From the NCBI RefSeq assembly GCF_030851345.1, contig NZ_JALPNU010000012.1, forward strand, positions 1-64,000: a DNA stretch of 64,000 bases, written 5' to 3'. The stretch is from Marinifilum sp. D714 (GTDB taxonomy: Bacteria > Bacteroidota > Bacteroidia > Bacteroidales > Marinifilaceae). Positions 1-64,000 of the stretch are shown piece after piece. The notes beneath the pieces are model-generated. The model was not told the DNA's origin. It made no database searches and saw only the letters and a list, made by a program, of their open reading frames with translations. Each line of letters opens with the position of its first letter. Within the stretch, counting starts at the first letter, position 1. The position numbers were made by a program, and so were the translations under genes.

Positions 1-3000
1 TTATCACCTGTATGGTATTGCCATTGGTAAGTCAGTCCTGTAGTCTTGGTTCCGCTTACTGTGAATACAATATCTTCTCCCTCACATACTACCTGATTAC
101 CTGGCTGAACTGCAATCTTATTAACTGCTAATATTGTTAGAGTGGCTAAATCACTCGTTGCACTTGAAAAGCAAACTGTTCCATCACTAACAACAACACA
201 TCTGTATTGTTTTCCATTATAAGTTGCTATATCTGCATTTGTGATTTTTAGTTCAGAAGTTTGAGTTCCAGAATATTTATCAACATCATTAATATCTTTC
301 CATGTTCCATCAAAAACCTGCCATTGATAAGAATAATTTGGCTCACCAGATGCAACAACACTAAAGGTAGCATCTGCCCCATCCGTAATAGTTAAATCTA
401 CCGGTTTTGTAACTGCAACTTCTTTTATAATAGTAAGAGTTGCTTTTTCGGATGTTGCCGTTCCACAACTTCCAACTGTTCCGGTCACTTCACAATAATA
501 AGTTTCACCATCAACCAAATTGGTTTCGGTATAAGTTGCTGATGTCGCACCAACAATTTCACCTGCACTATTGTACCACTGATAATTTGCTCCACCTTGC
601 GCATCACCTGAAACTGTAAAATCAACTGAAGTTTCTGTTTCACAAATTATTTTATCAGATGGATTTGTAACAGTTGGATTTTTATTTACCACAACATCAA
701 ATGATAAGGTTTGATTACCACATCCTAAATCATTATATAATTCAACTTTGTAAGTTCCAGCTTGTGTTAAATCAACATTGCTGATATTATAAGTAGGTTG
801 ATCCGACAATGTTGTACCAGGTTCTGTTTCCTTATACCATTTGTAATAAATTTCATCTCCACCAGCATTTGCAGTAACAAATAAACTTACCTCTTCATTT
901 TCACAAAATGTTGTTGTTGCAGGAGATTTACCTATTACATTAATATTATTTCTAACATCCAAATTAATAGAAACCTGATTATCACCACAATAATCAGAGT
1001 TTACCTTAGCAACGTAAATTCCATCGTCATCAGGACTTACTGCTGGATTAATTACAAAATCATTTGCAACTGCATTACCATCAATTACTAAAGCTCCATC
1101 TTTCCACCAACTAATACCATTATGTTCTCCACTTTCGGTGATTTTTAACTCAACGAGACCAGCGCATTTGTTTACGTTGTTATCAATGGTACTTAATATT
1201 GGCTTCTCGTGAACTTGAACAATATACTTTTTCTCCAAATTATCACAATTTCCAAGACTTGTTACTTTTGCTTTGTAAGTATAAATTCCTGGCATATCGT
1301 GCTTACTTAATTGCACCTGATTTACATCACCAACCCCAACTAGTGGATTATCAGAATCATCGGTCCAACTTACAGTATAAATATCTCCATCTCCATTCAC
1401 TTCAATATCAAGAACTGGTTCTTCTCCTTGACAAATATGAATTATTTCATCGGCAGGAGAAACAATAGAAACATGTTCGTGTACAATAAGTTCTCGTTGA
1501 ATATTCACAACATCACCACAAGTTAAAGTAGCTGCACAATAATATATTCCTGCATCATTAACGTTTACTGGATTAATAGTTAGCGAACCTGTTGATTCGC
1601 TTAAGATTGTTACATCTCCTGCTTTATTTTTAAAACTCCACTCAAAATTTGGAGTTCCAGTATAGGCAATATCAATTCGAAAATCGGTGTCGCCAACACA
1701 TTTTTCAATTGCAGTTCCAGTTGTAGAAGTCGTTACTTTTTCAATACTTAAATTAGCTGTTGCAGTTTTTGAATTTCCACACTGATCTGTTACAATACAT
1801 TTATATTGTCCTAAATCTGCATCCTGAACATTCGTTAGACTCAAGAAGTTTTTATTTTCTCCTACAATGGTTGTATTTGTATTGTCTTTCCATTCGTAAG
1901 TCAATTCTGACAAAGGTGAAACATCATTAACGTCAACCACAAAGTCAACATCTTTTCCAATACAGGTAGCAACATCATTCATCGAAACTGCACCAAAATC
2001 AGGAATCAAGTTCCATGTAAGTTTATGAGTGAAATTATCTCCATCGCAATTAGGTACAGCAATAAATTCCCATGTTCCTTCGGTTGTTGTATTCACTTCG
2101 AATGTGTATGGATTCGTGATTACAATTTCTGAACCATCTGGTTTTTTAGCCTTATACTCAGCAACGGCTCCATTATCATCAAAAGTAACCGTTACATTTG
2201 TTGGACTACAGAATGGACCAACAGCACTTGCTGTAATTCCATTCACAACCATTTTCGGTACCACTGTTAAATTTGCTGTAGATATCTTTGTATCACATCT
2301 ATTCGAAACAGTAAGCTTATACTGTCCCGCATCTGTAAGATTAATTGGAGTAATAATTTTCTGAGCGGTAACTCCATCGACATCTACACCATCTTTTTGC
2401 CATGAAAAATTATAAAATGATTCTGGCTGAGAAAGCGATACGAAAAAAGTATGATTTCCATTTCCTTCACATAGATTTGCATCTTTTAAAGGATCGGTAA
2501 TTGCTACATTTGGATATACATCCAGATTATCAATTGGGATGGTTAGATCTGCAGGGCATTCTACATTTCCATCAACAGTTGTATAAACACTAGTTGCACT
2601 TACTGAATAAGTAAGATCTCTGTGAGCCATTGTTGCCGGAAACTTTAAAATTGAACCTTTTTCAGTCAAATCGGTGGTTCCTTCTTTCCAATTGTAAACT
2701 ATTGTTCCATTACCAGTTGCATCTGCAGTTAAAATAATATCCTTATTCTCACAAAGATCAGGGTTTACCGTTAAGGAATTTAAAACTGGTGCAGATAATA
2801 CTTCTAAAGTAACTTCATCAAATGCCAAACCACATCCATTTTCAGCTTCGCATCTAACTGTATAGGTTCCTGCATCATATCCTGAAAACACAAATGGATT
2901 TTCCAATGAAACAGGATCTTCGCCTCCATCTACATACCATTTAACCTGACCGGCATCTCCTGTCACTAATGCCATTAAATTAGCAGATGTACCAAAACAA

Positions 3001-5723
3001 AAATGTGTTTTGTCAGCCTCAATATCAACTGTTGCAGGTTCATCTACTAAAACAGAAAGGTCAACATGTACATCATCTGTCGACGTCCCGCAATTTTTAT
3101 ATTCTTCTTTAAAATTAATTGTACATCTATAATCTCCTTCATCATCCTGCTGTGGATTTAAGAAAATTAATTCATGTGTTTTGGTTCCTGAAAATTCACC
3201 AGCAACATCTTCCAGACCAATATAATTACCCGTTTCATCATCTTTTTTAGACCAAGAATAGCTATACCAACTTGTATCTCCATTCGAAACATCCAAAGAA
3301 CTTTGTACACCTTCACAGAAGTGAAATGTTTTTCCATTATTTGAATAACTATAATTAGGAATTACTTTAGCTTCAAATAAATCTGTATCTTCTACTGCTT
3401 GAACAAAACTAATACTGTCAATGGCAAAAAAGGTTCCCTCGCCATTTAAGTTGTTATTTAGAATTTTAATAGATGCATTTCTTGCGCCATTAGGTCTCCA
3501 CAATGCTGATACTGATTGCCAATCATCCGAACGATCAATTCTAAAGTTTTCTACAATTGTCTCGTTATTAATTAAAATCTTAAGAGATTGATTCTTTGTG
3601 GCATCACTTTGTGCCAGTCGACCATACATTTTAAAAATGTAATTAAATTCAGTTTCTACTGCCATTTCAGCTGAGCGGTAGATGGTATCATTCTGGTTTT
3701 TAGAATATGCCAATAACATCTTCCATCCACCAATAGGATTAAAATCATTCAATATCGGATTTTCATCCTTAGGTCTCCCCGTAATTGCAAATTGACCAGG
3801 ATCTACCAAATTATTCGTAACAAGCTCATAATAAGAATCAAAACCATTGTATCCATCTAAAAAATCACCATTAAATAGAATTTCCAAACTTGGATCTCGA
3901 TAATATGCTCTAACCTGCCAAGTTGTATTTTCATTTGGAGCTGGAATTTTTAATGAACTATTTATAAAATTAGGCCCTTCCCATTCTGTTTCTCCGGAGC
4001 CATTTACAACTTCCTTATACCATTCGTAAAAATCAGGATTTCTTCCTGTATTATCTTTTATTGATACAATTATATCATCATCGTAACTTTCACAGATCAA
4101 ACTTAAATCGGTATCGATATTTAGATCAGGATGAATTGGGGATACTGCTTTTGTAAAACCTGAATAATATCCTGCTGCTCCTAATGTATTCGAACTTGCA
4201 GTCCAAGCAACATTAATGGCTTTATCTCCTGTAAAACGACAATCGCCAGAAATTCCTGAAACCTCATAATAAACCCATTCTGTTGACCCTAGAATATCAT
4301 TGGGATTATTTAGTGTAACGCCATTATATTTAACATTAACATTCTTTTGTGCTAGAACTGTAACTGTTGGATTGATGTAATCTCCACTGGTAATCTGCTC
4401 AGCCTTAGGAATCACAACCTCTTTCATTCCCAGTGCTGTTAATGGAGGAATAAAATTAAGCCCAATATTTATCCAATCCTCACTTGTGCCACACATGGTC
4501 TGATAAACATATATATCTTTACCTTTTGAATTGATAAATAGTGTTGGAATATCATCAGGATTAACAATATCATCCAGAATCATGAAATCTCCTGGTTCGA
4601 CCAATGTTCCTTTAAAAACTTCATTCACCCAAATCTCTGTATTGGCTTGAGTGGCAACTACAATGGTTCTTTCTTGACCAGCATGATAAGCCGTAGGATC
4701 AGGTTCAGCCTCCCCCTGTCCTTTCATTACAATATACTTGTCCCTAACCTGATCAACAGGAACAATCTGATCGAACCCTATATCCTGCGAAGGTTTAGCA
4801 CCTGCTGTCCAAGAGCCTGAATTTACAACAATATCCTGTGTTGATGTAATATGCGTACCATTCATTCCATTACGCACCTCTATCGATTCACTTCCAAATT
4901 GGTCACTATGTAAATTTGTTCCAAGCGTATAAGTTTGTCCTTTATTTAAATTAACAGTAATTGTTTCATTAGGTGCAATTGACCTTAAAACAACTTTACC
5001 TCCCTCATACTTGGTAATATACTTACACTTTATACCAGAAAATGTAACCGTAGTAACACCATCTTCAACCGCCATTACCGAAATAGAGTGGCTTCTGATA
5101 GGCCTAGTATCGTAATAAATATCAGACCACCAATTTTCTCTATAATCCAAAGGGTCTCCATTCAATATAGTGTGACCATACAAGTGACCAGAATAAAACT
5201 CTTTACCTTTGGCATAAGCTCCTTTGGCTGACAATGAAAATCCATGCGTTAAAGCACCTCCTTCACCACTATTACTATAACCATGTCGGATATTTGCAAA
5301 GAATGGACCATCGTAAGAATAAATTCTTAAACCCTGTCCATCCAGAGGTTTGTTTAATTCTTTTGGTCCAATAATACCTAGCGAATAACTACATCCATCT
5401 GGATAAGATGTGTTACTATGTTTACTATACGTAGCTCCGTCAGGAGTTTCAAACACATATGTATCACTTTGATTTCTATTAATTGTAAATGGTCCAGCTA
5501 TAGCATTTCCTTGTCCATCTTCAATATAAACATTGATATCTTTCTCTGAGTTTGTTGATAAAAACACCTCCTGCTTTCCAACCTGAGAAGAACAATAAAA
5601 GGGTGGTACATAATGCTCATAATCATACTGTGCAAATCCTGACAAAGGAATTGCTAATAGTATGAAAATTGAAATTGACTTTAAAATTTTTTTAAAACGA
5701 GTAAAGATTTTATCATTTCTCAT
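1..5723 (-). CDS. Giant secreted IgGFc-binding-like / Ig-repeat surface protein, partial (C-terminus beyond left edge)
   Basis: An uninterrupted minus-strand frame runs from an ATG at 5723 to the window edge, giving 1,907 codons without a stop. Residues 1-32 form a Sec signal peptide (basic start, hydrophobic core, SGFAQ cleavage region). Residues of about 35-450 resemble the IgGFc-binding N-terminal domain found in large Bacteroidota surface proteins. Residues of about 605-775 read like a jelly-roll or malectin-type binding module. From about 775 to the edge I count roughly 13 Ig-like/PKD-like repeats of 80-95 residues, each with an early Cys (often CEG, CEN or CET), a Trp in YxW or YxWY context and a Gly-x-Tyr-x-Cys near its end. 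Such proteins are usually cell-surface or type IX-secreted adhesins; the sorting domain that would prove this lies off the window. Function beyond adhesion or matrix binding is unknown. Confidence 0.85.
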   Translation of the reverse strand, partial: MRNDKIFTRFKKILKSISIFILLAIPLSGFAQYDYEHYVPPFYCSSQVGKQEVFLSTNSEKDINVYIEDGQGNAIAGPFTINRNQSDTYVFETPDGATYSKHSNTSYPDGCSYSLGIIGPKELNKPLDGQGLRIYSYDGPFFANIRHGYSNSGEGGALTHGFSLSAKGAYAKGKEFYSGHLYGHTILNGDPLDYRENWWSDIYYDTRPIRSHSISVMAVEDGVTTVTFSGIKCKYITKYEGGKVVLRSIAPNETITVNLNKGQTYTLGTNLHSDQFGSESIEVRNGMNGTHITSTQDIVVNSGSWTAGAKPSQDIGFDQIVPVDQVRDKYIVMKGQGEAEPDPTAYHAGQERTIVVATQANTEIWVNEVFKGTLVEPGDFMILDDIVNPDDIPTLFINSKGKDIYVYQTMCGTSEDWINIGLNFIPPLTALGMKEVVIPKAEQITSGDYINPTVTVLAQKNVNVKYNGVTLNNPNDILGSTEWVYYEVSGISGDCRFTGDKAINVAWTASSNTLGAAGYYSGFTKAVSPIHPDLNIDTDLSLICESYDDDIIVSIKDNTGRNPDFYEWYKEVVNGSGETEWEGPNFINSSLKIPAPNENTTWQVRAYYRDPSLEILFNGDFLDGYNGFDSYYELVTNNLVDPGQFAITGRPKDENPILNDFNPIGGWKMLLAYSKNQNDTIYRSAEMAVETEFNYIFKMYGRLAQSDATKNQSLKILINNETIVENFRIDRSDDWQSVSALWRPNGARNASIKILNNNLNGEGTFFAIDSISFVQAVEDTDLFEAKVIPNYSYSNNGKTFHFCEGVQSSLDVSNGDTSWYSYSWSKKDDETGNYIGLEDVAGEFSGTKTHELIFLNPQQDDEGDYRCTINFKEEYKNCGTSTDDVHVDLSVLVDEPATVDIEADKTHFCFGTSANLMALVTGDAGQVKWYVDGGEDPVSLENPFVFSGYDAGTYTVRCEAENGCGLAFDEVTLEVLSAPVLNSLTVNPDLCENKDIILTADATGNGTIVYNWKEGTTDLTEKGSILKFPATMAHRDLTYSVSATSVYTTVDGNVECPADLTIPIDNLDVYPNVAITDPLKDANLCEGNGNHTFFVSLSQPESFYNFSWQKDGVDVDGVTAQKIITPINLTDAGQYKLTVSNRCDTKISTANLTVVPKMVVNGITASAVGPFCSPTNVTVTFDDNGAVAEYKAKKPDGSEIVITNPYTFEVNTTTEGTWEFIAVPNCDGDNFTHKLTWNLIPDFGAVSMNDVATCIGKDVDFVVDVNDVSPLSELTYEWKDNTNTTIVGENKNFLSLTNVQDADLGQYKCIVTDQCGNSKTATANLSIEKVTTSTTGTAIEKCVGDTDFRIDIAYTGTPNFEWSFKNKAGDVTILSESTGSLTINPVNVNDAGIYYCAATLTCGDVVNIQRELIVHEHVSIVSPADEIIHICQGEEPVLDIEVNGDGDIYTVSWTDDSDNPLVGVGDVNQVQLSKHDMPGIYTYKAKVTSLGNCDNLEKKYIVQVHEKPILSTIDNNVNKCAGLVELKITESGEHNGISWWKDGALVIDGNAVANDFVINPAVSPDDDGIYVAKVNSDYCGDNQVSINLDVRNNINVIGKSPATTTFCENEEVSLFVTANAGGDEIYYKWYKETEPGTTLSDQPTYNISNVDLTQAGTYKVELYNDLGCGNQTLSFDVVVNKNPTVTNPSDKIICETETSVDFTVSGDAQGGANYQWYNSAGEIVGATSATYTETNLVDGETYYCEVTGTVGSCGTATSEKATLTIIKEVAVTKPVDLTITDGADATFSVVASGEPNYSYQWQVFDGTWKDINDVDKYSGTQTSELKITNADIATYNGKQYRCVVVSDGTVCFSSATSDLATLTILAVNKIAVQPGNQVVCEGEDIVFTVSGTKTTGLTYQWQYHTGD

Positions 5724-5897
5724 ATTTATAGATTCAAAGTTATATTCGTTAAGGCTAATAGAATTCTTTGCTAACATTTCAAACCACTTCTTCCCTATCA
5801 TTTCGAGACAATCCAACAAAGACTATTTCAGCGCTTTAGAGATAAAGTATTTAATACATACCATTTAATTATTGTACGTATGTCTTATTTTATTACA

Positions 5898-5905
5898 CAA
5901 ATATA
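5898..5905 (-). promoter_or_regulatory. Candidate -7 box for the giant surface protein
   Basis: TATATTTG on the minus strand matches the Bacteroidota -7 consensus TAnnTTTG. It lies about 175 nt before the ATG at 5723, which implies a long leader. The -33 element is not convincing. Apart from this box and the pepP terminator, the 5724-6051 gap shows no gene. Confidence 0.35.
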
Positions 5906-5991
5906 CCTTTTAAACTGATAAAAGGGTTTATTTGTTACACATTTGTATAAATATTTAGTAAAGCTAAGAAAAATTAAACAATAGGTCAAGA

Positions 5992-6026
5992 TTAAAAAAA
6001 AGCGGTCTCTCCTAGGAGAGACCGCT
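5992..6026 (-). terminator. Rho-independent terminator after pepP
   Basis: 6001-6026 is a perfect 26-bp palindrome (13-bp arms, AGCGGTCTCTCCT and its complement). On the minus strand it is followed directly by seven T residues. It sits 25 nt after the pepP stop codon. Confidence 0.9.
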
Positions 6027-6051
6027 AAGTCTTATAAATATTGGGTTGTAA

Positions 6052-7437
6052 TTATTTCATAATCGCCTCAACTTCTTCAACCGAAACAGGAATTCTTTTA
6101 CCAATTAACCTATTACCAGTTTCTGTCACAAGCACATCGTCTTCTAAGCGAATTCCACCAAAATCACGATATTCGTTTACTTTATCAAAATTAATGAATT
6201 CTTTATGCAAACCTTCATTTTGAAACTTATCAATTAAAGCAGGAATAAAGTAAATACCTGGTTCATTTGTCAATACAAATCCAGGTTTTAATTCCTTACC
6301 CAATCTTAGATAGGCTGTTCCGAACTGATCAATTCTCTGAACTTTATCATCGTAACCTACGTAGTTTTCACCAAAGTCTTCCATATCATGTACATCAAGT
6401 CCCATCATATGTCCCAAACCATGTGGCATAAATAAAGCATGTGCACCTGCCTTTACAGCTTCATCAATATCACCTTTCATTAGACCAAGTTTTTTCAAAC
6501 CAGTTGCCAAAACCTTACAAACCTCAAGGTGAATACTTTGATATGTAACTCCAGGACGAATCAATTCATTCCCTTTGTTTATTCCTTCCAGTACAATTTC
6601 ATAGATCTCCCTTTGTTTTTGGCTGAACTTACCACCAACTGGAATTGTTCTTGTATTATCAGAAGCATAATGTTTATCTGTTTCAGCACCACAATCAACA
6701 AGTAATAAATCACCTGCTTTTAACAAGTTACCATGTTCGTGATTGTGAAGAGTTTCACCTCTTTTCGAAACAATAGCCGGGAAAGATAACATTCCACCTG
6801 CTCTAAGTGCGATGGCTTCAACTTCACCTGCTACTTCTCTCTCATACACTCCATCTTTTGCCATTTTCATAGCTGTTGTATGCATTTCGTAACCAATGGC
6901 AGCAGCTCTTTCTAGTTCTTTAATCTCATACTCATCTTTAATTTCACGCAAAGCAACTACTGCTTTAATGAATTCAACCGATGCATTTTCTTTAATCGCA
7001 TCAAGAGGAGTACCAAGCATTTCATGAATCAATATTTTATTCTCTGCTCGATAAACAGGTAAAAAGTGAATTTTACGACCTTCCTTAACTGCTTCTGCAA
7101 CAAAAGTTTTCAATTCATCAAATGGAGCTGTATTTTCCAAACCAAATTCTGCAGCCTGATCCGCAACACTTGGTTGAGGCCCCATCCAAATGATATCATC
7201 AATGTCGACATCATTACCAAAAACATAGTCTTTGTTATTATCTATATCGAAAACACCAGCAAAACCAGGATGATCAATACCGAAAAAATATAAAAATGTA
7301 CTATCCTGACGATAGTGATAAATATTACCAGCATAGTTCATTGGAGCATCTGGGTTACCAAGAACAATTGCAATTCCATCTTTCATGGATGCACGCAATT
7401 TCTCACGTCTGTTTATATAAACTTCTTTTGGAAACAT
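6052..7437 (-). CDS. pepP: Xaa-Pro aminopeptidase (M24B)
   Basis: A 461-residue cytoplasmic metallopeptidase that removes N-terminal residues preceding proline. The N-terminal third is the aminopeptidase-P N domain (YRQDSTFLYFFG). The C-terminal pita-bread domain shows the expected dinuclear metal ligands: Asp in LLVDCGAE, Asp in ASDNTRT, His in PHGLGHMMGLDVHD, Glu in TNEPGIYF and Glu in GIRLEDD. Length fits the family. It is a single-gene unit with a near-consensus promoter upstream and a strong terminator downstream. No signal peptide is visible. Confidence 0.95.
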   Translation of the reverse strand: MFPKEVYINRREKLRASMKDGIAIVLGNPDAPMNYAGNIYHYRQDSTFLYFFGIDHPGFAGVFDIDNNKDYVFGNDVDIDDIIWMGPQPSVADQAAEFGLENTAPFDELKTFVAEAVKEGRKIHFLPVYRAENKILIHEMLGTPLDAIKENASVEFIKAVVALREIKDEYEIKELERAAAIGYEMHTTAMKMAKDGVYEREVAGEVEAIALRAGGMLSFPAIVSKRGETLHNHEHGNLLKAGDLLLVDCGAETDKHYASDNTRTIPVGGKFSQKQREIYEIVLEGINKGNELIRPGVTYQSIHLEVCKVLATGLKKLGLMKGDIDEAVKAGAHALFMPHGLGHMMGLDVHDMEDFGENYVGYDDKVQRIDQFGTAYLRLGKELKPGFVLTNEPGIYFIPALIDKFQNEGLHKEFINFDKVNEYRDFGGIRLEDDVLVTETGNRLIGKRIPVSVEEVEAIMK

Positions 7438-7473
7438 GTTAATAGTATTTAAATTTTAAGATTTTGTAAGATA

Positions 7474-7481
7474 CAAAAATA
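7474..7481 (-). promoter_or_regulatory. Promoter -7 box for pepP
   Basis: TATTTTTG on the minus strand fits TAnnTTTG and lies 36 nt upstream of the pepP ATG at 7437, so transcription would start near 7467. Confidence 0.5.
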
Positions 7482-7524
7482 GCTTGCTTTTAAATTCTTT
7501 TTTATGTCATTTATCAGTTTAATC

Positions 7525-7556
7525 CATAAAAAAAGGCCTCCAAACTGGAAGCCTTT
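7525..7556 (-). terminator. Terminator after the Lrp-type regulator
   Basis: Arms 7532-7542 and 7546-7556 (AAAGGC-C-TCCA against TGGA-A-GCCTTT, one internal mismatch, 3-nt loop) are followed on the minus strand by a run of eight T residues. The hairpin starts 19 nt after the regulator's stop codon. Confidence 0.85.
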
Positions 7557-7575
7557 ATATTATGATATCAGATCA

Positions 7576-8031
7576 TTATAACTTTATTTCTCTATCAACA
7601 GTTTGCTCTAAGGAAATTAGAGTTTCTGTTTTAGATACTCCATCAATATTCTGAAGAGTATTTATTAATACATCCATAAGGTGCTGGTTATCTCTACATA
7701 ACATTTTCACCAAAAATGTATAATTACCTGTAGTAAAATGACATTCCACGATTTCTGGAATTGCCTCAATACTATCAACAACCATTTTATATTGATGTGC
7801 ATGATCTAAAATTATACCTACAAATGCACAAACTTCGTAGCCTAAAGCTCGAGGTTTTACAATAAAACGCGATCCATCAATAATGCCAGCGTCTTCAAGT
7901 TTTTTTACACGTTGATGAATTGCCGCTCCCGAAATCCCACATTCTCTGGCAATTTCAAGAAAAGGTATACGTGCATTTTTGATCAAATAAGATAATATCT
8001 TCTGATCTACTTCATCAATTTGAATCTTCAT
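7576..8031 (-). CDS. Lrp/AsnC-family transcriptional regulator
   Basis: A 151-residue protein with the standard two-part layout. Residues 1-60 are an AsnC-type winged helix-turn-helix (DQKILSYLIKNARIPFLEIAREC, then GAAIHQRVKKLEDAGII). Residues of about 65-150 are the RAM/ACT-like ligand-binding and oligomerisation domain, with the FTTGNYTFLVKMLCRD segment typical of the family. These regulators usually respond to amino acids; the effector cannot be read from sequence. It is monocistronic and divergent from cobQ across a 314-bp spacer, which does not by itself show that it controls cobQ. Confidence 0.93.
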   Translation of the reverse strand: MKIQIDEVDQKILSYLIKNARIPFLEIARECGISGAAIHQRVKKLEDAGIIDGSRFIVKPRALGYEVCAFVGIILDHAHQYKMVVDSIEAIPEIVECHFTTGNYTFLVKMLCRDNQHLMDVLINTLQNIDGVSKTETLISLEQTVDREIKL

Positions 8032-8345
8032 GTTCTAACAATTAGGGTCAATCTAAATGGCTTATAATCATTATCCATCAGATGAATTCTTTACAATTAA
8101 CTTGCAAGCATCTTACAAATCATTACAATAATAGCAAAATTAATAATAATTTATAACCATATGAAATCTATTCACCTCTGATTACAAATTTAGAATGAAT
8201 AAACTCTACATGATTTTATATCAAGAGTATTTAAATCTTACAGAAGATAATTTCATATAGAATGTTTAAAAACCAATTCAACTCACCAATAAAAAGTTAT
8301 TTTTGCCAAAAACTAGGGAAATAGATTGAGCTTAAGATTTTAAAC
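8032..8345. other. Divergent intergenic region lrp / cobQ
   Basis: This 314-bp AT-rich spacer holds a minus-strand TAAATTTG at 8185-8192 (possible regulator promoter, long leader) and a plus-strand TATTTTTG at 8298-8305 for cobQ. I see no ORF, tRNA or B12-riboswitch core. Confidence 0.5.
8298..8305 (+). promoter_or_regulatory. Promoter -7 box for cobQ
   Basis: TATTTTTG matches TAnnTTTG; predicted start of transcription near 8312, about 34 nt before the cobQ ATG at 8346. Confidence 0.5.
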
Positions 8346-9818
8346 ATGAGAAAACTAAAACCTGTAATGTTCGTTGGAACAGGATCTGATGTAGGAAAAA
8401 GTATTGTAAATACCGGATTCTGTAGAATTTTGAAACAAGATGGATACAATCCTGCTCCATACAAAGCACAAAACATGTCGTTAAATTCTTATGCCACTCC
8501 AGAAGGTTTTGAAATAGGAAGAGCTCAGGCGGTTCAAGCAGAGGCATGTGGCATAGATTGTCATACAGACATGAACCCGATTCTTTTAAAACCAACAAAC
8601 GATAAAAGTTCTCAGGTAGTTTTAAACGGAAAACCTGTTGGCACACAAAGTGCATATGATTATTTCATGGGAAATAATAAATCTGCTTTGTTTGAGGAGG
8701 CCAAATCTGCATTTCATCGATTAGAAAAAAGATTCAACCCAATAGTTTTGGAAGGTGCAGGAAGTATTTCAGAATTGAACCTTAAAACCAGAGACATTAC
8801 CAATATGAAAATGGCAATGGAGACTGATTCGGTTACTTACCTTATTGCTGATATTGACAAAGGTGGTGTTTTTGCCAGTGTTTATGGGAGTATTGCACTT
8901 TTGGATGAAAATGAACGAAATCAAATCAAAGGAATTCTTATCAACAAGTTTCGTGGAGACATCAAACTTTTTGAAGAAGGCAAAAAAATTATTGAAGATC
9001 TTACTGGCAAACCTGTAATTGGAGTTCTTCCCTATTTTAGAGATATTCATATCGAAGAAGAAGATTCCGTAAGTTTAGAAAAGAAGTTTAGCAATGCACA
9101 AGAAGGAAAAGTTAATTGTGCTGTTATTCTGCTTCCTAGAATAGCGAACTTTACAGACTTTTCAGTACTTGAACATGATCCTAGAGTGCATTTGTACTAT
9201 ACCAATAATATTCAAGAAATTGAAAATGCTGATATTGTCATTATTCCTGGAAGCAAAAACACCATTTCTGATCTACAAGAATTAAAAAACAATGGTGTGG
9301 CAAAGTCCATAATTAATGCACGTAAGAATGGCAAAAAGGTGATTGGTATTTGCGGGGGATACCAAATGATGGGAAGTGTAATCTCTGATCCCAAAAGCAT
9401 CGAAGGTAATATCAAGCAAATTAGTGGACTTGGATTATTGCCAATTGAAACAGTAATTACAGAAGAAAAATTAACTGAGCAATGTGAATTTGCTTTTAAA
9501 AATTATTCAGATACCTGTGAAGGTTATGAGATTCACATGGGACAGAGCAAATCATTGGTTCAAGACAATAGTTTGAATAAATTATCGAACGGCAAACAGG
9601 AAGGATATATTTTAGATGATAATTGTTGGGGCTCCTACATTCACGGAATTCTAGACAATCCTATTGTTATCAATGATTTATTATCTGGTTTCGAAGCGAT
9701 ATCTGATGATGAATTCAATTACAAAAACTTCAAAGAAGAACAGTACGATAAATTAGCCGATGTAATTCGAAATAATGTTGACATGAAGCTATTTTATCAG
9801 CATCTATCGCAAGATTAA
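8346..9818 (+). CDS. cobQ: Cobyric acid synthase CobQ/CbiP
   Basis: A 490-residue glutamine-dependent amidotransferase that amidates the b, d, e and g side chains of adenosylcobyrinate diamide to give adenosylcobyric acid, late in B12 synthesis. The N-terminal half is the ATP-binding dethiobiotin-synthetase-like domain (VGTGSDVGKS P-loop, YKAQNMSLNS). The C-terminal half is a class I glutamine amidotransferase-like domain with nucleophile Cys336 (GICGGYQMMG) and His433 (SYIHGILDN). Length is normal. A P-loop ATPase gene starts 3 bp after its stop, and cbiZ, whose product yields the same intermediate from scavenged cobinamides, converges on the pair. That suggests corrinoid salvage and remodelling rather than a complete de novo cluster at this site. 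Confidence 0.95.
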   Translation: MRKLKPVMFVGTGSDVGKSIVNTGFCRILKQDGYNPAPYKAQNMSLNSYATPEGFEIGRAQAVQAEACGIDCHTDMNPILLKPTNDKSSQVVLNGKPVGTQSAYDYFMGNNKSALFEEAKSAFHRLEKRFNPIVLEGAGSISELNLKTRDITNMKMAMETDSVTYLIADIDKGGVFASVYGSIALLDENERNQIKGILINKFRGDIKLFEEGKKIIEDLTGKPVIGVLPYFRDIHIEEEDSVSLEKKFSNAQEGKVNCAVILLPRIANFTDFSVLEHDPRVHLYYTNNIQEIENADIVIIPGSKNTISDLQELKNNGVAKSIINARKNGKKVIGICGGYQMMGSVISDPKSIEGNIKQISGLGLLPIETVITEEKLTEQCEFAFKNYSDTCEGYEIHMGQSKSLVQDNSLNKLSNGKQEGYILDDNCWGSYIHGILDNPIVINDLLSGFEAISDDEFNYKNFKEEQYDKLADVIRNNVDMKLFYQHLSQD

Positions 9819-9821
9819 AAC

Positions 9822-10364
9822 ATGAAAGTAAATAACAGATATATAATTACCGGCGGCCCAGGTTCTGGAAAGTCAAGTCTTTTAAACGCATTGATCGAAA
9901 AGGGATATCAAGGTTTTGAAGAAATATCGCGTATTGTTATTCGTGAACAACACGAAATAAACGGAGATAAACTTCCGTGGAAAAATCTGGCTGCTTTTGC
10001 TGAAATCTGTTTTAAAAGAATGGGTAAACAACTTAGGGGTTGTAACTCTTCAAATTATTGTTTTTACGACAGAGGCATTCCTGATATTATTGCTTACGTT
10101 CGTCGCGGTGGCCTCAAAGTTCCAGAAAAATACAATGAAAAAAGCAACCAGTATAATCCAATTGTATTTATTGCTCCACCTTGGCAAGAGATATTTATAA
10201 ACGATGCAGAACGCCCCGAATCTTTCGATGATTCAATGGAAATCTATCAGTTTTTAAAAGAAACCTACAATGAACTTGGTTTTCAAACTATTGAACTTCC
10301 AAAAGTTTCTATTCGAGAAAGAGTAAAGTTTATTGAAAATTACTTATCGGCTTGTAAAGATTGA
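9822..10364 (+). CDS. P-loop ATPase (AAA_28 / NadR-kinase-like)
   Basis: A 180-residue nucleotide-binding protein. The Walker A motif GGPGSGKSS lies at residues 11-19, and a YDRGIPD segment at about residues 68-74 resembles the NadR-kinase/thymidylate-kinase-like fold of AAA_28 proteins. No membrane segment or DNA-binding domain is visible. It starts 3 bp after cobQ and is presumably co-transcribed. Its 3' end overlaps the 3' end of convergent cbiZ by 25 bp. The substrate is unknown; a small-molecule kinase role linked to cobamide handling is only an inference from position. Confidence 0.8.
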   Translation: MKVNNRYIITGGPGSGKSSLLNALIEKGYQGFEEISRIVIREQHEINGDKLPWKNLAAFAEICFKRMGKQLRGCNSSNYCFYDRGIPDIIAYVRRGGLKVPEKYNEKSNQYNPIVFIAPPWQEIFINDAERPESFDDSMEIYQFLKETYNELGFQTIELPKVSIRERVKFIENYLSACKD

Positions 10365-11008
10365 GTTACACCTTCAATTACAACCTTAGCCAATAATTCT
10401 CCAAACAAAACATGTTTGCCGCAATAAACTAATTCTGGACCATCTCCACAAGCAATTGCTGCTGAATCGGTTCCTGTTCCTGTTGCGATATTGTCAGAAA
10501 CACGGCTTTTAATGTTCAAGTCCTGCATGCAAGCAGCTTTGGCTTCCGCAACCATCATTACACATTCCACCATAGCGGCATCCGATAAATTAGCGTTTGT
10601 AACGATCAAAATATTAATGGTTCCAACCTTCTCACACTCCTCATTCATGAACTTGTAATCAGCTGGATCACCAGCCCTTCTGGCATTTGAAATTCCTGCA
10701 GTAACCAACGCATCTATCCAAACACCTTGTTCCTCGACGCGCACCCTTCGAAACGTTTTCATAATTGCTGCAGTCATCATACCCACACAAACACCACTCC
10801 ATGAATTTACTTCAGCCATTCTTGCAAGAGTTACCTCCGGCTTTTCAAATTCTGTTCGTTCTCCATTAAAATTAGCGTCAACCTTTGTATTCAGAAAATG
10901 ATTTGCTTGTTGAAACCCACCATTTAAAATTGCTGAACTAAGTATTTTAGTTGGCGTATCAAATTCTACATGAAGAAATTGATCGTTATGCTCTATATTG
11001 TATTTCAT
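10340..11008 (-). CDS. cbiZ: Adenosylcobinamide amidohydrolase CbiZ
   Basis: A 222-residue CbiZ-family protein. Known members cleave the aminopropanol side chain from adenosylcobinamide or pseudocobamides to release adenosylcobyric acid, which lets a cell rebuild scavenged cobamides with its preferred lower ligand. Family-typical blocks are visible: SSAILNGG, VNSWSGVCVGMMTAA, DALVTAGISNARRAGDPA, GTINILIVTNA and ATGTGTDSAAIACG. Its ATG is 2 bp after the upstream dus stop, so it is the last gene of a tetR-dus-cbiZ operon. It overlaps the convergent ATPase gene by 25 bp. Confidence 0.88.
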   Translation of the reverse strand: MKYNIEHNDQFLHVEFDTPTKILSSAILNGGFQQANHFLNTKVDANFNGERTEFEKPEVTLARMAEVNSWSGVCVGMMTAAIMKTFRRVRVEEQGVWIDALVTAGISNARRAGDPADYKFMNEECEKVGTINILIVTNANLSDAAMVECVMMVAEAKAACMQDLNIKSRVSDNIATGTGTDSAAIACGDGPELVYCGKHVLFGELLAKVVIEGVTQSLQADK

Positions 11009-11010
11009 CC

Positions 11011-11958
11011 TTAATCTAATTTCAATTGCTGAGAAAAAGCAAATTCAACAGCTTGCTCATATTTCTTTATTCCTGCCGATTTCTTAATCGCTTTGAATAC
11101 TTTTTTGTCATTTTCGAAATGTGACGAAAAATACTCCCAATATGGCTTCATTTTTTGCATGATTTGAGAATCTCCTTGCAAATACGAGGAGTACAATTGA
11201 AAAATATCATTATGCATTTTTTCAAGTTGATCTCTTCTCTTATCAGAATCAGGCAAAGCAATTCCTTTTAATTTATGTGGTAACCAATAATCCTTCAGTA
11301 AACCACGCCCTATCATTACATGCTGTAAATTTGGAAATAAGCTTTTAATCTTATCAAAATCCTCTTTGCAACAAACATCTCCATTGTACCCAATGTAAGA
11401 TCCATACTTCTCATACAAATCATTAAACCGATTTAAGTTTACCTTGCCTTTATACAATTGTTTTCCAATTCTTGGATGAAGTATTACTTCTGAAACATTA
11501 TAATCTTTTAGGAAAGGAAGTATTGAATCAACTTCAGAATCATCAACTAAACCCAATCGCAATTTTACGGATAATTCTAATTTATTATGAAATGCCGTTT
11601 TTAGAATTTCTTTCACTTTATCAGGATTTGGCAACAATCCCGATCCCTTTCCTTTTTTGGTTACCATTGGATATGGACACCCCATATTCCAATTCATTTT
11701 TAAATAACCTAATTCAGAAAAGTAAGTTTCAAAAAAACTTAATTCTTCGGAGCTTCCGCATAAAAACTGTGGAATCAAATCATTACATCTACTTTCGTAA
11801 GGCTCTACCTCTCTTTTATGGGCAGTTTTTACGATACCATCATTCTGTAAAACGAGAAAAGGAGTATAGAATTCATCTATACCCCCAATATTCTTTTGAT
11901 AGGCTTGTCTAAAAACCCAATCGGTATATCCTTGTAAAGGAGCAAGCGAAATTTTCAT
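11011..11958 (-). CDS. tRNA-dihydrouridine synthase family protein
   Basis: A 315-residue FMN-dependent reductase of the Dus family, which reduces uridines in the tRNA D-loop. The TIM barrel starts with LAPLQGYTDWVFR. The catalytic Cys94 lies in NMGCPYP, followed by KGKGSGLL. Conserved substrate/FMN motifs appear as KLRLG, HPRIGKQLYKG (HGRT... in canonical members) and YNGDV. Several motifs diverge from the DusA/B/C consensus, so this is a Bacteroidota subgroup and the target position is uncertain. A strong SD sits 5 nt before the ATG and overlaps the tetR stop. Confidence 0.9.
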   Translation of the reverse strand: MKISLAPLQGYTDWVFRQAYQKNIGGIDEFYTPFLVLQNDGIVKTAHKREVEPYESRCNDLIPQFLCGSSEELSFFETYFSELGYLKMNWNMGCPYPMVTKKGKGSGLLPNPDKVKEILKTAFHNKLELSVKLRLGLVDDSEVDSILPFLKDYNVSEVILHPRIGKQLYKGKVNLNRFNDLYEKYGSYIGYNGDVCCKEDFDKIKSLFPNLQHVMIGRGLLKDYWLPHKLKGIALPDSDKRRDQLEKMHNDIFQLYSSYLQGDSQIMQKMKPYWEYFSSHFENDKKVFKAIKKSAGIKKYEQAVEFAFSQQLKLD

Positions 11959-11963
11959 AAAAT

Positions 11964-11969
11964 CTCCTT
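11964..11969 (-). promoter_or_regulatory. Strong Shine-Dalgarno for dus
   Basis: AAGGAG on the minus strand is 5 nt before the dus ATG at 11958 and overlaps the tetR stop. Clear SD sites are uncommon in this window, so it supports this start and translational coupling. Confidence 0.6.
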
Positions 11970-12600
11970 ATCGTCCAAAACTTAAGACACCCAACAATTG
12001 CTTTCGCTGGCGATAATATCTTAAACCATCATCGGTAGCAATACTTTTTACAAACTCATCAATCATTGTATCGTATATCGTTCCAAATTTAAATCGCTCA
12101 GGTGGATACAACTCTGGATTATGCATATCCTCCAAACGAGAAAGGTACATACGTCCAACCATCTCACCACTCAAATCGTTCCTATACATTCCTTGCGCAA
12201 TTCCCTTCTGGATGTTAATCTGAATTTTATTAAAAATAAATTCCATTCTATCTTCCATATGCTTTGCATAAATTTCTGGAAAATATTGCTCAAGCTCCAT
12301 GGTAATTGAAGGCGTAACATGTTCAAACTTATCATTTATCTCTTGGCTAACGATAAATAAAATATCAATAGCATTCTGACCTTCGAAGTTGTACTCAAGA
12401 AAAATTGCTTCAAAACTCTTTCTTTCATACTCCAAAATTTTCTCTACCAATTCTTCTTTAGAATTAACAAATTTTGAGATATCTTCTTGTGTTACACCAA
12501 AATCTTTAATTTTTTCAAACGAAAAGTCCTTTAAACCGTTCTTCAACAGAAAAGTTCTTACTTTTTCTATAATCTGCACAAACTCCTTATCCATATACAC
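11968..12600 (-). CDS. TetR/AcrR-like transcriptional regulator
   Basis: A 210-residue protein with a short N-terminal helical DNA-binding domain (residues of about 8-55: FLLKNGLKDFSFEKI, then VTQEDISKFVNSKEELVEKILEYE) followed by a helical ligand/dimer domain. The HTH is more divergent than in canonical TetR proteins, so the family call is good but not certain. Met3 at 12594 is an alternative start. It leads the tetR-dus-cbiZ operon. Several short palindromes in its upstream region look like operator sites, which would be consistent with autoregulation. Confidence 0.8.
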   Translation of the reverse strand: MYMDKEFVQIIEKVRTFLLKNGLKDFSFEKIKDFGVTQEDISKFVNSKEELVEKILEYERKSFEAIFLEYNFEGQNAIDILFIVSQEINDKFEHVTPSITMELEQYFPEIYAKHMEDRMEFIFNKIQINIQKGIAQGMYRNDLSGEMVGRMYLSRLEDMHNPELYPPERFKFGTIYDTMIDEFVKSIATDDGLRYYRQRKQLLGVLSFGR

Positions 12601-12621
12601 TTATCCCTATAAATTCTTCAA

Positions 12622-12701
12622 AATTGTACTAACACAATTCCTCAATTCAATATAGCCATAAAATTAAGAAAATTCACATTGTATATCTAATACAACTTGT
12701 A
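12622..12701. promoter_or_regulatory. Palindrome cluster upstream of tetR (possible operators)
   Basis: Three inverted repeats built on related half-sites: AATTGT-n6-ACAATT (12622-12639), TTGTAT-n5-ATACAA (12679-12695) and TACAA-c-TTGTA (12691-12701). They lie 22-101 bp before the regulator's ATG, where a TetR-type dimer would bind. The assignment is inferred from symmetry and position only. Confidence 0.4.
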
Positions 12702-12860
12702 AATGATTTAATTTTTCGAAGAATATTTCACCAGAACAGTAATAGATATCAACAGGAATGATTGTAATTCTAAAACAGTATAAACATGTTCCATGTATTA
12801 TTCATCAATTAACAGCTCTTCATTGACAAAATGAGTTTATTCATAAAAATCGGAGTTACA

Positions 12861-12947
12861 ATGGGGTTAGATTTAAAAACAAATAGTATCTTTAATGCAG
12901 AATGGATACTTTTAATACATAGGGTGATTGAAAGTTCTTTTTCATAA
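12861..12947 (+). CDS. Candidate 28-residue small protein
   Basis: ATG at 12861 to TAA at 12945-12947 gives 28 codons (starts MGLDLKTNSIF, ends RVIESSFS). GGAG lies 6 nt upstream of the ATG, and a strong intrinsic terminator begins 22 nt after the stop. No homolog is recognised and I see no clear consensus promoter. The transcript could equally be a small RNA with the ORF arising by chance. It is the only coding signal I see in the 500-bp gap 12601-13100. Confidence 0.35.
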   Translation: MGLDLKTNSIFNAEWILLIHRVIESSFS

Positions 12948-12969
12948 GTAAATTTAAGTAGTAGTTTTT

Positions 12970-12997
12970 GGGCGGCTAGTCACCGCCCATTTTTTTG
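12970..12997 (+). terminator. Strong orphan terminator
   Basis: GGGCGG (12970-12975), 7-nt loop, CCGCCC (12983-12988), then A and eight T residues on the plus strand. No annotated plus-strand gene lies upstream except the 28-codon ORF, so it marks an unrecognised short transcript. Confidence 0.85.
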
Positions 12998-13065
12998 CTC
13001 TAAAATCAGATATCTCACATTTTTCGATTACTTAATGAAATAGTGTGACATTGCATTTAATAAAT

Positions 13066-13098
13066 AAAAAGCTGCAAGTAATCATCTTGCAGCTTTTT
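13066..13098 (-). terminator. Terminator after the thioredoxin-like gene
   Basis: Perfect 13-bp arms (AAAAAGCTGCAAG and complement, 7-nt loop) begin 2 nt after the stop codon of the minus-strand gene. T-rich tails exist on both strands, so it may act in both directions. Confidence 0.85.
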
Positions 13099-13100
13099 AT

Positions 13101-13637
13101 TTATTTTTTATCCAATTCCTTTTCAATTACTTTTTTCATGGCTTCAAACTCTTCAGGATTAAATAGCCTTGTTAGAAAAATTATTTTTCCATCCCTATCA
13201 ATAATTACATTTCGAGTCACTCCACTTTTACGATATGCATATTTTGCAAAAATATTAGCTCCATCATCTAATCCAATTGGATAAGTAATTCCCGTTGCTT
13301 TGATTAATTTATTAGCTTTTTCAAGCGGTTCATCTCTGTCGATTCCAAATAAAGCAAAGTCTTTATTTTTATGCGCCTTCCAAATATCATTTTCAATATG
13401 CGGCATCTCTTTTCGGCAAACCCCACACCAACTAGCAGTAAATTGTAGCATTATCACTTTACCTCTATAATCTGACAATTTAATTGTAGTGCCATCTGTT
13501 AATTTCATTTCAAAATCAGGAGCCATATCTCCTACTTGTACAATATATCCACGGCTATCTCTTTCTTGTGAAAAAGATGTAAAAACAAATAGCCCCAACA
13601 AAAGTGTAAGCAATTTAAATCTCTTCATTCTATTCAA
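13101..13637 (-). CDS. Exported thioredoxin-like (TlpA/AhpC-TSA) protein
   Basis: A 178-residue thiol-disulfide protein. Residues 1-23 are a Sec signal peptide ending TSFSQ. The thioredoxin fold follows, with redox motif WCGVC (Cys71, Cys74) in FTASWCGVCRKEMPH. The cis-Pro region (GVTRNVIIDRDGKI) is present but the Pro itself is replaced by Thr-Arg. It probably acts in the periplasm as a disulfide reductase or peroxidase partner. Met4 (13628) is an equally good start. It is monocistronic and divergent from the DUF4251 gene. Confidence 0.9.
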   Translation of the reverse strand: MNRMKRFKLLTLLLGLFVFTSFSQERDSRGYIVQVGDMAPDFEMKLTDGTTIKLSDYRGKVIMLQFTASWCGVCRKEMPHIENDIWKAHKNKDFALFGIDRDEPLEKANKLIKATGITYPIGLDDGANIFAKYAYRKSGVTRNVIIDRDGKIIFLTRLFNPEEFEAMKKVIEKELDKK

Positions 13638-13762
13638 ATCTAATCTATTAATAATAGGCAGTAAACCTATTTAATTTCAACACAATTTCAAATTTTTTAA
13701 CGAAATTGAACAATGATTGGCATAGTTCATGCCAAAATGCATATGAACTAAAAAGTAAAAAC

Positions 13763-14269
13763 ATGAAAAATATCAAATTAATTGTTGTTATAATCTGCCT
13801 ACTGGCCTCTGCAAACAGTTTCGCTCAGCTTAGCGGAAAGGCTAAAAGACAACAAAAAAAAGAATTTAAAAGGCAAGAAATTGAACAAATGATAAGTAAT
13901 CAAAAGTTCACATTTATTCCACGTTCGCTTACAACAAGTTCAGGTTACACCAAAGATTTAAACTTTTCATACGAACTGGAATTAAATCAGGACTCTACAA
14001 AAGCTTACCTTCCCTTTTGGGGAAAAGCTCACATCGCAAAAATTAATGATGAAGGAGGTATTCTTTTTGAAACAACAGCTAATGATTTAGAAATTAAAAA
14101 TCTTAACAAAAAGGGCTATGAGATAAAATTTAAAGCTAAAGGAAAAGAAGATACCTATCAAATAAAATTACAAGTTTCGAAACAAGGTTATACAAATTTA
14201 TTTATTACTTCTAATAATAAAAGTCACATCTCTTACTATGGACACATAGAAGCAATTAATGAAAAATAA
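13763..14269 (+). CDS. DUF4251 family exported protein
   Basis: 168 residues from the ATG at 13763. The open frame extends upstream to 13706, but the signal peptide (KNIKLIVVIICLLA, then SFAQ) starts at 13763, so I prefer that start. After a charged linker (KRQQKKEFKRQEIEQ), the mature part is a compact beta-rich domain with FTFIPRSL, LPFWGKAH and GYTNLFITSNN blocks, typical of the Bacteroidota DUF4251 family. Function is unknown. It ends next to the stop of the convergent membrane protein gene. Confidence 0.8.
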   Translation: MKNIKLIVVIICLLASANSFAQLSGKAKRQQKKEFKRQEIEQMISNQKFTFIPRSLTTSSGYTKDLNFSYELELNQDSTKAYLPFWGKAHIAKINDEGGILFETTANDLEIKNLNKKGYEIKFKAKGKEDTYQIKLQVSKQGYTNLFITSNNKSHISYYGHIEAINEK

Positions 14270-14782
14270 CTATTGTTTTTTTGAAAACACACCTAATAAT
14301 TTCTTTTTTACCTTTTCCTTTTGAGAAGTTAAACACATAGTTACAGCTTTGCGCATCAGCTTATCTTTCACAAGAAATTTTCTTAAGAGATAAGCTGATC
14401 CGGCATATGGCAATGCAGCTATTAAGATATCTAACGGTTTTACTTTTCCACGTAGATTATGAGTTATATACACCAGTTTAGCCAAAATATTCCCGAATAA
14501 AAAAAGGATAGGTGGTGTCAACACTTTATAATCTACAACTCCATGAAAGATTGCATATGCAATGATTCCGGGAAATAAAATTGACTCAATTAGTCCAGCA
14601 ACAATTGCCCAACCCGCAAGAACCGAACTTACATAAAGGATACCAAAGAATCCGTTATTGGTAATGGTTTTAACCAAATAATGCTTTTCTGAACTTTCAA
14701 AGTCCTGCGACTGGCTCACATAAATACAAAAAGTACTTTTTGCACATGAACATTTCTCATCATAGCTTAACGAACCATTCAT
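14270..14782 (-). CDS. Membrane protein of unknown function
   Basis: 170 residues from the ATG at 14782. A longer frame starting at 14869 would overlap the DoxX gene by 86 bp, whereas the 14782 ATG follows the DoxX stop after a single base, which fits translational coupling. The N-terminus carries a Cys cluster (EKCSCAKSTFC). Two or three hydrophobic helices follow (GFFGILYVSSVLAGWAIVAGLI, IIAYAIFHGVV, ILFLFGNILAKLVYI), then a basic tail. I do not recognise the family. Pairing with DoxX hints at a shared membrane role. Confidence 0.7.
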   Translation of the reverse strand: MNGSLSYDEKCSCAKSTFCIYVSQSQDFESSEKHYLVKTITNNGFFGILYVSSVLAGWAIVAGLIESILFPGIIAYAIFHGVVDYKVLTPPILFLFGNILAKLVYITHNLRGKVKPLDILIAALPYAGSAYLLRKFLVKDKLMRKAVTMCLTSQKEKVKKKLLGVFSKKQ

Positions 14783-14783
14783 T

Positions 14784-15209
14784 TTACCGCATTCTATTTT
14801 TAAAGTATTCTCTATATAACTGAGGAAAATTGGCTCTATAGATGAGTATCGCACTAAGTACCAAAGCAACTACAGCCATCGTAAACAACTGTCCATCATC
14901 CGAGATTCCATCTACAACGACCTCAACTCCTAAAGGTGTGAAAAGGTGAAAACCAACAGCTCCTATCATTAAACCAGCAGTAATTAATGAGGCAAACTTC
15001 CAATAGCTAGGCAAAAAGAAAAGAATTCCAGCAATTAGTTCAATTGCTCCAACTCCATATCTTCCCCAAGGCTCCATTCCAATGGTTGAAAAAATATGAA
15101 TAGCCTGTGGATGACCAGAAAACTTAAAATGTAAGGTTTGAATTAAAATTATTGCTGTTACAATCCTTAACAATATCTCAACGTTTCTATATTTTCTTTT
15201 CTCTTTCAT
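14784..15209 (-). CDS. DoxX-family membrane protein
   Basis: 141 residues from the ATG at 15209. The frame is open to 15296, but the upstream extension lacks family character. Four transmembrane helices are visible, with the DoxX-like segment RYGVGAIELIAGILFFLPSYWKFASLITAGLMIGAVGFHL starting at about residue 50. DoxX proteins are small inner-membrane proteins linked to redox or sulfur metabolism; the role here is not defined. It is the first gene of a two-gene unit. Confidence 0.8.
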   Translation of the reverse strand: MKEKRKYRNVEILLRIVTAIILIQTLHFKFSGHPQAIHIFSTIGMEPWGRYGVGAIELIAGILFFLPSYWKFASLITAGLMIGAVGFHLFTPLGVEVVVDGISDDGQLFTMAVVALVLSAILIYRANFPQLYREYFKNRMR

Positions 15210-15360
15210 GATATACTTACTTAACTTCAACTTAAAACTACAAAAATGAATCAGTTCTTTGAAATTCATTTTGATTACTATTGCAAGATAGGACAATCAT
15301 CACTACTAATTTGTGATTCAGATTACAAAATCATCATTTTAATAAAATCTTTGCCCCCCG

Positions 15361-15530
15361 AGAAGACTACATCCTTTTGCGAAGAACGGCGTACTAATCA
15401 GAAGGGATCCTTACTTTTCTGAAGGGAAGATTCACAAGCCGAAAGAATGACTTCTTTAGCCGTAGGAAGCTTTACTTTATGCAAGGAGAGCTTTAAAAGC
15501 TGAAAAAAAAGCATTCTAGTGCCGAGGTTT
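15361..15530 (+). repeat. Degenerate ~20-bp tandem repeats
   Basis: Eight units of 19-22 bp begin at about 15361, 15381, 15401, 15421, 15441, 15462, 15483 and 15502. The loose consensus is GAAGGAAnCTTTACTTTTGC, with later units often ending in GCC. Period 20 is not a multiple of three and the units are too divergent for a recent array. The tract ends 70 bp before the M28 peptidase start. Confidence 0.6.
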
Positions 15531-15568
15531 GAAACTAACCTTCATTTTATAATAAATAGCATAAAATG

Positions 15569-15576
15569 TATATTTG
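15569..15576 (+). promoter_or_regulatory. Promoter -7 box for the M28 peptidase
   Basis: TATATTTG matches TAnnTTTG; predicted transcription start near 15583, 17 nt before the ATG at 15600. Confidence 0.5.
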
Positions 15577-15599
15577 AATTTTGAAACTAAACCTAAAAG

Positions 15600-17258
15600 A
15601 TGAATTTGAATAAGCTAAGAAAAGCATCTCTATTTCTGCTTACCGGAAGTATTTTTGCATGTAGCACCCCTGAAAAGGAGCTTCAAAAAGCCGAATCGGT
15701 AATTTCTACCGAAAGAATGATAGAATACATTAAGGAATTGGGATCTGACGAGTACCAAGGAAGAAAACCATTCTCGGAAGGAGAAACAAAATCAATCAAT
15801 TACATTGCCAATCTTTATAAAAAAATGGGATTGGAACCTATAAATGGAGATTCTTACTTTCAGGAAGTTCCATTGGTAGAAGTTACGGTTGATGTTCCAG
15901 AAGGCATAAAATTACAATCTTCTAAAGGCAAATCAGAATTAAAATACCGTGACGATTTCGTGATATTTTCGAGAAGGTTGCAAGATGATATTGAGTTGAA
16001 AAAGTCTGAAATGGTTTTTGCCGGTTATGGAATTATTGCACCCGAATATAATTGGAATGATTACAAAGATTTGGATGTAAAAGGTAAAACCGTAGTTGTA
16101 ATGGTTAATGATCCTGGATTTGGATCTACAGACAAGAGCTTTTTTAAAGGAAATGAAATGACCTACTACGGCCGATGGACCTACAAATACGAAGAAGCAG
16201 CCAGACAAGGTGCTGCTGGATTATTAATTATTCACCAAACCAAACCTGCTGGTTATCCTTGGTCCGTTGTTTTAAATTCGGCGTCTGTTCCAAAATTATA
16301 TCAACAACCAAAGGACAATTATGAATCACGATGTGCTGCAGAAGGTTGGATAACTTGGAATACTGCTGAAACTTTATTCAACTCTTGTGGTAAAAATTTG
16401 AATGAAGAGTTGGCAAAAGCAAAAAGATCAGACTATAAAGGCTTTAATTTCAACACAAAATTATCAGTTAAATTTCACAACAAAGCTCGTTTCGATAAAA
16501 CCAACAATGTTCTTGGCGTTTTAAAAGGAACCGATTTGGCAGATGAATACATTTTTTATTCTGCACATTGGGATCATTTAGGAATTGGCCCTAAAATGAA
16601 TGGAGATTCAATTTACAACGGCGCCGTTGACAATGGCACCTCACTTGCGTGGATGTTTGAGATAGCAGAAGCATTTAAAGCAATGCCACAAAAACCAAGA
16701 AGATCAATCGTATTTTTTGCCCCTTCTGCAGAAGAGTCAGGACTAAACGGTTCGGGATATTATGCCGATCACCCGATTTTTCCTTTGAAAAAAACCGTTG
16801 CCAATATCAATAATGATTTGATGTTACCATATGGTAAAATGAAAGATGTGATGATTACAGGTTATGGACAATCTGAATTAGAAGATTATGTAGTTGAAGC
16901 TGCAAAAAATCAAGATCGCTATATTCTACCTGACCCAAATGCTCAATCTGGAATGTATTACCGTTCAGATCATTTTAGCTTTGCACGAGTTGGTGTTCCT
17001 TCATTATTTGTTCGAGGAAATAATGATCATTGGGACAAAGGAAAAGAATTCATGTCGGAAAAGGAGCAATATTGGTTAGCTAACCACTACCACAAACCAT
17101 TCGATGAATATGAAGATTGGTGGGATTTGCAAGGAGTTGTCGATGATGCCAAACTATTGTTTAGGGTAGGCTGGAAATTGGCTAACGAAGATAAATTTCC
17201 GAATTGGAAAGAAGGTTCAGAATTTAAAGCAATCAGAGAAAGCTACATGAACAAATAA
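15600..17258 (+). CDS. M28-family lipoprotein metallopeptidase with PA domain
   Basis: 552 residues. The N-terminus is a lipoprotein signal with lipobox SIFAC, so the protein is exported and lipidated. A protease-associated (PA) domain occupies about residues 140-255. The M28 zinc-peptidase domain follows, with His323 and Asp325 (AHWDH), bridging Asp344 (GAVDNG), Glu378-Glu379 (SAEESG) and a late His in YRSDHFSF. Family members are aminopeptidases or carboxypeptidases for small peptides. The metal-ligand Asp usually found in a NIDM-like motif here reads NINNDLM. It has its own promoter and terminator. The likely role is peptide digestion at the cell envelope. Confidence 0.93.
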   Translation: MNLNKLRKASLFLLTGSIFACSTPEKELQKAESVISTERMIEYIKELGSDEYQGRKPFSEGETKSINYIANLYKKMGLEPINGDSYFQEVPLVEVTVDVPEGIKLQSSKGKSELKYRDDFVIFSRRLQDDIELKKSEMVFAGYGIIAPEYNWNDYKDLDVKGKTVVVMVNDPGFGSTDKSFFKGNEMTYYGRWTYKYEEAARQGAAGLLIIHQTKPAGYPWSVVLNSASVPKLYQQPKDNYESRCAAEGWITWNTAETLFNSCGKNLNEELAKAKRSDYKGFNFNTKLSVKFHNKARFDKTNNVLGVLKGTDLADEYIFYSAHWDHLGIGPKMNGDSIYNGAVDNGTSLAWMFEIAEAFKAMPQKPRRSIVFFAPSAEESGLNGSGYYADHPIFPLKKTVANINNDLMLPYGKMKDVMITGYGQSELEDYVVEAAKNQDRYILPDPNAQSGMYYRSDHFSFARVGVPSLFVRGNNDHWDKGKEFMSEKEQYWLANHYHKPFDEYEDWWDLQGVVDDAKLLFRVGWKLANEDKFPNWKEGSEFKAIRESYMNK

Positions 17259-17264
17259 AAAATT

Positions 17265-17297
17265 AAAAGAATGATTTCCGAATCATTCTTTTTTTTT
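17265..17297 (+). terminator. Terminator after the M28 peptidase
   Basis: AAAAGAATGATT, loop TCCG, AATCATTCTTTT, continuing into a T run on the plus strand, 6 nt after the stop codon. Confidence 0.9.
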
Positions 17298-17378
17298 GTT
17301 TAGTAATACTTGAAACAATTTTGTGGGCTTCACTAAAATTTCTTAATTTAATAGTACATACTATTAATCAAACACCCA

Positions 17379-19898
17379 ATGAATCAGCCACATATCAACA
17401 ATATAGCTGAATTACATAAAGAAATTGATAAACTGCGCAAACAAATTGACTTTCTAAATAGTAGAAAACATGATTTCTTTGGTAATTATTATGATATTTT
17501 ATCTAATGAAAAGGTTGTGGCTTTCTGCTGGTTATTCAATAAAAATCAAATTCTTTGGTCGGATTGTGCAGAAACTGTATTTGGTTTAAAAAACACAACT
17601 TTTGGAAGTACAAAAGAAAGTTTTTTAAACTGTATTAAACATGAAGATACCACCAATTTTGTAGATAATCTCTCCGAATGCTTCAGTAATAAATCAATAA
17701 ATTGTGAATCAACATTCAGACTCTCCGAAAAAAACAAATCTATCGTTTGGATAAAAGCCTCTTGCAAAATAGAGTACGATTTAAGAGGAGAACCAATCGA
17801 GATTAGAGGCATTTTAAAAGACATTACACCAATAAAGGAAACAGAAGAAGAAAGACACCTTAATAATCTAAGATATCAAACATTATTCAACTACTCTCCT
17901 GTTCCTTTATGGGAAGAAGAATTCTCAGAGCTTTACCAATATCTAGACAAATTAAAACAAAATGGCATAACAAACTTTAAAGATTATTTTAATGAGCATC
18001 CTGAATCCCTTGCTCTATGTTCGCAAAAAATTAAAGTAACTGATGTAAACCTGGCAACATTAAAACTGCATGATGCTGGATCAAAAGAAGAACTACTGGG
18101 AAATTTGGATAAAATTTTCACTCCAAGATCCTACGAAGTTTTTAAAGATGAAGTTATTGCTCTTGCAAATGGTCAAAAAGAATTTGAAACCGAAGGTGAA
18201 ATTAAAACTCTAAGCGGTATTGCCAAGCAAATTTACCTTAAACTATCGATAGACTATAACTCCCTTGATAGTGCAAAAGCCATGCTTGCTACAATAGATA
18301 TCACTGACAGAAAAAAAGCAGATGCAGCACTTGCTGAAAGCGAAAGAAAATTCCGAACCTCTTTTGAAGCTTCAGATGTTGGAATGGCAATTGTAGGTGA
18401 AGACAAAAAATTCCGAGCAATAAATTCTGCATTCTGCAAAATGATGGAATCAACGCCTGAGGATCTTAAAAAAAATAATTTTATAGATATCACGCATCCT
18501 GAAGATATTGAACTTAGCCAACAACACTATCAAAAATGCAAAGAAAGCAAACAAGCATTTACTATTGAGAAAAGATATCTTACACATAATGGAAATGTAA
18601 AATGGGGATTAACCAGTGTAAGTCCAATTTTTAATTCAAAGAATAAATTTCTTTATACTATTGTTCATGTTCAGGATATTACTAATCGAAAATACTCTGA
18701 AGAAGAACTTTTAAAAAGCAATAAAGAGTATGAAGTTTTAGCTGAGGAGTATAAAGATCAAAATGAAGAACTAATTAAAGCAATTGAGATTGCCAAAAGA
18801 AGCGATCGCTTAAAATCAGAGTTTCTGCAAAACCTCTCTCATGAAATTCGCACACCAATGAATGCAATACTTGGTTTTACAGATTTCCTTGAGTTGGAAA
18901 GCATTACTCCAACCAAACGCAAACAATATATCAGCATTATTAAAAACAGCGGATTTCAGCTATTAAGAATCATCGATGATATTCTAGAAATCTCAGCTCT
19001 GGAAACAAAACATGTTCAACTAAACGAAAGCGAGTTCAACCTTAACAGTCTTATGACTGAATTATTTACCATTTTTCAACCTCAGGCCAAAAAACAAAAT
19101 TTATCACTATACCTGCATAAAGATTTAAATGACGAAAACTGTATAATTCATTCTGATGAAGTCAAATTAAGTAAGATACTAGTTAACCTAATTGAAAATT
19201 CACTCAAGTATACAAACTCAGGTTCAATTGAAATTGGATACCATGTAAATGAAAATACAATAGAGCTATATGTTAAAGACACAGGTATTGGAATCGATAC
19301 TACACGACATTCACAAATATTTGAAAGGTTTTCTCAAGCCGAAAGTGAAATTAGTAACAAGCAAGGTGGTTTAGGACTGGGACTTTCCATTGTAAAAGAA
19401 AACGTAAAGTTACTTCATGGTAAAATTAAGTTGATTTCTAAAGTTGATGAAGGAAGTAAATTCATCATCGAATTGAAAAATTGTCTTATCCCAAATCAAG
19501 AAAGCAACACAAAACCATGTGAGAAGGGTAATAATTGCAATATTTTGATTGTTGAAGACGAAGAAATAAATTATCTCTATTTTGAATCTTTAATAGAGGA
19601 AATTGCTCCTGAATGCCATTTAGAACATGCAAAAAATGGACTTGAAGCCATCAAACTTTTCAAACAGAAAGAGTTTAAGCTTGTTTTTATGGATATAAAG
19701 ATGCCTGAAATGAATGGCTACGAAGCAAGCATGGAAATTATAAAAATCAAACCTGAACAGAAAATTATTGCACAAACAGCCTATTCAACAAGCGAAGATA
19801 AAATAAAGGCAAAGCTAGCAGGCTGCAACGATTTTGTATCCAAGCCCATTAGTATAAAAACTATGCAAAAATTACTGGCAAAACACCTAATTTACTAA
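17379..19898 (+). CDS. Soluble PAS hybrid sensor histidine kinase / response regulator
   Basis: 839 residues without a signal peptide or membrane helix, so a cytoplasmic sensor. Order: a short coiled coil (10-30), PAS-like domain (about 40-155), a second divergent PAS-like region (165-315), a canonical PAS domain (325-445, ending VHVQDITNRK), coiled coil, HisKA with phospho-acceptor His488 (LSHEIRTPMNAILGF), HATPase (N-box LIENSLKY, DTGIGID, GGLGLGLSI), and a C-terminal receiver with phospho-acceptor Asp772 (VFMDIKMPEMNG) and Lys in FVSKPIS. No output domain or DNA-binding domain is present and no dedicated partner lies nearby, so the phosphorelay target is unknown. Confidence 0.95.
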   Translation: MNQPHINNIAELHKEIDKLRKQIDFLNSRKHDFFGNYYDILSNEKVVAFCWLFNKNQILWSDCAETVFGLKNTTFGSTKESFLNCIKHEDTTNFVDNLSECFSNKSINCESTFRLSEKNKSIVWIKASCKIEYDLRGEPIEIRGILKDITPIKETEEERHLNNLRYQTLFNYSPVPLWEEEFSELYQYLDKLKQNGITNFKDYFNEHPESLALCSQKIKVTDVNLATLKLHDAGSKEELLGNLDKIFTPRSYEVFKDEVIALANGQKEFETEGEIKTLSGIAKQIYLKLSIDYNSLDSAKAMLATIDITDRKKADAALAESERKFRTSFEASDVGMAIVGEDKKFRAINSAFCKMMESTPEDLKKNNFIDITHPEDIELSQQHYQKCKESKQAFTIEKRYLTHNGNVKWGLTSVSPIFNSKNKFLYTIVHVQDITNRKYSEEELLKSNKEYEVLAEEYKDQNEELIKAIEIAKRSDRLKSEFLQNLSHEIRTPMNAILGFTDFLELESITPTKRKQYISIIKNSGFQLLRIIDDILEISALETKHVQLNESEFNLNSLMTELFTIFQPQAKKQNLSLYLHKDLNDENCIIHSDEVKLSKILVNLIENSLKYTNSGSIEIGYHVNENTIELYVKDTGIGIDTTRHSQIFERFSQAESEISNKQGGLGLGLSIVKENVKLLHGKIKLISKVDEGSKFIIELKNCLIPNQESNTKPCEKGNNCNILIVEDEEINYLYFESLIEEIAPECHLEHAKNGLEAIKLFKQKEFKLVFMDIKMPEMNGYEASMEIIKIKPEQKIIAQTAYSTSEDKIKAKLAGCNDFVSKPISIKTMQKLLAKHLIY

Positions 19899-19911
19899 AT
19901 AAAGTGAACTC

Positions 19912-19956
19912 GAGAAAAAAGCAATTGGCTCATTTGTTTTTCATTTAAATGAGCCA
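19912..19956 (-). terminator. Terminator after sdaA (convergent, possibly bidirectional)
   Basis: Ten-base arms TGGCTCATTT and AAATGAGCCA (19926-19935, 19947-19956). On the minus strand the hairpin is followed by ATTGC and six T residues. It lies between the convergent kinase and sdaA genes. Confidence 0.7.
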
Positions 19957-19965
19957 GTACCTATT

Positions 19966-21171
19966 TTATCTATATGTAAAACCTTTTAAACTAGCCAAAC
20001 CGCCAAGTGAGGTTTCTTTATAAGACAAAGACAAATCCAAGCCTGTTTTCATCATGGTTTCAGTTACCTGATCAAAACTAATTCTATGCCTTCCGTCGGA
20101 TAATAATGCGTAAGTATTGTGATTTAATGCACGAGCTGCAGCAAACACATTCCGCTCGATACATGGAATCTGAACCAAGCCCAAAATCGGATCACAAGTT
20201 AATCCCAAATGATGTTCCAAGCCCATTTCAGCAGAATATTCAATCTGGTAAATGGTTCCTCCATGCAATTGAGTTGCCGCTCCTGAAGCCATCGCACAAG
20301 CAACACCAACTTCACCTTGACATCCTACTTCAGCTCCAGAAATTGAAGCATTGAATTTTACAATATTTCCAATTAATCCAGCAGTAGCTAAAGCTTTTAA
20401 AATATCCTTTTTCTTAAACTTGTAAAATTTCTTGTGATAGTATAGAATGGCTGGCAAAACTCCGCAAGCTCCACATGTTGGCGCTGTTACAATGGTTCCT
20501 CCTCCTGCATTTTCTTCTGATACCGCCAATGCATACGAATAAAGCATCGAACGCTTTCGCATTGGCCCACTATAGGTCTTTGCTTTTAAATGATACAAAT
20601 GAGATTTACGAGGTAACTTTAAACCTCCAGGAAGTTCACCTTCATTGTTCATTCCTTTTTTTATGGCACTTTTCATGGCAGTCCAAACCTCATCCAAAAA
20701 ATCCCAAATTTCTTCTCCCTCTCTTAATAAAACGTATTCCCAAAGTTGCTTATCATTCTCTTTACACCATTGCAGAATAGTATCCATGGTGGTTAGATCG
20801 TAAATTGATTGTGAGGAATGTTCTGTCTTATCATCTACAATGGCACCGCCTCCAACACTATAAGCAGTCCATTCTTCTACAAGTTCTCCTGAATTATTAT
20901 AAGATTTTAATCTTAGAGCATTTGGGTGCTTTTCCAAAAACTCCTTTGGTTTCCATATTAAATCAAGCTCTTTGCTCTTAAAAACCTCCTCAATAGCAAC
21001 ACCGGTAAGGTGTCCTTTCCCCGTTGCTGCAAGACTTCCGAATAGAGTTACCTCAAATTTATCATGATCCGAATTTCTTTGCAAAAACTCTTCTGCTGCC
21101 TTTCTAGGTCCCATTGTATGACTACTAGAAGGACCACAGCCAATTCTATATAATTCCTTTATCGATTCCAT
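19966..21171 (-). CDS. sdaA: L-serine ammonia-lyase (single-chain, iron-sulfur)
   Basis: 401 residues. The enzyme deaminates L-serine to pyruvate and ammonia using an oxygen-sensitive [4Fe-4S] cluster. The beta-domain opens with IGCGPSSSHTMGP. The alpha-domain carries the cluster cysteines in TAPTCGACGVLPA and LTCDPILGLVQIPCIERN, plus the EVGCQGEVGVACAMA block. Both domains are in one chain, as in the Bacteroidota form, which is slightly shorter than enterobacterial SdaA. A TAAATTTG box lies 24 nt upstream of the ATG. Confidence 0.95.
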   Translation of the reverse strand: MESIKELYRIGCGPSSSHTMGPRKAAEEFLQRNSDHDKFEVTLFGSLAATGKGHLTGVAIEEVFKSKELDLIWKPKEFLEKHPNALRLKSYNNSGELVEEWTAYSVGGGAIVDDKTEHSSQSIYDLTTMDTILQWCKENDKQLWEYVLLREGEEIWDFLDEVWTAMKSAIKKGMNNEGELPGGLKLPRKSHLYHLKAKTYSGPMRKRSMLYSYALAVSEENAGGGTIVTAPTCGACGVLPAILYYHKKFYKFKKKDILKALATAGLIGNIVKFNASISGAEVGCQGEVGVACAMASGAATQLHGGTIYQIEYSAEMGLEHHLGLTCDPILGLVQIPCIERNVFAAARALNHNTYALLSDGRHRISFDQVTETMMKTGLDLSLSYKETSLGGLASLKGFTYR

Positions 21172-21194
21172 TTCTGTTGTTGTTTAGTTGCGCA

Positions 21195-21202
21195 CAAATT
21201 TA
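21195..21202 (-). promoter_or_regulatory. Promoter -7 box for sdaA
   Basis: TAAATTTG on the minus strand, fits TAnnTTTG, 24 nt before the sdaA ATG at 21171. Confidence 0.45.
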
Positions 21203-21239
21203 ATAAATGCAACGAAAGGAATTACAATTTTGGCAGGCA

Positions 21240-21272
21240 TAAAAAAAGAGAAGTTCAATAATGAACTTCTCT
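21240..21272 (-). terminator. Terminator of the tRNA operon
   Basis: AGAGAAGTTCA, 4-nt loop, TGAACTTCTCT (21247-21272). On the minus strand it is followed by seven T residues, just beyond the third tRNA-Pro. Confidence 0.9.
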
Positions 21273-21278
21273 TCTCTG

Positions 21279-21353
21279 TCGGGGTGGCAGGATTCGAACC
21301 TGCGACCTCCTGCTCCCAAAGCAGGCGCGATAACCGGGCTACGCTACACCCCG
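21279..21353 (-). tRNA. tRNA-Pro(UGG), copy 3
   Basis: A complete 75-nt cloverleaf on the minus strand: acceptor CGGGGTG/CACCCCG, anticodon stem CCTGC/GCAGG with loop TTTGGGA (anticodon TGG), T-arm GCAGG-TTCGAAT-CCTGC, discriminator A. CCA is not encoded. The sequence is identical to the other two copies. Confidence 0.95.
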
Positions 21354-21408
21354 AAAATTCGGTATTTTTCAGTAAATCGAGAAGTTTTTAAACTCTCAAA
21401 TTTTTCAG

Positions 21409-21483
21409 TCGGGGTGGCAGGATTCGAACCTGCGACCTCCTGCTCCCAAAGCAGGCGCGATAACCGGGCTACGCTACACCCCG
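21409..21483 (-). tRNA. tRNA-Pro(UGG), copy 2
   Basis: Identical in all 75 positions to the neighbouring copies. Spacers to each side also begin with the same AAAATTCGGTA-like stretch, showing that the repeat unit includes flanking DNA. Confidence 0.95.
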
Positions 21484-21546
21484 AAAAATTCGGTACTGTT
21501 TTCGATAAAAAAAGAGAAGCTTTTAAACTCCTCTGAAAATTTTCGG

Positions 21547-21621
21547 TCGGGGTGGCAGGATTCGAACCTGCGACCTCCTGCTCCCAAAGCAGGCGCGATA
21601 ACCGGGCTACGCTACACCCCG
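21547..21621 (-). tRNA. tRNA-Pro(UGG), copy 1
   Basis: First proline tRNA after tRNA-Ser in the transcript; same 75-nt sequence and TGG anticodon as the other two copies. Confidence 0.95.
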
Positions 21622-21628
21622 AAAACTT

Positions 21629-21719
<91 letters not shown>

Positions 21720-21731
21720 TGATTGCGGAAG

Positions 21732-21761
21732 CAAAAGTATGTAAAAATTTCTGATGTGCAA
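21732..21761 (-). promoter_or_regulatory. Promoter of the tRNA operon
   Basis: Minus-strand TTG (21759-21761), 19-nt spacer, TACTTTTG (21732-21739). This is a good match to the Bacteroidota -33/-7 pair, with predicted start about 6 nt before the tRNA-Ser 5' end. Confidence 0.7.
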
Positions 21762-21854
21762 AATATTTTTTTCGCAATAATTCAAAGAATTCTCCAGCCC
21801 TGATTATAGTAAATTATAAATCAATGAGATTAGATTTTATTTTTTTTGAAATAT

Positions 21855-21896
21855 TTTTAAAAAAAAGCCGAAAAGGAATGTTTCCCTTTCGGCTTT
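21855..21896 (-). terminator. Terminator of the SPOR-clpS-nfeD-floA operon
   Basis: AAAGCCGAAAaGGAA and TTTCCcTTTCGGCTTT pair with one mismatch around a 2-nt loop. On the minus strand a run of eight T residues follows. It lies 20 nt past the floA stop. Confidence 0.9.
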
Positions 21897-21916
21897 CAAT
21901 GAAAATTCAATAATTT

Positions 21917-22897
21917 TTATTTCTTCTTTCCTTTATCTTTAGGGTTTGCAATATTCTCTCTCATGCTTGTATCAGCTTCGATATTCTTCATACGATAGTA
22001 ATCCATGATACCAAGCTGTCCATTTCTGAAAGCTTCAGCCATTGCTCTTGGCACCTCAGCTTCCGCCTCAATTACTTTAGCACGCATCTCCTGAGCCAAT
22101 GCTTTATTTTCTTGTTCAGAAGCTACAGCCATTGCTCTACGTTCCTCTGCTTTTGCTTGTGCAATTTTCAAATCTGCTTCAGCTTGATCAGTTTGAAGAA
22201 CCGCACCAATGTTTTTACCTATGTCGATATCAGCGATATCAATTGATAGGATTTCAAATGCAGTACCAGCATCCAAACCTTTTTCCAATACAACTCTTGA
22301 GATGTTATCTGGATTCTCAAGAACCGACTTATGAGTTTCTGATGAACCAATTGAGGATACAATTCCTTCACCAACACGCGCAAGAACGGTTTCCTCACCA
22401 GCTCCACCAACCAATTGACGGATGTTTGCACGAACGGTTACTCTTGCTTTTGCTATCAACTGAATTCCATCTTTAGAAACAGCTGTAACCGGAGGAGTAT
22501 TGATCACTTTAGGAATTACACTCATTTGAACTGCTTCGTAAACATCACGACCAGCCAAATCGATTGCTGTTGCCATCTTAAATCCTAATTCTATATTAGC
22601 TTTTGAAGCAGACACTAAAGCATGCGTGACTTGAGAAACATGTCCTCCTGCCAAATAATGAGCTTCTAACTCGTTTCGATTCAATTTTAATCCTGCTTTG
22701 GTTCCTTCAATCATTGCACTTACAATTACTTTAGGTGGTACTTTTCTCCAACGCATAAACACCAATTGAATCAAGGATATTCTAACTCCCGATAACAGAG
22801 CTGAAAACCAAAGTGCTACAGGAATAAAGACAAACAGGATATAAATCCCGACTCCTACTGCAGCAAATATTAGAATTATAGTTCCAATTCCTTCCAT
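21917..22897 (-). CDS. floA: Flotillin-like protein FloA (SPFH domain)
   Basis: 326 residues. One N-terminal hydrophobic hairpin/helix (residues of about 5-35) anchors the protein at the inner membrane. The central part is the SPFH-type domain, and the C-terminal third is an Ala/Glu/Lys-rich coiled coil ([23 protein letters not shown]). FloA proteins form membrane foci that organise protein complexes and affect fluidity. The gene follows nfeD by 10 bp, the usual pairing for this family. Confidence 0.95.
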
Positions 22898-22907
22898 CTG
22901 TATAGTT

Positions 22908-23372
22908 TTATATAGGTTTTACAATTACAATTTTATCCATTAAGCCAATAACTTCTACTTTGCTCTTCTCATCAATATAAGCACCTGTAGATTTCGCCTC
23001 GACAACAGTTTTATTAATTTTTATTTTTCCCATAGGCGCAAGTCTAGATAAACAAATTCCTTGGTCTCCTATGTGTATTTTTTCTTCTTCTAGCTTTTCT
23101 ACTTTCGAATCTACCTCTGCTTTTAGCATTATTTTATTCCAAGTATTAGACTTTAATGCCAACACTAAAGATATTCCACAGAAAATAATAGTAGCCAACA
23201 CCGTTAAATGTCCAATGGTATTTCCATAATGATCATAGGCCAGGTATATTCCTCCTCCAATCATTAAAACACCACCAATTGCGGCCAATGTAATTCCTGG
23301 AATCACCAAAAATTCTAATAATAAAAGAAGAACTCCTAATAGAATAAGTAATACAATAATTAAAGCTGTCAT
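22908..23372 (-). CDS. NfeD family protein (short form)
   Basis: 154 residues with three or four membrane helices in the first 80 residues ([55 protein letters not shown]) and a C-terminal OB-fold-like domain ([18 protein letters not shown], then [18 protein letters not shown]). The short NfeD form lacks the N-terminal ClpP-like protease and typically pairs with flotillins, as here. Confidence 0.92.
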
Positions 23373-23390
23373 TAATTTCTAAATCTAAAA

Positions 23391-23672
23391 TTATACAATT
23401 GTGACCTTTAATCCCTTCTTCGCCAAGCCCTCTCTCATTGGTCTGATAACACTCATTTTTCCATTTTTCACATCACACTTGCCTTTATAATGCGTAATAT
23501 ATGCACACTGTTCTGCCTGTTCCGGATTATGTTTGCAGATATCGACAAGTGCATCTACAACAAAATCAAAGGTGTGATAATCATCGTTATGCAAAAGCAA
23601 AGTGTTACGATTAATGATATCATCCAAAACCTCATTTTCCTCCCCTAAATATCCTTCATCGTAATTACTCAT
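23391..23672 (-). CDS. clpS: ClpS-like adaptor for the Clp protease
   Basis: A 93-residue protein with the ClpS core: LLLHNDDYHTFDFVVDAL at about residues 25-42 and the closing GKCDVKNGKM...RPMREGLAKKGLKVTI block. ClpS binds the ClpA/ClpC N-domain and delivers N-degron substrates. The substrate-pocket Asn-Asp-Asp is kept. It sits 12 bp after the SPOR-protein gene and 18 bp before nfeD, so it is probably co-transcribed with envelope genes. Confidence 0.9.
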   Translation of the reverse strand: MSNYDEGYLGEENEVLDDIINRNTLLLHNDDYHTFDFVVDALVDICKHNPEQAEQCAYITHYKGKCDVKNGKMSVIRPMREGLAKKGLKVTIV

Positions 23673-23684
23673 ATTGTCAAATTT

Positions 23685-25877
23685 TTATTGTCGAAGAATT
23701 TCCAATGCTTGCTGAATGGTAATCTTATCGCTTCCGGAATAAGCCACAGTAAATGCATCGCTTAATCCAGCTTCTCTAAGTTCCATTTTCAATTTACTCA
23801 CTTTGCTATAAGAATCAAAGCTTCCAACCGTGCAAATTGTATATCCTCTGTAATCATTGGCATATTCAATCTTATATTTCGAAAATGCTCTAAGTTTATC
23901 CTTCACATCATTCGGAACATCTTCCGAAAAAGCACCCACCTGAACTTTGAACACAACTTCTCCATCATTTGTTTTTACTGTCTTAGGTTTTTCAATTGGT
24001 TTTCGTGTTGATTTTGCCACTACAGTAGGTTGGTAATTTTGATCGGTTATTTTTATTGCCTGTGTAAGATTTGCTTTCTTACCATCCTTATATGCAACTA
24101 CAAATGCATTAGGAAACAACTGTCTGATTTCAGGAATAGCTGTTTTTGCAGAAGCAAATGTTGGGTAATTTCCAACCATATATTTATACAGTTTGCCATT
24201 ACCAGCCAATTCTTCCTTAACCGGATTTAAACCTTCAAAAAACTTAGGATCTCTTCTGCTTGAAAATACTCCTACTTGCAAATGATAAACATAGCCTGCA
24301 ATCACATTCTTTGGTTTTTCAGGAAGTTTCTCCGAAGTCATTACCAAATGTTCTTTTTTGTCCGATTGTGCAACAACATCCGTTTCTATGGTTCCAACAA
24401 TATGCTTGTTCAAATAATCAGATTCGATAGATCTTGCCTGCATCATTTTTTGCTTGGCTTGATTTCCCAACTCGTACGATTTTTCTTCCAAGTTCGAAAT
24501 CTGTTTGCTCAATACTGCTTTTGTAGCTTCATTAGCATCTGCCAACTTTGTTCTCAAGTTTTCTGTTACACTATAAAGGCTATCCGAATTAAATTTATCA
24601 TTTTTCGATTGCATGAAAATATTCTTTGCCTCATTCGATTTAAACTCCGTTAAGTAATGGTAGCTTAATTCTTCACTAATTTGAAAGTTGAAGTAAGGCA
24701 AATTAGCGCTGGTAAATTTTGTTGTATACTTTATTTCAGAGGAAGCCATTTCAACTGCAGGTTTTTCTGGCATAACATTTCCTCCTTTTTTTAGCACAGC
24801 CAATTCAGGAAGTGATTCGGCATTCATAACCACTTTTTGTTCTGGATATTCCGACATCTTAATTTTATAGATCGTCACATCCGTTTTGCCATTCTCACGG
24901 CTCGAAGCAAAGCAAGCAAACTCATCGTTTACATCCGTTGCAAAAAAGAAATCATTAGAAGTGGAATTGATAGGGAATCCCAAATTTTCTGGTTCTGTCC
25001 AGGTATCAGTTATTTCATTGTATACCGATTTAAAAATATCAAATCCACCCATACTTGTATGACCTTGAGAACAGAAATATAATGTTCTGCCATCACCTGC
25101 CATATAAGGGTAAATTTCATCTAAACCTGTATTCAAAGCACTTAGTGCTTCCCATTCGCCCCAACCTCCATTTTTTAAACGCTTGGCGCGATACAAATCC
25201 CTTCCGTTTTTCTTGTTTTTTCCATAGCTGGAGAAATATATGTATCGACCTTTATTTGCCAAACATGCTACATCCACATCTCCTGTTCCATCATATCTTG
25301 ATTTAATACTCTTTGTTTTCTTTGACAATCGATCATCGAAACCTTCAATTTTATAGTAGCGAAAAAACTCTTGCTTATCTACTACTTTTTTATCTCGAAC
25401 ATCAATCACGTAATAAGAGTTCACCAAAGGCAAACCATTCTGACACATCACAATCAATTGATCAATCCCTGTTGATTTCCTTTTGTAATATTCCTGAAAC
25501 TTTCTGTAGTAACGAATTGCTGAATTAAATTGATAATTCATATGGAAAGCACGCCCCAAATAATAAGCAACTGACACATTTACATTCTTGGTTGAGGCTA
25601 TTTTCAGATGCTTAATTGCTTCTGGAATATTTTCATTCAATTCCACCTGGCAAACTCCAAGATAATAATTGTATTCCGGATCCTGAGGATATACATTCAT
25701 AAGTTCTTGATACAAAGGCATCGCATTTTTGTAGTTCTCCTCATCGAAAAAAGTAAATGCTTCTTCTTCTATTTGCTGTTCGGTTTTTCCTCCACTAAAG
25801 CTTTGGGCAAATGATATTTGGGCAATAAACAGAGCGATTAAAAGCAACGTGCTGCGTAATCTCATAGTTTTGTTCAT
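23685..25877 (-). CDS. Exported TPR / PD40 propeller / double-SPOR protein
   Basis: 730 residues. Signal peptide at residues 1-25 (ends ISFAQ). TPR-like helices occupy about 30-170 (YKNAMPLYQELMNVYPQDPEYNYYLGVCQ). A WD40-like PD40 propeller follows at about 195-345 (YIYFSSYGKNKKNGRDLYRAKR, TLYFCSQGHTSMGGFDIF). A helical linker (410-490) leads to two C-terminal SPOR domains (about 530-610 and 643-715, each starting with a VQVGxF-type strand). SPOR domains bind denuded peptidoglycan glycans. The N-terminal half is laid out like PorE/OmpA-family envelope proteins of the type IX system, but SPOR replaces OmpA. It is probably periplasmic and wall-bound; exact role unknown. Confidence 0.85.
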   Translation of the reverse strand: MNKTMRLRSTLLLIALFIAQISFAQSFSGGKTEQQIEEEAFTFFDEENYKNAMPLYQELMNVYPQDPEYNYYLGVCQVELNENIPEAIKHLKIASTKNVNVSVAYYLGRAFHMNYQFNSAIRYYRKFQEYYKRKSTGIDQLIVMCQNGLPLVNSYYVIDVRDKKVVDKQEFFRYYKIEGFDDRLSKKTKSIKSRYDGTGDVDVACLANKGRYIYFSSYGKNKKNGRDLYRAKRLKNGGWGEWEALSALNTGLDEIYPYMAGDGRTLYFCSQGHTSMGGFDIFKSVYNEITDTWTEPENLGFPINSTSNDFFFATDVNDEFACFASSRENGKTDVTIYKIKMSEYPEQKVVMNAESLPELAVLKKGGNVMPEKPAVEMASSEIKYTTKFTSANLPYFNFQISEELSYHYLTEFKSNEAKNIFMQSKNDKFNSDSLYSVTENLRTKLADANEATKAVLSKQISNLEEKSYELGNQAKQKMMQARSIESDYLNKHIVGTIETDVVAQSDKKEHLVMTSEKLPEKPKNVIAGYVYHLQVGVFSSRRDPKFFEGLNPVKEELAGNGKLYKYMVGNYPTFASAKTAIPEIRQLFPNAFVVAYKDGKKANLTQAIKITDQNYQPTVVAKSTRKPIEKPKTVKTNDGEVVFKVQVGAFSEDVPNDVKDKLRAFSKYKIEYANDYRGYTICTVGSFDSYSKVSKLKMELREAGLSDAFTVAYSGSDKITIQQALEILRQ

Positions 25878-26217
25878 AGAATTAATTTCTTGCTAAAAGA
25901 CAATCCGAAATATTAATTATTTTATCTAAAGCCTGTCCATATTTTCATCTCTTAAACTCCCCCTATAACAAGGCTTACAATTATAAAATATTAATATAGT
26001 AAATATTTATAACAAAGATAATATATAAAGTGTAAGTACGAAATAGCCAGAGAAAGATTGAATTAACAAAATATCAGAGTATACTCTTTAAAAAAAGATC
26101 CTCGATTTAATCCATTTCAGACACTTTTTTTTTAACTTCATGGGTTGATAACTTTAGTCGAATTAATTCGTTCGGATATTCGGATTAAGGTATATTTGTA
26201 ATTCAAATTTCTGAAAA
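25878..26217. other. Divergent intergenic region SPOR-protein operon / bcp
   Basis: 340 bp, AT-rich, with no ORF. It contains TATCTTTG on the minus strand (26013-26020), a possible promoter for the SPOR-clpS-nfeD-floA operon with a leader near 130 nt, and TATATTTG on the plus strand (26191-26198) for bcp-recA. Confidence 0.5.
26191..26198 (+). promoter_or_regulatory. Promoter -7 box for bcp-recA
   Basis: TATATTTG, 20 nt before the bcp ATG at 26218. The direct repeat TTCGGATATTCGGAT lies immediately upstream and could be a regulatory site. Confidence 0.55.
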
Positions 26218-26685
26218 ATGACACATTTAAAAGAAGGAGATAAAGCCCCCGATTTCAAGGGATTAAACCAAGATGAAAAAGAATTAAGCTTAGCTGATTT
26301 CAAAGGCAAAAAACTAATTCTTTACTTCTACCCTAAAGATAACACACCTGGATGTACTGCTGAATCGTGTAATTTGAATGAAAATTACGATGCCCTTACA
26401 AATTTAGGCTTCGAAGTTGTTGGTGTTAGCCCCGACAAAATTGCATCGCATCAAAAGTTCATTGCAAAACACAATTTGGCATTCAATTTAATTGCTGATA
26501 CAGAAAAAGAAATTCTGGAAGCTTATGGTGCCTGGGGAATGAAAAAATTATATGGAAGAGAATACATGGGAGTAATTAGAACTACTTTTGTGATTTCAGA
26601 AGATGGTGTAATCGAGAAAATATTTAAGAAAGTAAAGACCAAAGACCACACCAATCAGATTCTTTCTGAAATGAACCTACAATAG
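26218..26685 (+). CDS. bcp: Thioredoxin-dependent peroxiredoxin (Bcp/PrxQ)
   Basis: 155 residues with the thioredoxin-fold core of the atypical 2-Cys Bcp subfamily. The peroxidatic Cys46 and resolving Cys51 are in PGCTAESC, five residues apart as expected. YFYPKDNTPGC and the RTTFVISEDG strand match the family. It reduces hydrogen peroxide and organic hydroperoxides in the cytoplasm. recA starts 54 bp downstream with no terminator between, so peroxide defence and DNA repair share a transcript here. Confidence 0.95.
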   Translation: MTHLKEGDKAPDFKGLNQDEKELSLADFKGKKLILYFYPKDNTPGCTAESCNLNENYDALTNLGFEVVGVSPDKIASHQKFIAKHNLAFNLIADTEKEILEAYGAWGMKKLYGREYMGVIRTTFVISEDGVIEKIFKKVKTKDHTNQILSEMNLQ

Positions 26686-26739
26686 CTTGAAGCCTGAGAT
26701 TTGAAGCTTTAAAATAGAAAATATTAAAAAACACATATT

Positions 26740-27756
26740 ATGAGCAAAGACGTTGCAGAAATTAATAAGGAAAAGCTGAAAGCCCTTCAGCTAACCATGG
26801 AAAAAATAGACAAGACCTATGGAAAAGGTGCTATCATGAAAATGGGCGATGAAGCCATTGAAGATATACCTGCAATTTCATCGGGTTCTTTGTCATTGAA
26901 TATGGCATTAGGAGTTGGTGGATACCCAAAAGGTAGAATTATTGAAATATATGGTCCTGAATCTTCAGGTAAGACCACTTTGGCAATCCATGCAATTGCT
27001 GAAGCTCAAAAGGCTGGTGGTATTTGTGCCATCATCGATGCGGAGCATGCTTTCGATCGATTTTATGCTGAAAAACTAGGTGTAGACACAGAAAACCTTT
27101 TGATCTCTCAGCCAGATAATGGTGAGCAAGCTTTAGAAATTGCAGACCAATTGATCCGTTCATCAGCTATTGATCTAGTTGTTGTCGACTCGGTTGCTGC
27201 ATTGACTCCAAAAGCAGAGATTGAAGGTGAAATGGGTGATTCAAAAATGGGTCTTCAGGCTCGTTTAATGTCACAAGCATTGCGTAAATTAACTGCAAAC
27301 ATCAACAAGACTAATACTACTTGTATCTTCATCAACCAGTTGCGTGAGAAGATTGGCGTAATGTTCGGTAATCCTGAAACAACAACAGGTGGTAACGCAT
27401 TGAAATTCTATGCATCGGTTCGTTTGGATATTCGTAGAATTGGGCAGATTAAGGATGGCGATGAAGTAAATGGTAACCACACACGTGTTAAAGTTATCAA
27501 AAACAAAGTTGCACCTCCATTCCGTAAAGCTGAATTCGATATCATGTACGGAGAAGGTATTTCTAAAACTGGTGAAATCATCGATTTGGGTGTTAATTAC
27601 AACATCATCAAAAAGTCTGGCTCTTGGTTCTCATATGGTGACACCAAATTGGGTCAAGGTCGTGAAGCAGTTAAAAACCTAATCAACGACAATCCAGAGT
27701 TGGCTGAAGAATTAGAAAACAAGATTATTGATGCCATCAACAATCCGGCAGAATAA
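26740..27756 (+). CDS. recA: Recombinase RecA
   Basis: 338 residues, full length. Walker [10 protein letters not shown] (about 71-79), Walker [13 protein letters not shown]-binding loops L1 and L2 (around [15 protein letters not shown] and [21 protein letters not shown]), and an acidic C-terminus ([13 protein letters not shown]). It forms filaments on single-stranded DNA, drives strand exchange and triggers LexA-type autocleavage. No SOS box could be recognised upstream. Confidence 0.98.
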
Positions 27757-27781
27757 ATTCTGATACCTATTATATAAAGAA

Positions 27782-27811
27782 AGGCTCTCGCAATGCGGGG
27801 GTCTTTTTTTT
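27782..27811 (+). terminator. Terminator after recA
   Basis: AGGCTCTCGC, loop AAT, GCGGGGGTCT (several G-T pairs), followed by eight T residues on the plus strand, 25 nt past the recA stop. Confidence 0.8.
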
Positions 27812-27828
27812 ATAGACGCAAGAAGGGA

Positions 27829-28161
27829 GACGCAGATTTTTATGATTTAAAGTTCAAATGTGTACCAGGAAATTGAGGCAAGTGATTCTTATTTCACCAT
27901 TTTGGTTTGCTATCTTTGGAGAATAATGATAAAATATGATCTGGCTGGAGAAACGCAGGATTATTGAGCTACACATATAAATAACAATGAGAAGAACAAT
28001 ATAAAAAAACGATAAGATTTGATTATGCCATTCGCACACCACTGCCCAAATCATATTTTATCTTTTACCAATTACCTTGGCATACTACGATGGTTAAAAT
28101 ATAGTATGCAACCTCAAATTCTAAACATACTTTTAAACATTAAATCATAAAAATCTGCATC
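27829..28161. mobile_element. MITE-like inverted-repeat element (non-coding)
   Basis: A 19-bp perfect inverted repeat (GCAGATTTTTATGATTTAA at 27832-27850, complement at 28140-28158) bounds about 330 bp. Three or four further bases on the outside also match with one mismatch. Inside is a second inverted repeat (27928-27944 and 28046-28062, 16 of 17 matched) and a small 8-bp stem (28080-28087 with 28102-28109). No transposase is encoded and no clear target-site duplication is seen. It fills most of the 481-bp recA to S9-peptidase gap. The MITE reading is an inference; it could also be a structured RNA or REP-derived tract. Confidence 0.5.
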
Positions 28162-28237
28162 TAATTAATTCGTAATTGTTCATTCTTCCTTACATTTACG
28201 GTGCTGAAAATAATACAAACAACAAATATCTACAATC

Positions 28238-30331
28238 ATGACAAACAAGTACTTTTTGTTAGGATTGGCTTTTGTAGCAGGATTAACTTCTTGTGAGCAA
28301 AAAGCTGAAGAATCAAAAAAGGATTCATCCTACAAAACTCCTGAAACCAAGCTGGCTTCAGACGTTATGACTCCGGAGGTTTTATGGTCTTTCGGACGAT
28401 TGGGTGGAGAAAGTATCTCGCCTGACGAAAAAACAGTTCTTTACGGAGTAACTTACTTCAACAAAGAAGAAGACAAATCGTACCGCGACCTTTATACAGT
28501 TCCTGTAGCTGGTGGCGATGCTGTTCAGATTACAAACACTGCAGGTAAAGAGTGGGGCGAGCGTTGGACCAAAGATGGCAAAATTGCTTTCCTTTCTGCT
28601 GAAAGCGGGTCGGTTCAGGCATGGGAAATGAATGCCGACGGAACAGGTCGCAAGCAGTTGACTGATATTGAAGGAGGAATCAACGATTTCAAATTCTCAC
28701 CAGATGAGTCGAAAATTGTTTACTCGAAAGAAGTAAAGCTAAGAGAAGATGTACACGACAAGCATCCTGATTTGAAAAAAACAAACGGTAGAGTAATTAC
28801 TGACGAGTTTTATCGCCACTGGGACCATTGGGTAGAAACTTACACTCACCTTTTCGTTGCCGATTTTAATCGCGCAAGCATGTTAAAAGACGGTAAAGAT
28901 ATTATGGAAGGTGAACAATGGGAAGCTCCTGTACGCCCATGGGGTGGCATAGAACAAGTAAACTGGACTGTTGATGGCAAGAACATCGCTTATTCTTCTC
29001 GCAAGAAATACGGTGTGGAATACGCTCTTTCAACCAATACAAATATCTATTTCTACAATGTAGAATCAGGCGAAACCAAGAACATGACCAAAGGCATGAT
29101 GGGTTACGACAACAACCTTACCTTCTCGCCTGACGGAAAATACATGGCATGGGAAAGCATGGAGCGTGATGGTTACGAAGCTGATCAGGTTCGTTTGTTC
29201 TTAATGGATTTAAAAACTGGCGAGAAAAAATACATGACCAAAGGTTTCGACCAAAATGTGGGTCACCTAACATGGACCAAGGATAGCAAGTCGATCTATT
29301 TTATTTCAGACTGGCATGCAACTGACGAAATCTACCGCATGGACATTGCTGATGGTAAGATTCACAAGATTACCGAAGGGGTTCACAACTACCAATCGGT
29401 TCATCCTGTAGGTGACAAATTGATTGCAAAGCGCGTATCAATGAGCAAACCTGCAGAAATTTATAATGTTGATGCCAAAACTGGTGAGGCGAAAGAAATC
29501 TCGTTCGTAAACAAGCACATCCTTGATCAGTTAACACTTGCTACTGTTGAAAAACGTTGGGTAAAAACTACCGATAACAAGCAAATGTTGGTATGGGTAA
29601 TCAAACCTCCACATTTCGACGAGAACAAAAAATATCCTGCAGTTCTTTATTGCCAAGGTGGTCCTCAAGGAACAGTTTCTCAGTTCTGGAGCTACCGTTG
29701 GAACTTCCAAATGATGTCGGCCAATGGTTATGTGATTGTTGCGCCAAACCGTAGAGGTTTACCAGGTTTTGGACAGGAATGGAACGAGCAAATTTCTGGT
29801 GATTACGGTGGACAGAATATGAAGGATTACCTATCGGCGATCGATAATGTAAAAGCTGAAAAGTATGTTGATGAAGACCGTTTGGCTTGCGTTGGTGCAT
29901 CGTATGGTGGATTCTCAACTTTCTGGATGGCTGGTCACCACAACAAGCGCTTTAAGGCATTTATTGCACACGACGGAATGTTTAACCTGGAAGCTCAGTA
30001 CCTGGAAACTGAAGAGATGTGGTTTGTAAACTGGGATCTTGGTGGTGCATACTGGGACAAAAAGAACAAGATTGCTCAGCGTTCTTACGCCAACTCTCCT
30101 CACAAATTTGTTGACAAGTGGGATACGCCAATCATGGTGATTCATGGCGAAAAAGACTACCGTATTGTTGCTTCGCAAGGCATGCAAGCATTTAATGCAG
30201 CTCGCCTAAGAGGTATTCCTGCAAAGTATCTTTACTTCCCTGAAGAAAATCACTGGGTATTGGGATGCCAAAATGGAATTTTATGGCAGCGCGAATTCGC
30301 TAGTTGGTTAGACAAGTGGTTAAAGAAATAA
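28238..30331 (+). CDS. S9-family serine peptidase, lipoprotein (DPP/acylaminoacyl-peptidase type)
   Basis: 697 residues. The lipoprotein signal ends with lipobox GLTSC. Residues of about 50-430 form a beta-propeller of PD40/WD40-like blades (SPDEKTVLYG, WTKDGKIAFLS, FSPDGKYMAWES). The C-terminal alpha/beta-hydrolase has nucleophile Ser555 (GASYGGFS), Asp640 (HGEKDYR) and His672 (EENHWV), the complete triad of the prolyl-oligopeptidase family. It probably cleaves short peptides or dipeptides at the cell surface or periplasm. Codon use is visibly more GC-rich at third positions than in neighbouring genes, which may reflect high expression. Confidence 0.95.
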   Translation: MTNKYFLLGLAFVAGLTSCEQKAEESKKDSSYKTPETKLASDVMTPEVLWSFGRLGGESISPDEKTVLYGVTYFNKEEDKSYRDLYTVPVAGGDAVQITNTAGKEWGERWTKDGKIAFLSAESGSVQAWEMNADGTGRKQLTDIEGGINDFKFSPDESKIVYSKEVKLREDVHDKHPDLKKTNGRVITDEFYRHWDHWVETYTHLFVADFNRASMLKDGKDIMEGEQWEAPVRPWGGIEQVNWTVDGKNIAYSSRKKYGVEYALSTNTNIYFYNVESGETKNMTKGMMGYDNNLTFSPDGKYMAWESMERDGYEADQVRLFLMDLKTGEKKYMTKGFDQNVGHLTWTKDSKSIYFISDWHATDEIYRMDIADGKIHKITEGVHNYQSVHPVGDKLIAKRVSMSKPAEIYNVDAKTGEAKEISFVNKHILDQLTLATVEKRWVKTTDNKQMLVWVIKPPHFDENKKYPAVLYCQGGPQGTVSQFWSYRWNFQMMSANGYVIVAPNRRGLPGFGQEWNEQISGDYGGQNMKDYLSAIDNVKAEKYVDEDRLACVGASYGGFSTFWMAGHHNKRFKAFIAHDGMFNLEAQYLETEEMWFVNWDLGGAYWDKKNKIAQRSYANSPHKFVDKWDTPIMVIHGEKDYRIVASQGMQAFNAARLRGIPAKYLYFPEENHWVLGCQNGILWQREFASWLDKWLKK

Positions 30332-30351
30332 GCGAAAGCTATTTAAATATT

Positions 30352-30381
30352 AAATCCCTGCCAGCTTTGGTAGGGATTTTT
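30352..30381 (+). terminator. Terminator after the S9 peptidase
   Basis: AAATCCCT-g-CCA, loop GCTT, TGG-t-AGGGATTT and a short T run; starts 21 nt after the stop codon. Confidence 0.85.
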
Positions 30382-30420
30382 CATTTTAATTACTTAGGAT
30401 GATACTAACCGAAAAATCCC

Positions 30421-30428
30421 TAAGTTTG
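30421..30428 (+). promoter_or_regulatory. Promoter -7 box for the EamA gene
   Basis: TAAGTTTG fits TAnnTTTG, 20 nt before the ATG at 30448. Confidence 0.45.
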
Positions 30429-30447
30429 CAGAAAATTTTTAATCCCT

Positions 30448-31350
30448 ATGAAGAAATTCTTCCTATCAACCACAGTATTGGCAATATTTGCCTGCCTGCT
30501 ATGGGCAACTCCCTTTACCGCAATTAAAATTGGATTGAAATACACTACTCCATTACAGTTTGCAGGCTTGCGTTTCTTTATATCAGGCTTGTTGATACTC
30601 CCTTTTATTAAAGATTTAAAGTTTAAGATACTGGAATCGAAAAGAAGATGGAAGTTCGTGCTATGGGTAGCACTTTTGCAAACCACCTTTCTTTACGGAT
30701 TGTTCTATATGGGAATTAGCTACGTTCCCGGCGCATTGGGAGCCATGTTAATTGGGGCTCAACCTCTTTTTGCAGCCATTATGGCACACCTGATGTTGAG
30801 CAACGACAAAATGAGCTGGCAAAAAATTGGGGCCATTCTTCTTGGAATGACAGGAGTATGCATCATTAGCCTGGGACGATCGGACTTTGTTTTTTCTACC
30901 ACCATTCCACTTGGCGTGGGAATTCTGATTCTAAATAATATTGTGGGAAGCACGGGCAATGTAATCGTATCTCGCGATGCAAAAGGTATGCCTCCACGAG
31001 TATTGGCTTCCTTCTCGATGATTATTGGAGGAATGGGATTGATGTTGGCTTCCCTTCCTATCGAAAATCCATCTTGGAATTTTAATTTACCTGGCGAATA
31101 TTGGATCTCTCTTGGCTGGCTAGCTATGGTATCGGCCTTTGCCATTACCATTTGGTTCGGGTTACTTCAGCGACCAAATGTAAAGGTATCGAACCTAAAC
31201 ACCTGGAAATTTATCATTCCAATATTTGGTGCATTCCTGAGCTGGATGATATTACCCGATGAAAATCCGGATACCGTTTCGATTATGGGGATGATGGTGA
31301 TTGCGAGTAGTTTGTTGTTGGTGAACTATTTGAACCGAAGATCCATATAA
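30448..31350 (+). CDS. EamA/DMT-superfamily transporter
   Basis: 300 residues with about ten hydrophobic helices in two EamA halves (each about 140 residues). The family signature ATPFTAIKIGLKYTTPLQFAGLRF opens the first half and the conserved Pro-rich end of helix 4 (GALGAMLIGAQPLFAAIMAHL) is present. DMT proteins export amino acids, metabolites or drugs; substrate unknown. It has its own promoter and is followed by a REP-like palindrome rather than a classical terminator. Confidence 0.9.
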   Translation: MKKFFLSTTVLAIFACLLWATPFTAIKIGLKYTTPLQFAGLRFFISGLLILPFIKDLKFKILESKRRWKFVLWVALLQTTFLYGLFYMGISYVPGALGAMLIGAQPLFAAIMAHLMLSNDKMSWQKIGAILLGMTGVCIISLGRSDFVFSTTIPLGVGILILNNIVGSTGNVIVSRDAKGMPPRVLASFSMIIGGMGLMLASLPIENPSWNFNLPGEYWISLGWLAMVSAFAITIWFGLLQRPNVKVSNLNTWKFIIPIFGAFLSWMILPDENPDTVSIMGMMVIASSLLLVNYLNRRSI

Positions 31351-31357
31351 TAAAGAA

Positions 31358-31378
31358 AGACGTAGCAATGCTACGTCT
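31358..31378. repeat. REP-like palindrome
   Basis: AGACGTAGC, loop AAT, GCTACGTCT followed by CTAC. The form (GTAGAGACG-type palindrome) resembles dispersed extragenic palindromes of Bacteroidota. The T-rich stretch 8 nt later (six T) could let it act as a weak plus-strand terminator. Confidence 0.5.
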
Positions 31379-31450
31379 CTACAATTATTTTTTATCAAAC
31401 GCTGTTAGGTCATACTAACGCTGTCTGGTTTTCTTAATTCGTAATTGATT

Positions 31451-34400
31451 CTATTTTCTTTTCTTCTCTCTGCGGACCAACTTAATGCTCTCGAAGTAGT
31501 TCATCATTTTGCGCAACACATCGGCCCAAAGTGCGAAGAACAGTAGTACTGTGCCCAACCAAACCACAGCCAGATTAAACCAGTAGGTATCAATATAGAA
31601 ATTTCCTATTCTCTTTACATGCGAGTAGAAATGTGAGCGACCAAACTTCGAATCTGGCGACATGAATATCGGATCTTTCTTTTGAATCAATTGATAATCC
31701 ACCTCAATCATCTTGTTCACTTCGTTTCTATTCAAAACCAAATCGGCCAAAGCCTGATTATAATAGTTTTGTTTAAACTCATACACTCCATCTCGTCCCA
31801 AAGAATCAACCAATCGTGAATACTCAAAATCTTTCTTATAGCCCGATTCACTACTCATTCCCATGTAATATAGCTCAACCTGATCTAAAAAGCTCTTGGT
31901 TTGCTCAGCTACATTCAAATTAAAATCTTTAAGGTTTAACTGGTTAACCTCAGGAAAAACGTCCAATCCTGCATTATCAGCCAATTGTGTAATCTCATCC
32001 CGAAGCATCTTAAAGTGGGCTTGCGTTTCTGTTGTATCCTTTTCGAACTCCACACTCCTTTCACAATCCAAAAGAATCGATTCCAGTTTAGGAATCAAGA
32101 ATGAATTATTAAACGAAGCATCACTTATTCCCTTTTCGTGATCGAAAAAGTGCTTTTCAAATTCATTATCCTTAAACTGCGTAACCGCGAGCGCCTCGTA
32201 GGTCCAACGGGTTGTCATCATATTCCCCACAATAGGCACATATACTTTATCGGTAACACCATAATGAAGATCATCAAACTTAATCATTGCACCTCCAAGC
32301 AAAAGCTGAGGTACCAAGATTAATGGTATCAAAATGTAAATGGTAATCACAGAATTTAATCCTGCGGAGATATTTAAACCTACCAAGTTAGAGAAACAGG
32401 CTGTGGTAAACAACACCAGCCAGTAGGCAAAAGTCATTCCTTCAATTTCCAGTATGAAATTCCCCAGCAAAACAAAAGAAATGGACTGAATGGCCGATAA
32501 TACAAACAAAAACATGATTTTGGATGTGAGATAACTAATTCGGCACAAATTCAGGAACTTTTCTCGCTGCAATATTTTCTTGTCCCTAATTATTTCTTCG
32601 GCACTAACTGTAAGTCCTAAGAACATGGAAACAACAACTGCCATAAATAAGAAAACCGGGAAATTTTTGTTCTCACCAAACACATAGGCCCCATTCTCTG
32701 TGTATTTGGTAAAATAACCCAGAATAACAGCAAGCAATGGTGCTTCAAACAAGTTGATGATCAGGTATTGCTTATTGGTAAGTTTCGACAAAACATTTCT
32801 GATCCAGAAAATGGAGAATTGTTTCACCTTGCCAGGAATCTTAAAATCACTTTGCGGTAGCTTTTTTTCTGCCCTCAATGGCTGGTGATTTGACTCAATA
32901 TTATCCAGGTATTTCTCGTACCATTTCTCAGGGGAGACCCTTCTATCGCGCGTTGGTTTTCCTTGATCATCAATCAACTTGGTCTCTACAATTTGTAATA
33001 TCTGATCAGGATTTACATTCCCACAGGTTACACACTCACTTTCCGATGCATTTACCTGCGAATTCTGTGTCTTAAAATAAACAATAGCATCAATTGGATT
33101 ACCAGTATAAATTGGGTAACCACCTTTATCCAAAATCCAAAGCTTATCGAACATTTTAAAGATATCCGAGGATGGTTGATGAATGTTGGCAATAACCAAC
33201 TTCCCTTTTAAGGTCTGTTGTTTTAACAGTTTCATTACCATTTCCGAATCGGTAGACGAAAGTCCTGATGTTGGCTCATCAACCAAAAGAATAGCTGGTT
33301 CGCGCATTAACTCCAAACCAATATTCAGGCGTTTACGTTGTCCTCCACTTATGAATTTGTTTAGTGGATTTCCTACTTTCAAGTCTCTCGCTTCATACAA
33401 TGCCAAATCCTGAAGCATTTTTAAAACAGTTTTCAGAATCTGAATCTCACTAAAATCTTTAAAACAAAGTTTGGCGTTATAGTAGAGATTTTGAAAAACG
33501 GTAAGCTCTTCAATCAACAAATCGTCCTGTGGTACAAAACCAATTAAACCTTGAATGGCAAGCTTGTTTCGGTGAATGTCAAAATCGTTAATTCTAATTT
33601 CACCATTATTAAGCGTAAGATTTCCGTTTAAAACATTCAGTAAAGTTGATTTTCCAACACCACTACCTCCCATTATACCAATCAGCTGTCCGCTTTCTTC
33701 TGATAAATTAAATTTCTGTATTCCGTTGTTTGAATTTCTAAATTTAAATTCGATATCCTTTGCCGAGAAAATGATTTTTTCTTGTGTTTCTTCTTCAAGA
33801 AATTTGGCAGCAATTTCAGAAAAATAAATTGACTTGATATTGGGGCCCTTAATAATGGAACCATTCCCCAATTGGTAAGTTTTTTCAGAGATAATCTTGT
33901 TACCTTCAAGGTAAAGATTTAACTCTCCTTCATATTTAAACACCAACAAATTTACACTTTCGATGTACATTACGATAATTCGTCCATACAAATTTTCACA
34001 GTACATGTGCTTGGTTTCGTTTTCACTTTTCTTGGCTTCCTTTTTCATAAACCAAGACAAGTTATCCGACCATTCGGTAACCTTATTATCTATTATTAAG
34101 AACTTGCGTTTATCAAAATCATCTACCGTATCGCCCCAAACAAATGCCAGGCAATTGATAAACTCAGAACGTGGAATCTTAAAATTTTCGGCAACAATAC
34201 TAATAAACTCAAACTCACCTTCGCTAACCATTTTATCTTCGTAAACGAATTCCATCAAGCGCAGCAATACAATTAACCTTTCTTCCTGTATCAATTCCGC
34301 TTTTACCTTATTGCAAACTTTAGAAGCCTCGGTTAATGATAGAATATCCGCCTGACGAGCATGAGTAATTGCCTGATACTCCATTTCCCGGCGATAAAAC

Positions 34401-34570
34401 TCCGAATAATTCTCAAACAATCGCAAGTATTCATCCTGAATATCAGAATTCACATAACGACTTAAAAAGCTTTCTACAATAATTCTTCCTTTACCAGAAA
34501 CTCCTTCTTGTTTTGTATTAGCAACAATTGCAAACAGGTACATTAGAGCATTTAGTATCGATTCCCCCAT
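31451..34570 (-). CDS. TerB-like / ABC transporter fusion (ABCG-type ATPase plus permease)
   Basis: 1,039 residues. Residues of about 1-150 look like a TerB-type helical domain (LIQEERLIVLLRLMEFVYEDKMVSEGEFEFI). Residues of about 190-250 resemble a small FHA-like beta domain. The ABC ATPase spans about 265-490: Walker A GGSGVGKST (Lys307), signature SGGQRKRLNIGLELM, Walker B ILLVDEPTSGL. A CxxC pair (ECVTCG) follows. The ABC-2/White-type permease has about six helices at 590-765, a soluble segment of about 200 residues, and a last helix near 1000. Half-transporters of this kind usually dimerise. Substrate unknown; monocistronic. Confidence 0.88.
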   Translation of the reverse strand: MGESILNALMYLFAIVANTKQEGVSGKGRIIVESFLSRYVNSDIQDEYLRLFENYSEFYRREMEYQAITHARQADILSLTEASKVCNKVKAELIQEERLIVLLRLMEFVYEDKMVSEGEFEFISIVAENFKIPRSEFINCLAFVWGDTVDDFDKRKFLIIDNKVTEWSDNLSWFMKKEAKKSENETKHMYCENLYGRIIVMYIESVNLLVFKYEGELNLYLEGNKIISEKTYQLGNGSIIKGPNIKSIYFSEIAAKFLEEETQEKIIFSAKDIEFKFRNSNNGIQKFNLSEESGQLIGIMGGSGVGKSTLLNVLNGNLTLNNGEIRINDFDIHRNKLAIQGLIGFVPQDDLLIEELTVFQNLYYNAKLCFKDFSEIQILKTVLKMLQDLALYEARDLKVGNPLNKFISGGQRKRLNIGLELMREPAILLVDEPTSGLSSTDSEMVMKLLKQQTLKGKLVIANIHQPSSDIFKMFDKLWILDKGGYPIYTGNPIDAIVYFKTQNSQVNASESECVTCGNVNPDQILQIVETKLIDDQGKPTRDRRVSPEKWYEKYLDNIESNHQPLRAEKKLPQSDFKIPGKVKQFSIFWIRNVLSKLTNKQYLIINLFEAPLLAVILGYFTKYTENGAYVFGENKNFPVFLFMAVVVSMFLGLTVSAEEIIRDKKILQREKFLNLCRISYLTSKIMFLFVLSAIQSISFVLLGNFILEIEGMTFAYWLVLFTTACFSNLVGLNISAGLNSVITIYILIPLILVPQLLLGGAMIKFDDLHYGVTDKVYVPIVGNMMTTRWTYEALAVTQFKDNEFEKHFFDHEKGISDASFNNSFLIPKLESILLDCERSVEFEKDTTETQAHFKMLRDEITQLADNAGLDVFPEVNQLNLKDFNLNVAEQTKSFLDQVELYYMGMSSESGYKKDFEYSRLVDSLGRDGVYEFKQNYYNQALADLVLNRNEVNKMIEVDYQLIQKKDPIFMSPDSKFGRSHFYSHVKRIGNFYIDTYWFNLAVVWLGTVLLFFALWADVLRKMMNYFESIKLVRREKKRK

Positions 34571-34661
34571 GTATAAATATGAATTATGGTTTTTTGGCAG
34601 ATCTGCACTGCTTTTAAAATTACAATTTATTTCTTTACAAAAGATTGCAATTTCTTCTTAA

Positions 34662-34700
34662 TTGACACAAAAAAACTGCCTCCCAAATTGGAAGGCAGTT
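34662..34700 (-). terminator. Terminator after the lipoprotein gene
   Basis: AACTGCCT-c-CCA, loop AAT, TGG-a-AGGCAGTT (34674-34700), then seven T residues on the minus strand. Confidence 0.88.
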
Positions 34701-34723
34701 CTAATATCTTTAATGGAATATGA

Positions 34724-35551
34724 TTACTCCACGATACTGTTTCTTAATTTTGCAACGCTAGCAATAATTTCATTCAATTGTGTTTCAGTCATTTTTCCTT
34801 CCACAACTTTGTCATAGCTAGCCTTTAAGCCTGTGAATTCAGAAATCAAAGCTGCAACATTAGGATCTTTCTTCTCTGGCTCAAGCACCTTTAATAATTT
34901 CTCTAAAGAAGCTTTTTGATCGAAAATTACTTTTACAATTTCAGGGTTTGCATAAGTATTTTCTGAGATGTGAGTTGCAATGTACAATCCCTCTATAAAG
35001 CTACCACTTACAACCAATAGAGATAGGTTCGCTTTTCCATTTTTGTTTAAAAACTCATAAGTATCATAGAAAGAGTTAGTAATTACTTTTACCAACTGAT
35101 CTTTATCATCAAGATTTTTTTCTACATCATCAACCAAAGTTTTGTTGTATGCACTTGTAATCTCAAGATTATCGATTAATGTTTTAGATGCCTTAAGGAA
35201 CAACATTGTTTCCTGCTTGCGATTGTAAGTACTTGCATAACTTAAATCAGCACTGTAAACACCAAGGTTAAGAGCTCTTGCTTTTTCTGTGAAATATTTA
35301 TCAGCGTTATCTGTAGAATTTGATAAACCTAAAATATAGTCAGCTCCAATACGATTCAACATAGAAGTCAACTCGAAAGTAGTTGGCAAGGGATAAACTA
35401 CATCTTTAACTTCACTTTCAATAGCTTTCTTCAATAATGGTTTTACTGTTTGTTCTCCGCTTTTCTTCTTATCAACTGGTTTACAAGCCACAACACTTAT
35501 AGCCAAAGCAAAAAGAATAAAGGTATAACGAGAAATAGCACGTCTGTTCAT
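34724..35551 (-). CDS. Lipoprotein of unknown function
   Basis: 275 residues. The signal peptide ends with lipobox SVVAC. The mature protein is almost entirely predicted alpha-helix, with repeated NxTLxDxxEKN-like segments, and carries no catalytic motif I recognise. Similar helical lipoproteins are common in Bacteroidota without assigned function. It is a single gene with its own terminator, between the ABC transporter and the LytS/LytTR genes. Confidence 0.75.
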   Translation of the reverse strand: MNRRAISRYTFILFALAISVVACKPVDKKKSGEQTVKPLLKKAIESEVKDVVYPLPTTFELTSMLNRIGADYILGLSNSTDNADKYFTEKARALNLGVYSADLSYASTYNRKQETMLFLKASKTLIDNLEITSAYNKTLVDDVEKNLDDKDQLVKVITNSFYDTYEFLNKNGKANLSLLVVSGSFIEGLYIATHISENTYANPEIVKVIFDQKASLEKLLKVLEPEKKDPNVAALISEFTGLKASYDKVVEGKMTETQLNEIIASVAKLRNSIVE

Positions 35552-35699
35552 AGTCTTTTAAATTTAATATTGATCGGATTCAATTTATCAAAGCCTAAAT
35601 TTAACAAATAGCAGCTAATTCCTAGCATAATTGAGCATTATATTTGACTTCTTTTTTAGTTCATACACCTAAAAATTGCGTTCTTCCCTGATTCAGTCT

Positions 35700-35745
35700 C
35701 TTTTTTACAGCAAAAAAAGAGTCGATACTGAAAATCGACTCTTTT
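35700..35745 (-). terminator. Terminator after the LytTR regulator
   Basis: AAAAGAGTCGAT, 7-nt loop, ATCGACTCTTTT (35715-35745): 12-bp perfect arms, then T-rich sequence on the minus strand, 29 nt after the stop. Confidence 0.88.
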
Positions 35746-35774
35746 ACTTACTCAAACAGACTTGATTATAAAAA

Positions 35775-36479
35775 TTACACGGGATGAATCCTTTGGAAGA
35801 ATCCCTGCTTGTAATTATTTCCTATTGGTATGGTACCTTTATCCATATGCACCATATTTCCCTCTATCGATTTTATTTTTGCCAAAGCCACGATATATGA
35901 CTTGTGAATCCGATAAAATTTGGCTGAAGGCAATAATCTTTCAATCCCTTTCAAAGATTGATAAGTAACAACATGCCCATCATTGGTAAAGATCTTAACG
36001 TAATCACCCAAAGCTTCAACATATTGAATGGAATCCAGATTGATATTAATTGTTTTTTTATTTGCCTTTACAAAAATATACTCCAATTCATCCTTGGTGG
36101 TTTCCTGAGGTTCAGCAAGGGCTTTCACCTTTTCTTCCGCCTTCTGTACTGCTTGTAAAAAACGCTCAAACGAGAATGGTTTTTTCAAATAATCCAGCAC
36201 ATTCAGCTCATAGCTTTCCAATGCATATTCGGTATATGCCGTGGTAATAATAACCATTGGTGGATTTTTATAGGACTTTAAAAAGTTTATTCCACTCAAT
36301 CTTGGCATATTAATATCTAAAAAAATCAGATCCACCGATTCTTGCTGAAGAACCTCCATAGCTTCAATGGCATCGCTACACTTGCCTTTTAACTCCAGAC
36401 TCGAGAGTTCTGAAACATACTTTTCCAGTACTCTTTGTGCCAATGGCTCATCATCTATAATTAAACACTTCAACTTCAT
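35775..36479 (-). CDS. LytTR-family response regulator
   Basis: 234 residues. Receiver domain 1-120 with acidic pocket Asp9-Asp10, phospho-acceptor Asp55 (LIFLDINMP) and Lys in YLKKPFSF. The C-terminal LytTR DNA-binding domain (about 133-232) shows YIFVKANKKTININLDSIQYVEALGDYVKI and FYRIHKSYIVAL. It is encoded 35 bp downstream of its likely cognate LytS-type kinase and ends in a strong terminator. Targets unknown. Confidence 0.95.
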   Translation of the reverse strand: MKLKCLIIDDEPLAQRVLEKYVSELSSLELKGKCSDAIEAMEVLQQESVDLIFLDINMPRLSGINFLKSYKNPPMVIITTAYTEYALESYELNVLDYLKKPFSFERFLQAVQKAEEKVKALAEPQETTKDELEYIFVKANKKTININLDSIQYVEALGDYVKIFTNDGHVVTYQSLKGIERLLPSAKFYRIHKSYIVALAKIKSIEGNMVHMDKGTIPIGNNYKQGFFQRIHPV

Positions 36480-36514
36480 GCGTTTTGTTTTTTGTCAGAG
36501 TTTTAAATGTAACT

Positions 36515-37591
36515 CTAAGCATTTTGCTCCGATAAATCAATTTGTAAGTTCACTTTAAACAAGTCTTCTTGTTTCGAAATATTCAAATCATGTTTATCCG
36601 GATACAATAATTCTAATCTACGAGTAACATTCTTTATTCCAATCCCTTTTGCTTTTCGCTCCTCATCTTGCCATTTGTTATCAAATCGATTTTCAATTGA
36701 CAATTCCATTTTATCCTTCTCTTCAAAGTTAAATAGAATATTTACAAATCCATTATTATTCTTGCCATATGATCCATGCTTGAATGCATTTTCAATTAAT
36801 GGTTCGAACAACAAAGGCGCAATTTTATTTTGAGAAGCACTTCCCTTTACATTTATCTTTACAGGAATGGTATCGTCTAACCTAATTTTTTGCAGATCCA
36901 GGTAGTTTTTAATAAAATCCAACTCTTTATCTACAAATACATACCTATCATTACATTCGTATAAAATATACCTCATCATATCAGACAATTTTAGTACCAA
37001 ATTTGGTGCTTTATCTGATTTATCTAAAGTAAGTGAATATAGGTTATTAAGGGTATTAAACAAAAAATGTGGATTTATTTGAGCCTTAAGAGCTTTCAAT
37101 TCCGCCTCCAATTTCTCTCTTTCAATATCCTGAAAATTAGCAGTAACTTTTTGCAGAACAATTAACTCACGTGTCATTGATAAAACTGAAGTAATCCCAA
37201 CATAAATTAATGTGAAAATTGCAAAGTTTACCCAAACCACAAAGGTCAACTCCTCGAAATACTGTTCTCCTTGAACAAAGCTATTTAAAGGATATACCAG
37301 CAAAAAATCGATTACAAAAGCTGCAACAGATATCACTGCAAATACTGATACAACGTAGAGAAAAAAGCGCTGCCTTTTGAATAAAAATGGAATTAAAATC
37401 AAAAGATTAACATATACAGCTGCCGCAAAACAAAGATTAAAAACCAAAGTCATCAACACTGGCTCAATCTTTAGTATGTTTTTAAAATTACTGGCAACAA
37501 ACATGGTTAGCAACCAAAACACAGCCGCAACCACCCAAAAAAGTATATGATAAATTATCCGACTACGGGATATGGTTCTTATGTTGTTCAT
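36515..37591 (-). CDS. LytS-type (HPK8) sensor histidine kinase
   Basis: 358 residues. Four membrane helices occupy residues of about 12-33, 43-70, 76-100 and 118-140, with no periplasmic sensor domain. The His_kinase (PF06580-type) domain follows, with phospho-acceptor His175 in QINPHFLFNTLNNLYSL, then an HATPase with PLIENAFKHG and KGIGIKNVTRRLELLYP. It forms a two-gene unit with the LytTR regulator. The short 4-helix sensor may read membrane state or a small ligand. Confidence 0.94.
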   Translation of the reverse strand: MNNIRTISRSRIIYHILFWVVAAVFWLLTMFVASNFKNILKIEPVLMTLVFNLCFAAAVYVNLLILIPFLFKRQRFFLYVVSVFAVISVAAFVIDFLLVYPLNSFVQGEQYFEELTFVVWVNFAIFTLIYVGITSVLSMTRELIVLQKVTANFQDIEREKLEAELKALKAQINPHFLFNTLNNLYSLTLDKSDKAPNLVLKLSDMMRYILYECNDRYVFVDKELDFIKNYLDLQKIRLDDTIPVKINVKGSASQNKIAPLLFEPLIENAFKHGSYGKNNNGFVNILFNFEEKDKMELSIENRFDNKWQDEERKAKGIGIKNVTRRLELLYPDKHDLNISKQEDLFKVNLQIDLSEQNA

Positions 37592-37783
37592 TTATTGTAT
37601 TCATATCGATTTTCAAAATTTAAATTAGAAAAGTTCGTCACCACATTAAAATATATTCGTTATCGACTGCAAAATCCATGACAAAAAGCCTTAATTTTCC
37701 GATATCTTTAGATTAATTAATCCTATCAATTTTGAATAGGATCGAATCGGTTGTATTTTTATAAAAAAGAAAGACTTACAAAT

Positions 37784-38419
37784 ATGTTTACAAAAGATAT
37801 CTTGTTTTGGAATGTCGATACTCAAATCGACTTTATGAGTAAGAATGGAAAACTTTATGCTCAAAATGCAGAAGAAATTCAACCTACTCTTGCGGCAATT
37901 ACAAAATTGGCTGAATTCAATAACATTCAGGTAATTAACACCGCAGATTATCATTATAGCAATTCTGCCGAACTATCTTCAAATCCTGATTTTGCAAATA
38001 CTTTTCCTGAACATTGCATGGCAAACTCATTAGGTGCCGAGTACATTTCCGAAACCAAGCCCGATAAAAACAGTCCAAAAATTCTTTGGAACAAAATATA
38101 CAACGAAAAAGAATTGAGAGAAGCTACTCTTGAAAGAAACATCATTATCCGAAAAGATGCATTTGATGTATTTGAAGGCAACCCAAATACTGAAAATCTA
38201 CTAAAAGTGATTAATCCAAAAACTGTTTTTGTATATGGCGTTACCACAAATGTGTGCGTTGATTGCGCAGCTGTTGGACTTGCAGAAAGAGGACTTAAAG
38301 TTTATGTAATTGAGGATGCCATCAAAGAACTTCCGAACATCCCACTTCCTTTTGAAAAATGGGATGAACTTGGCATTACCCGCATTTCGTATGATAAGGT
38401 TGTTGAATATCTTGCTTAA
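37784..38419 (+). CDS. Isochorismatase-family cysteine hydrolase (nicotinamidase-like)
   Basis: 211 residues from the ATG at 37784; an upstream in-frame ATG at 37751 adds 11 residues of no family character. Catalytic features: Asp in NVDTQIDFM, a basic residue in the WNKIYNEKEL region and nucleophile Cys in VTTNVCVDCAA. The ADYHYSNS segment and FPEHCM resemble the metal-site region of nicotinamidases (DxH and FPxHC). A nicotinamidase, deaminating nicotinamide to nicotinate in NAD recycling, is the best guess. Its stop overlaps the convergent miaA stop in the shared tetranucleotide TTAA. Confidence 0.8.
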   Translation: MFTKDILFWNVDTQIDFMSKNGKLYAQNAEEIQPTLAAITKLAEFNNIQVINTADYHYSNSAELSSNPDFANTFPEHCMANSLGAEYISETKPDKNSPKILWNKIYNEKELREATLERNIIIRKDAFDVFEGNPNTENLLKVINPKTVFVYGVTTNVCVDCAAVGLAERGLKVYVIEDAIKELPNIPLPFEKWDELGITRISYDKVVEYLA

Positions 38420-39336
38420 GCATTAAACAATTCTTTTACCTTGGCAATTTTTTCATCAAGTGGCATGTAACCATCTAACCAATGAATGTTGCTGCCACTT
38501 CGTTCCATTTTTCGGAACCAAGTCATCTGGCGCTTGGCAAATTGGTGAATTGCTATTTCTAATCCCGAGAACATTTCATCGTATGTAATTTGCCCTGTTA
38601 CATACTCGGTAAGAAACCTATACTCCAAGCCATAATAAATTAAATCTTCTGCAGACACACCAGATTTTAACAAACCTTCAACCTCTTCCACCATTCCTGA
38701 TTTTAGACGCTCTTTTAATCTTAGGCTAATTCTATCGCGTCTGCTTTCTCTGTCGAATTTTATTCCAATCAACAATGGATTCATTTCTGGATATTCCATG
38801 TCAATTTGAGGGTTTGCAGCATAGTATCTTTCAATTTCAATGGCTCTGATTGCTCTTTTCTTTGTTTCTAAATCGCTGGTATTGTGCAAGTCTTTATATG
38901 AACGAAGTATTACCTCAAGCTCTTCAAGCGATTTACTTTCCAACTCATCTCTAAAATATTGATCTTTAGGAACTGCTATTAATTTATAACCTTTCAGAAC
39001 TGCTTCAAGGTACATTCCTGTACCACCACATACAACCGGCAGTCTTTTCCTGGACGAAATATCCTCAAATGCTTTAACGAAATCTTGTTGAAATTCAAAC
39101 ACATTGTATTTGTATCCTGCATCGGCGATATCAATTAAATGATATGGTATTTCAACTCCATCCACAACATACTCCTCAATATCCTTTCCTGTACCCAAAT
39201 CCATACCACGATAAATCTGACGAGAATCAGCACTAATAATTTCACCATTGAAATCTTTAGCCAAATTAACCGCCAAACTTGTCTTGCCCGTTGCAGTCGC
39301 ACCTAATACTACCAATAAATTGTAACGCATCTTCAT
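38416..39336 (-). CDS. miaA: tRNA dimethylallyltransferase MiaA
   Basis: 306 residues. P-loop GATATGKTS (residues 12-20), then DSRQIYRGMDLGTGKD and PYHLIDI motifs, PVVCGGTGMYLEA and the C-terminal tRNA-binding part (YYGLEYRFL, then FAKRQMTWFRK). It adds a dimethylallyl group to A37 of tRNAs reading codons that begin with U. It is normal length and appears monocistronic. The 4-bp overlap with the convergent hydrolase leaves no room for a terminator. Confidence 0.96.
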   Translation of the reverse strand: MKMRYNLLVVLGATATGKTSLAVNLAKDFNGEIISADSRQIYRGMDLGTGKDIEEYVVDGVEIPYHLIDIADAGYKYNVFEFQQDFVKAFEDISSRKRLPVVCGGTGMYLEAVLKGYKLIAVPKDQYFRDELESKSLEELEVILRSYKDLHNTSDLETKKRAIRAIEIERYYAANPQIDMEYPEMNPLLIGIKFDRESRRDRISLRLKERLKSGMVEEVEGLLKSGVSAEDLIYYGLEYRFLTEYVTGQITYDEMFSGLEIAIHQFAKRQMTWFRKMERSGSNIHWLDGYMPLDEKIAKVKELFNA

Positions 39337-39541
39337 TAAATTTTAATCGAAATAACAATCCGATTTTTCATGTGTTTAAATTTTCTTTTAGTTATCACAC
39401 AAAACTCACCATAAATTAAATAATTATTCAATAATGGACGTTTCATTCTCAGGATAATGCCTATCTTAAATAGGTCGAAAATTTAGAATTCGGCAACAAA
39501 ATTACTTTAAGTTTTTTGATTTCACTAACCAGACAATCAAT

Positions 39542-40117
39542 ATGACAATTCTTGCAACCTACAAACACACTTTTCGATTGCTAATTTCTCCCGAAAAGGA
39601 ATGGATTTCAATTCTAGATCATGTAAATATCAAAAGCTCCAAACTCCTGTTTATATTGATTGTTCCTTTAGCCTTAATCATGTCTGCATGTAACTTTATA
39701 GGCTTTGTTCTTTTTGATAATAATTCAACCAATCATATTGATATGTTTTTGTTTTCTTCCATAACTACATTTGTTCTATCAATTGCATCCATCTACATCT
39801 CTTCCATAGTAGTTAGACCATTTGCTGTTCTTCCTACAAAAAAGGAAAGATTCGAAAGAGCATTTATTTTGGTTGCATTTTCCTATACTCCAGGCTTCAT
39901 TTTTAATTCTATTGCATTCCTGTTCCCTATCATTAACTACCTAACGATTTTCGGATTATATAGCTTCTATATATTATACAAAGGAATTACCCCAATTTTA
40001 AATGTTCCCGACAGAAGAAGATCTGGTTATTTTACATTTATTCTAATCGGTCTACTTTCCATTTATGCAGTGTTGGGTGCGCTATTTATAGGTACAGCTA
40101 ACCTTTTAGGTTTTTAA
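39542..40117 (+). CDS. Yip1-like membrane protein 1
   Basis: 191 residues with five hydrophobic helices and an N-terminal LLISPEKEWISI motif. Several Bacteroidota Yip1-domain proteins share this start and layout. It is paralogous to the next gene (shared (S/T)P(E/K)KEW box, five helices, RR(S/P)G(Y/F) before the last helix). Bacterial Yip1 proteins have no assigned function. The 205-bp spacer from miaA contains no other feature. Confidence 0.7.
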   Translation: MTILATYKHTFRLLISPEKEWISILDHVNIKSSKLLFILIVPLALIMSACNFIGFVLFDNNSTNHIDMFLFSSITTFVLSIASIYISSIVVRPFAVLPTKKERFERAFILVAFSYTPGFIFNSIAFLFPIINYLTIFGLYSFYILYKGITPILNVPDRRRSGYFTFILIGLLSIYAVLGALFIGTANLLGF

Positions 40118-40176
40118 ATTGTAGTATAAATCAATTCTAAAAAATCATAACTTCTTCACTTTTTTAAAAACTTGTT

Positions 40177-40184
40177 TAATTTTG
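40177..40184 (+). promoter_or_regulatory. Promoter -7 box for Yip1-like gene 2
   Basis: TAATTTTG, fits TAnnTTTG, 27 nt before the preferred ATG at 40211; supports that start over the upstream ATG at 40172, which would lie before the transcript. Confidence 0.45.
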
Positions 40185-40210
40185 ACAGTATCAAACAAGA
40201 AGATTCAAAA

Positions 40211-40801
40211 ATGGAATACAATTCAAAAGGTGTTTTAAATTCGCTCTTTCGAACACGTAATCTGCTACTTACCCCCAAAAAAGAATGGGAAAGAATTGCT
40301 CCGGAAAACTCAACAACTAAAGAGTTATTTCGAAACTTCTCCTTTCCTGTAATTACTTTATGCGCAATTATTGCCGCAGGAGGCACCTACATTCATACGA
40401 AGGATATTTTAATTGCTGGATCAAAATTATTTGTTGATTTTTTAGCACTTAATTTAGGATTATACTGCGCAGCTAAACTGATTATTTTACTTGCACCAAA
40501 TTTCCAGCTTCAAATCAATGAAAGTGCGATTTTTAAACTCGTAATTTACAGTGCTTCGATATTCTGCATTTTTCACGGATTAGCTCAACTATTTACCCCA
40601 TTTTCATTCTTAAACCAGATATGTCTATTGTTGGAACTATACTTCATTAGAATATTGTGGCTGGGAACAACTTCAATTTTACCAATCGCCAATAATAAGC
40701 GTCCTGGATTTACTGTTATGGCAAGTCTATTGATTCTTGTTCTTCCTTTGATATTTGAAAGAATGTTTTCAATTCTATTCAGGCTTCCATTAACAATTTA
40801 A
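40211..40801 (+). CDS. Yip1-like membrane protein 2
   Basis: 196 residues from the ATG at 40211. A longer frame from 40172 contains the promoter box and is less likely. The same LLTPKKEWERI box as its neighbour precedes five hydrophobic helices. It presumably arose by tandem duplication, but the helices are now weakly similar. Each paralog seems to have its own promoter. smpB follows after 33 bp. Confidence 0.7.
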   Translation: MEYNSKGVLNSLFRTRNLLLTPKKEWERIAPENSTTKELFRNFSFPVITLCAIIAAGGTYIHTKDILIAGSKLFVDFLALNLGLYCAAKLIILLAPNFQLQINESAIFKLVIYSASIFCIFHGLAQLFTPFSFLNQICLLLELYFIRILWLGTTSILPIANNKRPGFTVMASLLILVLPLIFERMFSILFRLPLTI

Positions 40802-40805
40802 ATAC

Positions 40806-40813
40806 TAAATTTG
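40806..40813 (+). promoter_or_regulatory. Promoter -7 box for smpB
   Basis: TAAATTTG, 21 nt before the smpB ATG at 40835. Confidence 0.5.
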
Positions 40814-40834
40814 CAAGGAATTTAAGATATAACG

Positions 40835-41281
40835 ATGCAGAATATTAACATCAGAAATAAAAGAGCCAGCTTCGAATACGAATTCATTGAGAAATTTGTA
40901 GCCGGAATTCAACTTTTTGGAACCGAAATCAAATCAATTCGCGCTGGAAAAGCCAGCTTGGTTGATTCTTATTGCTATTTCACACGCAACGAATTGTATG
41001 TAGTAGGAATGCACATTTCGGAATACAAGTTTGGCTCCTACTACAATCACGAAGAAAAAAGAGAAAGAAAACTACTTCTTAACCGAAAAGAATTAAATAA
41101 GCTAGATAGAAAAACAAAAGAGTCGGGCCTTACCATAGTTCCAGTTCGCCTTTTCATTAACGAAAGAGGTTTTGCAAAGATGGAAATTGCACTATGCAGG
41201 GGTAAGAAACACTACGACAAACGCGAAAGCTTAAAGCAAAAAGATCACAAAAGAGAGATAGACCGCATGATGAAGAGATAG
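40835..41281 (+). CDS. smpB: SsrA-binding protein SmpB
   Basis: 148 residues. The OB-fold core shows [39 protein letters not shown] in pieces typical of Smp[37 protein letters not shown] and the basic tail [15 protein letters not shown]. It binds tmRNA and brings it to stalled ribosomes for trans-translation. The tmRNA gene itself is not in this window. Confidence 0.97.
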
Positions 41282-41576
41282 TTAGCTATTTTTTCGATTT
41301 TTTCTCAAAAATTTCTCTCTCATAACTCGCAAATCACAGATATTTTCTTCTATATTTGCAGCCCGTTTCTCAAGATTCGGGCTTTCCTATTCATATTAGT
41401 TTATCAACACGAAACTAACAAGTTATCAACATTGTTGACAATTTGTTAATAAACTCTGTACTCCTTAATTTTATTGACTTACAGTTGTTAAAAACTAAAA
41501 AATCCTATTTTTGCCGAATAGGATATTAACAGCAAAAATAGAACTGATATAAACAGGTAAAAAAGTTATTAACAAT
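41282..41576. other. Gene-free strip with plus-strand promoters and TTATnAACA boxes
   Basis: 295 bp between convergent smpB and the uridine-kinase gene. Plus-strand -7-like boxes occur at 41351-41358 (TATATTTG, followed at once by a 6-bp hairpin AGCCCG/CGGGCT) and 41506-41513 (TATTTTTG). TTATCAACA or TTATTAACA nonamers, one mismatch from a DnaA box, lie at 41401-41409, 41423-41431, 41444-41452 (reverse) and 41566-41574. No plus-strand CDS follows, so a small RNA or protein-binding region is possible. Confidence 0.4.
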
Positions 41577-43244
41577 CTAATAGTCGAAAGTACTTCCTCC
41601 TAAAAACTCTCTCATTAAAGATGTTGGTGGAATCTCCTCCTCTGAAATTGGTAAAAAGTAACTAAAGAACTTCAGAAGTCGGTTTGCTTCTGAATATTCA
41701 GGTTGATTTGGTTGCACTTCTTTTAAAATTGGCTCAGCAAATCTTTTTAAAACTCCCAATTCATAAGGCAATGCCGAATTGAACATTACATCTGCCTCTT
41801 CCTGATGAGGAAAAATGTTTCTCAATTCACCTCTTCGAACACTTAGCCACCTGCTAATGGTATCCGATGCGCTATAATTACGATACTTGTAATCGCGCAC
41901 TATTCGCCTTATTAATCGATTATCTGTTGAAGGAATTCTATTATGACCATCAATAGAAATGGAGGTAAGGGCTGAAATGTATATTCTGAACTTTGACTCA
42001 TCAGCAATTAATGGAGTGAGCTCAGGATTCAAGGCATGAATCCCCTCGACCACCAACACTTGCTTATCATTAATTTTTAACTTCTCTCCATCGTAATACC
42101 TTTGTCCTGTCTCAAATGAAAATTTTGGCAATTCAACCTCTTTTCCTTCCATCAAGTCAACCAAGTTTTGATTGAACAACTGAACATCTAAAGCTTCAAG
42201 AACCTCAAAATCATAATCACCATTCTCATCCCTTGGTGTAATTTCTCTGTTCACAAAATAATTATCCATCGAAAGATTCACAGGACTTAAGCCAGCAACT
42301 TTCAATTGTATTGCCAATCGTTTTCCAAATGTAGTTTTCCCCGATGATGATGGCCCGGATATCAAAATCAACTTAATTCTTTTTCTATGCTTTCTAATTT
42401 TATCAGCAATCTGAGAAATCTTCTTTTCATGTAAAGCCTCAGAAATTTTTATCATTTCAGAAATATTATCCTCAGCCACATATTTATTCAAATCACCAAC
42501 ATTCGAAATATTCAACACTTTTCCCCATCGCTTAAACTCACTAAATACTTTCAGCATTTTCTCTTGCTCAATTCTCTCTTCAATAACCGATGGTTCATCT
42601 CTTTTAGGACTCATCAAAAGCATTCCACGATAAAAATGTTGCAAATCAAAAACTTTTAATACCCCTGTAGAAGGCGCAAGAAATCCATAGAAATAGTCAG
42701 CACAATCACACAAATGATACACTGAGGTATACAAATTTCCTCTTGTTCGTAGTAATCCGGTTTTCTCTTTCAGGCCTTGATTTTCAAAAATCTCAATCGC
42801 TTTTTCCGTTTCGATTTCCTCACGTATAAATGGCATATCGGCAGCAATGATCTCTTCCATTCTGCTCTTTATCTTATCTATATCTGTAGGAGTCAATACG
42901 ATATTTTTATCTGTCAACCTACAATACAAACCATTCGACACAGAATGTTCCATCCTAAAACCTGTTCCAGGATACAAATCCCTTACTGCTTTATATAAAA
43001 CAAAACACAAAGATCGAATATACATTCTTCTTCCCGCAGGATGTGTAAGATCAACAAAACGAATATTTTTAGGTTTATATATTTCGTAGGTAAGTTCTTT
43101 CACCTTATTATTTACCATTGCACCCAATACAGGCCCATTCAATTTTATATCAATGTCTGATAAAATGGTTTGTAGATCGGTTCCAACGGCATAAGATCTT
43201 TTTTCATCAAGATCTTCAAAGTAAATATCTATTAATTTCCCCAT
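41577..43244 (-). CDS. Uridine-kinase-like nucleoside kinase with TGS/ThrRS-editing-like N-terminus
   Basis: 555 residues. Residues of about 1-65 are TGS-like (LIDIYFEDLDEKRSYAVGTDLQTIL). About 66-270 resemble the second additional domain of threonyl-tRNA synthetase (FRMEHSVSNGLYCRL). The C-terminal half is a phosphoribulokinase/uridine kinase domain with P-loop SGPSSSGKTTFG (about 294-305), SMDNYFVNRE, a DFEVLEALD block and VVEGIHALNP. The architecture is known from Bacteroidota and Firmicutes, but the preferred nucleoside is not settled. It is transcribed alone. Confidence 0.9.
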   Translation of the reverse strand: MGKLIDIYFEDLDEKRSYAVGTDLQTILSDIDIKLNGPVLGAMVNNKVKELTYEIYKPKNIRFVDLTHPAGRRMYIRSLCFVLYKAVRDLYPGTGFRMEHSVSNGLYCRLTDKNIVLTPTDIDKIKSRMEEIIAADMPFIREEIETEKAIEIFENQGLKEKTGLLRTRGNLYTSVYHLCDCADYFYGFLAPSTGVLKVFDLQHFYRGMLLMSPKRDEPSVIEERIEQEKMLKVFSEFKRWGKVLNISNVGDLNKYVAEDNISEMIKISEALHEKKISQIADKIRKHRKRIKLILISGPSSSGKTTFGKRLAIQLKVAGLSPVNLSMDNYFVNREITPRDENGDYDFEVLEALDVQLFNQNLVDLMEGKEVELPKFSFETGQRYYDGEKLKINDKQVLVVEGIHALNPELTPLIADESKFRIYISALTSISIDGHNRIPSTDNRLIRRIVRDYKYRNYSASDTISRWLSVRRGELRNIFPHQEEADVMFNSALPYELGVLKRFAEPILKEVQPNQPEYSEANRLLKFFSYFLPISEEEIPPTSLMREFLGGSTFDY

Positions 43245-43361
43245 GAGCTGTAGATTTAATGGCCATCCTATACATTAAGGACAGTTGTATAAAGATAATA
43301 ATTATGCTATATCAGTCTTCTTCGGAAATCTTAAATTTTCTTAATCCTGAGAAATTAGGGT

Positions 43362-43387
43362 AAAAAAAAATCCCCTTGCGGGGATTT
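43362..43387 (-). terminator. Terminator after uvrA
   Basis: AAATCCCC, loop TTGC, GGGGATTT (43368-43387), then nine T residues on the minus strand; 8 nt after the uvrA stop. Confidence 0.92.
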
Positions 43388-43395
43388 GATATATT

Positions 43396-46257
43396 TTATT
43401 GTAGTTCTTCTTTTAGAAATCTAGCCGTAAATGATTCCTTACATTCGGCCAATTCTTCCGGCGTTCCTTCGAACAGTATCTCACCCCCATTTCGGCCACT
43501 TTCTTTTCCGATATCAATAACATGATCGGCAACTTTGATTACATCCATATTGTGCTCAATCACAATTACGGTATTGCCTTTATCAACCAATCTATTTAAA
43601 ACGTCCAACAACACCCTGATATCCTCAAAGTGAAGACCTGTTGTTGGCTCATCCAGAATATACATGGTTTTTCCGGTATCTCTTTTGGCCAATTCCGTTG
43701 CCAGTTTTACACGTTGAGATTCACCACCCGACAAAGTTGTTGATGGCTGCCCAAGCGTTACGTATCCTAAGCCGACATCCTGCAAAACTTTCAATTTAAT
43801 TAGAATTGCAGGTATATTTTCAAAGAAATCTACAGCCTGATTAATGGTCATATCAAGCACATCGCCAATTGATTTTCCTTTGTAACGTACCTCAAGAGTT
43901 TCTCGATTGTATCGCTTGCCATTACACTCATCGCAATGCACATACACATCTGGCAAGAAATTCATTTCAATGGAACGAACTCCAGCTCCCTGGCAAGTTT
44001 CACACCTTCCTCCTTTTACATTGAAAGAAAATCTACCCGCTTTGTAACCTCTAATTTGCGATTCAGGCAATTTCTCATACAACTTTCTAATATCACCAAA
44101 AACATTGGTGTAGGTAGCCGGATTCGAACGAGGAGTTTTGCCCAATGGAGCTTGGTTTACTTCCACTACCTTATCGATATTCTTAATTCCATCCAAATCT
44201 TCGTAAGGAAGAGGATCTTTAACTGATCGGTAAAAATGCTGCGACAAAATAGGCTGCAAAGTACCATTAATCAAACTCGACTTTCCACTTCCCGAAACTC
44301 CAGTTACACAAATGAACTTTCCTAGCGGAAAACTTACATCAACATTCTTTAGGTTATTACCGGTACAACCTCTTAAGTCAACACTCTTCCCTTTTCCTTT
44401 TCTTCGCTCTGTTGGCACTTCAATTTTTCTATCGCCATTCAAGTATTGAGCTGTTAAACTATCTCCCTTTTCAATATCATCAGGATTACCCGCAACAACA
44501 ATTTCACCTCCATGCTTTCCTGCAAAAGGTCCCATGTCCACCACATAATCGGCAGATTTTATCATGTCCTTATCGTGCTCAACAACAATTACCGAATTTC
44601 CAGAATCTCTTAATTGCTGTAAGGATTGAATCAATCTTTCATTATCACGTTGATGCAGACCGATACTTGGCTCATCTAAAATGTACAATACATTAACCAA
44701 CTGAGAACCAATTTGCGTTGCCAAACGAATTCGTTGTGATTCGCCACCAGAAAGCGTTACCGAACTTCTATTTAGAGAAAGATATTCCAATCCTACATCT
44801 AAAAGAAATCCCAAACGAGATCTTATTTCTTTTAAAACTTCAATGGCAATCTTTTTTTGTTTATCGCTTAAGTGCTGTTCCAAATCCTGAAACCACTCAC
44901 CCAATAAACCAAGATCCATTTCGGCTAGTTCAGCAATATTTTTATCATGAATTCTAAAGTGCAATGCTTCTTTCTTCAATCGCTTTCCATCACAAGCAGA
45001 ACAAGCATCTGTTTTCACAAACTGTTCAGCCCATTTCTTGGCTTTCTTTGAAGTTCCATTGCTTTCCTGGTTTGTGATATACTTTATCACACCATCAAAA
45101 CTTAAAAAGTAATTTGACGATGTGCCCAATGGAGTATTTTCAAGTTTGAATGTTTCGCTGGAGCCATCCAGAATTATACTTAGAGCTTCCTCAGGAATTT
45201 CTTCAATTGGGGTATTCATATCAAAACCATACTTTCGCCCAATGGCCTCCATCTGCCAAAAAATCAAACTATTCTTGTATTTACCCAAAGGCACAATGCC
45301 ACCTTCACGAATGCTTAAGGTCTGATCTGGAATTATTTTCTCTAAATCAATTGCATTTACACGTCCAAGACCCTTACATTTTGGGCAAGCTCCATGAGGA
45401 GAGTTGAAAGAAAAACTATGTGGTGCTGGAGTATTATATGATATCCCGGTAGATGGACACATCAACAAACGACTGTAATATTTTACCTCATCGGTATCCT
45501 TATCCAGAATCATCGTAATCCCCTTACCATGTTTCATAGCTGTTTGCACAGATTCTTTTAGGCGCTTATCTCCAACTTCTTCAACAACCAGTTTATCAAC
45601 TAGTATTTCTATATCGTGATTTTTATAACGATCGACCTTAAAACCATGCAACAATTCAACAATTTCACCATCCACCCTGGCATACAAGAATCCTTTTCTT
45701 CGAATTTGCTCGAACAGTTCTTTGTAATGGCCTTTACGCCCTTTTACAATGGGTGCAAGAATGTAAATTCTCTTCTCGCTAAATTTTTCGTGAATTAAAT
45801 TGATGATTTGCTCATCGGTATACTTCACCATCTTCTCGCCTGTTTCATACGAATAGGCTACACCAGCTCTTGCATACAACAGGCGAAGAAAATCATACAA
45901 TTCGGTAATGGTTCCTACTGTAGAGCGTGGGTTTTTGTTGGTAGTTTTCTGCTCAATAGAAATTACCGGACTTAAACCTGTAATCTTATCCACATCGGGA
46001 CGTTCCATTCCGCCAAGGAATTGTCTGGCGTAAGCAGAAAATGTTTCGATATACCTACGCTGACCTTCAGCATAAATTGTATCGAATGCCAATGAAGATT
46101 TTCCACTACCACTCAATCCGGTAATCACCGAAAGTTGGTTACGAGGAATACTTACATCAATATTTTTAAGGTTGTGAACTCGTGCCCCAAACACATCAAC
46201 ACTGCCAGTTTCGAGCTGTTCTACACCGTTTACTTCTTTATTCTTTTTGGAACTCAA
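43396..46257 (-). CDS. uvrA: Excinuclease ABC subunit A
   Basis: 953 residues, full length. Two ABC modules: GLSGSGKSSLAFDT and GVSGSGKSSLINGT P-loops, with signature motifs LSGGESQRIRLA and LSGGESQRVKLA. Zinc-binding cysteines appear in CPKCKGLG/CSACDGKRL and in CETCQGAG/CDECNGKRYN. UvrA finds helix-distorting lesions and loads UvrB in nucleotide excision repair. It lies 30 bp after a lytic transglycosylase gene and probably shares its transcript. Confidence 0.98.
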   Translation of the reverse strand: MSSKKNKEVNGVEQLETGSVDVFGARVHNLKNIDVSIPRNQLSVITGLSGSGKSSLAFDTIYAEGQRRYIETFSAYARQFLGGMERPDVDKITGLSPVISIEQKTTNKNPRSTVGTITELYDFLRLLYARAGVAYSYETGEKMVKYTDEQIINLIHEKFSEKRIYILAPIVKGRKGHYKELFEQIRRKGFLYARVDGEIVELLHGFKVDRYKNHDIEILVDKLVVEEVGDKRLKESVQTAMKHGKGITMILDKDTDEVKYYSRLLMCPSTGISYNTPAPHSFSFNSPHGACPKCKGLGRVNAIDLEKIIPDQTLSIREGGIVPLGKYKNSLIFWQMEAIGRKYGFDMNTPIEEIPEEALSIILDGSSETFKLENTPLGTSSNYFLSFDGVIKYITNQESNGTSKKAKKWAEQFVKTDACSACDGKRLKKEALHFRIHDKNIAELAEMDLGLLGEWFQDLEQHLSDKQKKIAIEVLKEIRSRLGFLLDVGLEYLSLNRSSVTLSGGESQRIRLATQIGSQLVNVLYILDEPSIGLHQRDNERLIQSLQQLRDSGNSVIVVEHDKDMIKSADYVVDMGPFAGKHGGEIVVAGNPDDIEKGDSLTAQYLNGDRKIEVPTERRKGKGKSVDLRGCTGNNLKNVDVSFPLGKFICVTGVSGSGKSSLINGTLQPILSQHFYRSVKDPLPYEDLDGIKNIDKVVEVNQAPLGKTPRSNPATYTNVFGDIRKLYEKLPESQIRGYKAGRFSFNVKGGRCETCQGAGVRSIEMNFLPDVYVHCDECNGKRYNRETLEVRYKGKSIGDVLDMTINQAVDFFENIPAILIKLKVLQDVGLGYVTLGQPSTTLSGGESQRVKLATELAKRDTGKTMYILDEPTTGLHFEDIRVLLDVLNRLVDKGNTVIVIEHNMDVIKVADHVIDIGKESGRNGGEILFEGTPEELAECKESFTARFLKEELQ

Positions 46258-46287
46258 ATCTAAATCTCCTTTTGCAAATCCAACAAT

Positions 46288-47280
46288 CTATTTCTCTGAC
46301 ACTGAACCATCAGGGTTTTTATAATCAGAAAATGCAAAATTAATATATCCTTTGGCAGGAAGCGTAATTTCGTACTCTTTTTTGTATTTATTTGTAAGGT
46401 ATGCTCTTCGTAGCCATGGATTAAAATATTTTAAAACCTTATAATTTACTCCATTTTCCTTAGCAAACACAGCAAAATTCTTTACCGGAGTTTTAATTTT
46501 TATTTTTCGGGTTGGAATTTCCGGATACAAATCTGACTCACGATATTTAAAACCATATGCCGAAGGATTCTCCATAATCATCTTAATGGCCAAAATTCTG
46601 AACACATATCGTCCTGTTTCTTCGCCCAAAAGCAAATCATAGTATTCACCTGCATCTTGTAATTTTAATTGCTTATCAACAAACCTTCTTCCAGCATTGT
46701 ACGATGCAGCTACCAAGGTCCAACTTCCATATTTTTTGTATGAATCTTTAAGGTATTTACAAGCCGCAACAGTTGCTTTTTCGATATTATATCGTTCATC
46801 AACTTCTGATGACACTTCCAAACCATAGTCTTTGGCCGTTCCACTCATAAACTGCCAAACCCCAACAGCCCCTGCTGGCGATTTAATTGTAGGCACAAAC
46901 CCACTTTCGATTAAAGCCAAATATTTAAAATCCTCAGGAACCCCCTGCTTTTTTAAAATGGGTTCGATAATTGGAAAATATCGATTCGCTCGTTTTAAGA
47001 ACAACAAAGTTTGCGACTGCCAATAGGTATTCACCAATAATTCCCTATCAAGCGATTCCTTTACATCCCACCTGTTCATCGGAACAATTTCATCGCCAAA
47101 GGTTAATTTATCTGGTGTTTTTAGTGCATACACATTATAGCGACTCATGTATTCGCTATTTTCAGGATCTTTGTCTCGGTCGGTTACGGTTGAGTAATTA
47201 AATAACTGGGCAGTAAGGTAAACTGCACCCGAAACAACAATTAAAGCTAAAATATTTTTTAAAGGTCTATATATATTCAC
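46288..47280 (-). CDS. Membrane-anchored lytic transglycosylase (MltD/SLT type)
   Basis: 330 residues. An N-terminal hydrophobic helix (residues of about 9-24) is an anchor or uncleaved signal. The SLT domain spans about 100-240, with catalytic Glu125 in ALIESGF and the GAVGVWQFMSGTAKDYGL and YNAGRR motifs. The C-terminal segment (FAKENGVNYKVLKYFNPW, then YEITLPAKG) resembles a degenerate LysM-type repeat, as in MltD. It cleaves peptidoglycan glycan strands. First gene of a two-gene unit with uvrA. Confidence 0.93.
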   Translation of the reverse strand: MNIYRPLKNILALIVVSGAVYLTAQLFNYSTVTDRDKDPENSEYMSRYNVYALKTPDKLTFGDEIVPMNRWDVKESLDRELLVNTYWQSQTLLFLKRANRYFPIIEPILKKQGVPEDFKYLALIESGFVPTIKSPAGAVGVWQFMSGTAKDYGLEVSSEVDERYNIEKATVAACKYLKDSYKKYGSWTLVAASYNAGRRFVDKQLKLQDAGEYYDLLLGEETGRYVFRILAIKMIMENPSAYGFKYRESDLYPEIPTRKIKIKTPVKNFAVFAKENGVNYKVLKYFNPWLRRAYLTNKYKKEYEITLPAKGYINFAFSDYKNPDGSVSEK

Positions 47281-47302
47281 GGCTGTTGATTTTTAAGATT
47301 GT

Positions 47303-47310
47303 CAAATGTA
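47303..47310 (-). promoter_or_regulatory. Promoter -7 box for the mltD-like/uvrA unit
   Basis: TACATTTG on the minus strand, 22 nt before the ATG at 47280; predicted leader about 16 nt. Confidence 0.5.
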
Positions 47311-47569
47311 AAATATTCTACTCGATTAAGAGAAGAAATGTTTTCTTTTAACAAATCTTTACACCAATAAATTTGAACTGTTCGTCAAGTTCAATTTTAT
47401 TTTTTTTTAAACATTTTAAAACTTGCTCTTTACTTACTCATCAGAAGATTGTAACTTGAAACAACAAAATGAAAGATGTTTCGTTGATTAAATAATGTCG
47501 GGTTATTTATTCAATATCAACCCAGCATCAAGATTTTATGACCTAACCAGTCACCTAATTTTTAATCCT

Positions 47570-48313
47570 ATGAAAAACCGCGTGCTGTCTATATTGCTAT
47601 TCGGAGTATACCTTTTGTATGCATGTGACAGTGACAATGCGGCTAATTTCCCTACAGAAATAATTCAAGATTCCCGAGTATCAGATTCTATTTTTGAAAT
47701 CTTATTGAATGATGCTAAATTGATTTGTATGGATTTTTATACCAATCAGGAAATGGAAGAGTTATCTGAAATAGAATTTAAAGAATACCACTTTGCACCA
47801 ATTCTAGCAGCACTTCAAACCGTTTATCTCGATTCTGTTTCGATTGCTTCTTCGGATATTAGAAAATACGATGTACATGCCTTATGTCCTGAGCAGCTGC
47901 ACAAAGCTCGTATCACAATAGATACAACGAGTGAGAATTTTACCTCTTGGAAAACTTATGGTTTCTCGGATAATTTAAGTTTGGATTTGTTAATAGACGA
48001 ATATGATTTGCAGTTGGATTCTATCAGAGAAACACAATATCTGGTTCATACCAATACTGGTATCAATCAGGAATCCTTAGCCAGAGAACTGAGAAAATTT
48101 AAATTTATCACGAAAGCACAAGCTGCCAATTGCATTGGCGATGGACCTCATATTGAGATCGTTTATTTTAATCCTGATTTCATTCAGTTGATATATAGCT
48201 ACGGCTGGGGCGATTGTCCATCGGGTTGTATTAACCGTCATTACTGGGAATTGGGAGTTTATGGATCAGGCGTGATTGAATTGCTTTCTGAATCTGGCAA
48301 GGAACTCCCATAA
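47570..48313 (+). CDS. Lipoprotein of unknown function
   Basis: 247 residues from the ATG at 47570. The frame is open to 47495, but the lipoprotein signal (KNRVLSILLFGVYLLYAC) starts here. The mature part is acidic, with a C-terminal motif GWGDCPSGCINRHYWELGV whose two cysteines and aromatic residues look like a small folded or ligand-binding module. I do not recognise the family and no neighbour gives a hint; adjoining genes are transcribed away or toward it with separate spacers. Confidence 0.7.
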   Translation: MKNRVLSILLFGVYLLYACDSDNAANFPTEIIQDSRVSDSIFEILLNDAKLICMDFYTNQEMEELSEIEFKEYHFAPILAALQTVYLDSVSIASSDIRKYDVHALCPEQLHKARITIDTTSENFTSWKTYGFSDNLSLDLLIDEYDLQLDSIRETQYLVHTNTGINQESLARELRKFKFITKAQAANCIGDGPHIEIVYFNPDFIQLIYSYGWGDCPSGCINRHYWELGVYGSGVIELLSESGKELP

Positions 48314-48411
48314 AGTAAATCTGCTTGAAATAAGAATTATTTCAATTCCCTTCTCCTATAAAAACACTCCTTATTGTTACTTACGCATTAATTTTTGCCT
48401 CAAAAAAGATC

Positions 48412-49539
48412 TTAATTTTTGGAGTTGTTCAACATTTCCAATCCATCGAAATAAGTTTTGAATTTTTCGTGTGGAACAGAAACACAAATTCTTGCAAACC
48501 GAGATGCATATTCTTTCTTATCCCTTGTAAAGTAACTTAATGATACACTCCCTATTCGTGCCTCAAGAAGTTCCTCTTCCGATTTGTTAACAATCACGAA
48601 TATTCCAATAGGTTCAGAATCCTTATAAAACTCTTTTGCCAGCAAGCCTTTGATTTCCAAAAATTCTATATTCTTCTTTATTCCCTCGCAAGTGCGCTCC
48701 TTAAAGCTTTTCATTACAACCTGTCCTTTATCAGAGCTTAGCAATTTGGCTACCATTAATTGAGAGAAAGCATTTATTCCATTTGTGGCATACATCAAAC
48801 GAATTCCCAATTCATTTACAAACTCTTTGTTTGTACTATGCACAAAACCCAATCGTTGTCCACTTAAGCCTACCGATTTGCTAAAACTTTCAACAATAAT
48901 AACATTTTCCAATTGGCTTAATTTCTGAAAAAACAAATCTTCCTCTCCACAAAAAATTCTTCTGTACGGACAATCTACAATCACAATTGCACCATGATCA
49001 CTTAATGCTTTGGCGGTTTTAAAAATATTCTCATCAGCCTGCTTGTTTCCAATAGGATTATTTGGATCGCAGATGATCACTGCCCTGTTCTTATAAGAAT
49101 CTATATTTTCATTTACAGTATTAAAATCAGCATAGGTTTCAGACTCCATTCCTCGAACTGTCATTACCTGAACGTATGACCCCCAGTAGTAATCAGGCAA
49201 ACACACCTTGTCTACATTTATGGTTTGGAATACCAAATCGAGTGCCGACATGCCTCCTCCGGTTATAGCAATGTTATCAACCGAAGACTGATTGCCAAAG
49301 TAATGCTGATTAATGGCTTTTCTCAACTCAGACCTACCCTGCGATGGAGGGTAAACCTGCATTTCGTTCGAATTAAAATCCAATTCATCAACAACAGAGT
49401 TTAAATCGATGTTACAGACCGAATTTACCCCCCGGTTTAATAACAAAAATTCATTACCGGTTTCTTGACTCATTTTTCTAATTCGTTCGCCAATTCCAAC
49501 AATCGCAGAATATTTAGCGCCACTCTTTCTGATTTTCAT
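48412..49539 (-). CDS. PLP-dependent aminotransferase (class I/II)
   Basis: 375 residues, fold type I. Visible motifs: ITGGGMSAL (phosphate-binding turn), CDPNNPIGN, VDCPYRRIF and the Schiff-base Lys221 in ESFSKSVGLSGQRLGFV. Substrate specificity cannot be assigned; the SKSVGLSGQR form is seen in aspartate/aromatic aminotransferase-like and aminoacyl-antibiotic enzymes. It is divergent from patB across 115 bp, so the two PLP enzymes may be co-regulated. Confidence 0.88.
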   Translation of the reverse strand: MKIRKSGAKYSAIVGIGERIRKMSQETGNEFLLLNRGVNSVCNIDLNSVVDELDFNSNEMQVYPPSQGRSELRKAINQHYFGNQSSVDNIAITGGGMSALDLVFQTINVDKVCLPDYYWGSYVQVMTVRGMESETYADFNTVNENIDSYKNRAVIICDPNNPIGNKQADENIFKTAKALSDHGAIVIVDCPYRRIFCGEEDLFFQKLSQLENVIIVESFSKSVGLSGQRLGFVHSTNKEFVNELGIRLMYATNGINAFSQLMVAKLLSSDKGQVVMKSFKERTCEGIKKNIEFLEIKGLLAKEFYKDSEPIGIFVIVNKSEEELLEARIGSVSLSYFTRDKKEYASRFARICVSVPHEKFKTYFDGLEMLNNSKN

Positions 49540-49654
49540 ACTTTATAAGTTTTCTACGAATTAAATCAACCCAAACATTATTCGCAAATTTTAAAAGCTG
49601 CTTTAAAGACTCTATAAAATTTTATACTTTAACTCTTCCTAAAAATCAATCACA

Positions 49655-50836
49655 ATGAAATACAATTTTGATAAAATTATAGATCGCAAAAATACCAACT
49701 CGGTAAAATACGATAAACTCGAACATTATTTTGGGAAAGATAATTTGCTTCCTTTTTGGGTAGCCGATACCGATTTCAATGTTCCAGACTGTATCTCAAA
49801 CGCTATAATAAAAAGAGCCGAACATGCAATTTACGGATATTCATTCCGAAGTAAAGATTGTATTTTAAGTGTACAAAACTGGCTTAAAAACCGTCACGAT
49901 TGGGAAGTAAAAGAGGAATGGGTTTCTTCCAGTCCTGGAGTAGTTACTGCTCTATCCTTATTGCTGATGAGTCTGACTGAAAAGGGTGATAAAATTGCTG
50001 TTCAACCACCGGTATATCATCCATTTTTTCATGTGATAAATGATACTGAACGCAGTTTGGTTCACAATCCATTAATTAGAACAGAAGATTCTTACCAAAT
50101 GGATTTTGAACATTTGGAACAACTTGCCAAAGATGGTTTAAAAGCCATAATTATTAGCAATCCTCATAATCCTGTGGGAAGAGTATGGACAAAAGATGAG
50201 CTTCTTCGACTAGGAGAAATCGCAAAAAAATATGATTTTCTTATCATTTCTGATGAAATTCATCAGGATTTAATCTATAAGAATCACAAACACATAGCTC
50301 TTGCCTCTTTATCGGAAGATTTGGCACAAAGAACAATTACCTGTATTGCTCCTTCGAAAACTTTTAATGTAGCTGGCTTAGCAAGTTCGGTAATTATTAT
50401 CCCTAATCAGGAATTGAAAAAAACTTACGAAAAGCTACTTTGTGCCATGCACCTGGATTCTGGTAATTTATTTGGTCATATTGCCATGCAAGCAGGATAT
50501 GAACATGGAGCTGACTGGTTGGATCAACTCATGGAGTATTTACAATCCAATGTAGATTACGTTCGAGAATTTCTTGAAGAAAATATTCCAGAAATTAAAT
50601 TGGTTACTCCAGAGGCTACTTATTTATTATGGTTAGATTGCAGAGATCTGAATATTGGCTCAGAAAAGTTGAATCAGATTCTAATTAATGAAGCTGGTTT
50701 AGCTTTAAATAAGGGAACTACTTTTGGAAAAGAAGGAAATGGCTACATGAGATTAAACATAGGTTGCCCAAAGTCTATGTTAAAAAAAGGATTGAGTATT
50801 TTACAACAAAGCGTAAATCAATTAAAAAAACTTTGA
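49655..50836 (+). CDS. PatB/MalY-type cystathionine beta-lyase (C-S lyase)
   Basis: 393 residues, fold type I PLP enzyme of the MalY/PatB branch. Family hallmarks are PFWVADTDFNVP near the N-terminus, QPPVYHPFF, ISNPHNPVGRVWTKDEL, IISDEIHQDLIY and Schiff-base Lys235 in APSKTFNVAGL. Family members cleave C-S bonds in cystathionine or cysteine to give homocysteine or sulfide; some double as regulators. Expected length. The transcript probably ends at the hairpin at 50968. Confidence 0.93.
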   Translation: MKYNFDKIIDRKNTNSVKYDKLEHYFGKDNLLPFWVADTDFNVPDCISNAIIKRAEHAIYGYSFRSKDCILSVQNWLKNRHDWEVKEEWVSSSPGVVTALSLLLMSLTEKGDKIAVQPPVYHPFFHVINDTERSLVHNPLIRTEDSYQMDFEHLEQLAKDGLKAIIISNPHNPVGRVWTKDELLRLGEIAKKYDFLIISDEIHQDLIYKNHKHIALASLSEDLAQRTITCIAPSKTFNVAGLASSVIIIPNQELKKTYEKLLCAMHLDSGNLFGHIAMQAGYEHGADWLDQLMEYLQSNVDYVREFLEENIPEIKLVTPEATYLLWLDCRDLNIGSEKLNQILINEAGLALNKGTTFGKEGNGYMRLNIGCPKSMLKKGLSILQQSVNQLKKL

Positions 50837-50967
50837 TTTCCAGGGTTACCTTTTCTGTTTTTAAGGAATAAATAAATAGACGATTAAACAGAATCGAAAA
50901 TCACCCTTATGATTATCAATAAAAGTTGATTTTCTGCAAAAAACAACTACAGTCTGTTATACACAAG

Positions 50968-51012
50968 AAAACCCCGGATTTACTACTCCCGGGGTTTTGT
51001 GTTTTTTCTGAA
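50968..51012 (+). terminator. Terminator downstream of patB
   Basis: AAAACCCCGG, 11-nt loop, CCGGGGTTTT (50968-50998), then GTG and six T residues on the plus strand. It is about 130 nt past the patB stop; no gene lies between. Confidence 0.8.
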
Positions 51013-51077
51013 AGTTCCTTTTTCCAGTTGTTTTGATGTTTAATTTCCAGTACATTCGCATTCAAAATACACTCAAT

Positions 51078-51950
51078 ATGCACTGGAAAAAACCTTGGTT
51101 TCAACTCACGATTCTTATCCTATTGGCTTTTGTATGGGGAAGTTCTTTTATACTAATGAAAATAGGCCTGAAGAGTTTTAGCAGTGAACAAGCTGCTGGA
51201 ATTCGAATGTTATTGGCTTCACTTGTACTACTTCCGTATTCAATTAAGAATTTAAAATTTCTTCAGAGAAAAGACTTTCCAAGTATACTTGTTGCTGGAT
51301 TCATAGGTAGTTTCATTCCTGCATTTTTATTTACCAAGGCACAAACTCAAATAGACAGTGCATTGGCTGGAATGCTAAACTCACTAACACCACTTTTTAC
51401 ACTTTTGGTTGGAATTTTATTTTTTAAAACCAAATTTAAATGGTTGCAAACAATAGGGTTGGTAGTCGGTCTTATAGGAGCTCTTGGCCTGATTACTTCT
51501 GGTAAAGAATTGAACTTTGGAAGTATCAACAGCTATGCCTTACTTATTGTTTTAGCTACATCATTTTATGGTATCAACATCAATACAATTAAAGCCAAGC
51601 TTTCACATTTATCAGGAGTTCAAATTACATCTCTTTCCTTTTTCTTTACAGGTCCAGCAGCTTTAATATATCTTTTAACAACAGATTTTCAGCCTGTATT
51701 TGCTACTCCTAATTGGCCAATTCATTTTCTTGCTTTGGCTGCATTGGGAATAATTGGCACTGCACTGGCCATGTTATTAATGAATAGCTTAATCAGACAC
51801 ATTTCTGCCGTATATGCTTCTTCTGTTACTTATATCATTCCCATATTTGCAATTTTCTGGGGAGTAGTCGATGGAGAAAACATTACACTCCTCCATCTTG
51901 CATGCATGTCTGGAATTTTGTTAGGAGTATACTTAATCAACAAAAAGTAA
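51078..51950 (+). CDS. EamA/DMT-superfamily transporter 2
   Basis: 290 residues from the ATG at 51078; an upstream ATG at 51033 adds polar residues of no family character. Ten hydrophobic helices in two EamA repeats, starting LLAFVWGSSFILMKIGLKSFSSEQAAGIR, with ALAGMLNSLTPLFTLLVGILFF as the conserved Pro-bearing helix. It is related to but distinct from the transporter at 30448. It ends directly against the stop codon of the convergent anti-sigma-like gene. Confidence 0.9.
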   Translation: MHWKKPWFQLTILILLAFVWGSSFILMKIGLKSFSSEQAAGIRMLLASLVLLPYSIKNLKFLQRKDFPSILVAGFIGSFIPAFLFTKAQTQIDSALAGMLNSLTPLFTLLVGILFFKTKFKWLQTIGLVVGLIGALGLITSGKELNFGSINSYALLIVLATSFYGININTIKAKLSHLSGVQITSLSFFFTGPAALIYLLTTDFQPVFATPNWPIHFLALAALGIIGTALAMLLMNSLIRHISAVYASSVTYIIPIFAIFWGVVDGENITLLHLACMSGILLGVYLINKK

Positions 51951-53315
51951 TTAATCAAAGTCTACACGTAAAGTAAATCGGACTTTTGAATCAGTAGGAG
52001 CATCATTGGATTCTGCTGGAATCCATTTTTCTCCATTTCTAATTAATTCTTTAATCTTTTTGGTTAGTTTCAGATTATTGTCACCCTTAACTTTAACATT
52101 CCCAATAGATCCTGAACTATACACGATAAAAGAAACTCTAAGTTTATATCTTCCCGTTAATTCAGTTTCAAATTCTGATTTTAGACTTGAAATCATATTC
52201 TCTTTATATATCGAAATGTTCTTCGATTGAGAAGGCAATACTTTGTTCCAAGATTTAATTGGTTTATCCATTTTTACTTCAGATACAGATCCTGTTTCGA
52301 AAGCTTTTTTCTTTTCAGATCCGTAGGCTGTAACCACTACTTCATTCATCTCAACGGCATCCTGCTCCAAAACAACCAACAACGAATCAGCAACATCCAC
52401 TTCTTTGGTTTCAAAACCAACAAAGGAAGCTGTCAATTTATAGTTGGAATTGGTATCCGCAAGACTCATCGCAAATTTCCCATCTAAATCAGTCATGGTT
52501 CCCTTTGTTGTCCCATTCACAACAATCATTACACCAGGTATTGGAGTTTTTTCTTTATCAACTACAAGCCCGGAAATTTTCCTTGCATTTTCATCATTAC
52601 CAATTGTTGCAAATCCTCTGATTCTAATTCCTGTATCCCTTTTGCTAACGGTCACACCTGCTACTTTGCCAGATAATGCTTTCTCAACTTTATTGGTAAC
52701 AATTCTTGAAGATTGATTTTCTTTAACTTTTAGAACCTTAAGAATTGGTTCACTCGTTTCGATCTCCTCATCTTTTATTTCTTGTGCAAATTGAAGTTCT
52801 TCATACTCATCTGCCATTTGAACTTCAAGATCGACAACATCAATTCCTTTTTCTTCTACCAACTCAACCTCTTCTAACTCTTCTATTGGTTGATCCGTAC
52901 TAATATTGAGACTATCTTCTTTTGTAATCTGGATACTCTCAAACTTCTGTTTAGGTTTAGCTTGTTCAATATCCTGACTAACAAATTCATTTCCTCTCGG
53001 GGTTTGATTAATAAAATACAAAACAAAACTCAACCCGAGAATAACTATAATACTTGCTGCATAAGGCAACCAAATCAATCTTTTCTTTTGCTTGGAATTC
53101 ATTTTACTTTCCAAACTCAGTTTCAATTCTTCTAAATCTTGCTCAATCTCCAATGAACCAAGTTTAGACAAGCCATCATAAGCATCACTTTCGAATTCAT
53201 CCATCATTACAGATTTTTCAAAAGCATGCTTTTCCTTTTCAGTCATTTTATTACCAAAATAGGCTAAAATTCGTTCATATGTCAATCTCAATTTAGACTT
53301 CATTTTGTTTGGCAA
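51951..53315 (-). CDS. Anti-sigma-like membrane protein with SusC-plug-like, CarboxypepD-regulatory and TonB-C-like parts
   Basis: 454 residues, starting inside the sigma-factor gene (23-bp overlap, or 11 bp if Met5 at 53303 is used), so tightly coupled. Residues 1-80 are cytoplasmic and helical, fitting a sigma-binding region. One membrane helix spans 81-102. An acidic periplasmic linker (110-195) leads to a SusC-plug-like motif (ALSGKVAGVTV at 213-223, IRIRGF at 230-235), a CarboxypepD-regulatory-like beta sandwich (247-318), NEVVVTAYG (324-332) and a TonB-C-like domain (about 388-454). The layout suggests an inner-membrane protein that senses the periplasm and restrains its sigma factor. 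That function is inferred. Confidence 0.8.
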   Translation of the reverse strand: MPNKMKSKLRLTYERILAYFGNKMTEKEKHAFEKSVMMDEFESDAYDGLSKLGSLEIEQDLEELKLSLESKMNSKQKKRLIWLPYAASIIVILGLSFVLYFINQTPRGNEFVSQDIEQAKPKQKFESIQITKEDSLNISTDQPIEELEEVELVEEKGIDVVDLEVQMADEYEELQFAQEIKDEEIETSEPILKVLKVKENQSSRIVTNKVEKALSGKVAGVTVSKRDTGIRIRGFATIGNDENARKISGLVVDKEKTPIPGVMIVVNGTTKGTMTDLDGKFAMSLADTNSNYKLTASFVGFETKEVDVADSLLVVLEQDAVEMNEVVVTAYGSEKKKAFETGSVSEVKMDKPIKSWNKVLPSQSKNISIYKENMISSLKSEFETELTGRYKLRVSFIVYSSGSIGNVKVKGDNNLKLTKKIKELIRNGEKWIPAESNDAPTDSKVRFTLRVDFD

Positions 53316-53883
53316 ATTCTTCCATGCAAATCTTCAAGTTCCTTTTCCCGTTTTGAATATAACTTTTTACTTTTTTAACCGGATACTCCAATTGATCCGA
53401 TATCTCTTGATAACATTTCTCGTCGTAGTAAAACAACAAAATACACTTTTGCTGCTCTTCCTTTAATCTATCAATGCACCTTTTCAGATTCTGTTCCAGA
53501 TTTAAATCCAGTGTCTCATCAATAGGATGCAGTGAAGTAGTAGATTCCACAAATTGCAACTGTAAAAATTTGTCTGCCTGATTTTTCCGGGATTTTTGTT
53601 TCCTTAATTGCATCAGACAATAGTTTTTACACACCACATACAACCATGATTTAAAATTCTTTATCTCAAATTTAGGGATTTCTGATATCAAGTGTTCAAA
53701 AATAGCATTTACTGCATCCTTTGCTTTCTCTCTGTCATGCAGATATTTTAAACATACACCATAAACCAAATGCATATATCGGGAATAAAGCGCACCCAAT
53801 TCTTCCAAATCGCCTGAATCAATATATGATTCCAGCAACTCTTGATCGGAAAGTTTATCAGGATTTTTTTTAGTCCGAAACAT
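53293..53883 (-). CDS. ECF-type RNA polymerase sigma factor
   Basis: 196 residues with sigma-70 region 2 (LYSRYMHLVYGVCLKYLHDREKAKDAVNAIFEHL, FKSWLYVVCKNYCLMQLRK) and region 4 (QQKCILLFYYDEKCYQEISDQLEYPVKKVKSYIQNGKRNLK). No C-terminal extension. It is the first gene of a two-gene unit with the membrane protein, and is divergent from the VWA gene across 141 bp. By analogy with other ECF loci it probably transcribes one or both sides of that spacer. Confidence 0.93.
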   Translation of the reverse strand: MFRTKKNPDKLSDQELLESYIDSGDLEELGALYSRYMHLVYGVCLKYLHDREKAKDAVNAIFEHLISEIPKFEIKNFKSWLYVVCKNYCLMQLRKQKSRKNQADKFLQLQFVESTTSLHPIDETLDLNLEQNLKRCIDRLKEEQQKCILLFYYDEKCYQEISDQLEYPVKKVKSYIQNGKRNLKICMEEFAKQNEV

Positions 53884-53960
53884 TAAGCTATCTGTGTTAA
53901 TTATCAGCTTTAATTCTTATGCTAGTTAACCATTTCAAAAAAAAGATGAAAATTTTTTAT

Positions 53961-53987
53961 GGAATTTATTCTTGCCTTGCATCCTAA
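53961..53987 (+). promoter_or_regulatory. Possible ECF-type promoter of the VWA gene
   Basis: GGAATT at 53961-53966 (ECF -35 sites often begin GGAA), 15-nt spacer, TCCTAA at 53982-53987, 38 nt before the ATG. No TAnnTTTG box is seen here. Speculative. Confidence 0.25.
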
Positions 53988-54024
53988 TGACAAAGACGAA
54001 CAGTAATCATTAAAAAATAGAATT

Positions 54025-55875
54025 ATGAGAGCAATAAAATTATTATTGGGATTGCTAGGAATACTTATTTCTACTACCCTTTCAGCAAAAACAATAAGTG
54101 GTGTTGTTACGGATGAATCAAATCTTGCAATACCTGGAGTAAGTATAGTAATTAAAGGTACAACCAATGGAACTTCAACCGGTATTGATGGTAAGTATAC
54201 AATTGAAGTAGAAAAAGGTGATATTTTAATTTATTCTTTTGTTGGATTAATCAGTCAGGAGATTGAGGTGAAAGACCAAACAGTAATAAATGTTATTATG
54301 CGAGCTGAACAAATTAGCGTAGATGAAGTAATTGTTGTTGGTTATGGAAAAAAGACAAAGCAAAGCTTCTCTAGTAGTGTAGCTGGCATTAAAATTCGCG
54401 GCAAAAGCTCAAGAAGAGGTAAAAGAAATGCAGTGGCTTTTTGCCAATATGAAATGATGCCAACAATAAACTACAATACCGAAGGATACTCTACTATCAA
54501 TGAAAACAACTACAAAAATGCAGTGGAAAGTCCAGTTTCAACTTTTTCCATTGATGTTGATGCAGCTTCATATAGCAATGTTCGTAGATTTTTAACCAAT
54601 GGTGAAAAACCTCCAATTGATGCTGTACGAATTGAAGAAATGATCAATTACTTCAATTACAGCTACGAGCAACCTAAGGGTGAGCATCCTTTTGCCATCC
54701 ATCACGAAATAGCTGAGTGCCCATGGAACAATGACAACCTACTACTACATATTGGACTACAAGGGAAAAAAATCGAAACTGAAAATCTTCCAGCTTCAAA
54801 CCTGGTGTTCTTGCTAGATGTATCCGGATCGATGAATTCACCAAACAAACTGCCTTTATTAAAGAAAGCTTTTAAACTTTTGGTAAATGAATTGCGCCCA
54901 GAAGATAAAGTTGCCATTGTAGTATATGCCGGTAGCTCTGGTTTGGTTTTACCATCCACCAATGGAAACGAGAAAGAAAAAATCCTAAATGCTTTAAATA
55001 AATTAAATGCAGGAGGTTCAACAGCTGGAGCTGCAGGATTAGAATTGGCATACAAAACTGCTCGCGAAAATTTTATCGATGGTGGAAACAACAGAATCAT
55101 ACTTGCAACCGATGGAGATTTTAATGTTGGTATTTCGAGCAATGCCGAAATGGAAAGGCTGATTGAAAAAGAGCGTAACAATGGGGTGTTCATCTCTGTA
55201 TTGGGATTTGGTATGGGAAATTACAAGGACGATAAAATGGAAATTATTGCCGACAAAGGAAATGGCAACTATTCTTATATCGATAACATATTGGAAGCCA
55301 AAAAAGTTTTGGTAAACGAGTTTGGAGGAACGCTTCACACCATTGCCAAAGATGTAAAAATTCAGATCGAGTTTAATCCAGCAATTGTTGAAGAGTACCG
55401 ATTAATTGGTTACGAAAACAGAATGTTGAACAAGGAAGATTTTGATGATGACAAGAAGGATGCCGGCGAACTTGGTTCGGGACACAATGTAACTGCACTT
55501 TACGAAATTAAACTGGCAAAAAGGACAAAGAAGGATCAGAATCTGAAATATCAGGATACAAAATTAAATGCCAAGGCTCTTTCTAAAGATGAAATTGCTA
55601 CTGTGAAGTTCAGATATAAAAATCCAAAAGGAAGAAAAAGCATCTTAATTACTGAAGAAATTCCTATGAATGTAAGCTCCGAACAAACTCTTTCTGAAAA
55701 CTTCCAATTCTCTGCTGCCGTTGCTGGTTTTGGTTTATTGCTTCGCAAATCGAAACACAAAGGAAACTGTAATTATAAAATGCTGATTGATTTGGCTCAA
55801 AATTCAAAAGGCAAAGATGAAGAAGGATATCGAGGAGAATTCATCAGATTAATGAAATTGGCAAAACATTTGTAA
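54025..55875 (+). CDS. Exported VWA-domain protein with CarboxypepD-regulatory N-terminus (YfbK/DUF3520 type)
   Basis: 616 residues. Signal peptide 1-21. A CarboxypepD-regulatory-like domain (24-95) is followed by EVIVVGYGKK (101-110) and a plug-like VAGIKIRG (119-126), both motifs familiar from SusC receptors. A VWA N-terminal region (about 150-240) precedes the von Willebrand A domain (about 258-440) with MIDAS DVSGSMNS (Asp265) and ATDGDFNVG. The rest matches the DUF3520-type C-terminus. VWA domains bind metal and protein partners, so a periplasmic or surface adhesion or assembly role is likely. The divergent sigma/anti-sigma pair shares the same motifs. Confidence 0.9.
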   Translation: MRAIKLLLGLLGILISTTLSAKTISGVVTDESNLAIPGVSIVIKGTTNGTSTGIDGKYTIEVEKGDILIYSFVGLISQEIEVKDQTVINVIMRAEQISVDEVIVVGYGKKTKQSFSSSVAGIKIRGKSSRRGKRNAVAFCQYEMMPTINYNTEGYSTINENNYKNAVESPVSTFSIDVDAASYSNVRRFLTNGEKPPIDAVRIEEMINYFNYSYEQPKGEHPFAIHHEIAECPWNNDNLLLHIGLQGKKIETENLPASNLVFLLDVSGSMNSPNKLPLLKKAFKLLVNELRPEDKVAIVVYAGSSGLVLPSTNGNEKEKILNALNKLNAGGSTAGAAGLELAYKTARENFIDGGNNRIILATDGDFNVGISSNAEMERLIEKERNNGVFISVLGFGMGNYKDDKMEIIADKGNGNYSYIDNILEAKKVLVNEFGGTLHTIAKDVKIQIEFNPAIVEEYRLIGYENRMLNKEDFDDDKKDAGELGSGHNVTALYEIKLAKRTKKDQNLKYQDTKLNAKALSKDEIATVKFRYKNPKGRKSILITEEIPMNVSSEQTLSENFQFSAAVAGFGLLLRKSKHKGNCNYKMLIDLAQNSKGKDEEGYRGEFIRLMKLAKHL

Positions 55876-55880
55876 ATTTG
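55873..55880 (+). promoter_or_regulatory. Promoter -7 box for the half-helicase
   Basis: TAAATTTG, whose first three bases are the VWA stop codon; 29 nt before the ATG at 55909. It lets the downstream gene be expressed independently of the VWA gene. Confidence 0.45.
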
Positions 55881-55908
55881 CCACATTCAAACAAAAAAGC
55901 AAAAGAAG

Positions 55909-56526
55909 ATGTTCTTAAAAAAATTAGATCAGCATTTATTGGAAGCCTTAGAAGAATACGGCTTTGAAACACCAACAAAAGTTCAAAAACAGAGTATTTC
56001 AAAAATAAAAAGTGGTGTTGATTTAATGATTCGTGCCGATGAAAAAAGTGGTAAATCATCTACCATTGTAATTGGTGTAATTCAACAATTAAAATCGGAA
56101 TTCGAAGATGTACCAAGAGCTTTAATTATTGTCTCGAGCAGAGAAAAATCTATTGAGATGAAAGAACAATTTGAGGCATTGGGACAAAATACTGATTTAA
56201 GAGTTTTTTGCGAAGGTGATGCAGGAAATCTTCACGATTTAAGAGATAAGATATATGCAGGCTCGGATGTTGTAATTGCAACAGCTAAAAAATTAAATGA
56301 GTTATATTCATTTAGTGGAATTAATCTGAACAATTTAAAAATGTTCATCATTGATGATGCCGAACTAATTATGAGAGATCAGATTTTGTCTGAAATCAAC
56401 AGACTATCTCCATATATTCCAAAATCTCAACGTATTGTTTTCTGTGAAAGATTTACGGTTCAAATGGATAAATTTATGGATGAAAACATGAACTTTCCAA
56501 CAATACTAGATATTAAAAGCGAATAA
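55909..56526 (+). CDS. Half-length DEAD-box-like protein (RecA domain 1 only)
   Basis: 205 residues matching only the first RecA-like domain of DEAD-box RNA helicases. A Q-motif-like start (YGFETPTKVQKQSI), Walker A replaced by ADEKSGKSS (residues 43-51), a degenerate motif Ia and motif II DDAE (149-152) in place of DEAD. The second domain with motifs IV-VI is absent, and the next 50 bp hold a terminator, so this is not a frameshift. It is probably unable to unwind RNA by itself and may be a regulatory or RNA-binding derivative. That is inference. Confidence 0.75.
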   Translation: MFLKKLDQHLLEALEEYGFETPTKVQKQSISKIKSGVDLMIRADEKSGKSSTIVIGVIQQLKSEFEDVPRALIIVSSREKSIEMKEQFEALGQNTDLRVFCEGDAGNLHDLRDKIYAGSDVVIATAKKLNELYSFSGINLNNLKMFIIDDAELIMRDQILSEINRLSPYIPKSQRIVFCERFTVQMDKFMDENMNFPTILDIKSE

Positions 56527-56532
56527 AATGCA

Positions 56533-56560
56533 AAAGCCTCCAAGTTTTGGAGGCTTTCTT
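56533..56560. terminator. Shared bidirectional terminator
   Basis: AAAGCCTCCAA, loop GTT, TTGGAGGCTTT (56533-56557) between the convergent half-helicase and dps genes, with T-rich tails on both strands. Confidence 0.88.
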
Positions 56561-56578
56561 ATTCTCAACACATTCGAA

Positions 56579-57058
56579 TTACTTTAAGTAAGCTTTTAAC
56601 ATCCAGTTAATTTTCTCCAAATAAGAAATATAAGCTGGTAGTATGTCCAAAGTTCCCTCATCTTCATTCTCATTTGCTTCCGCAATTACATTTCTCACTT
56701 TTTCGATCAATATTTCATGTGAGTTAACAACCTGTTGAACCATTTCCTCTCCACTTGTGTTAGAGTTTACTTCCTGAATGGTTGAAATTGCTACATAATC
56801 AGAGTAGTTTCCCAATGGATGACCATCCAAGGTTAAGATACGCTCAGCAATTTCATCAACTTTATCACTTGCATCGGTATACAACTCTTCAAATTTTGCA
56901 TGCAATTCGAAGAAAGCACGTCCCCTTACATTCCAGTGAAAATTTCTTAAGTTTTGATAATACAACTGATAGTTTGCCAATAAAATTTGCAATTGTTCAA
57001 TTTCTCTTTCGTTTGCTGTTAACTCAACTGTTGCTTGATTCTCTTTTAGATTTTTCAT
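56579..57058 (-). CDS. dps: Dps-family ferritin-like DNA-protection protein
   Basis: 159 residues forming a four-helix ferritin-like bundle. The inter-subunit ferroxidase site is visible: His in NFHWNVRG, His/Glu in FFELHAKFEELY and Asp/Glu in ASDKVDEIAERI. Dps assembles as a 12-mer that oxidises iron with peroxide and can coat DNA. No long basic N-terminal tail is present, so DNA binding may be weak. Its upstream 272-bp spacer holds only weak promoter-like sequence (GATATTTG on the minus strand). Confidence 0.95.
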   Translation of the reverse strand: MKNLKENQATVELTANEREIEQLQILLANYQLYYQNLRNFHWNVRGRAFFELHAKFEELYTDASDKVDEIAERILTLDGHPLGNYSDYVAISTIQEVNSNTSGEEMVQQVVNSHEILIEKVRNVIAEANENEDEGTLDILPAYISYLEKINWMLKAYLK

Positions 57059-57330
57059 GATTCTTATTTTTTAATTATTGATTTGTCATTTTCTTTGATA
57101 CAAATATCAATAATTGAAAATAAGATGATTTTATAAACCTATAAGATTAACTTATGCTTGGTGAATGAAAAATTTGTACCTCTCTCATTATGTACATGAA
57201 AATTCGATAAATATATCAATTAGGATGATGAAAAATTTTGTTTAGCAACAATATTATCTAAATAATTTTATAGTTTAGTGCTTTTCAAAAAACTACTAAT
57301 ATTTATAAACCAGTAAATTAATTACCAAGT

Positions 57331-57789
57331 ATGAAAAAATTAGTTTTACTTTTCATTATTGCTTGTGGGCTTTTTATCGATGCTAGTGCTCAGTCATACG
57401 AATACAAAGTAATCACTACAGTAGAATCTATCGTTCCAATGGGTATTGGTCGTTCAAGAATTATTGAAGAAAAGTCTCCAATTGATGCTAACGCATTTAC
57501 TACAGAAAGAACCGATGGTAAAAAAAGTAAGCAAAAAGATGTTAAAAGATCTGATGCTAAAGTAAGTTTGTTTGCAGAAACAAAACTATTGAACTTCTAC
57601 AGTATTGCAGGTATCAATTTCCAAAACATTGCTTCTAACGATGCTTTAATTTCATCAAAAATCAATAGTTTGATTGAACAAGGTTATGAATTGGCTTTCG
57701 TTACCAGTGGTGTAGAAAGTGATAGTGGTAAAGGTGATGGAAAAGGGATCTTTATTACTCGCTTTATTTTCAAGAGATTGAAGCAGTAA
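57331..57789 (+). CDS. Small exported protein of unknown function
   Basis: 152 residues. Signal peptide 1-20 (KKLVLLFIIACGLF, then ASAQ). The mature part begins SYEYKVITTVESIVPMGIGRSRII and ends with a strand-rich GIFITRFIFKRL. It resembles a conserved Bacteroidota secreted family of beta-rich small proteins, but I assign no function. It is followed by its own terminator and then by the tandem hairpin array. Confidence 0.75.
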   Translation: MKKLVLLFIIACGLFIDASAQSYEYKVITTVESIVPMGIGRSRIIEEKSPIDANAFTTERTDGKKSKQKDVKRSDAKVSLFAETKLLNFYSIAGINFQNIASNDALISSKINSLIEQGYELAFVTSGVESDSGKGDGKGIFITRFIFKRLKQ

Positions 57790-57812
57790 TTTCAGAAAAA
57801 TATTTACAGCTA

Positions 57813-57840
57813 AGCCTCGAACAATGTTCGGGGCTTTTTT
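57813..57840 (+). terminator. Terminator after the small exported protein
   Basis: AGCCTCGAAC, loop AAT, GTTCGGGGCT (one G-T pair), running into six T residues; 24 nt past the stop codon. Confidence 0.88.
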
Positions 57841-58120
57841 GGATCATCTCGTCAATCAACTGACGGGCTTATTTTTTTGGGAAAACGAACTCCTGAACCA
57901 ATTCAGGGGCTTCTTTTTTGAGAAAACGAACTCCTGAACCAATTCAGGAACTTCTTTTTTGGGAAAATGATCTCCTCAGCCAATTGAGGAGCTTCTTTTT
58001 TGAGAAAATGATCTCCTCAGTCAATTGAGGAGCTTCTTTTTTGAGAAAACGACTTCCTCAGTCAATTTAGGGGCTTCTTTTTTGGGAGAATGACCTCTTC
58101 AGCCAACTGAAGAGCACATA
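57840..58120 (+). repeat. Tandem array of seven 41-bp terminator-like hairpins
   Basis: Units begin at 57840, 57881, 57922, 57963, 58004, 58045 and 58086, an exact 41-bp period. Most units contain GAAAAYGA, an inverted repeat around a CCAAT/TCAAT-like loop and, in all but the last, a run of six or seven T residues. The stem halves differ between units (CTCGTCA/TGACGGG, CTCCTGAA/TTCAGGGG, TCCTGAA/TTCAGGA, CTCCTCA/TGAGGAG twice, CTCTTCA/TGAAGAG) while pairing is kept; only the 58045 unit pairs poorly. It occupies most of the 405-bp gap between 57789 and 58195. Confidence 0.85.
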
Positions 58121-58134
58121 CAACAATCTGAATA

Positions 58135-58172
58135 GAATCAAAAAAGGGTGTTCTCATTAAGAAAACACCCTT
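58135..58172 (-). terminator. Terminator after the C1B peptidase
   Basis: AAGGGTGTT and AACACCCTT (58144-58152, 58164-58172) with an 11-nt loop, then TTTTTTGATT on the minus strand. Confidence 0.8.
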
Positions 58173-58194
58173 CCATATATCTTACAAGCAAAAT

Positions 58195-59583
58195 TTAGAA
58201 CATATAATCCCAAACTGGCAATTGTACTGGTTTGCTTTCTGAAGCCTTTTTAGCTTTTTCATCTAAGTACTTCTTGTTGATTACCACACGGAACATATAA
58301 GCATCGAACCATGCGTCGGTGAAAGTAATGTAACCATTGTGACCAGAACCTGATCCCCAAGAGTTCTCGAATTCCCATTTTACTGGCTTTTCGTTTTCAT
58401 CAACATCTACACCAACCAAGGCCATAGCATGTGAAGAACCAGACTGACGAGTTAAGACTCTTGCCTTTTTGTCCATATCGAACTCAACTCCCAATAATGA
58501 AGCGTAATCGTAAGTATTTACATCCATTACACCTGTCTTGCGATTGTGTTGCTTGCCCACATCACATGATGCATACATTGCCTCGTTATTCTTGATAGAA
58601 GCCAATGCAAATTTCTTGATATCTTCATTTGGCAAGTTCAAGTAAGTCCAGTTAACACCTTCCGAAACGTTTCTGTAATTCTTAATTTCATAAACTTTGT
58701 AATACTCACGAGTAGGATCGTTCATGATCATTACCATTTCGATATCAGCATACCCAGGAGCAACTTCTTCTAAAAATTGCTGAGGAGTGTAAGTTTTGCT
58801 TTCGCTGATATTTCCTTTCGAATCCTTAAATCTCCATTCGAATTCCACTGGCGGTTCACCTAAACCTAAAGCAAGCATTCTGTAAATTGATTTTAAAGCT
58901 TCAACTTTAGCAGCTTCCAATTTCTTTGCCGATGCCTTTTCTGCAGCCAACATTCTTAGCTTGTAACCTTCTCCTCTTAACTTCTCATTCAATAGCTTAC
59001 CGATTTCGCGAGTTTTGTTACTCACTTTTGTTTCTGGCATAATCTCAGCTGGAACTACACCATACTTTTTAGCCACATTATAGAATGAGTTCCATACTCC
59101 ACCATCACCAACAGGAGACTTAAAGTAAGTTACAACTTCACGATCATCCATATCACGATCGGCAGTTGCAATAATATTTTCAAGGAACAAGTTTGATTTC
59201 TCAAACATATCCCAGAAATAGTTATAGTTGTGAGAAAAATCGAATGCATTCAAGTTGAATTTCTTCATTGCATAGGGACGAATGGTATTCATAGAAGTAA
59301 ACATCCAACATCTTCCTGAACTTTCCTGATCGGTAATCCCTTTTACATCCACTCTGTATTTAAAGTAATGATCGGTTTTTCCAATTTTTGATCTGTTCAA
59401 AGATAATTCTCTAATACTTTCCGTATTTGTAATCGCGTTTTGGATTGCTTGTGTATTTGCATCTAACTTAAAGCTGGAACGAATCTCTTCAAGTGTTTTT
59501 GCATCTACAGATCCTGATTTCTGAGCTTGTGATACTCCTGTTAATGCCAAAAGCATTGCAGGAACCAATAATAACTTTCTCAT
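58195..59583 (-). CDS. Exported C1B cysteine peptidase (bleomycin hydrolase / PepC type)
   Basis: 462 residues from the ATG at 59583; the frame is open to 59625, but the signal peptide (MRKLLLVPAMLLALTG, then SQAQ) starts here. Papain-type triad: Cys92 in SSGRCWMF, His in SSHAMALVGV, Asn in FENSWG. DQESSGRCW and the LNAFDFSHNYNYFWD block match the C1B subfamily, which forms hexameric aminopeptidases. Classical PepC/BLH is cytoplasmic; here the signal peptide predicts periplasmic or outer location. Monocistronic with a well-formed promoter. Confidence 0.9.
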   Translation of the reverse strand: MRKLLLVPAMLLALTGVSQAQKSGSVDAKTLEEIRSSFKLDANTQAIQNAITNTESIRELSLNRSKIGKTDHYFKYRVDVKGITDQESSGRCWMFTSMNTIRPYAMKKFNLNAFDFSHNYNYFWDMFEKSNLFLENIIATADRDMDDREVVTYFKSPVGDGGVWNSFYNVAKKYGVVPAEIMPETKVSNKTREIGKLLNEKLRGEGYKLRMLAAEKASAKKLEAAKVEALKSIYRMLALGLGEPPVEFEWRFKDSKGNISESKTYTPQQFLEEVAPGYADIEMVMIMNDPTREYYKVYEIKNYRNVSEGVNWTYLNLPNEDIKKFALASIKNNEAMYASCDVGKQHNRKTGVMDVNTYDYASLLGVEFDMDKKARVLTRQSGSSHAMALVGVDVDENEKPVKWEFENSWGSGSGHNGYITFTDAWFDAYMFRVVINKKYLDEKAKKASESKPVQLPVWDYMF

Positions 59584-59622
59584 CTGTACTGTTTGTTTTT
59601 GTTGGTTGTTAAATTGTCCACA

Positions 59623-59650
59623 CAAACATATAAATTAAAATAGGAATCAA
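59623..59650 (-). promoter_or_regulatory. Promoter of the C1B peptidase
   Basis: Minus-strand TTG (59648-59650), 17-nt spacer, TATGTTTG (59623-59630). It lies within the longer reading frame's upstream region and supports the ATG at 59583. Confidence 0.6.
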
Positions 59651-59690
59651 GAAAGTTGTAGAACAGGTAAGTCATTTAAAGTTCAAATTT

Positions 59691-59722
59691 TTCAAACAAA
59701 AAACCCGAGGCAAAACCTCGGG
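59691..59722 (-). terminator. Terminator after lpdA
   Basis: CCCGAGG, loop CAAAA, CCTCGGG (59704-59722), then TTTTTTTG on the minus strand, about 80 nt past the lpdA stop. Confidence 0.85.
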
Positions 59723-59801
59723 CTGTTTCTGTTTTCCCTTTTTTGGGAATATTTTTTAGAGAAAATTCAAGTTCTTGCAACTTGATACTCTTTCCTTTTC
59801 C

Positions 59802-61196
59802 TTAGATATGAATCACCTCATCGTAAGCAGCAGCTGCAGCTTCCATAACTGCCTCTGACATGGTTGGGTGAGGGTGAATTGCTTTGATCAATTCGTGACC
59901 TGTAGTTTCTAACTTACGAGCAACAATTAATTCTGCAATCATTTCAGTAACGTTGGCACCAATCATATGAGCACCTAACAACTCTCCATATTTCGCATCA
60001 AATATTAATTTTACGAAACCTTCGTTAGCACCTGCAGCACTTGCCTTACCTGAAGCTGAGAATGGGAATTTACCAATCTTCACTTCATGACCAGCATCTT
60101 TAGCTGCTTGTTCTGTCATACCCATTGAAGCTACTTCAGGAACTGTGTAAGTACATCCTGGAATTGTAGTATAATCGATAGGTTCAACTTTCATACCTGC
60201 AATTTTCTCAACACAAGTAATCCCTTCAGCCGAAGCAACGTGCGCCAAAGCAGGGCCTTTTACGATGTCACCAATAGCGTAAACACCTTCAACATTTGTG
60301 CGGTAGTAATCATCTACAATCACACGTCCATTTTCAGTTGCTACACCTACTTCTTCAAGACCAATACCTTCAGTATTTGGAGTAATACCTACAGCAGAAA
60401 GAACGACTTCGCACTCGTGCACTTCCATCTCTCCTTTCTTGTTCTTGATGTTCACCTTAAGATTTCCTTCTTCACCTTCCACCGATTCCACTGTAGAGTG
60501 AGTCATAACCTTGATCTTGTTCTTCTTGAATGAACGTCCCATTTGCTTCGATACCTCCTCGTCTTCAACAGGAAGAATATTTGGCATGAACTCTACCAAA
60601 GTTACCTTAGTTCCCATAGTTGAATAGAAGTAAGCAAACTCAGATCCAATTGCACCAGATCCAACAACAATCATCGATTTAGGCAATTTCTCAAGCGTCA
60701 ATGCCTTTCTGTAACCAATAATTCTTTTTCCATCTTGAGGAAGATTTGGCAATTCGCGTGAACGAGCACCTGTTGCCAAAATAATATGCTTTGCTTCGTA
60801 AGTAGTTTTGATACCATCTTCAGCTGAAACTTCAACCTGCTTGTTACCAATTAGCTTTCCGAAACCGTTTAGAACTTCAATCTTATTCTTTTTGAAAAGA
60901 TACTGAATACCACCGCTCATCTTTTCAGCCACACCGCGACTACGAGCAACAACTTTTTCAAAATCAGCTTTTACATCACCATCAACAGCCAAACCATAAT
61001 CGCCTGCATGTTTCATGTATTCAAAAACTTGTGCCGATTTCAACAAAGATTTTGTAGGGATACATCCCCAGTTCAAACAAATACCACCCAGTTCAGCACG
61101 TTCTACAACTGCTACTTTCATTCCCAATTGTGAAGCACGAATGGCAGCTACGTATCCACCAGGACCACTTCCTACTACTATTAAATCGTAACTCAT
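59802..61196 (-). CDS. lpdA: Dihydrolipoyl dehydrogenase
   Basis: 464 residues. FAD-binding GSGPGGYVAAIRASQLG at the N-terminus, redox-active Cys40 and Cys45 in GGICLNWGCIPTKSLL, NAD-binding VGSGAIGSEFAYFYSTMG, second FAD motif VYAIGDIVKGPALAHVASAEG and the C-terminal His-Glu dyad in HPHPTMSEA. It reoxidises lipoyl groups of 2-oxoacid dehydrogenases or the glycine cleavage system. The other complex subunits are not adjacent, so the gene stands alone here. Confidence 0.97.
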   Translation of the reverse strand: MSYDLIVVGSGPGGYVAAIRASQLGMKVAVVERAELGGICLNWGCIPTKSLLKSAQVFEYMKHAGDYGLAVDGDVKADFEKVVARSRGVAEKMSGGIQYLFKKNKIEVLNGFGKLIGNKQVEVSAEDGIKTTYEAKHIILATGARSRELPNLPQDGKRIIGYRKALTLEKLPKSMIVVGSGAIGSEFAYFYSTMGTKVTLVEFMPNILPVEDEEVSKQMGRSFKKNKIKVMTHSTVESVEGEEGNLKVNIKNKKGEMEVHECEVVLSAVGITPNTEGIGLEEVGVATENGRVIVDDYYRTNVEGVYAIGDIVKGPALAHVASAEGITCVEKIAGMKVEPIDYTTIPGCTYTVPEVASMGMTEQAAKDAGHEVKIGKFPFSASGKASAAGANEGFVKLIFDAKYGELLGAHMIGANVTEMIAELIVARKLETTGHELIKAIHPHPTMSEAVMEAAAAAYDEVIHI

Positions 61197-61287
61197 TTTT
61201 ATTTTGTTGTTTATGTTAGTACAAATTTCGCTCTGCTAATTTAATACAGATACTTTTATATATTAATTTATTGATAGAAAAATTCTT

Positions 61288-62142
61288 CTATCCTATTTTT
61301 TCTACTTTAATTCCTTCTTTCCTTCTTATTGCAATCATTGACAACTGCACCAATTTGGCAATCACAAATAAAATTACAAATGAAAATATAATGGTTGCTC
61401 CCGAAGGTGCATTAATTTTATACGAAACCAGTAAACCAATAAAAGAACCTAATAAACCAAATCCTATTGATCCAAAAATCATTCTCTTAAAGTCCTTCGT
61501 AAACATATTGGCAATGGTTTGTGGAATGGTTAGGAACGAAATTACCAGAATAATTCCTACCACACGTATGTTCAAAACAATTGCCAAAGCTACCAAGGCA
61601 ATCATCAGGTAACTGATAAAATGAACTGGAATACGCTGAGTTTTAGCAAATTCTTCATCAAAGGCTACATACAAAATCGGCTTCAAGAATATGGCAAAAA
61701 TAAGAATTGTTAAAATGCTTAACCCCAACAATAGCAATAAGTCCAAACTACCAACAGTTAGTATATTCCCAAACAAAAAGCTCATTAAATTAGGAGCATA
61801 ACCAGGAGTCATGTATATAAATATGATCCCCAATGCCATTCCCAATGCCCATAGAATTCCAATAACAGAGTCCTGCCTCACATCAGTTTTCTTCGACAAC
61901 CATTCAATCCCAAAAGCTGATAAAACACCAAAAAGAGCAGCTCCCAATATTGGATTCAATCCCATATACCAGGCAATTCCAATTCCTCCAAAAGATGCAT
62001 GGGTAATTCCACCACTAATAAATACAATGCGACGTGCAACGATGTATGAGCCAATAATACCGCAAGTAATACTAGCCATTATTGCAGCAAATACCGCATT
62101 GGTAAAAAATTGATATTGAAATAATTCAAATATAGAGTTCAT
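61288..62142 (-). CDS. znuB: Zinc/manganese ABC transporter permease (ZnuB-like, ABC-3)
   Basis: 284 residues with eight or nine membrane helices. Typical ABC-3 blocks are visible: GSYIVARRIVFISGGITHASFGGIGIAW near the N-terminus and a long RVVGIILVISFLTIPQTIA segment. It starts 4 bp after znuC, closing a znuA-znuC-znuB operon. Metal specificity, zinc rather than manganese, is inferred from the binding protein. Confidence 0.92.
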   Translation of the reverse strand: MNSIFELFQYQFFTNAVFAAIMASITCGIIGSYIVARRIVFISGGITHASFGGIGIAWYMGLNPILGAALFGVLSAFGIEWLSKKTDVRQDSVIGILWALGMALGIIFIYMTPGYAPNLMSFLFGNILTVGSLDLLLLLGLSILTILIFAIFLKPILYVAFDEEFAKTQRIPVHFISYLMIALVALAIVLNIRVVGIILVISFLTIPQTIANMFTKDFKRMIFGSIGFGLLGSFIGLLVSYKINAPSGATIIFSFVILFVIAKLVQLSMIAIRRKEGIKVEKIG

Positions 62143-62146
62143 ATTA

Positions 62147-62875
62147 CTAATGATGCTTTAGTACGCGATGCGGAACTTCTCCGTGAGTGATTAAATCGAT
62201 TGGACAATTATAAGCTTTTAGCTGCTCTTGCGATATGATATTGGAATCGTGATAACACAATGTTTGATTTACACAAGCAATGGTTTTTACGTGCGAACAA
62301 ATGGTTCCAACATCGTGCGATACAATGATAATTGCAATGTGATCATTCAATTGATCTAAAATATCATACAATTCCCCCTCAAAATTACTGTCCACATAAG
62401 TATCTGGTTCATCTAAAATCAACAGTTGGGGATCTGAAATAATTGCTCTACACAAAAACACCCTTTGCAACTGCCCTCCTGAAAGCTCACCAATGTTCTT
62501 TTTTTTCAAATGAAGAATGCCCATTTGATCCATCAATTCATTCGCACGCTTTCGATTCTCCGGACTATATTTACCAAATAATTTCTTCACCCCCATCAAA
62601 CCAGATAAAACCACATCTTGAACAGAAATCGGAAATTTTTTATCGATTTGATTGATTTGAGGCAAATAACCAATCGTACTTCCATTCACGTGCATTTCTC
62701 CACTTACAGGCTTTAAAATTCCTAGAATCACCTTTAGTAAGGTAGTTTTACCACCTCCATTTGGTCCTATGATTCCAACAAAATCATTTTGATTCACTAC
62801 CAGGTCGACATCTTTCAACACCAACTTATCGTCGTAGGCTGCATTTATGGATTTCAGTTCCAGAAGTTTGTTCAT
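62147..62875 (-). CDS. znuC: Zinc/manganese ABC transporter ATPase (ZnuC-like)
   Basis: 242 residues. Walker A GPNGGGKTTLLK, Q-loop in TIGYLPQINQIDKKFPISV, signature LSGGQLQRVFLCRAI, Walker B LLILDEPDTYVD and switch His in SHDVG. Asp in DEPDTYVD replaces the usual Thr-Gly/Ala-Gly segment. It has no regulatory extension and sits 15 bp after znuA and 4 bp before znuB. Confidence 0.94.
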   Translation of the reverse strand: MNKLLELKSINAAYDDKLVLKDVDLVVNQNDFVGIIGPNGGGKTTLLKVILGILKPVSGEMHVNGSTIGYLPQINQIDKKFPISVQDVVLSGLMGVKKLFGKYSPENRKRANELMDQMGILHLKKKNIGELSGGQLQRVFLCRAIISDPQLLILDEPDTYVDSNFEGELYDILDQLNDHIAIIIVSHDVGTICSHVKTIACVNQTLCYHDSNIISQEQLKAYNCPIDLITHGEVPHRVLKHH

Positions 62876-62890
62876 CTTAGTTTTTTGAAT

Positions 62891-63763
62891 TTAAGCGTCA
62901 CCTTTTAAGTGATTGATAATGCTTTTCATTTCAGCCATCCAATCTTCATTCAAAGGATCAATTTGAATTACCTCAGCCTTAATCTCTTTTGCAATGGCTT
63001 CGGCATTTTCTTTATTGAATTGCTTCTGAATAAAGACAACCTTAATGTCATGTTTTTCAGCCTCACCAATTAAATGCTGCATATGAGCTGGTGAAGGTTC
63101 TTTCCCATGTAATTCAATTGGAATTTGATTCAAGCCATAATCACGAGCCAAATAGGTCAATGCTGGATGAAATATCATAAATGACTTGTGTTTAGCTCCT
63201 GCAAAAACTTCTTCTGATTTTTGATCCAACATTTCCAATTCTGAAAGGAATTGATCCATATTCTTTTTATAGGCTTCTTTCTTCTCTGGAGCCAATTGCA
63301 CCAAACCATTGTATAAATTTTGAACAATTTGAATAACTGCTTTTGGCGAAGACCATGTATGTGGATCAATACCTCCTTCATGAAAATGGTCGCCATGCTG
63401 AACTTCAGGACCACGAATCAATTCAATTCCTTTGGATAGATTGTAAACCTTTATTTCTCCTGCTGCTTTAATCATGTTGTTCATCCAGGTATTTTCGAAA
63501 GGGATGTGTCCGATTTTAAAGTAAGCAACCGATTTTGCAACCTGCTCCATTTGCATTGGAGTTGGTTCGTAGGTTGCAGGACTACCTCCTGGAGGAATTA
63601 AAATATTAACCTGAAAGTCATTCCCAGCAATTCGTTCCACAAAATATTTCTGAGGTAAAATACTTACCGAAATTTGATTTTCGTTTTTTTTAGCTTGCTT
63701 TGGTTGACAAGAATATATTCCGAATATTAATACGGAAAGAATAAGAATATTAACAAATCTCAT
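62891..63763 (-). CDS. znuA: Zinc-binding lipoprotein of an ABC transporter (ZnuA-like)
   Basis: 290 residues. The lipoprotein signal ends at IYSCQ (Cys19). Cluster A-I binding-protein fold with ATYEPTP, a short His-rich loop (VQHGDHFHEGG, about 121-131), DPHTW (His135), FHPALTYLARDYGL and IDPLNEDW. The first metal ligand of the family, a His in the position before TYEPTP, is Ala here (GGSPATYEPTP). The His-rich loop favours zinc over manganese. First gene of the operon, with a good promoter. Confidence 0.93.
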   Translation of the reverse strand: MRFVNILILSVLIFGIYSCQPKQAKKNENQISVSILPQKYFVERIAGNDFQVNILIPPGGSPATYEPTPMQMEQVAKSVAYFKIGHIPFENTWMNNMIKAAGEIKVYNLSKGIELIRGPEVQHGDHFHEGGIDPHTWSSPKAVIQIVQNLYNGLVQLAPEKKEAYKKNMDQFLSELEMLDQKSEEVFAGAKHKSFMIFHPALTYLARDYGLNQIPIELHGKEPSPAHMQHLIGEAEKHDIKVVFIQKQFNKENAEAIAKEIKAEVIQIDPLNEDWMAEMKSIINHLKGDA

Positions 63764-63803
63764 TTGTTTATTGAATTAATTTATTTAGATCTGATTTAAA
63801 TAA

Positions 63804-63832
63804 CAAAAGTATATATTTTTTCGAATCAACAA
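63804..63832 (-). promoter_or_regulatory. Promoter of the znu operon
   Basis: TACTTTTG at 63804-63811 with TTG elements 15 and 18 nt upstream (63827-63829 and 63830-63832) on the minus strand; 41 nt before the znuA ATG. No Zur box was recognised. Confidence 0.55.
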
Positions 63833-63915
63833 TTGAAATTCTCCTTAAAAATGACTCCAAGCACTGCTGTTTTATTGTATGATTCAGAATAATGAATTTA
63901 GTCAAATTCCAATTA

Positions 63916-63951
63916 CAAACAAAAAGCCCGACAGAAAGAAATCCATCGGGC
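63916..63951 (-). terminator. Terminator of the gene at the right edge
   Basis: GCCCGA and TCGGGC (63926-63931, 63946-63951) with a 14-nt loop, followed on the minus strand by TTTTTGTTTG. It lies 24 nt past the stop of the partial gene. Confidence 0.75.
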
Positions 63952-63974
63952 CAATTTTAATATCTTAAAATATA

Positions 63975-64000
63975 CTATTGAAGTAATTTTTCAATTTCTA
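63975..64000 (-). CDS. C-terminal end of a protein, partial
   Basis: The minus strand reads EIEKLLQ then TAG (63975-63977) in one frame, entering from the right edge. The other two frames close at once (TAG, TGA). A terminator follows 24 nt later, which supports a real gene end. Nothing can be said about the product. Confidence 0.5.

Follow-up and report, generated by a model that had tools for sequence, protein, structure and literature searches.

The array of seven hairpin units found in the genome of Marinifilum sp. D714 is probably a dispersed, remote copy of the 41-bp palindromic repeat of a gene-plus-array cassette that contains a DUF6261 gene. More generally, the association of DUF6261 genes with upstream arrays of 41- to 42-bp units points to a previously undescribed gene-plus-repeat element. 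No DUF6261 match lies within the window, i.e., the whole 64-kb stretch of DNA that was analyzed; it is the family's array on contig C33 that is found upstream of such a gene. The readings offered by the initial annotation had no companion gene, and the link of the family to DUF6261 emerged in the follow-up.

The window array is placed between convergent genes, 3' of a separate native terminator, and fills seven 41-bp registers at 57839 to 58119 (starts at 57839, 57880, 57921, 57962, 58003, 58044, and 58085). The whole 41-bp unit is repeated head to tail without spacers. TRF reported 57873 to 58106 with a period of 41 bp, 0% indels, and 88% matches, in agreement with the tandem array of seven 41-bp units originally described, and also a higher-order period of 123 bp. 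A direct-repeat search detected five 120-nt copies with start-to-start distances of 41, 41, 41, and 41, and a repeat search over 57700 to 58300 found three inverted pairs. The five full units at 57880 to 58084 score 55 to 67 bits against the unit profile, with a top score of 2.9 bits in 20 mononucleotide shuffles of the window; these five are among the 37 units used to build the profile. The features of the region are as follows.

57331–57789, plus strand: upstream gene of 152 aa, an ORF without a Pfam family, for which relatives exist
57812–57836, plus strand: ordinary intrinsic terminator of the upstream gene, 11 pairs, unrelated in sequence to the array units
57839–57879, plus strand: unit 1, divergent hairpin CTCGTCA/TGACGGG followed by T7G; aligns with a first unit in D737
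57880–57920, plus strand: unit 2, stem type CTCCTGAA/TTCAGGGG, T6 (profile, terminator scan, folding)
57921–57961, plus strand: unit 3, stem type TCCTGAA/TTCAGGA, T6 (profile, terminator scan, folding)
57962–58002, plus strand: unit 4, stem CTCCTCA/TGAGGAG, T6; minus strand also terminator-like
58003–58043, plus strand: unit 5, stem CTCCTCA/TGAGGAG, T6; minus strand also terminator-like
58044–58084, plus strand: unit 6, damaged stem, T6 (−4.1 kcal/mol, z +0.65; no terminator-scan site)
58085–58119, plus strand: unit 7, stem CTCTTCA/TGAAGAG, no T-run (−12.4 kcal/mol, z −4.38)
58142–58174, minus strand: terminator-like site of the convergent downstream gene, 14 pairs
58195–59625, minus strand: convergent gene for a C1-like peptidase (Peptidase_C1_2; ORF and Pfam)

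Elsewhere in the window, three consecutive tRNA-Pro(tgg) and one tRNA-Ser(gct) are located on the minus strand at 21278 to 21719.

The native terminator folds well in its own right (57810 to 57840, −15.8 kcal/mol, z −5.96), which bears out the earlier statement that the array follows an ordinary terminator. On the plus strand, terminator-like sites were detected in five of the seven window units, each with a G-C-paired hairpin followed by a T-run, and four sites within units are also present on the minus strand. The 1-kb stretch around the array contains 11 terminator-like sites on both strands, compared with a mean of 0.5 in shuffles. The claim that most units fold as intrinsic terminators is therefore correct for five units, but not for unit 6, whose fold is no better than that of shuffles, or for unit 7, which lacks the T-run.

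The D714 genome (4.77 Mb, 105 contigs) possesses further arrays of the family on C33 (nine strong units), C15 (five), C17 (four strong and two weaker), and C61 (five, with one single unit elsewhere on this contig). There are 32 matches to the unit model at E ≤ 1, one of them antisense, and all strong units of each array are on one strand. Covariance-model matches at E ≤ 0.01 were obtained in 3 of 38 genomes, all of them Marinifilum (D714, M. flexuosum, and M. fragile), and none were obtained at this threshold in D737, McD1.5, or the 33 other genomes. M. breve has an array at the window locus, the part of its sequence that was compared. Both checks proposed by the initial annotation, a search for the same unit elsewhere and one for copy-number variation among relatives, were thus positive: the window locus holds seven registers in D714, 12 units in M. 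breve (arranged as alternating unit pairs), 6 in M. flexuosum, and 5 in M. fragile (the last one weak). Two relics remain in D737 and half a unit in McD1.5, while strain N1E240, which belongs to another genus, has no unit at this locus. Five of the six M. fragile array pieces of the window family (L087 to L091) run out at the end of a contig, and the units are probably undercounted in short-read assemblies for that reason.

Sites A (the window), B (downstream of mnmA), C (downstream of a weakly YgjV-like gene), and D (next to DUF6261) are partly common to relatives, and the arrays at sites E and F were seen in D714 only. M. flexuosum and D737 are both empty at site E, where M. fragile has a different sequence; at site F, all three of these relatives are empty. 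Birth of the family at the site-C terminator was considered, as D737 has a single terminator with the same stem there, and was rejected given that other genera have unrelated terminators at this gene. With those terminators unrelated and half a unit present at the window locus of McD1.5, expansion and collapse are indistinguishable. As for the suggestion that the window array is an expanding repeat born from the native terminator, an expanding and contracting array is supported, but native birth is not supported, since the stem is unrelated and the family occurs at other sites and beside DUF6261. A further family with a T7G run and a 41-bp step is present at G003 C3:297478, at G002 C53:109911 and C94:4430, and at G000 C105:30824. 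A unit of it also occurs in D737, which has no match to the window-family model, and no DUF6261 match was found at the two T7G loci examined (L392 and L393).

The orientation of the arrays bears on a terminator role. At 8 of the 11 scored remote sites, which comprise several repeat families, the T-run is on the same strand as an adjacent gene that has its 3' end toward the array; the fitting sites are A, B, C, and five others, the nonfitting ones are E and two others, and site F was left unscored as its right side is missing. Taken alone, this count is weak support for a terminator role. Site C has two units in M. flexuosum and six in D714; in D737, one family hairpin is the only terminator seen just downstream of the site-C gene, so a repeat unit may well serve as a gene's terminator. 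At site E, the array is antisense to the neighbor gene. As a long T-run occurs in only some DUF6261-linked families and is absent from the consensus of many, terminator function is not their common denominator.

The position of the C33 array suggests that it is the home of the window repeat family. There, a DUF6261 gene (PF19775, E 4.1e-21) follows the nine units at a distance of 338 bp, and a RAYT-like gene is 736 bp away from the array. Array, DUF6261, and RAYT-like gene are arranged in the same way in M. flexuosum, with the RAYT-like gene 342 bp from the array. The home DUF6261 gene was not found beside the M. fragile array, which is at a contig end. In a second array family, DUF6261 lies beside the array on G000 C19 and G001 C4, and the paralog in D714 shares 69% identity with the home protein; three remote arrays of this family were recognized by eye in M. 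flexuosum and none in the D714 genome.

When 149 genomes of the order were searched for the DUF6261 family, 15 of them yielded a total of 85 matches, 12 of these in D714, with up to 18 copies in a single genome. We sampled 40 of the 85 genes from 13 genomes (all 12 of G000 and 28 of 73 from 12 others, with none from G077 or G153). In this sample, which was chosen before the repeat scan, TRF identified an array with a period of 38 to 46 upstream of 24 of 40 genes (21 of 37 when C33, C19, and C47, already known to have arrays, are set aside) and downstream of none. The period is 41 or 42 in 22 of these 24 arrays, 43 in one, and 45 in one. Array midpoints (TRF score of at least 100) fall within 700 bp upstream of the start codon in 21 of 40 genes and between −1200 and −700 in three; the six other bins are empty (0 of 40). 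The background density of ~41-bp arrays is 17.5 per Mb in stretches of M. flexuosum and G015; in other bacteria, 62 loci surrounding another gene gave 2.7 per Mb.

A TRF-free lag test, which demands a best self-match at lag 40 to 43 or 80 to 86 above 60 shuffles, was positive for 31 of 39 DUF6261 upstream regions versus 0 of 39 downstream regions (4 of 39 at other lags). The controls gave 2 of 37 at −1500 to −750, 2 of 59 upstream of PepC1, and 3 of 200 random M. flexuosum pieces. Upstream periodicity was absent by this test in 7 of 39 genes, and one more has a lag of 64; a first run had been positive for 32 of 40 genes, 9 of which belong to the 16 genes for which TRF reported no array. Within 800 kb of M. 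flexuosum, four DUF6261 ORFs were found, and each is immediately preceded by an array; the periods are 41, 41, 40, and 123 (3 × 41), and one of the four, site D, was previously known. No array accompanies the single DUF6261 ORF found in the stretches of G015. Arrays of ~41 bp away from any DUF6261 ORF found are present at G001 C2:63200 and C2:339785 (the latter inside a 121-aa ORF), and there are several in G015. In this representative of another genus of the family, five ~41-bp arrays with unrelated units were observed on C1 at 1104613, 1127103, 1404810, 1499483, and 1529141 (L356 to L375).

The units of different DUF6261 genes have a mean best circular identity of 0.40 (265 pairs with protein identity <0.25; maximum, 0.53). 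Two pairs of closer genes, with unit identities of 0.54 and 0.61, exceed this maximum, and unit identity is not correlated with DUF6261 protein identity. The unit sequences are unrelated between DUF6261 genes, and the period is constant. When the 24 array consensus sequences were folded (40 shuffles each), z was below −1 in 17 and below −2 in 9; a palindrome is thus frequent in DUF6261-linked units and not universal.

The proteins are very divergent. Thirty-eight of the 39 other DUF6261 proteins are 11 to 26% identical to the home protein, and one is 69% identical; two columns, an Asp and an Arg, are nearly invariant. The predicted structure is all-helical, with a confident model, for which no telling fold match was obtained, and DUF6261 matched no transposase family in the libraries tried. 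The pI is below 6 in 25 of 40 proteins (4.9 in the home protein) and above 8 in 6, and this mostly acidic character is evidence against direct binding of nucleic acids. No conserved neighbor gene was found at DUF6261 loci, barring RAYT-like genes (4 of 40) and a mixed cluster (5).

The RAYT-like genes were identified with NF047646 at 48 to 50 bits, below the cutoff of 80. A close copy (88 to 100% identity, 100% being the query's own genome) is present in exactly three of the five Marinifilum genomes, those with model-detected arrays. The remaining two, one of which is an 80% complete metagenome-assembled genome, have only RAYT-like copies of at most 35% identity. A RAYT-like gene lies within about 3 kb of 4 of 40 DUF6261 loci, and three of these four are the D714 loci that served as the source of the queries. 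The second RAYT-like gene of D714 is located 124 to 146 bp from its own 41-bp array, which has an unrelated hairpin. By eye, Marinifilum RAYT-like genes are flanked by GTAG-ended palindromes that differ among the three loci looked at (L078, 3901 to 4410 and flanks; L222, 4558 to 4667; L206, 4014 to 4550 and flanks), and the D737 gene beside the array of L222 has one in-frame TGA. RAYT was considered as a general partner of the arrays and rejected, because the adjacent palindromes differ and a gene of this type accompanies only 4 of the 40 DUF6261 loci.

These observations also bear on whether the window array could be a REP/BIME-like element moved by the RAYT-like transposase near the home array, a reading that we regard as quite unlikely. 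It accounts for the RAYT-like gene near the home array in both D714 and M. flexuosum, for the close copy in exactly the three genomes with model-detected arrays, and for the proximity of the second RAYT-like gene to the second array family. Yet the gene is flanked by different, GTAG-ended palindromes, the unit itself has no GTAG head, few DUF6261 loci other than the query sources have such a neighbor, and three versus two genomes is a small count, with one genome being incomplete. A plain local minisatellite, produced when replication slippage duplicated a terminator-like hairpin and lacking both a companion gene and a role, would agree with the 123-bp period, the alternating pairs of M. breve, the copy-number differences, and the damaged unit 6. 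It is very unlikely in view of the occurrence of the same family at several unlinked sites and the link of unrelated sequences with a constant period to DUF6261.

Compensation between the stem halves was examined with two sets of units. In the first (37 aligned units, 36 distinct), 15 cells changed on both sides compared with 8.2 in shuffles, which is above every shuffle, although the number of pairs with a two-sided change was not above chance (267 of 500 shuffles were as high). The second set consists of 76 distinct units from 18 array pieces with profile scores above 19, a cutoff that excludes weak units (window units 1 and 7, for example). Own arms make 6.13 of 7 pairs; exchanging the right arm for one from the same array lowers this to 5.98 (1 of 2,000 permutations as high), and exchanging it across all arrays lowers it to 5.71 (0 of 2,000 as high). 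The signal comes from columns 16-25 (C-G/G-C), second in corrected mutual information among 820 column pairs; the true stem pair that comes next is 269th, and the outer A/T stem pairs have no covariation signal in the 76 units. Stems are fully paired (seven pairs) in 28 units, have six pairs in 31, and have five or fewer in 17, and a C:C mismatch occupies the key column pair in five M. breve units. The compensating stem differences noted earlier are thus real but thin, resting almost wholly on one column pair. Of the selection on RNA structure that had been read from them, what stands is that own arms pair better; with a single column pair and the C:C mismatches of M. breve, the case for such selection is weak.

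It is rather unlikely that an RNA structure is selected at the window, be it as a stacked transcription barrier between convergent genes or as a source of small RNAs. The convergent-gene location, the five terminator-like units on the plus strand with four within-unit sites on the minus strand, and the better pairing of own arms than of swapped ones would fit this proposal. They have to be weighed against the single covarying pair, at least one unpaired stem position in 48 of 76 units, the reduction of site A to relics in D737 and McD1.5, and the antisense orientation of the site-E array. The apparent compensation could also have arisen by template switching between the arms of a quasi-palindrome and not by selection, and we consider this a serious possibility, if one that we lean against. 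Two main stem types recur (CTCAG..TTGAG and CTGAA..TTCAG), chimeric arms exist, and the stem types are linked with a loop base (16-25, 16-18, and 18-25 all rank in the top six column pairs). G-T-type intermediates at columns 14-27 and 11-30, however, fit the RNA explanation as well.

Several known systems resemble the array in part. Tandem or bidirectional intrinsic terminators, with hairpin and T-run, are found between convergent genes; unlike these, the window units belong to a dispersed repeat family. The BIME-2 arrays of enterobacteria consist of intergenic tandem hairpin units of variable copy number, whereas the window family has no alternating orientation, and a period near 41 is fixed across unrelated sequences. 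In contrast to a CRISPR array, with its near-identical repeats and unique spacers, the window units are contiguous and lack spacers. Porphyromonas gingivalis, a member of the same order as Marinifilum, contains a comparable tandem intergenic minisatellite, BrickBuilt, although with a period of 23 nt instead of 41. BrickBuilt is described as a MITE minisatellite present at many intergenic sites per genome, with a leader and tail that have small inverted-repeat ends, and the pertinent part of that report names no companion gene (PMC4596501).

REPtrons are nearest in kind to the window array. In the pertinent part of their description, they are palindromic extragenic repeats in which a gene with repeats nearby is accompanied by dispersed copies, often 3' of genes (Di Nocera et al. 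2013, PMC3733652). The likeness lies in palindromic, gene-adjacent repeats plus dispersed copies; the differences are that the units here run head to tail and that the companion gene is DUF6261. The adjacent RAYT gene typical of REPtrons has a counterpart near the C33 array only as a sub-cutoff match and at 4 of 40 DUF6261 loci overall. Compared with GTAG REP elements, which often exceed 100 copies per genome, D714 has about 30 units, and GTAG is missing next to the stem in the 37-unit consensus, in contrast to the RAYT-side palindromes, which have it by eye. Nothing relevant on DUF6261 or on 41- or 42-bp repeats in this group was found in the open-access literature, and among the Marinifilum matches listed no title concerned such repeats. 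The window array may be a new variant of dispersed palindromic repeat, and the DUF6261-array element may be more than that if a mechanism is shown.

For the preferred reading, a remote copy of the repeat of a DUF6261 cassette, the following course of events can be envisaged. Arrays would gain and lose units through slippage or through unequal exchange between them, and would occasionally be copied into intergenic sites next to gene ends. There, the units would be tolerated or used as terminators, with remote arrays working as extra intrinsic terminators in the direction of the T-run; at home, the array would be an upstream leader or insulator of the DUF6261 gene. Its position suggests that DUF6261 may act on its array. 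It is tempting, if speculative, to assume that DUF6261 or a recruited partner builds or maintains palindromic arrays with a built-in ruler of 41 to 42 bp that is independent of the letters, and seeds intergenic copies. Such a ruler, about four helical turns long, would explain why the period and the palindrome are kept while units and proteins diverge almost without trace.

DUF6261, a protein family without a known function and with a patchy distribution over the order (15 of 149 genomes), thereby gains a strong genomic context. Arrays of this kind, which seem to fragment short-read assemblies, could be of use as variable-number markers. Should a mechanism set the step, the element would represent a way of making repeat DNA unlike that of REP-RAYT or CRISPR systems.
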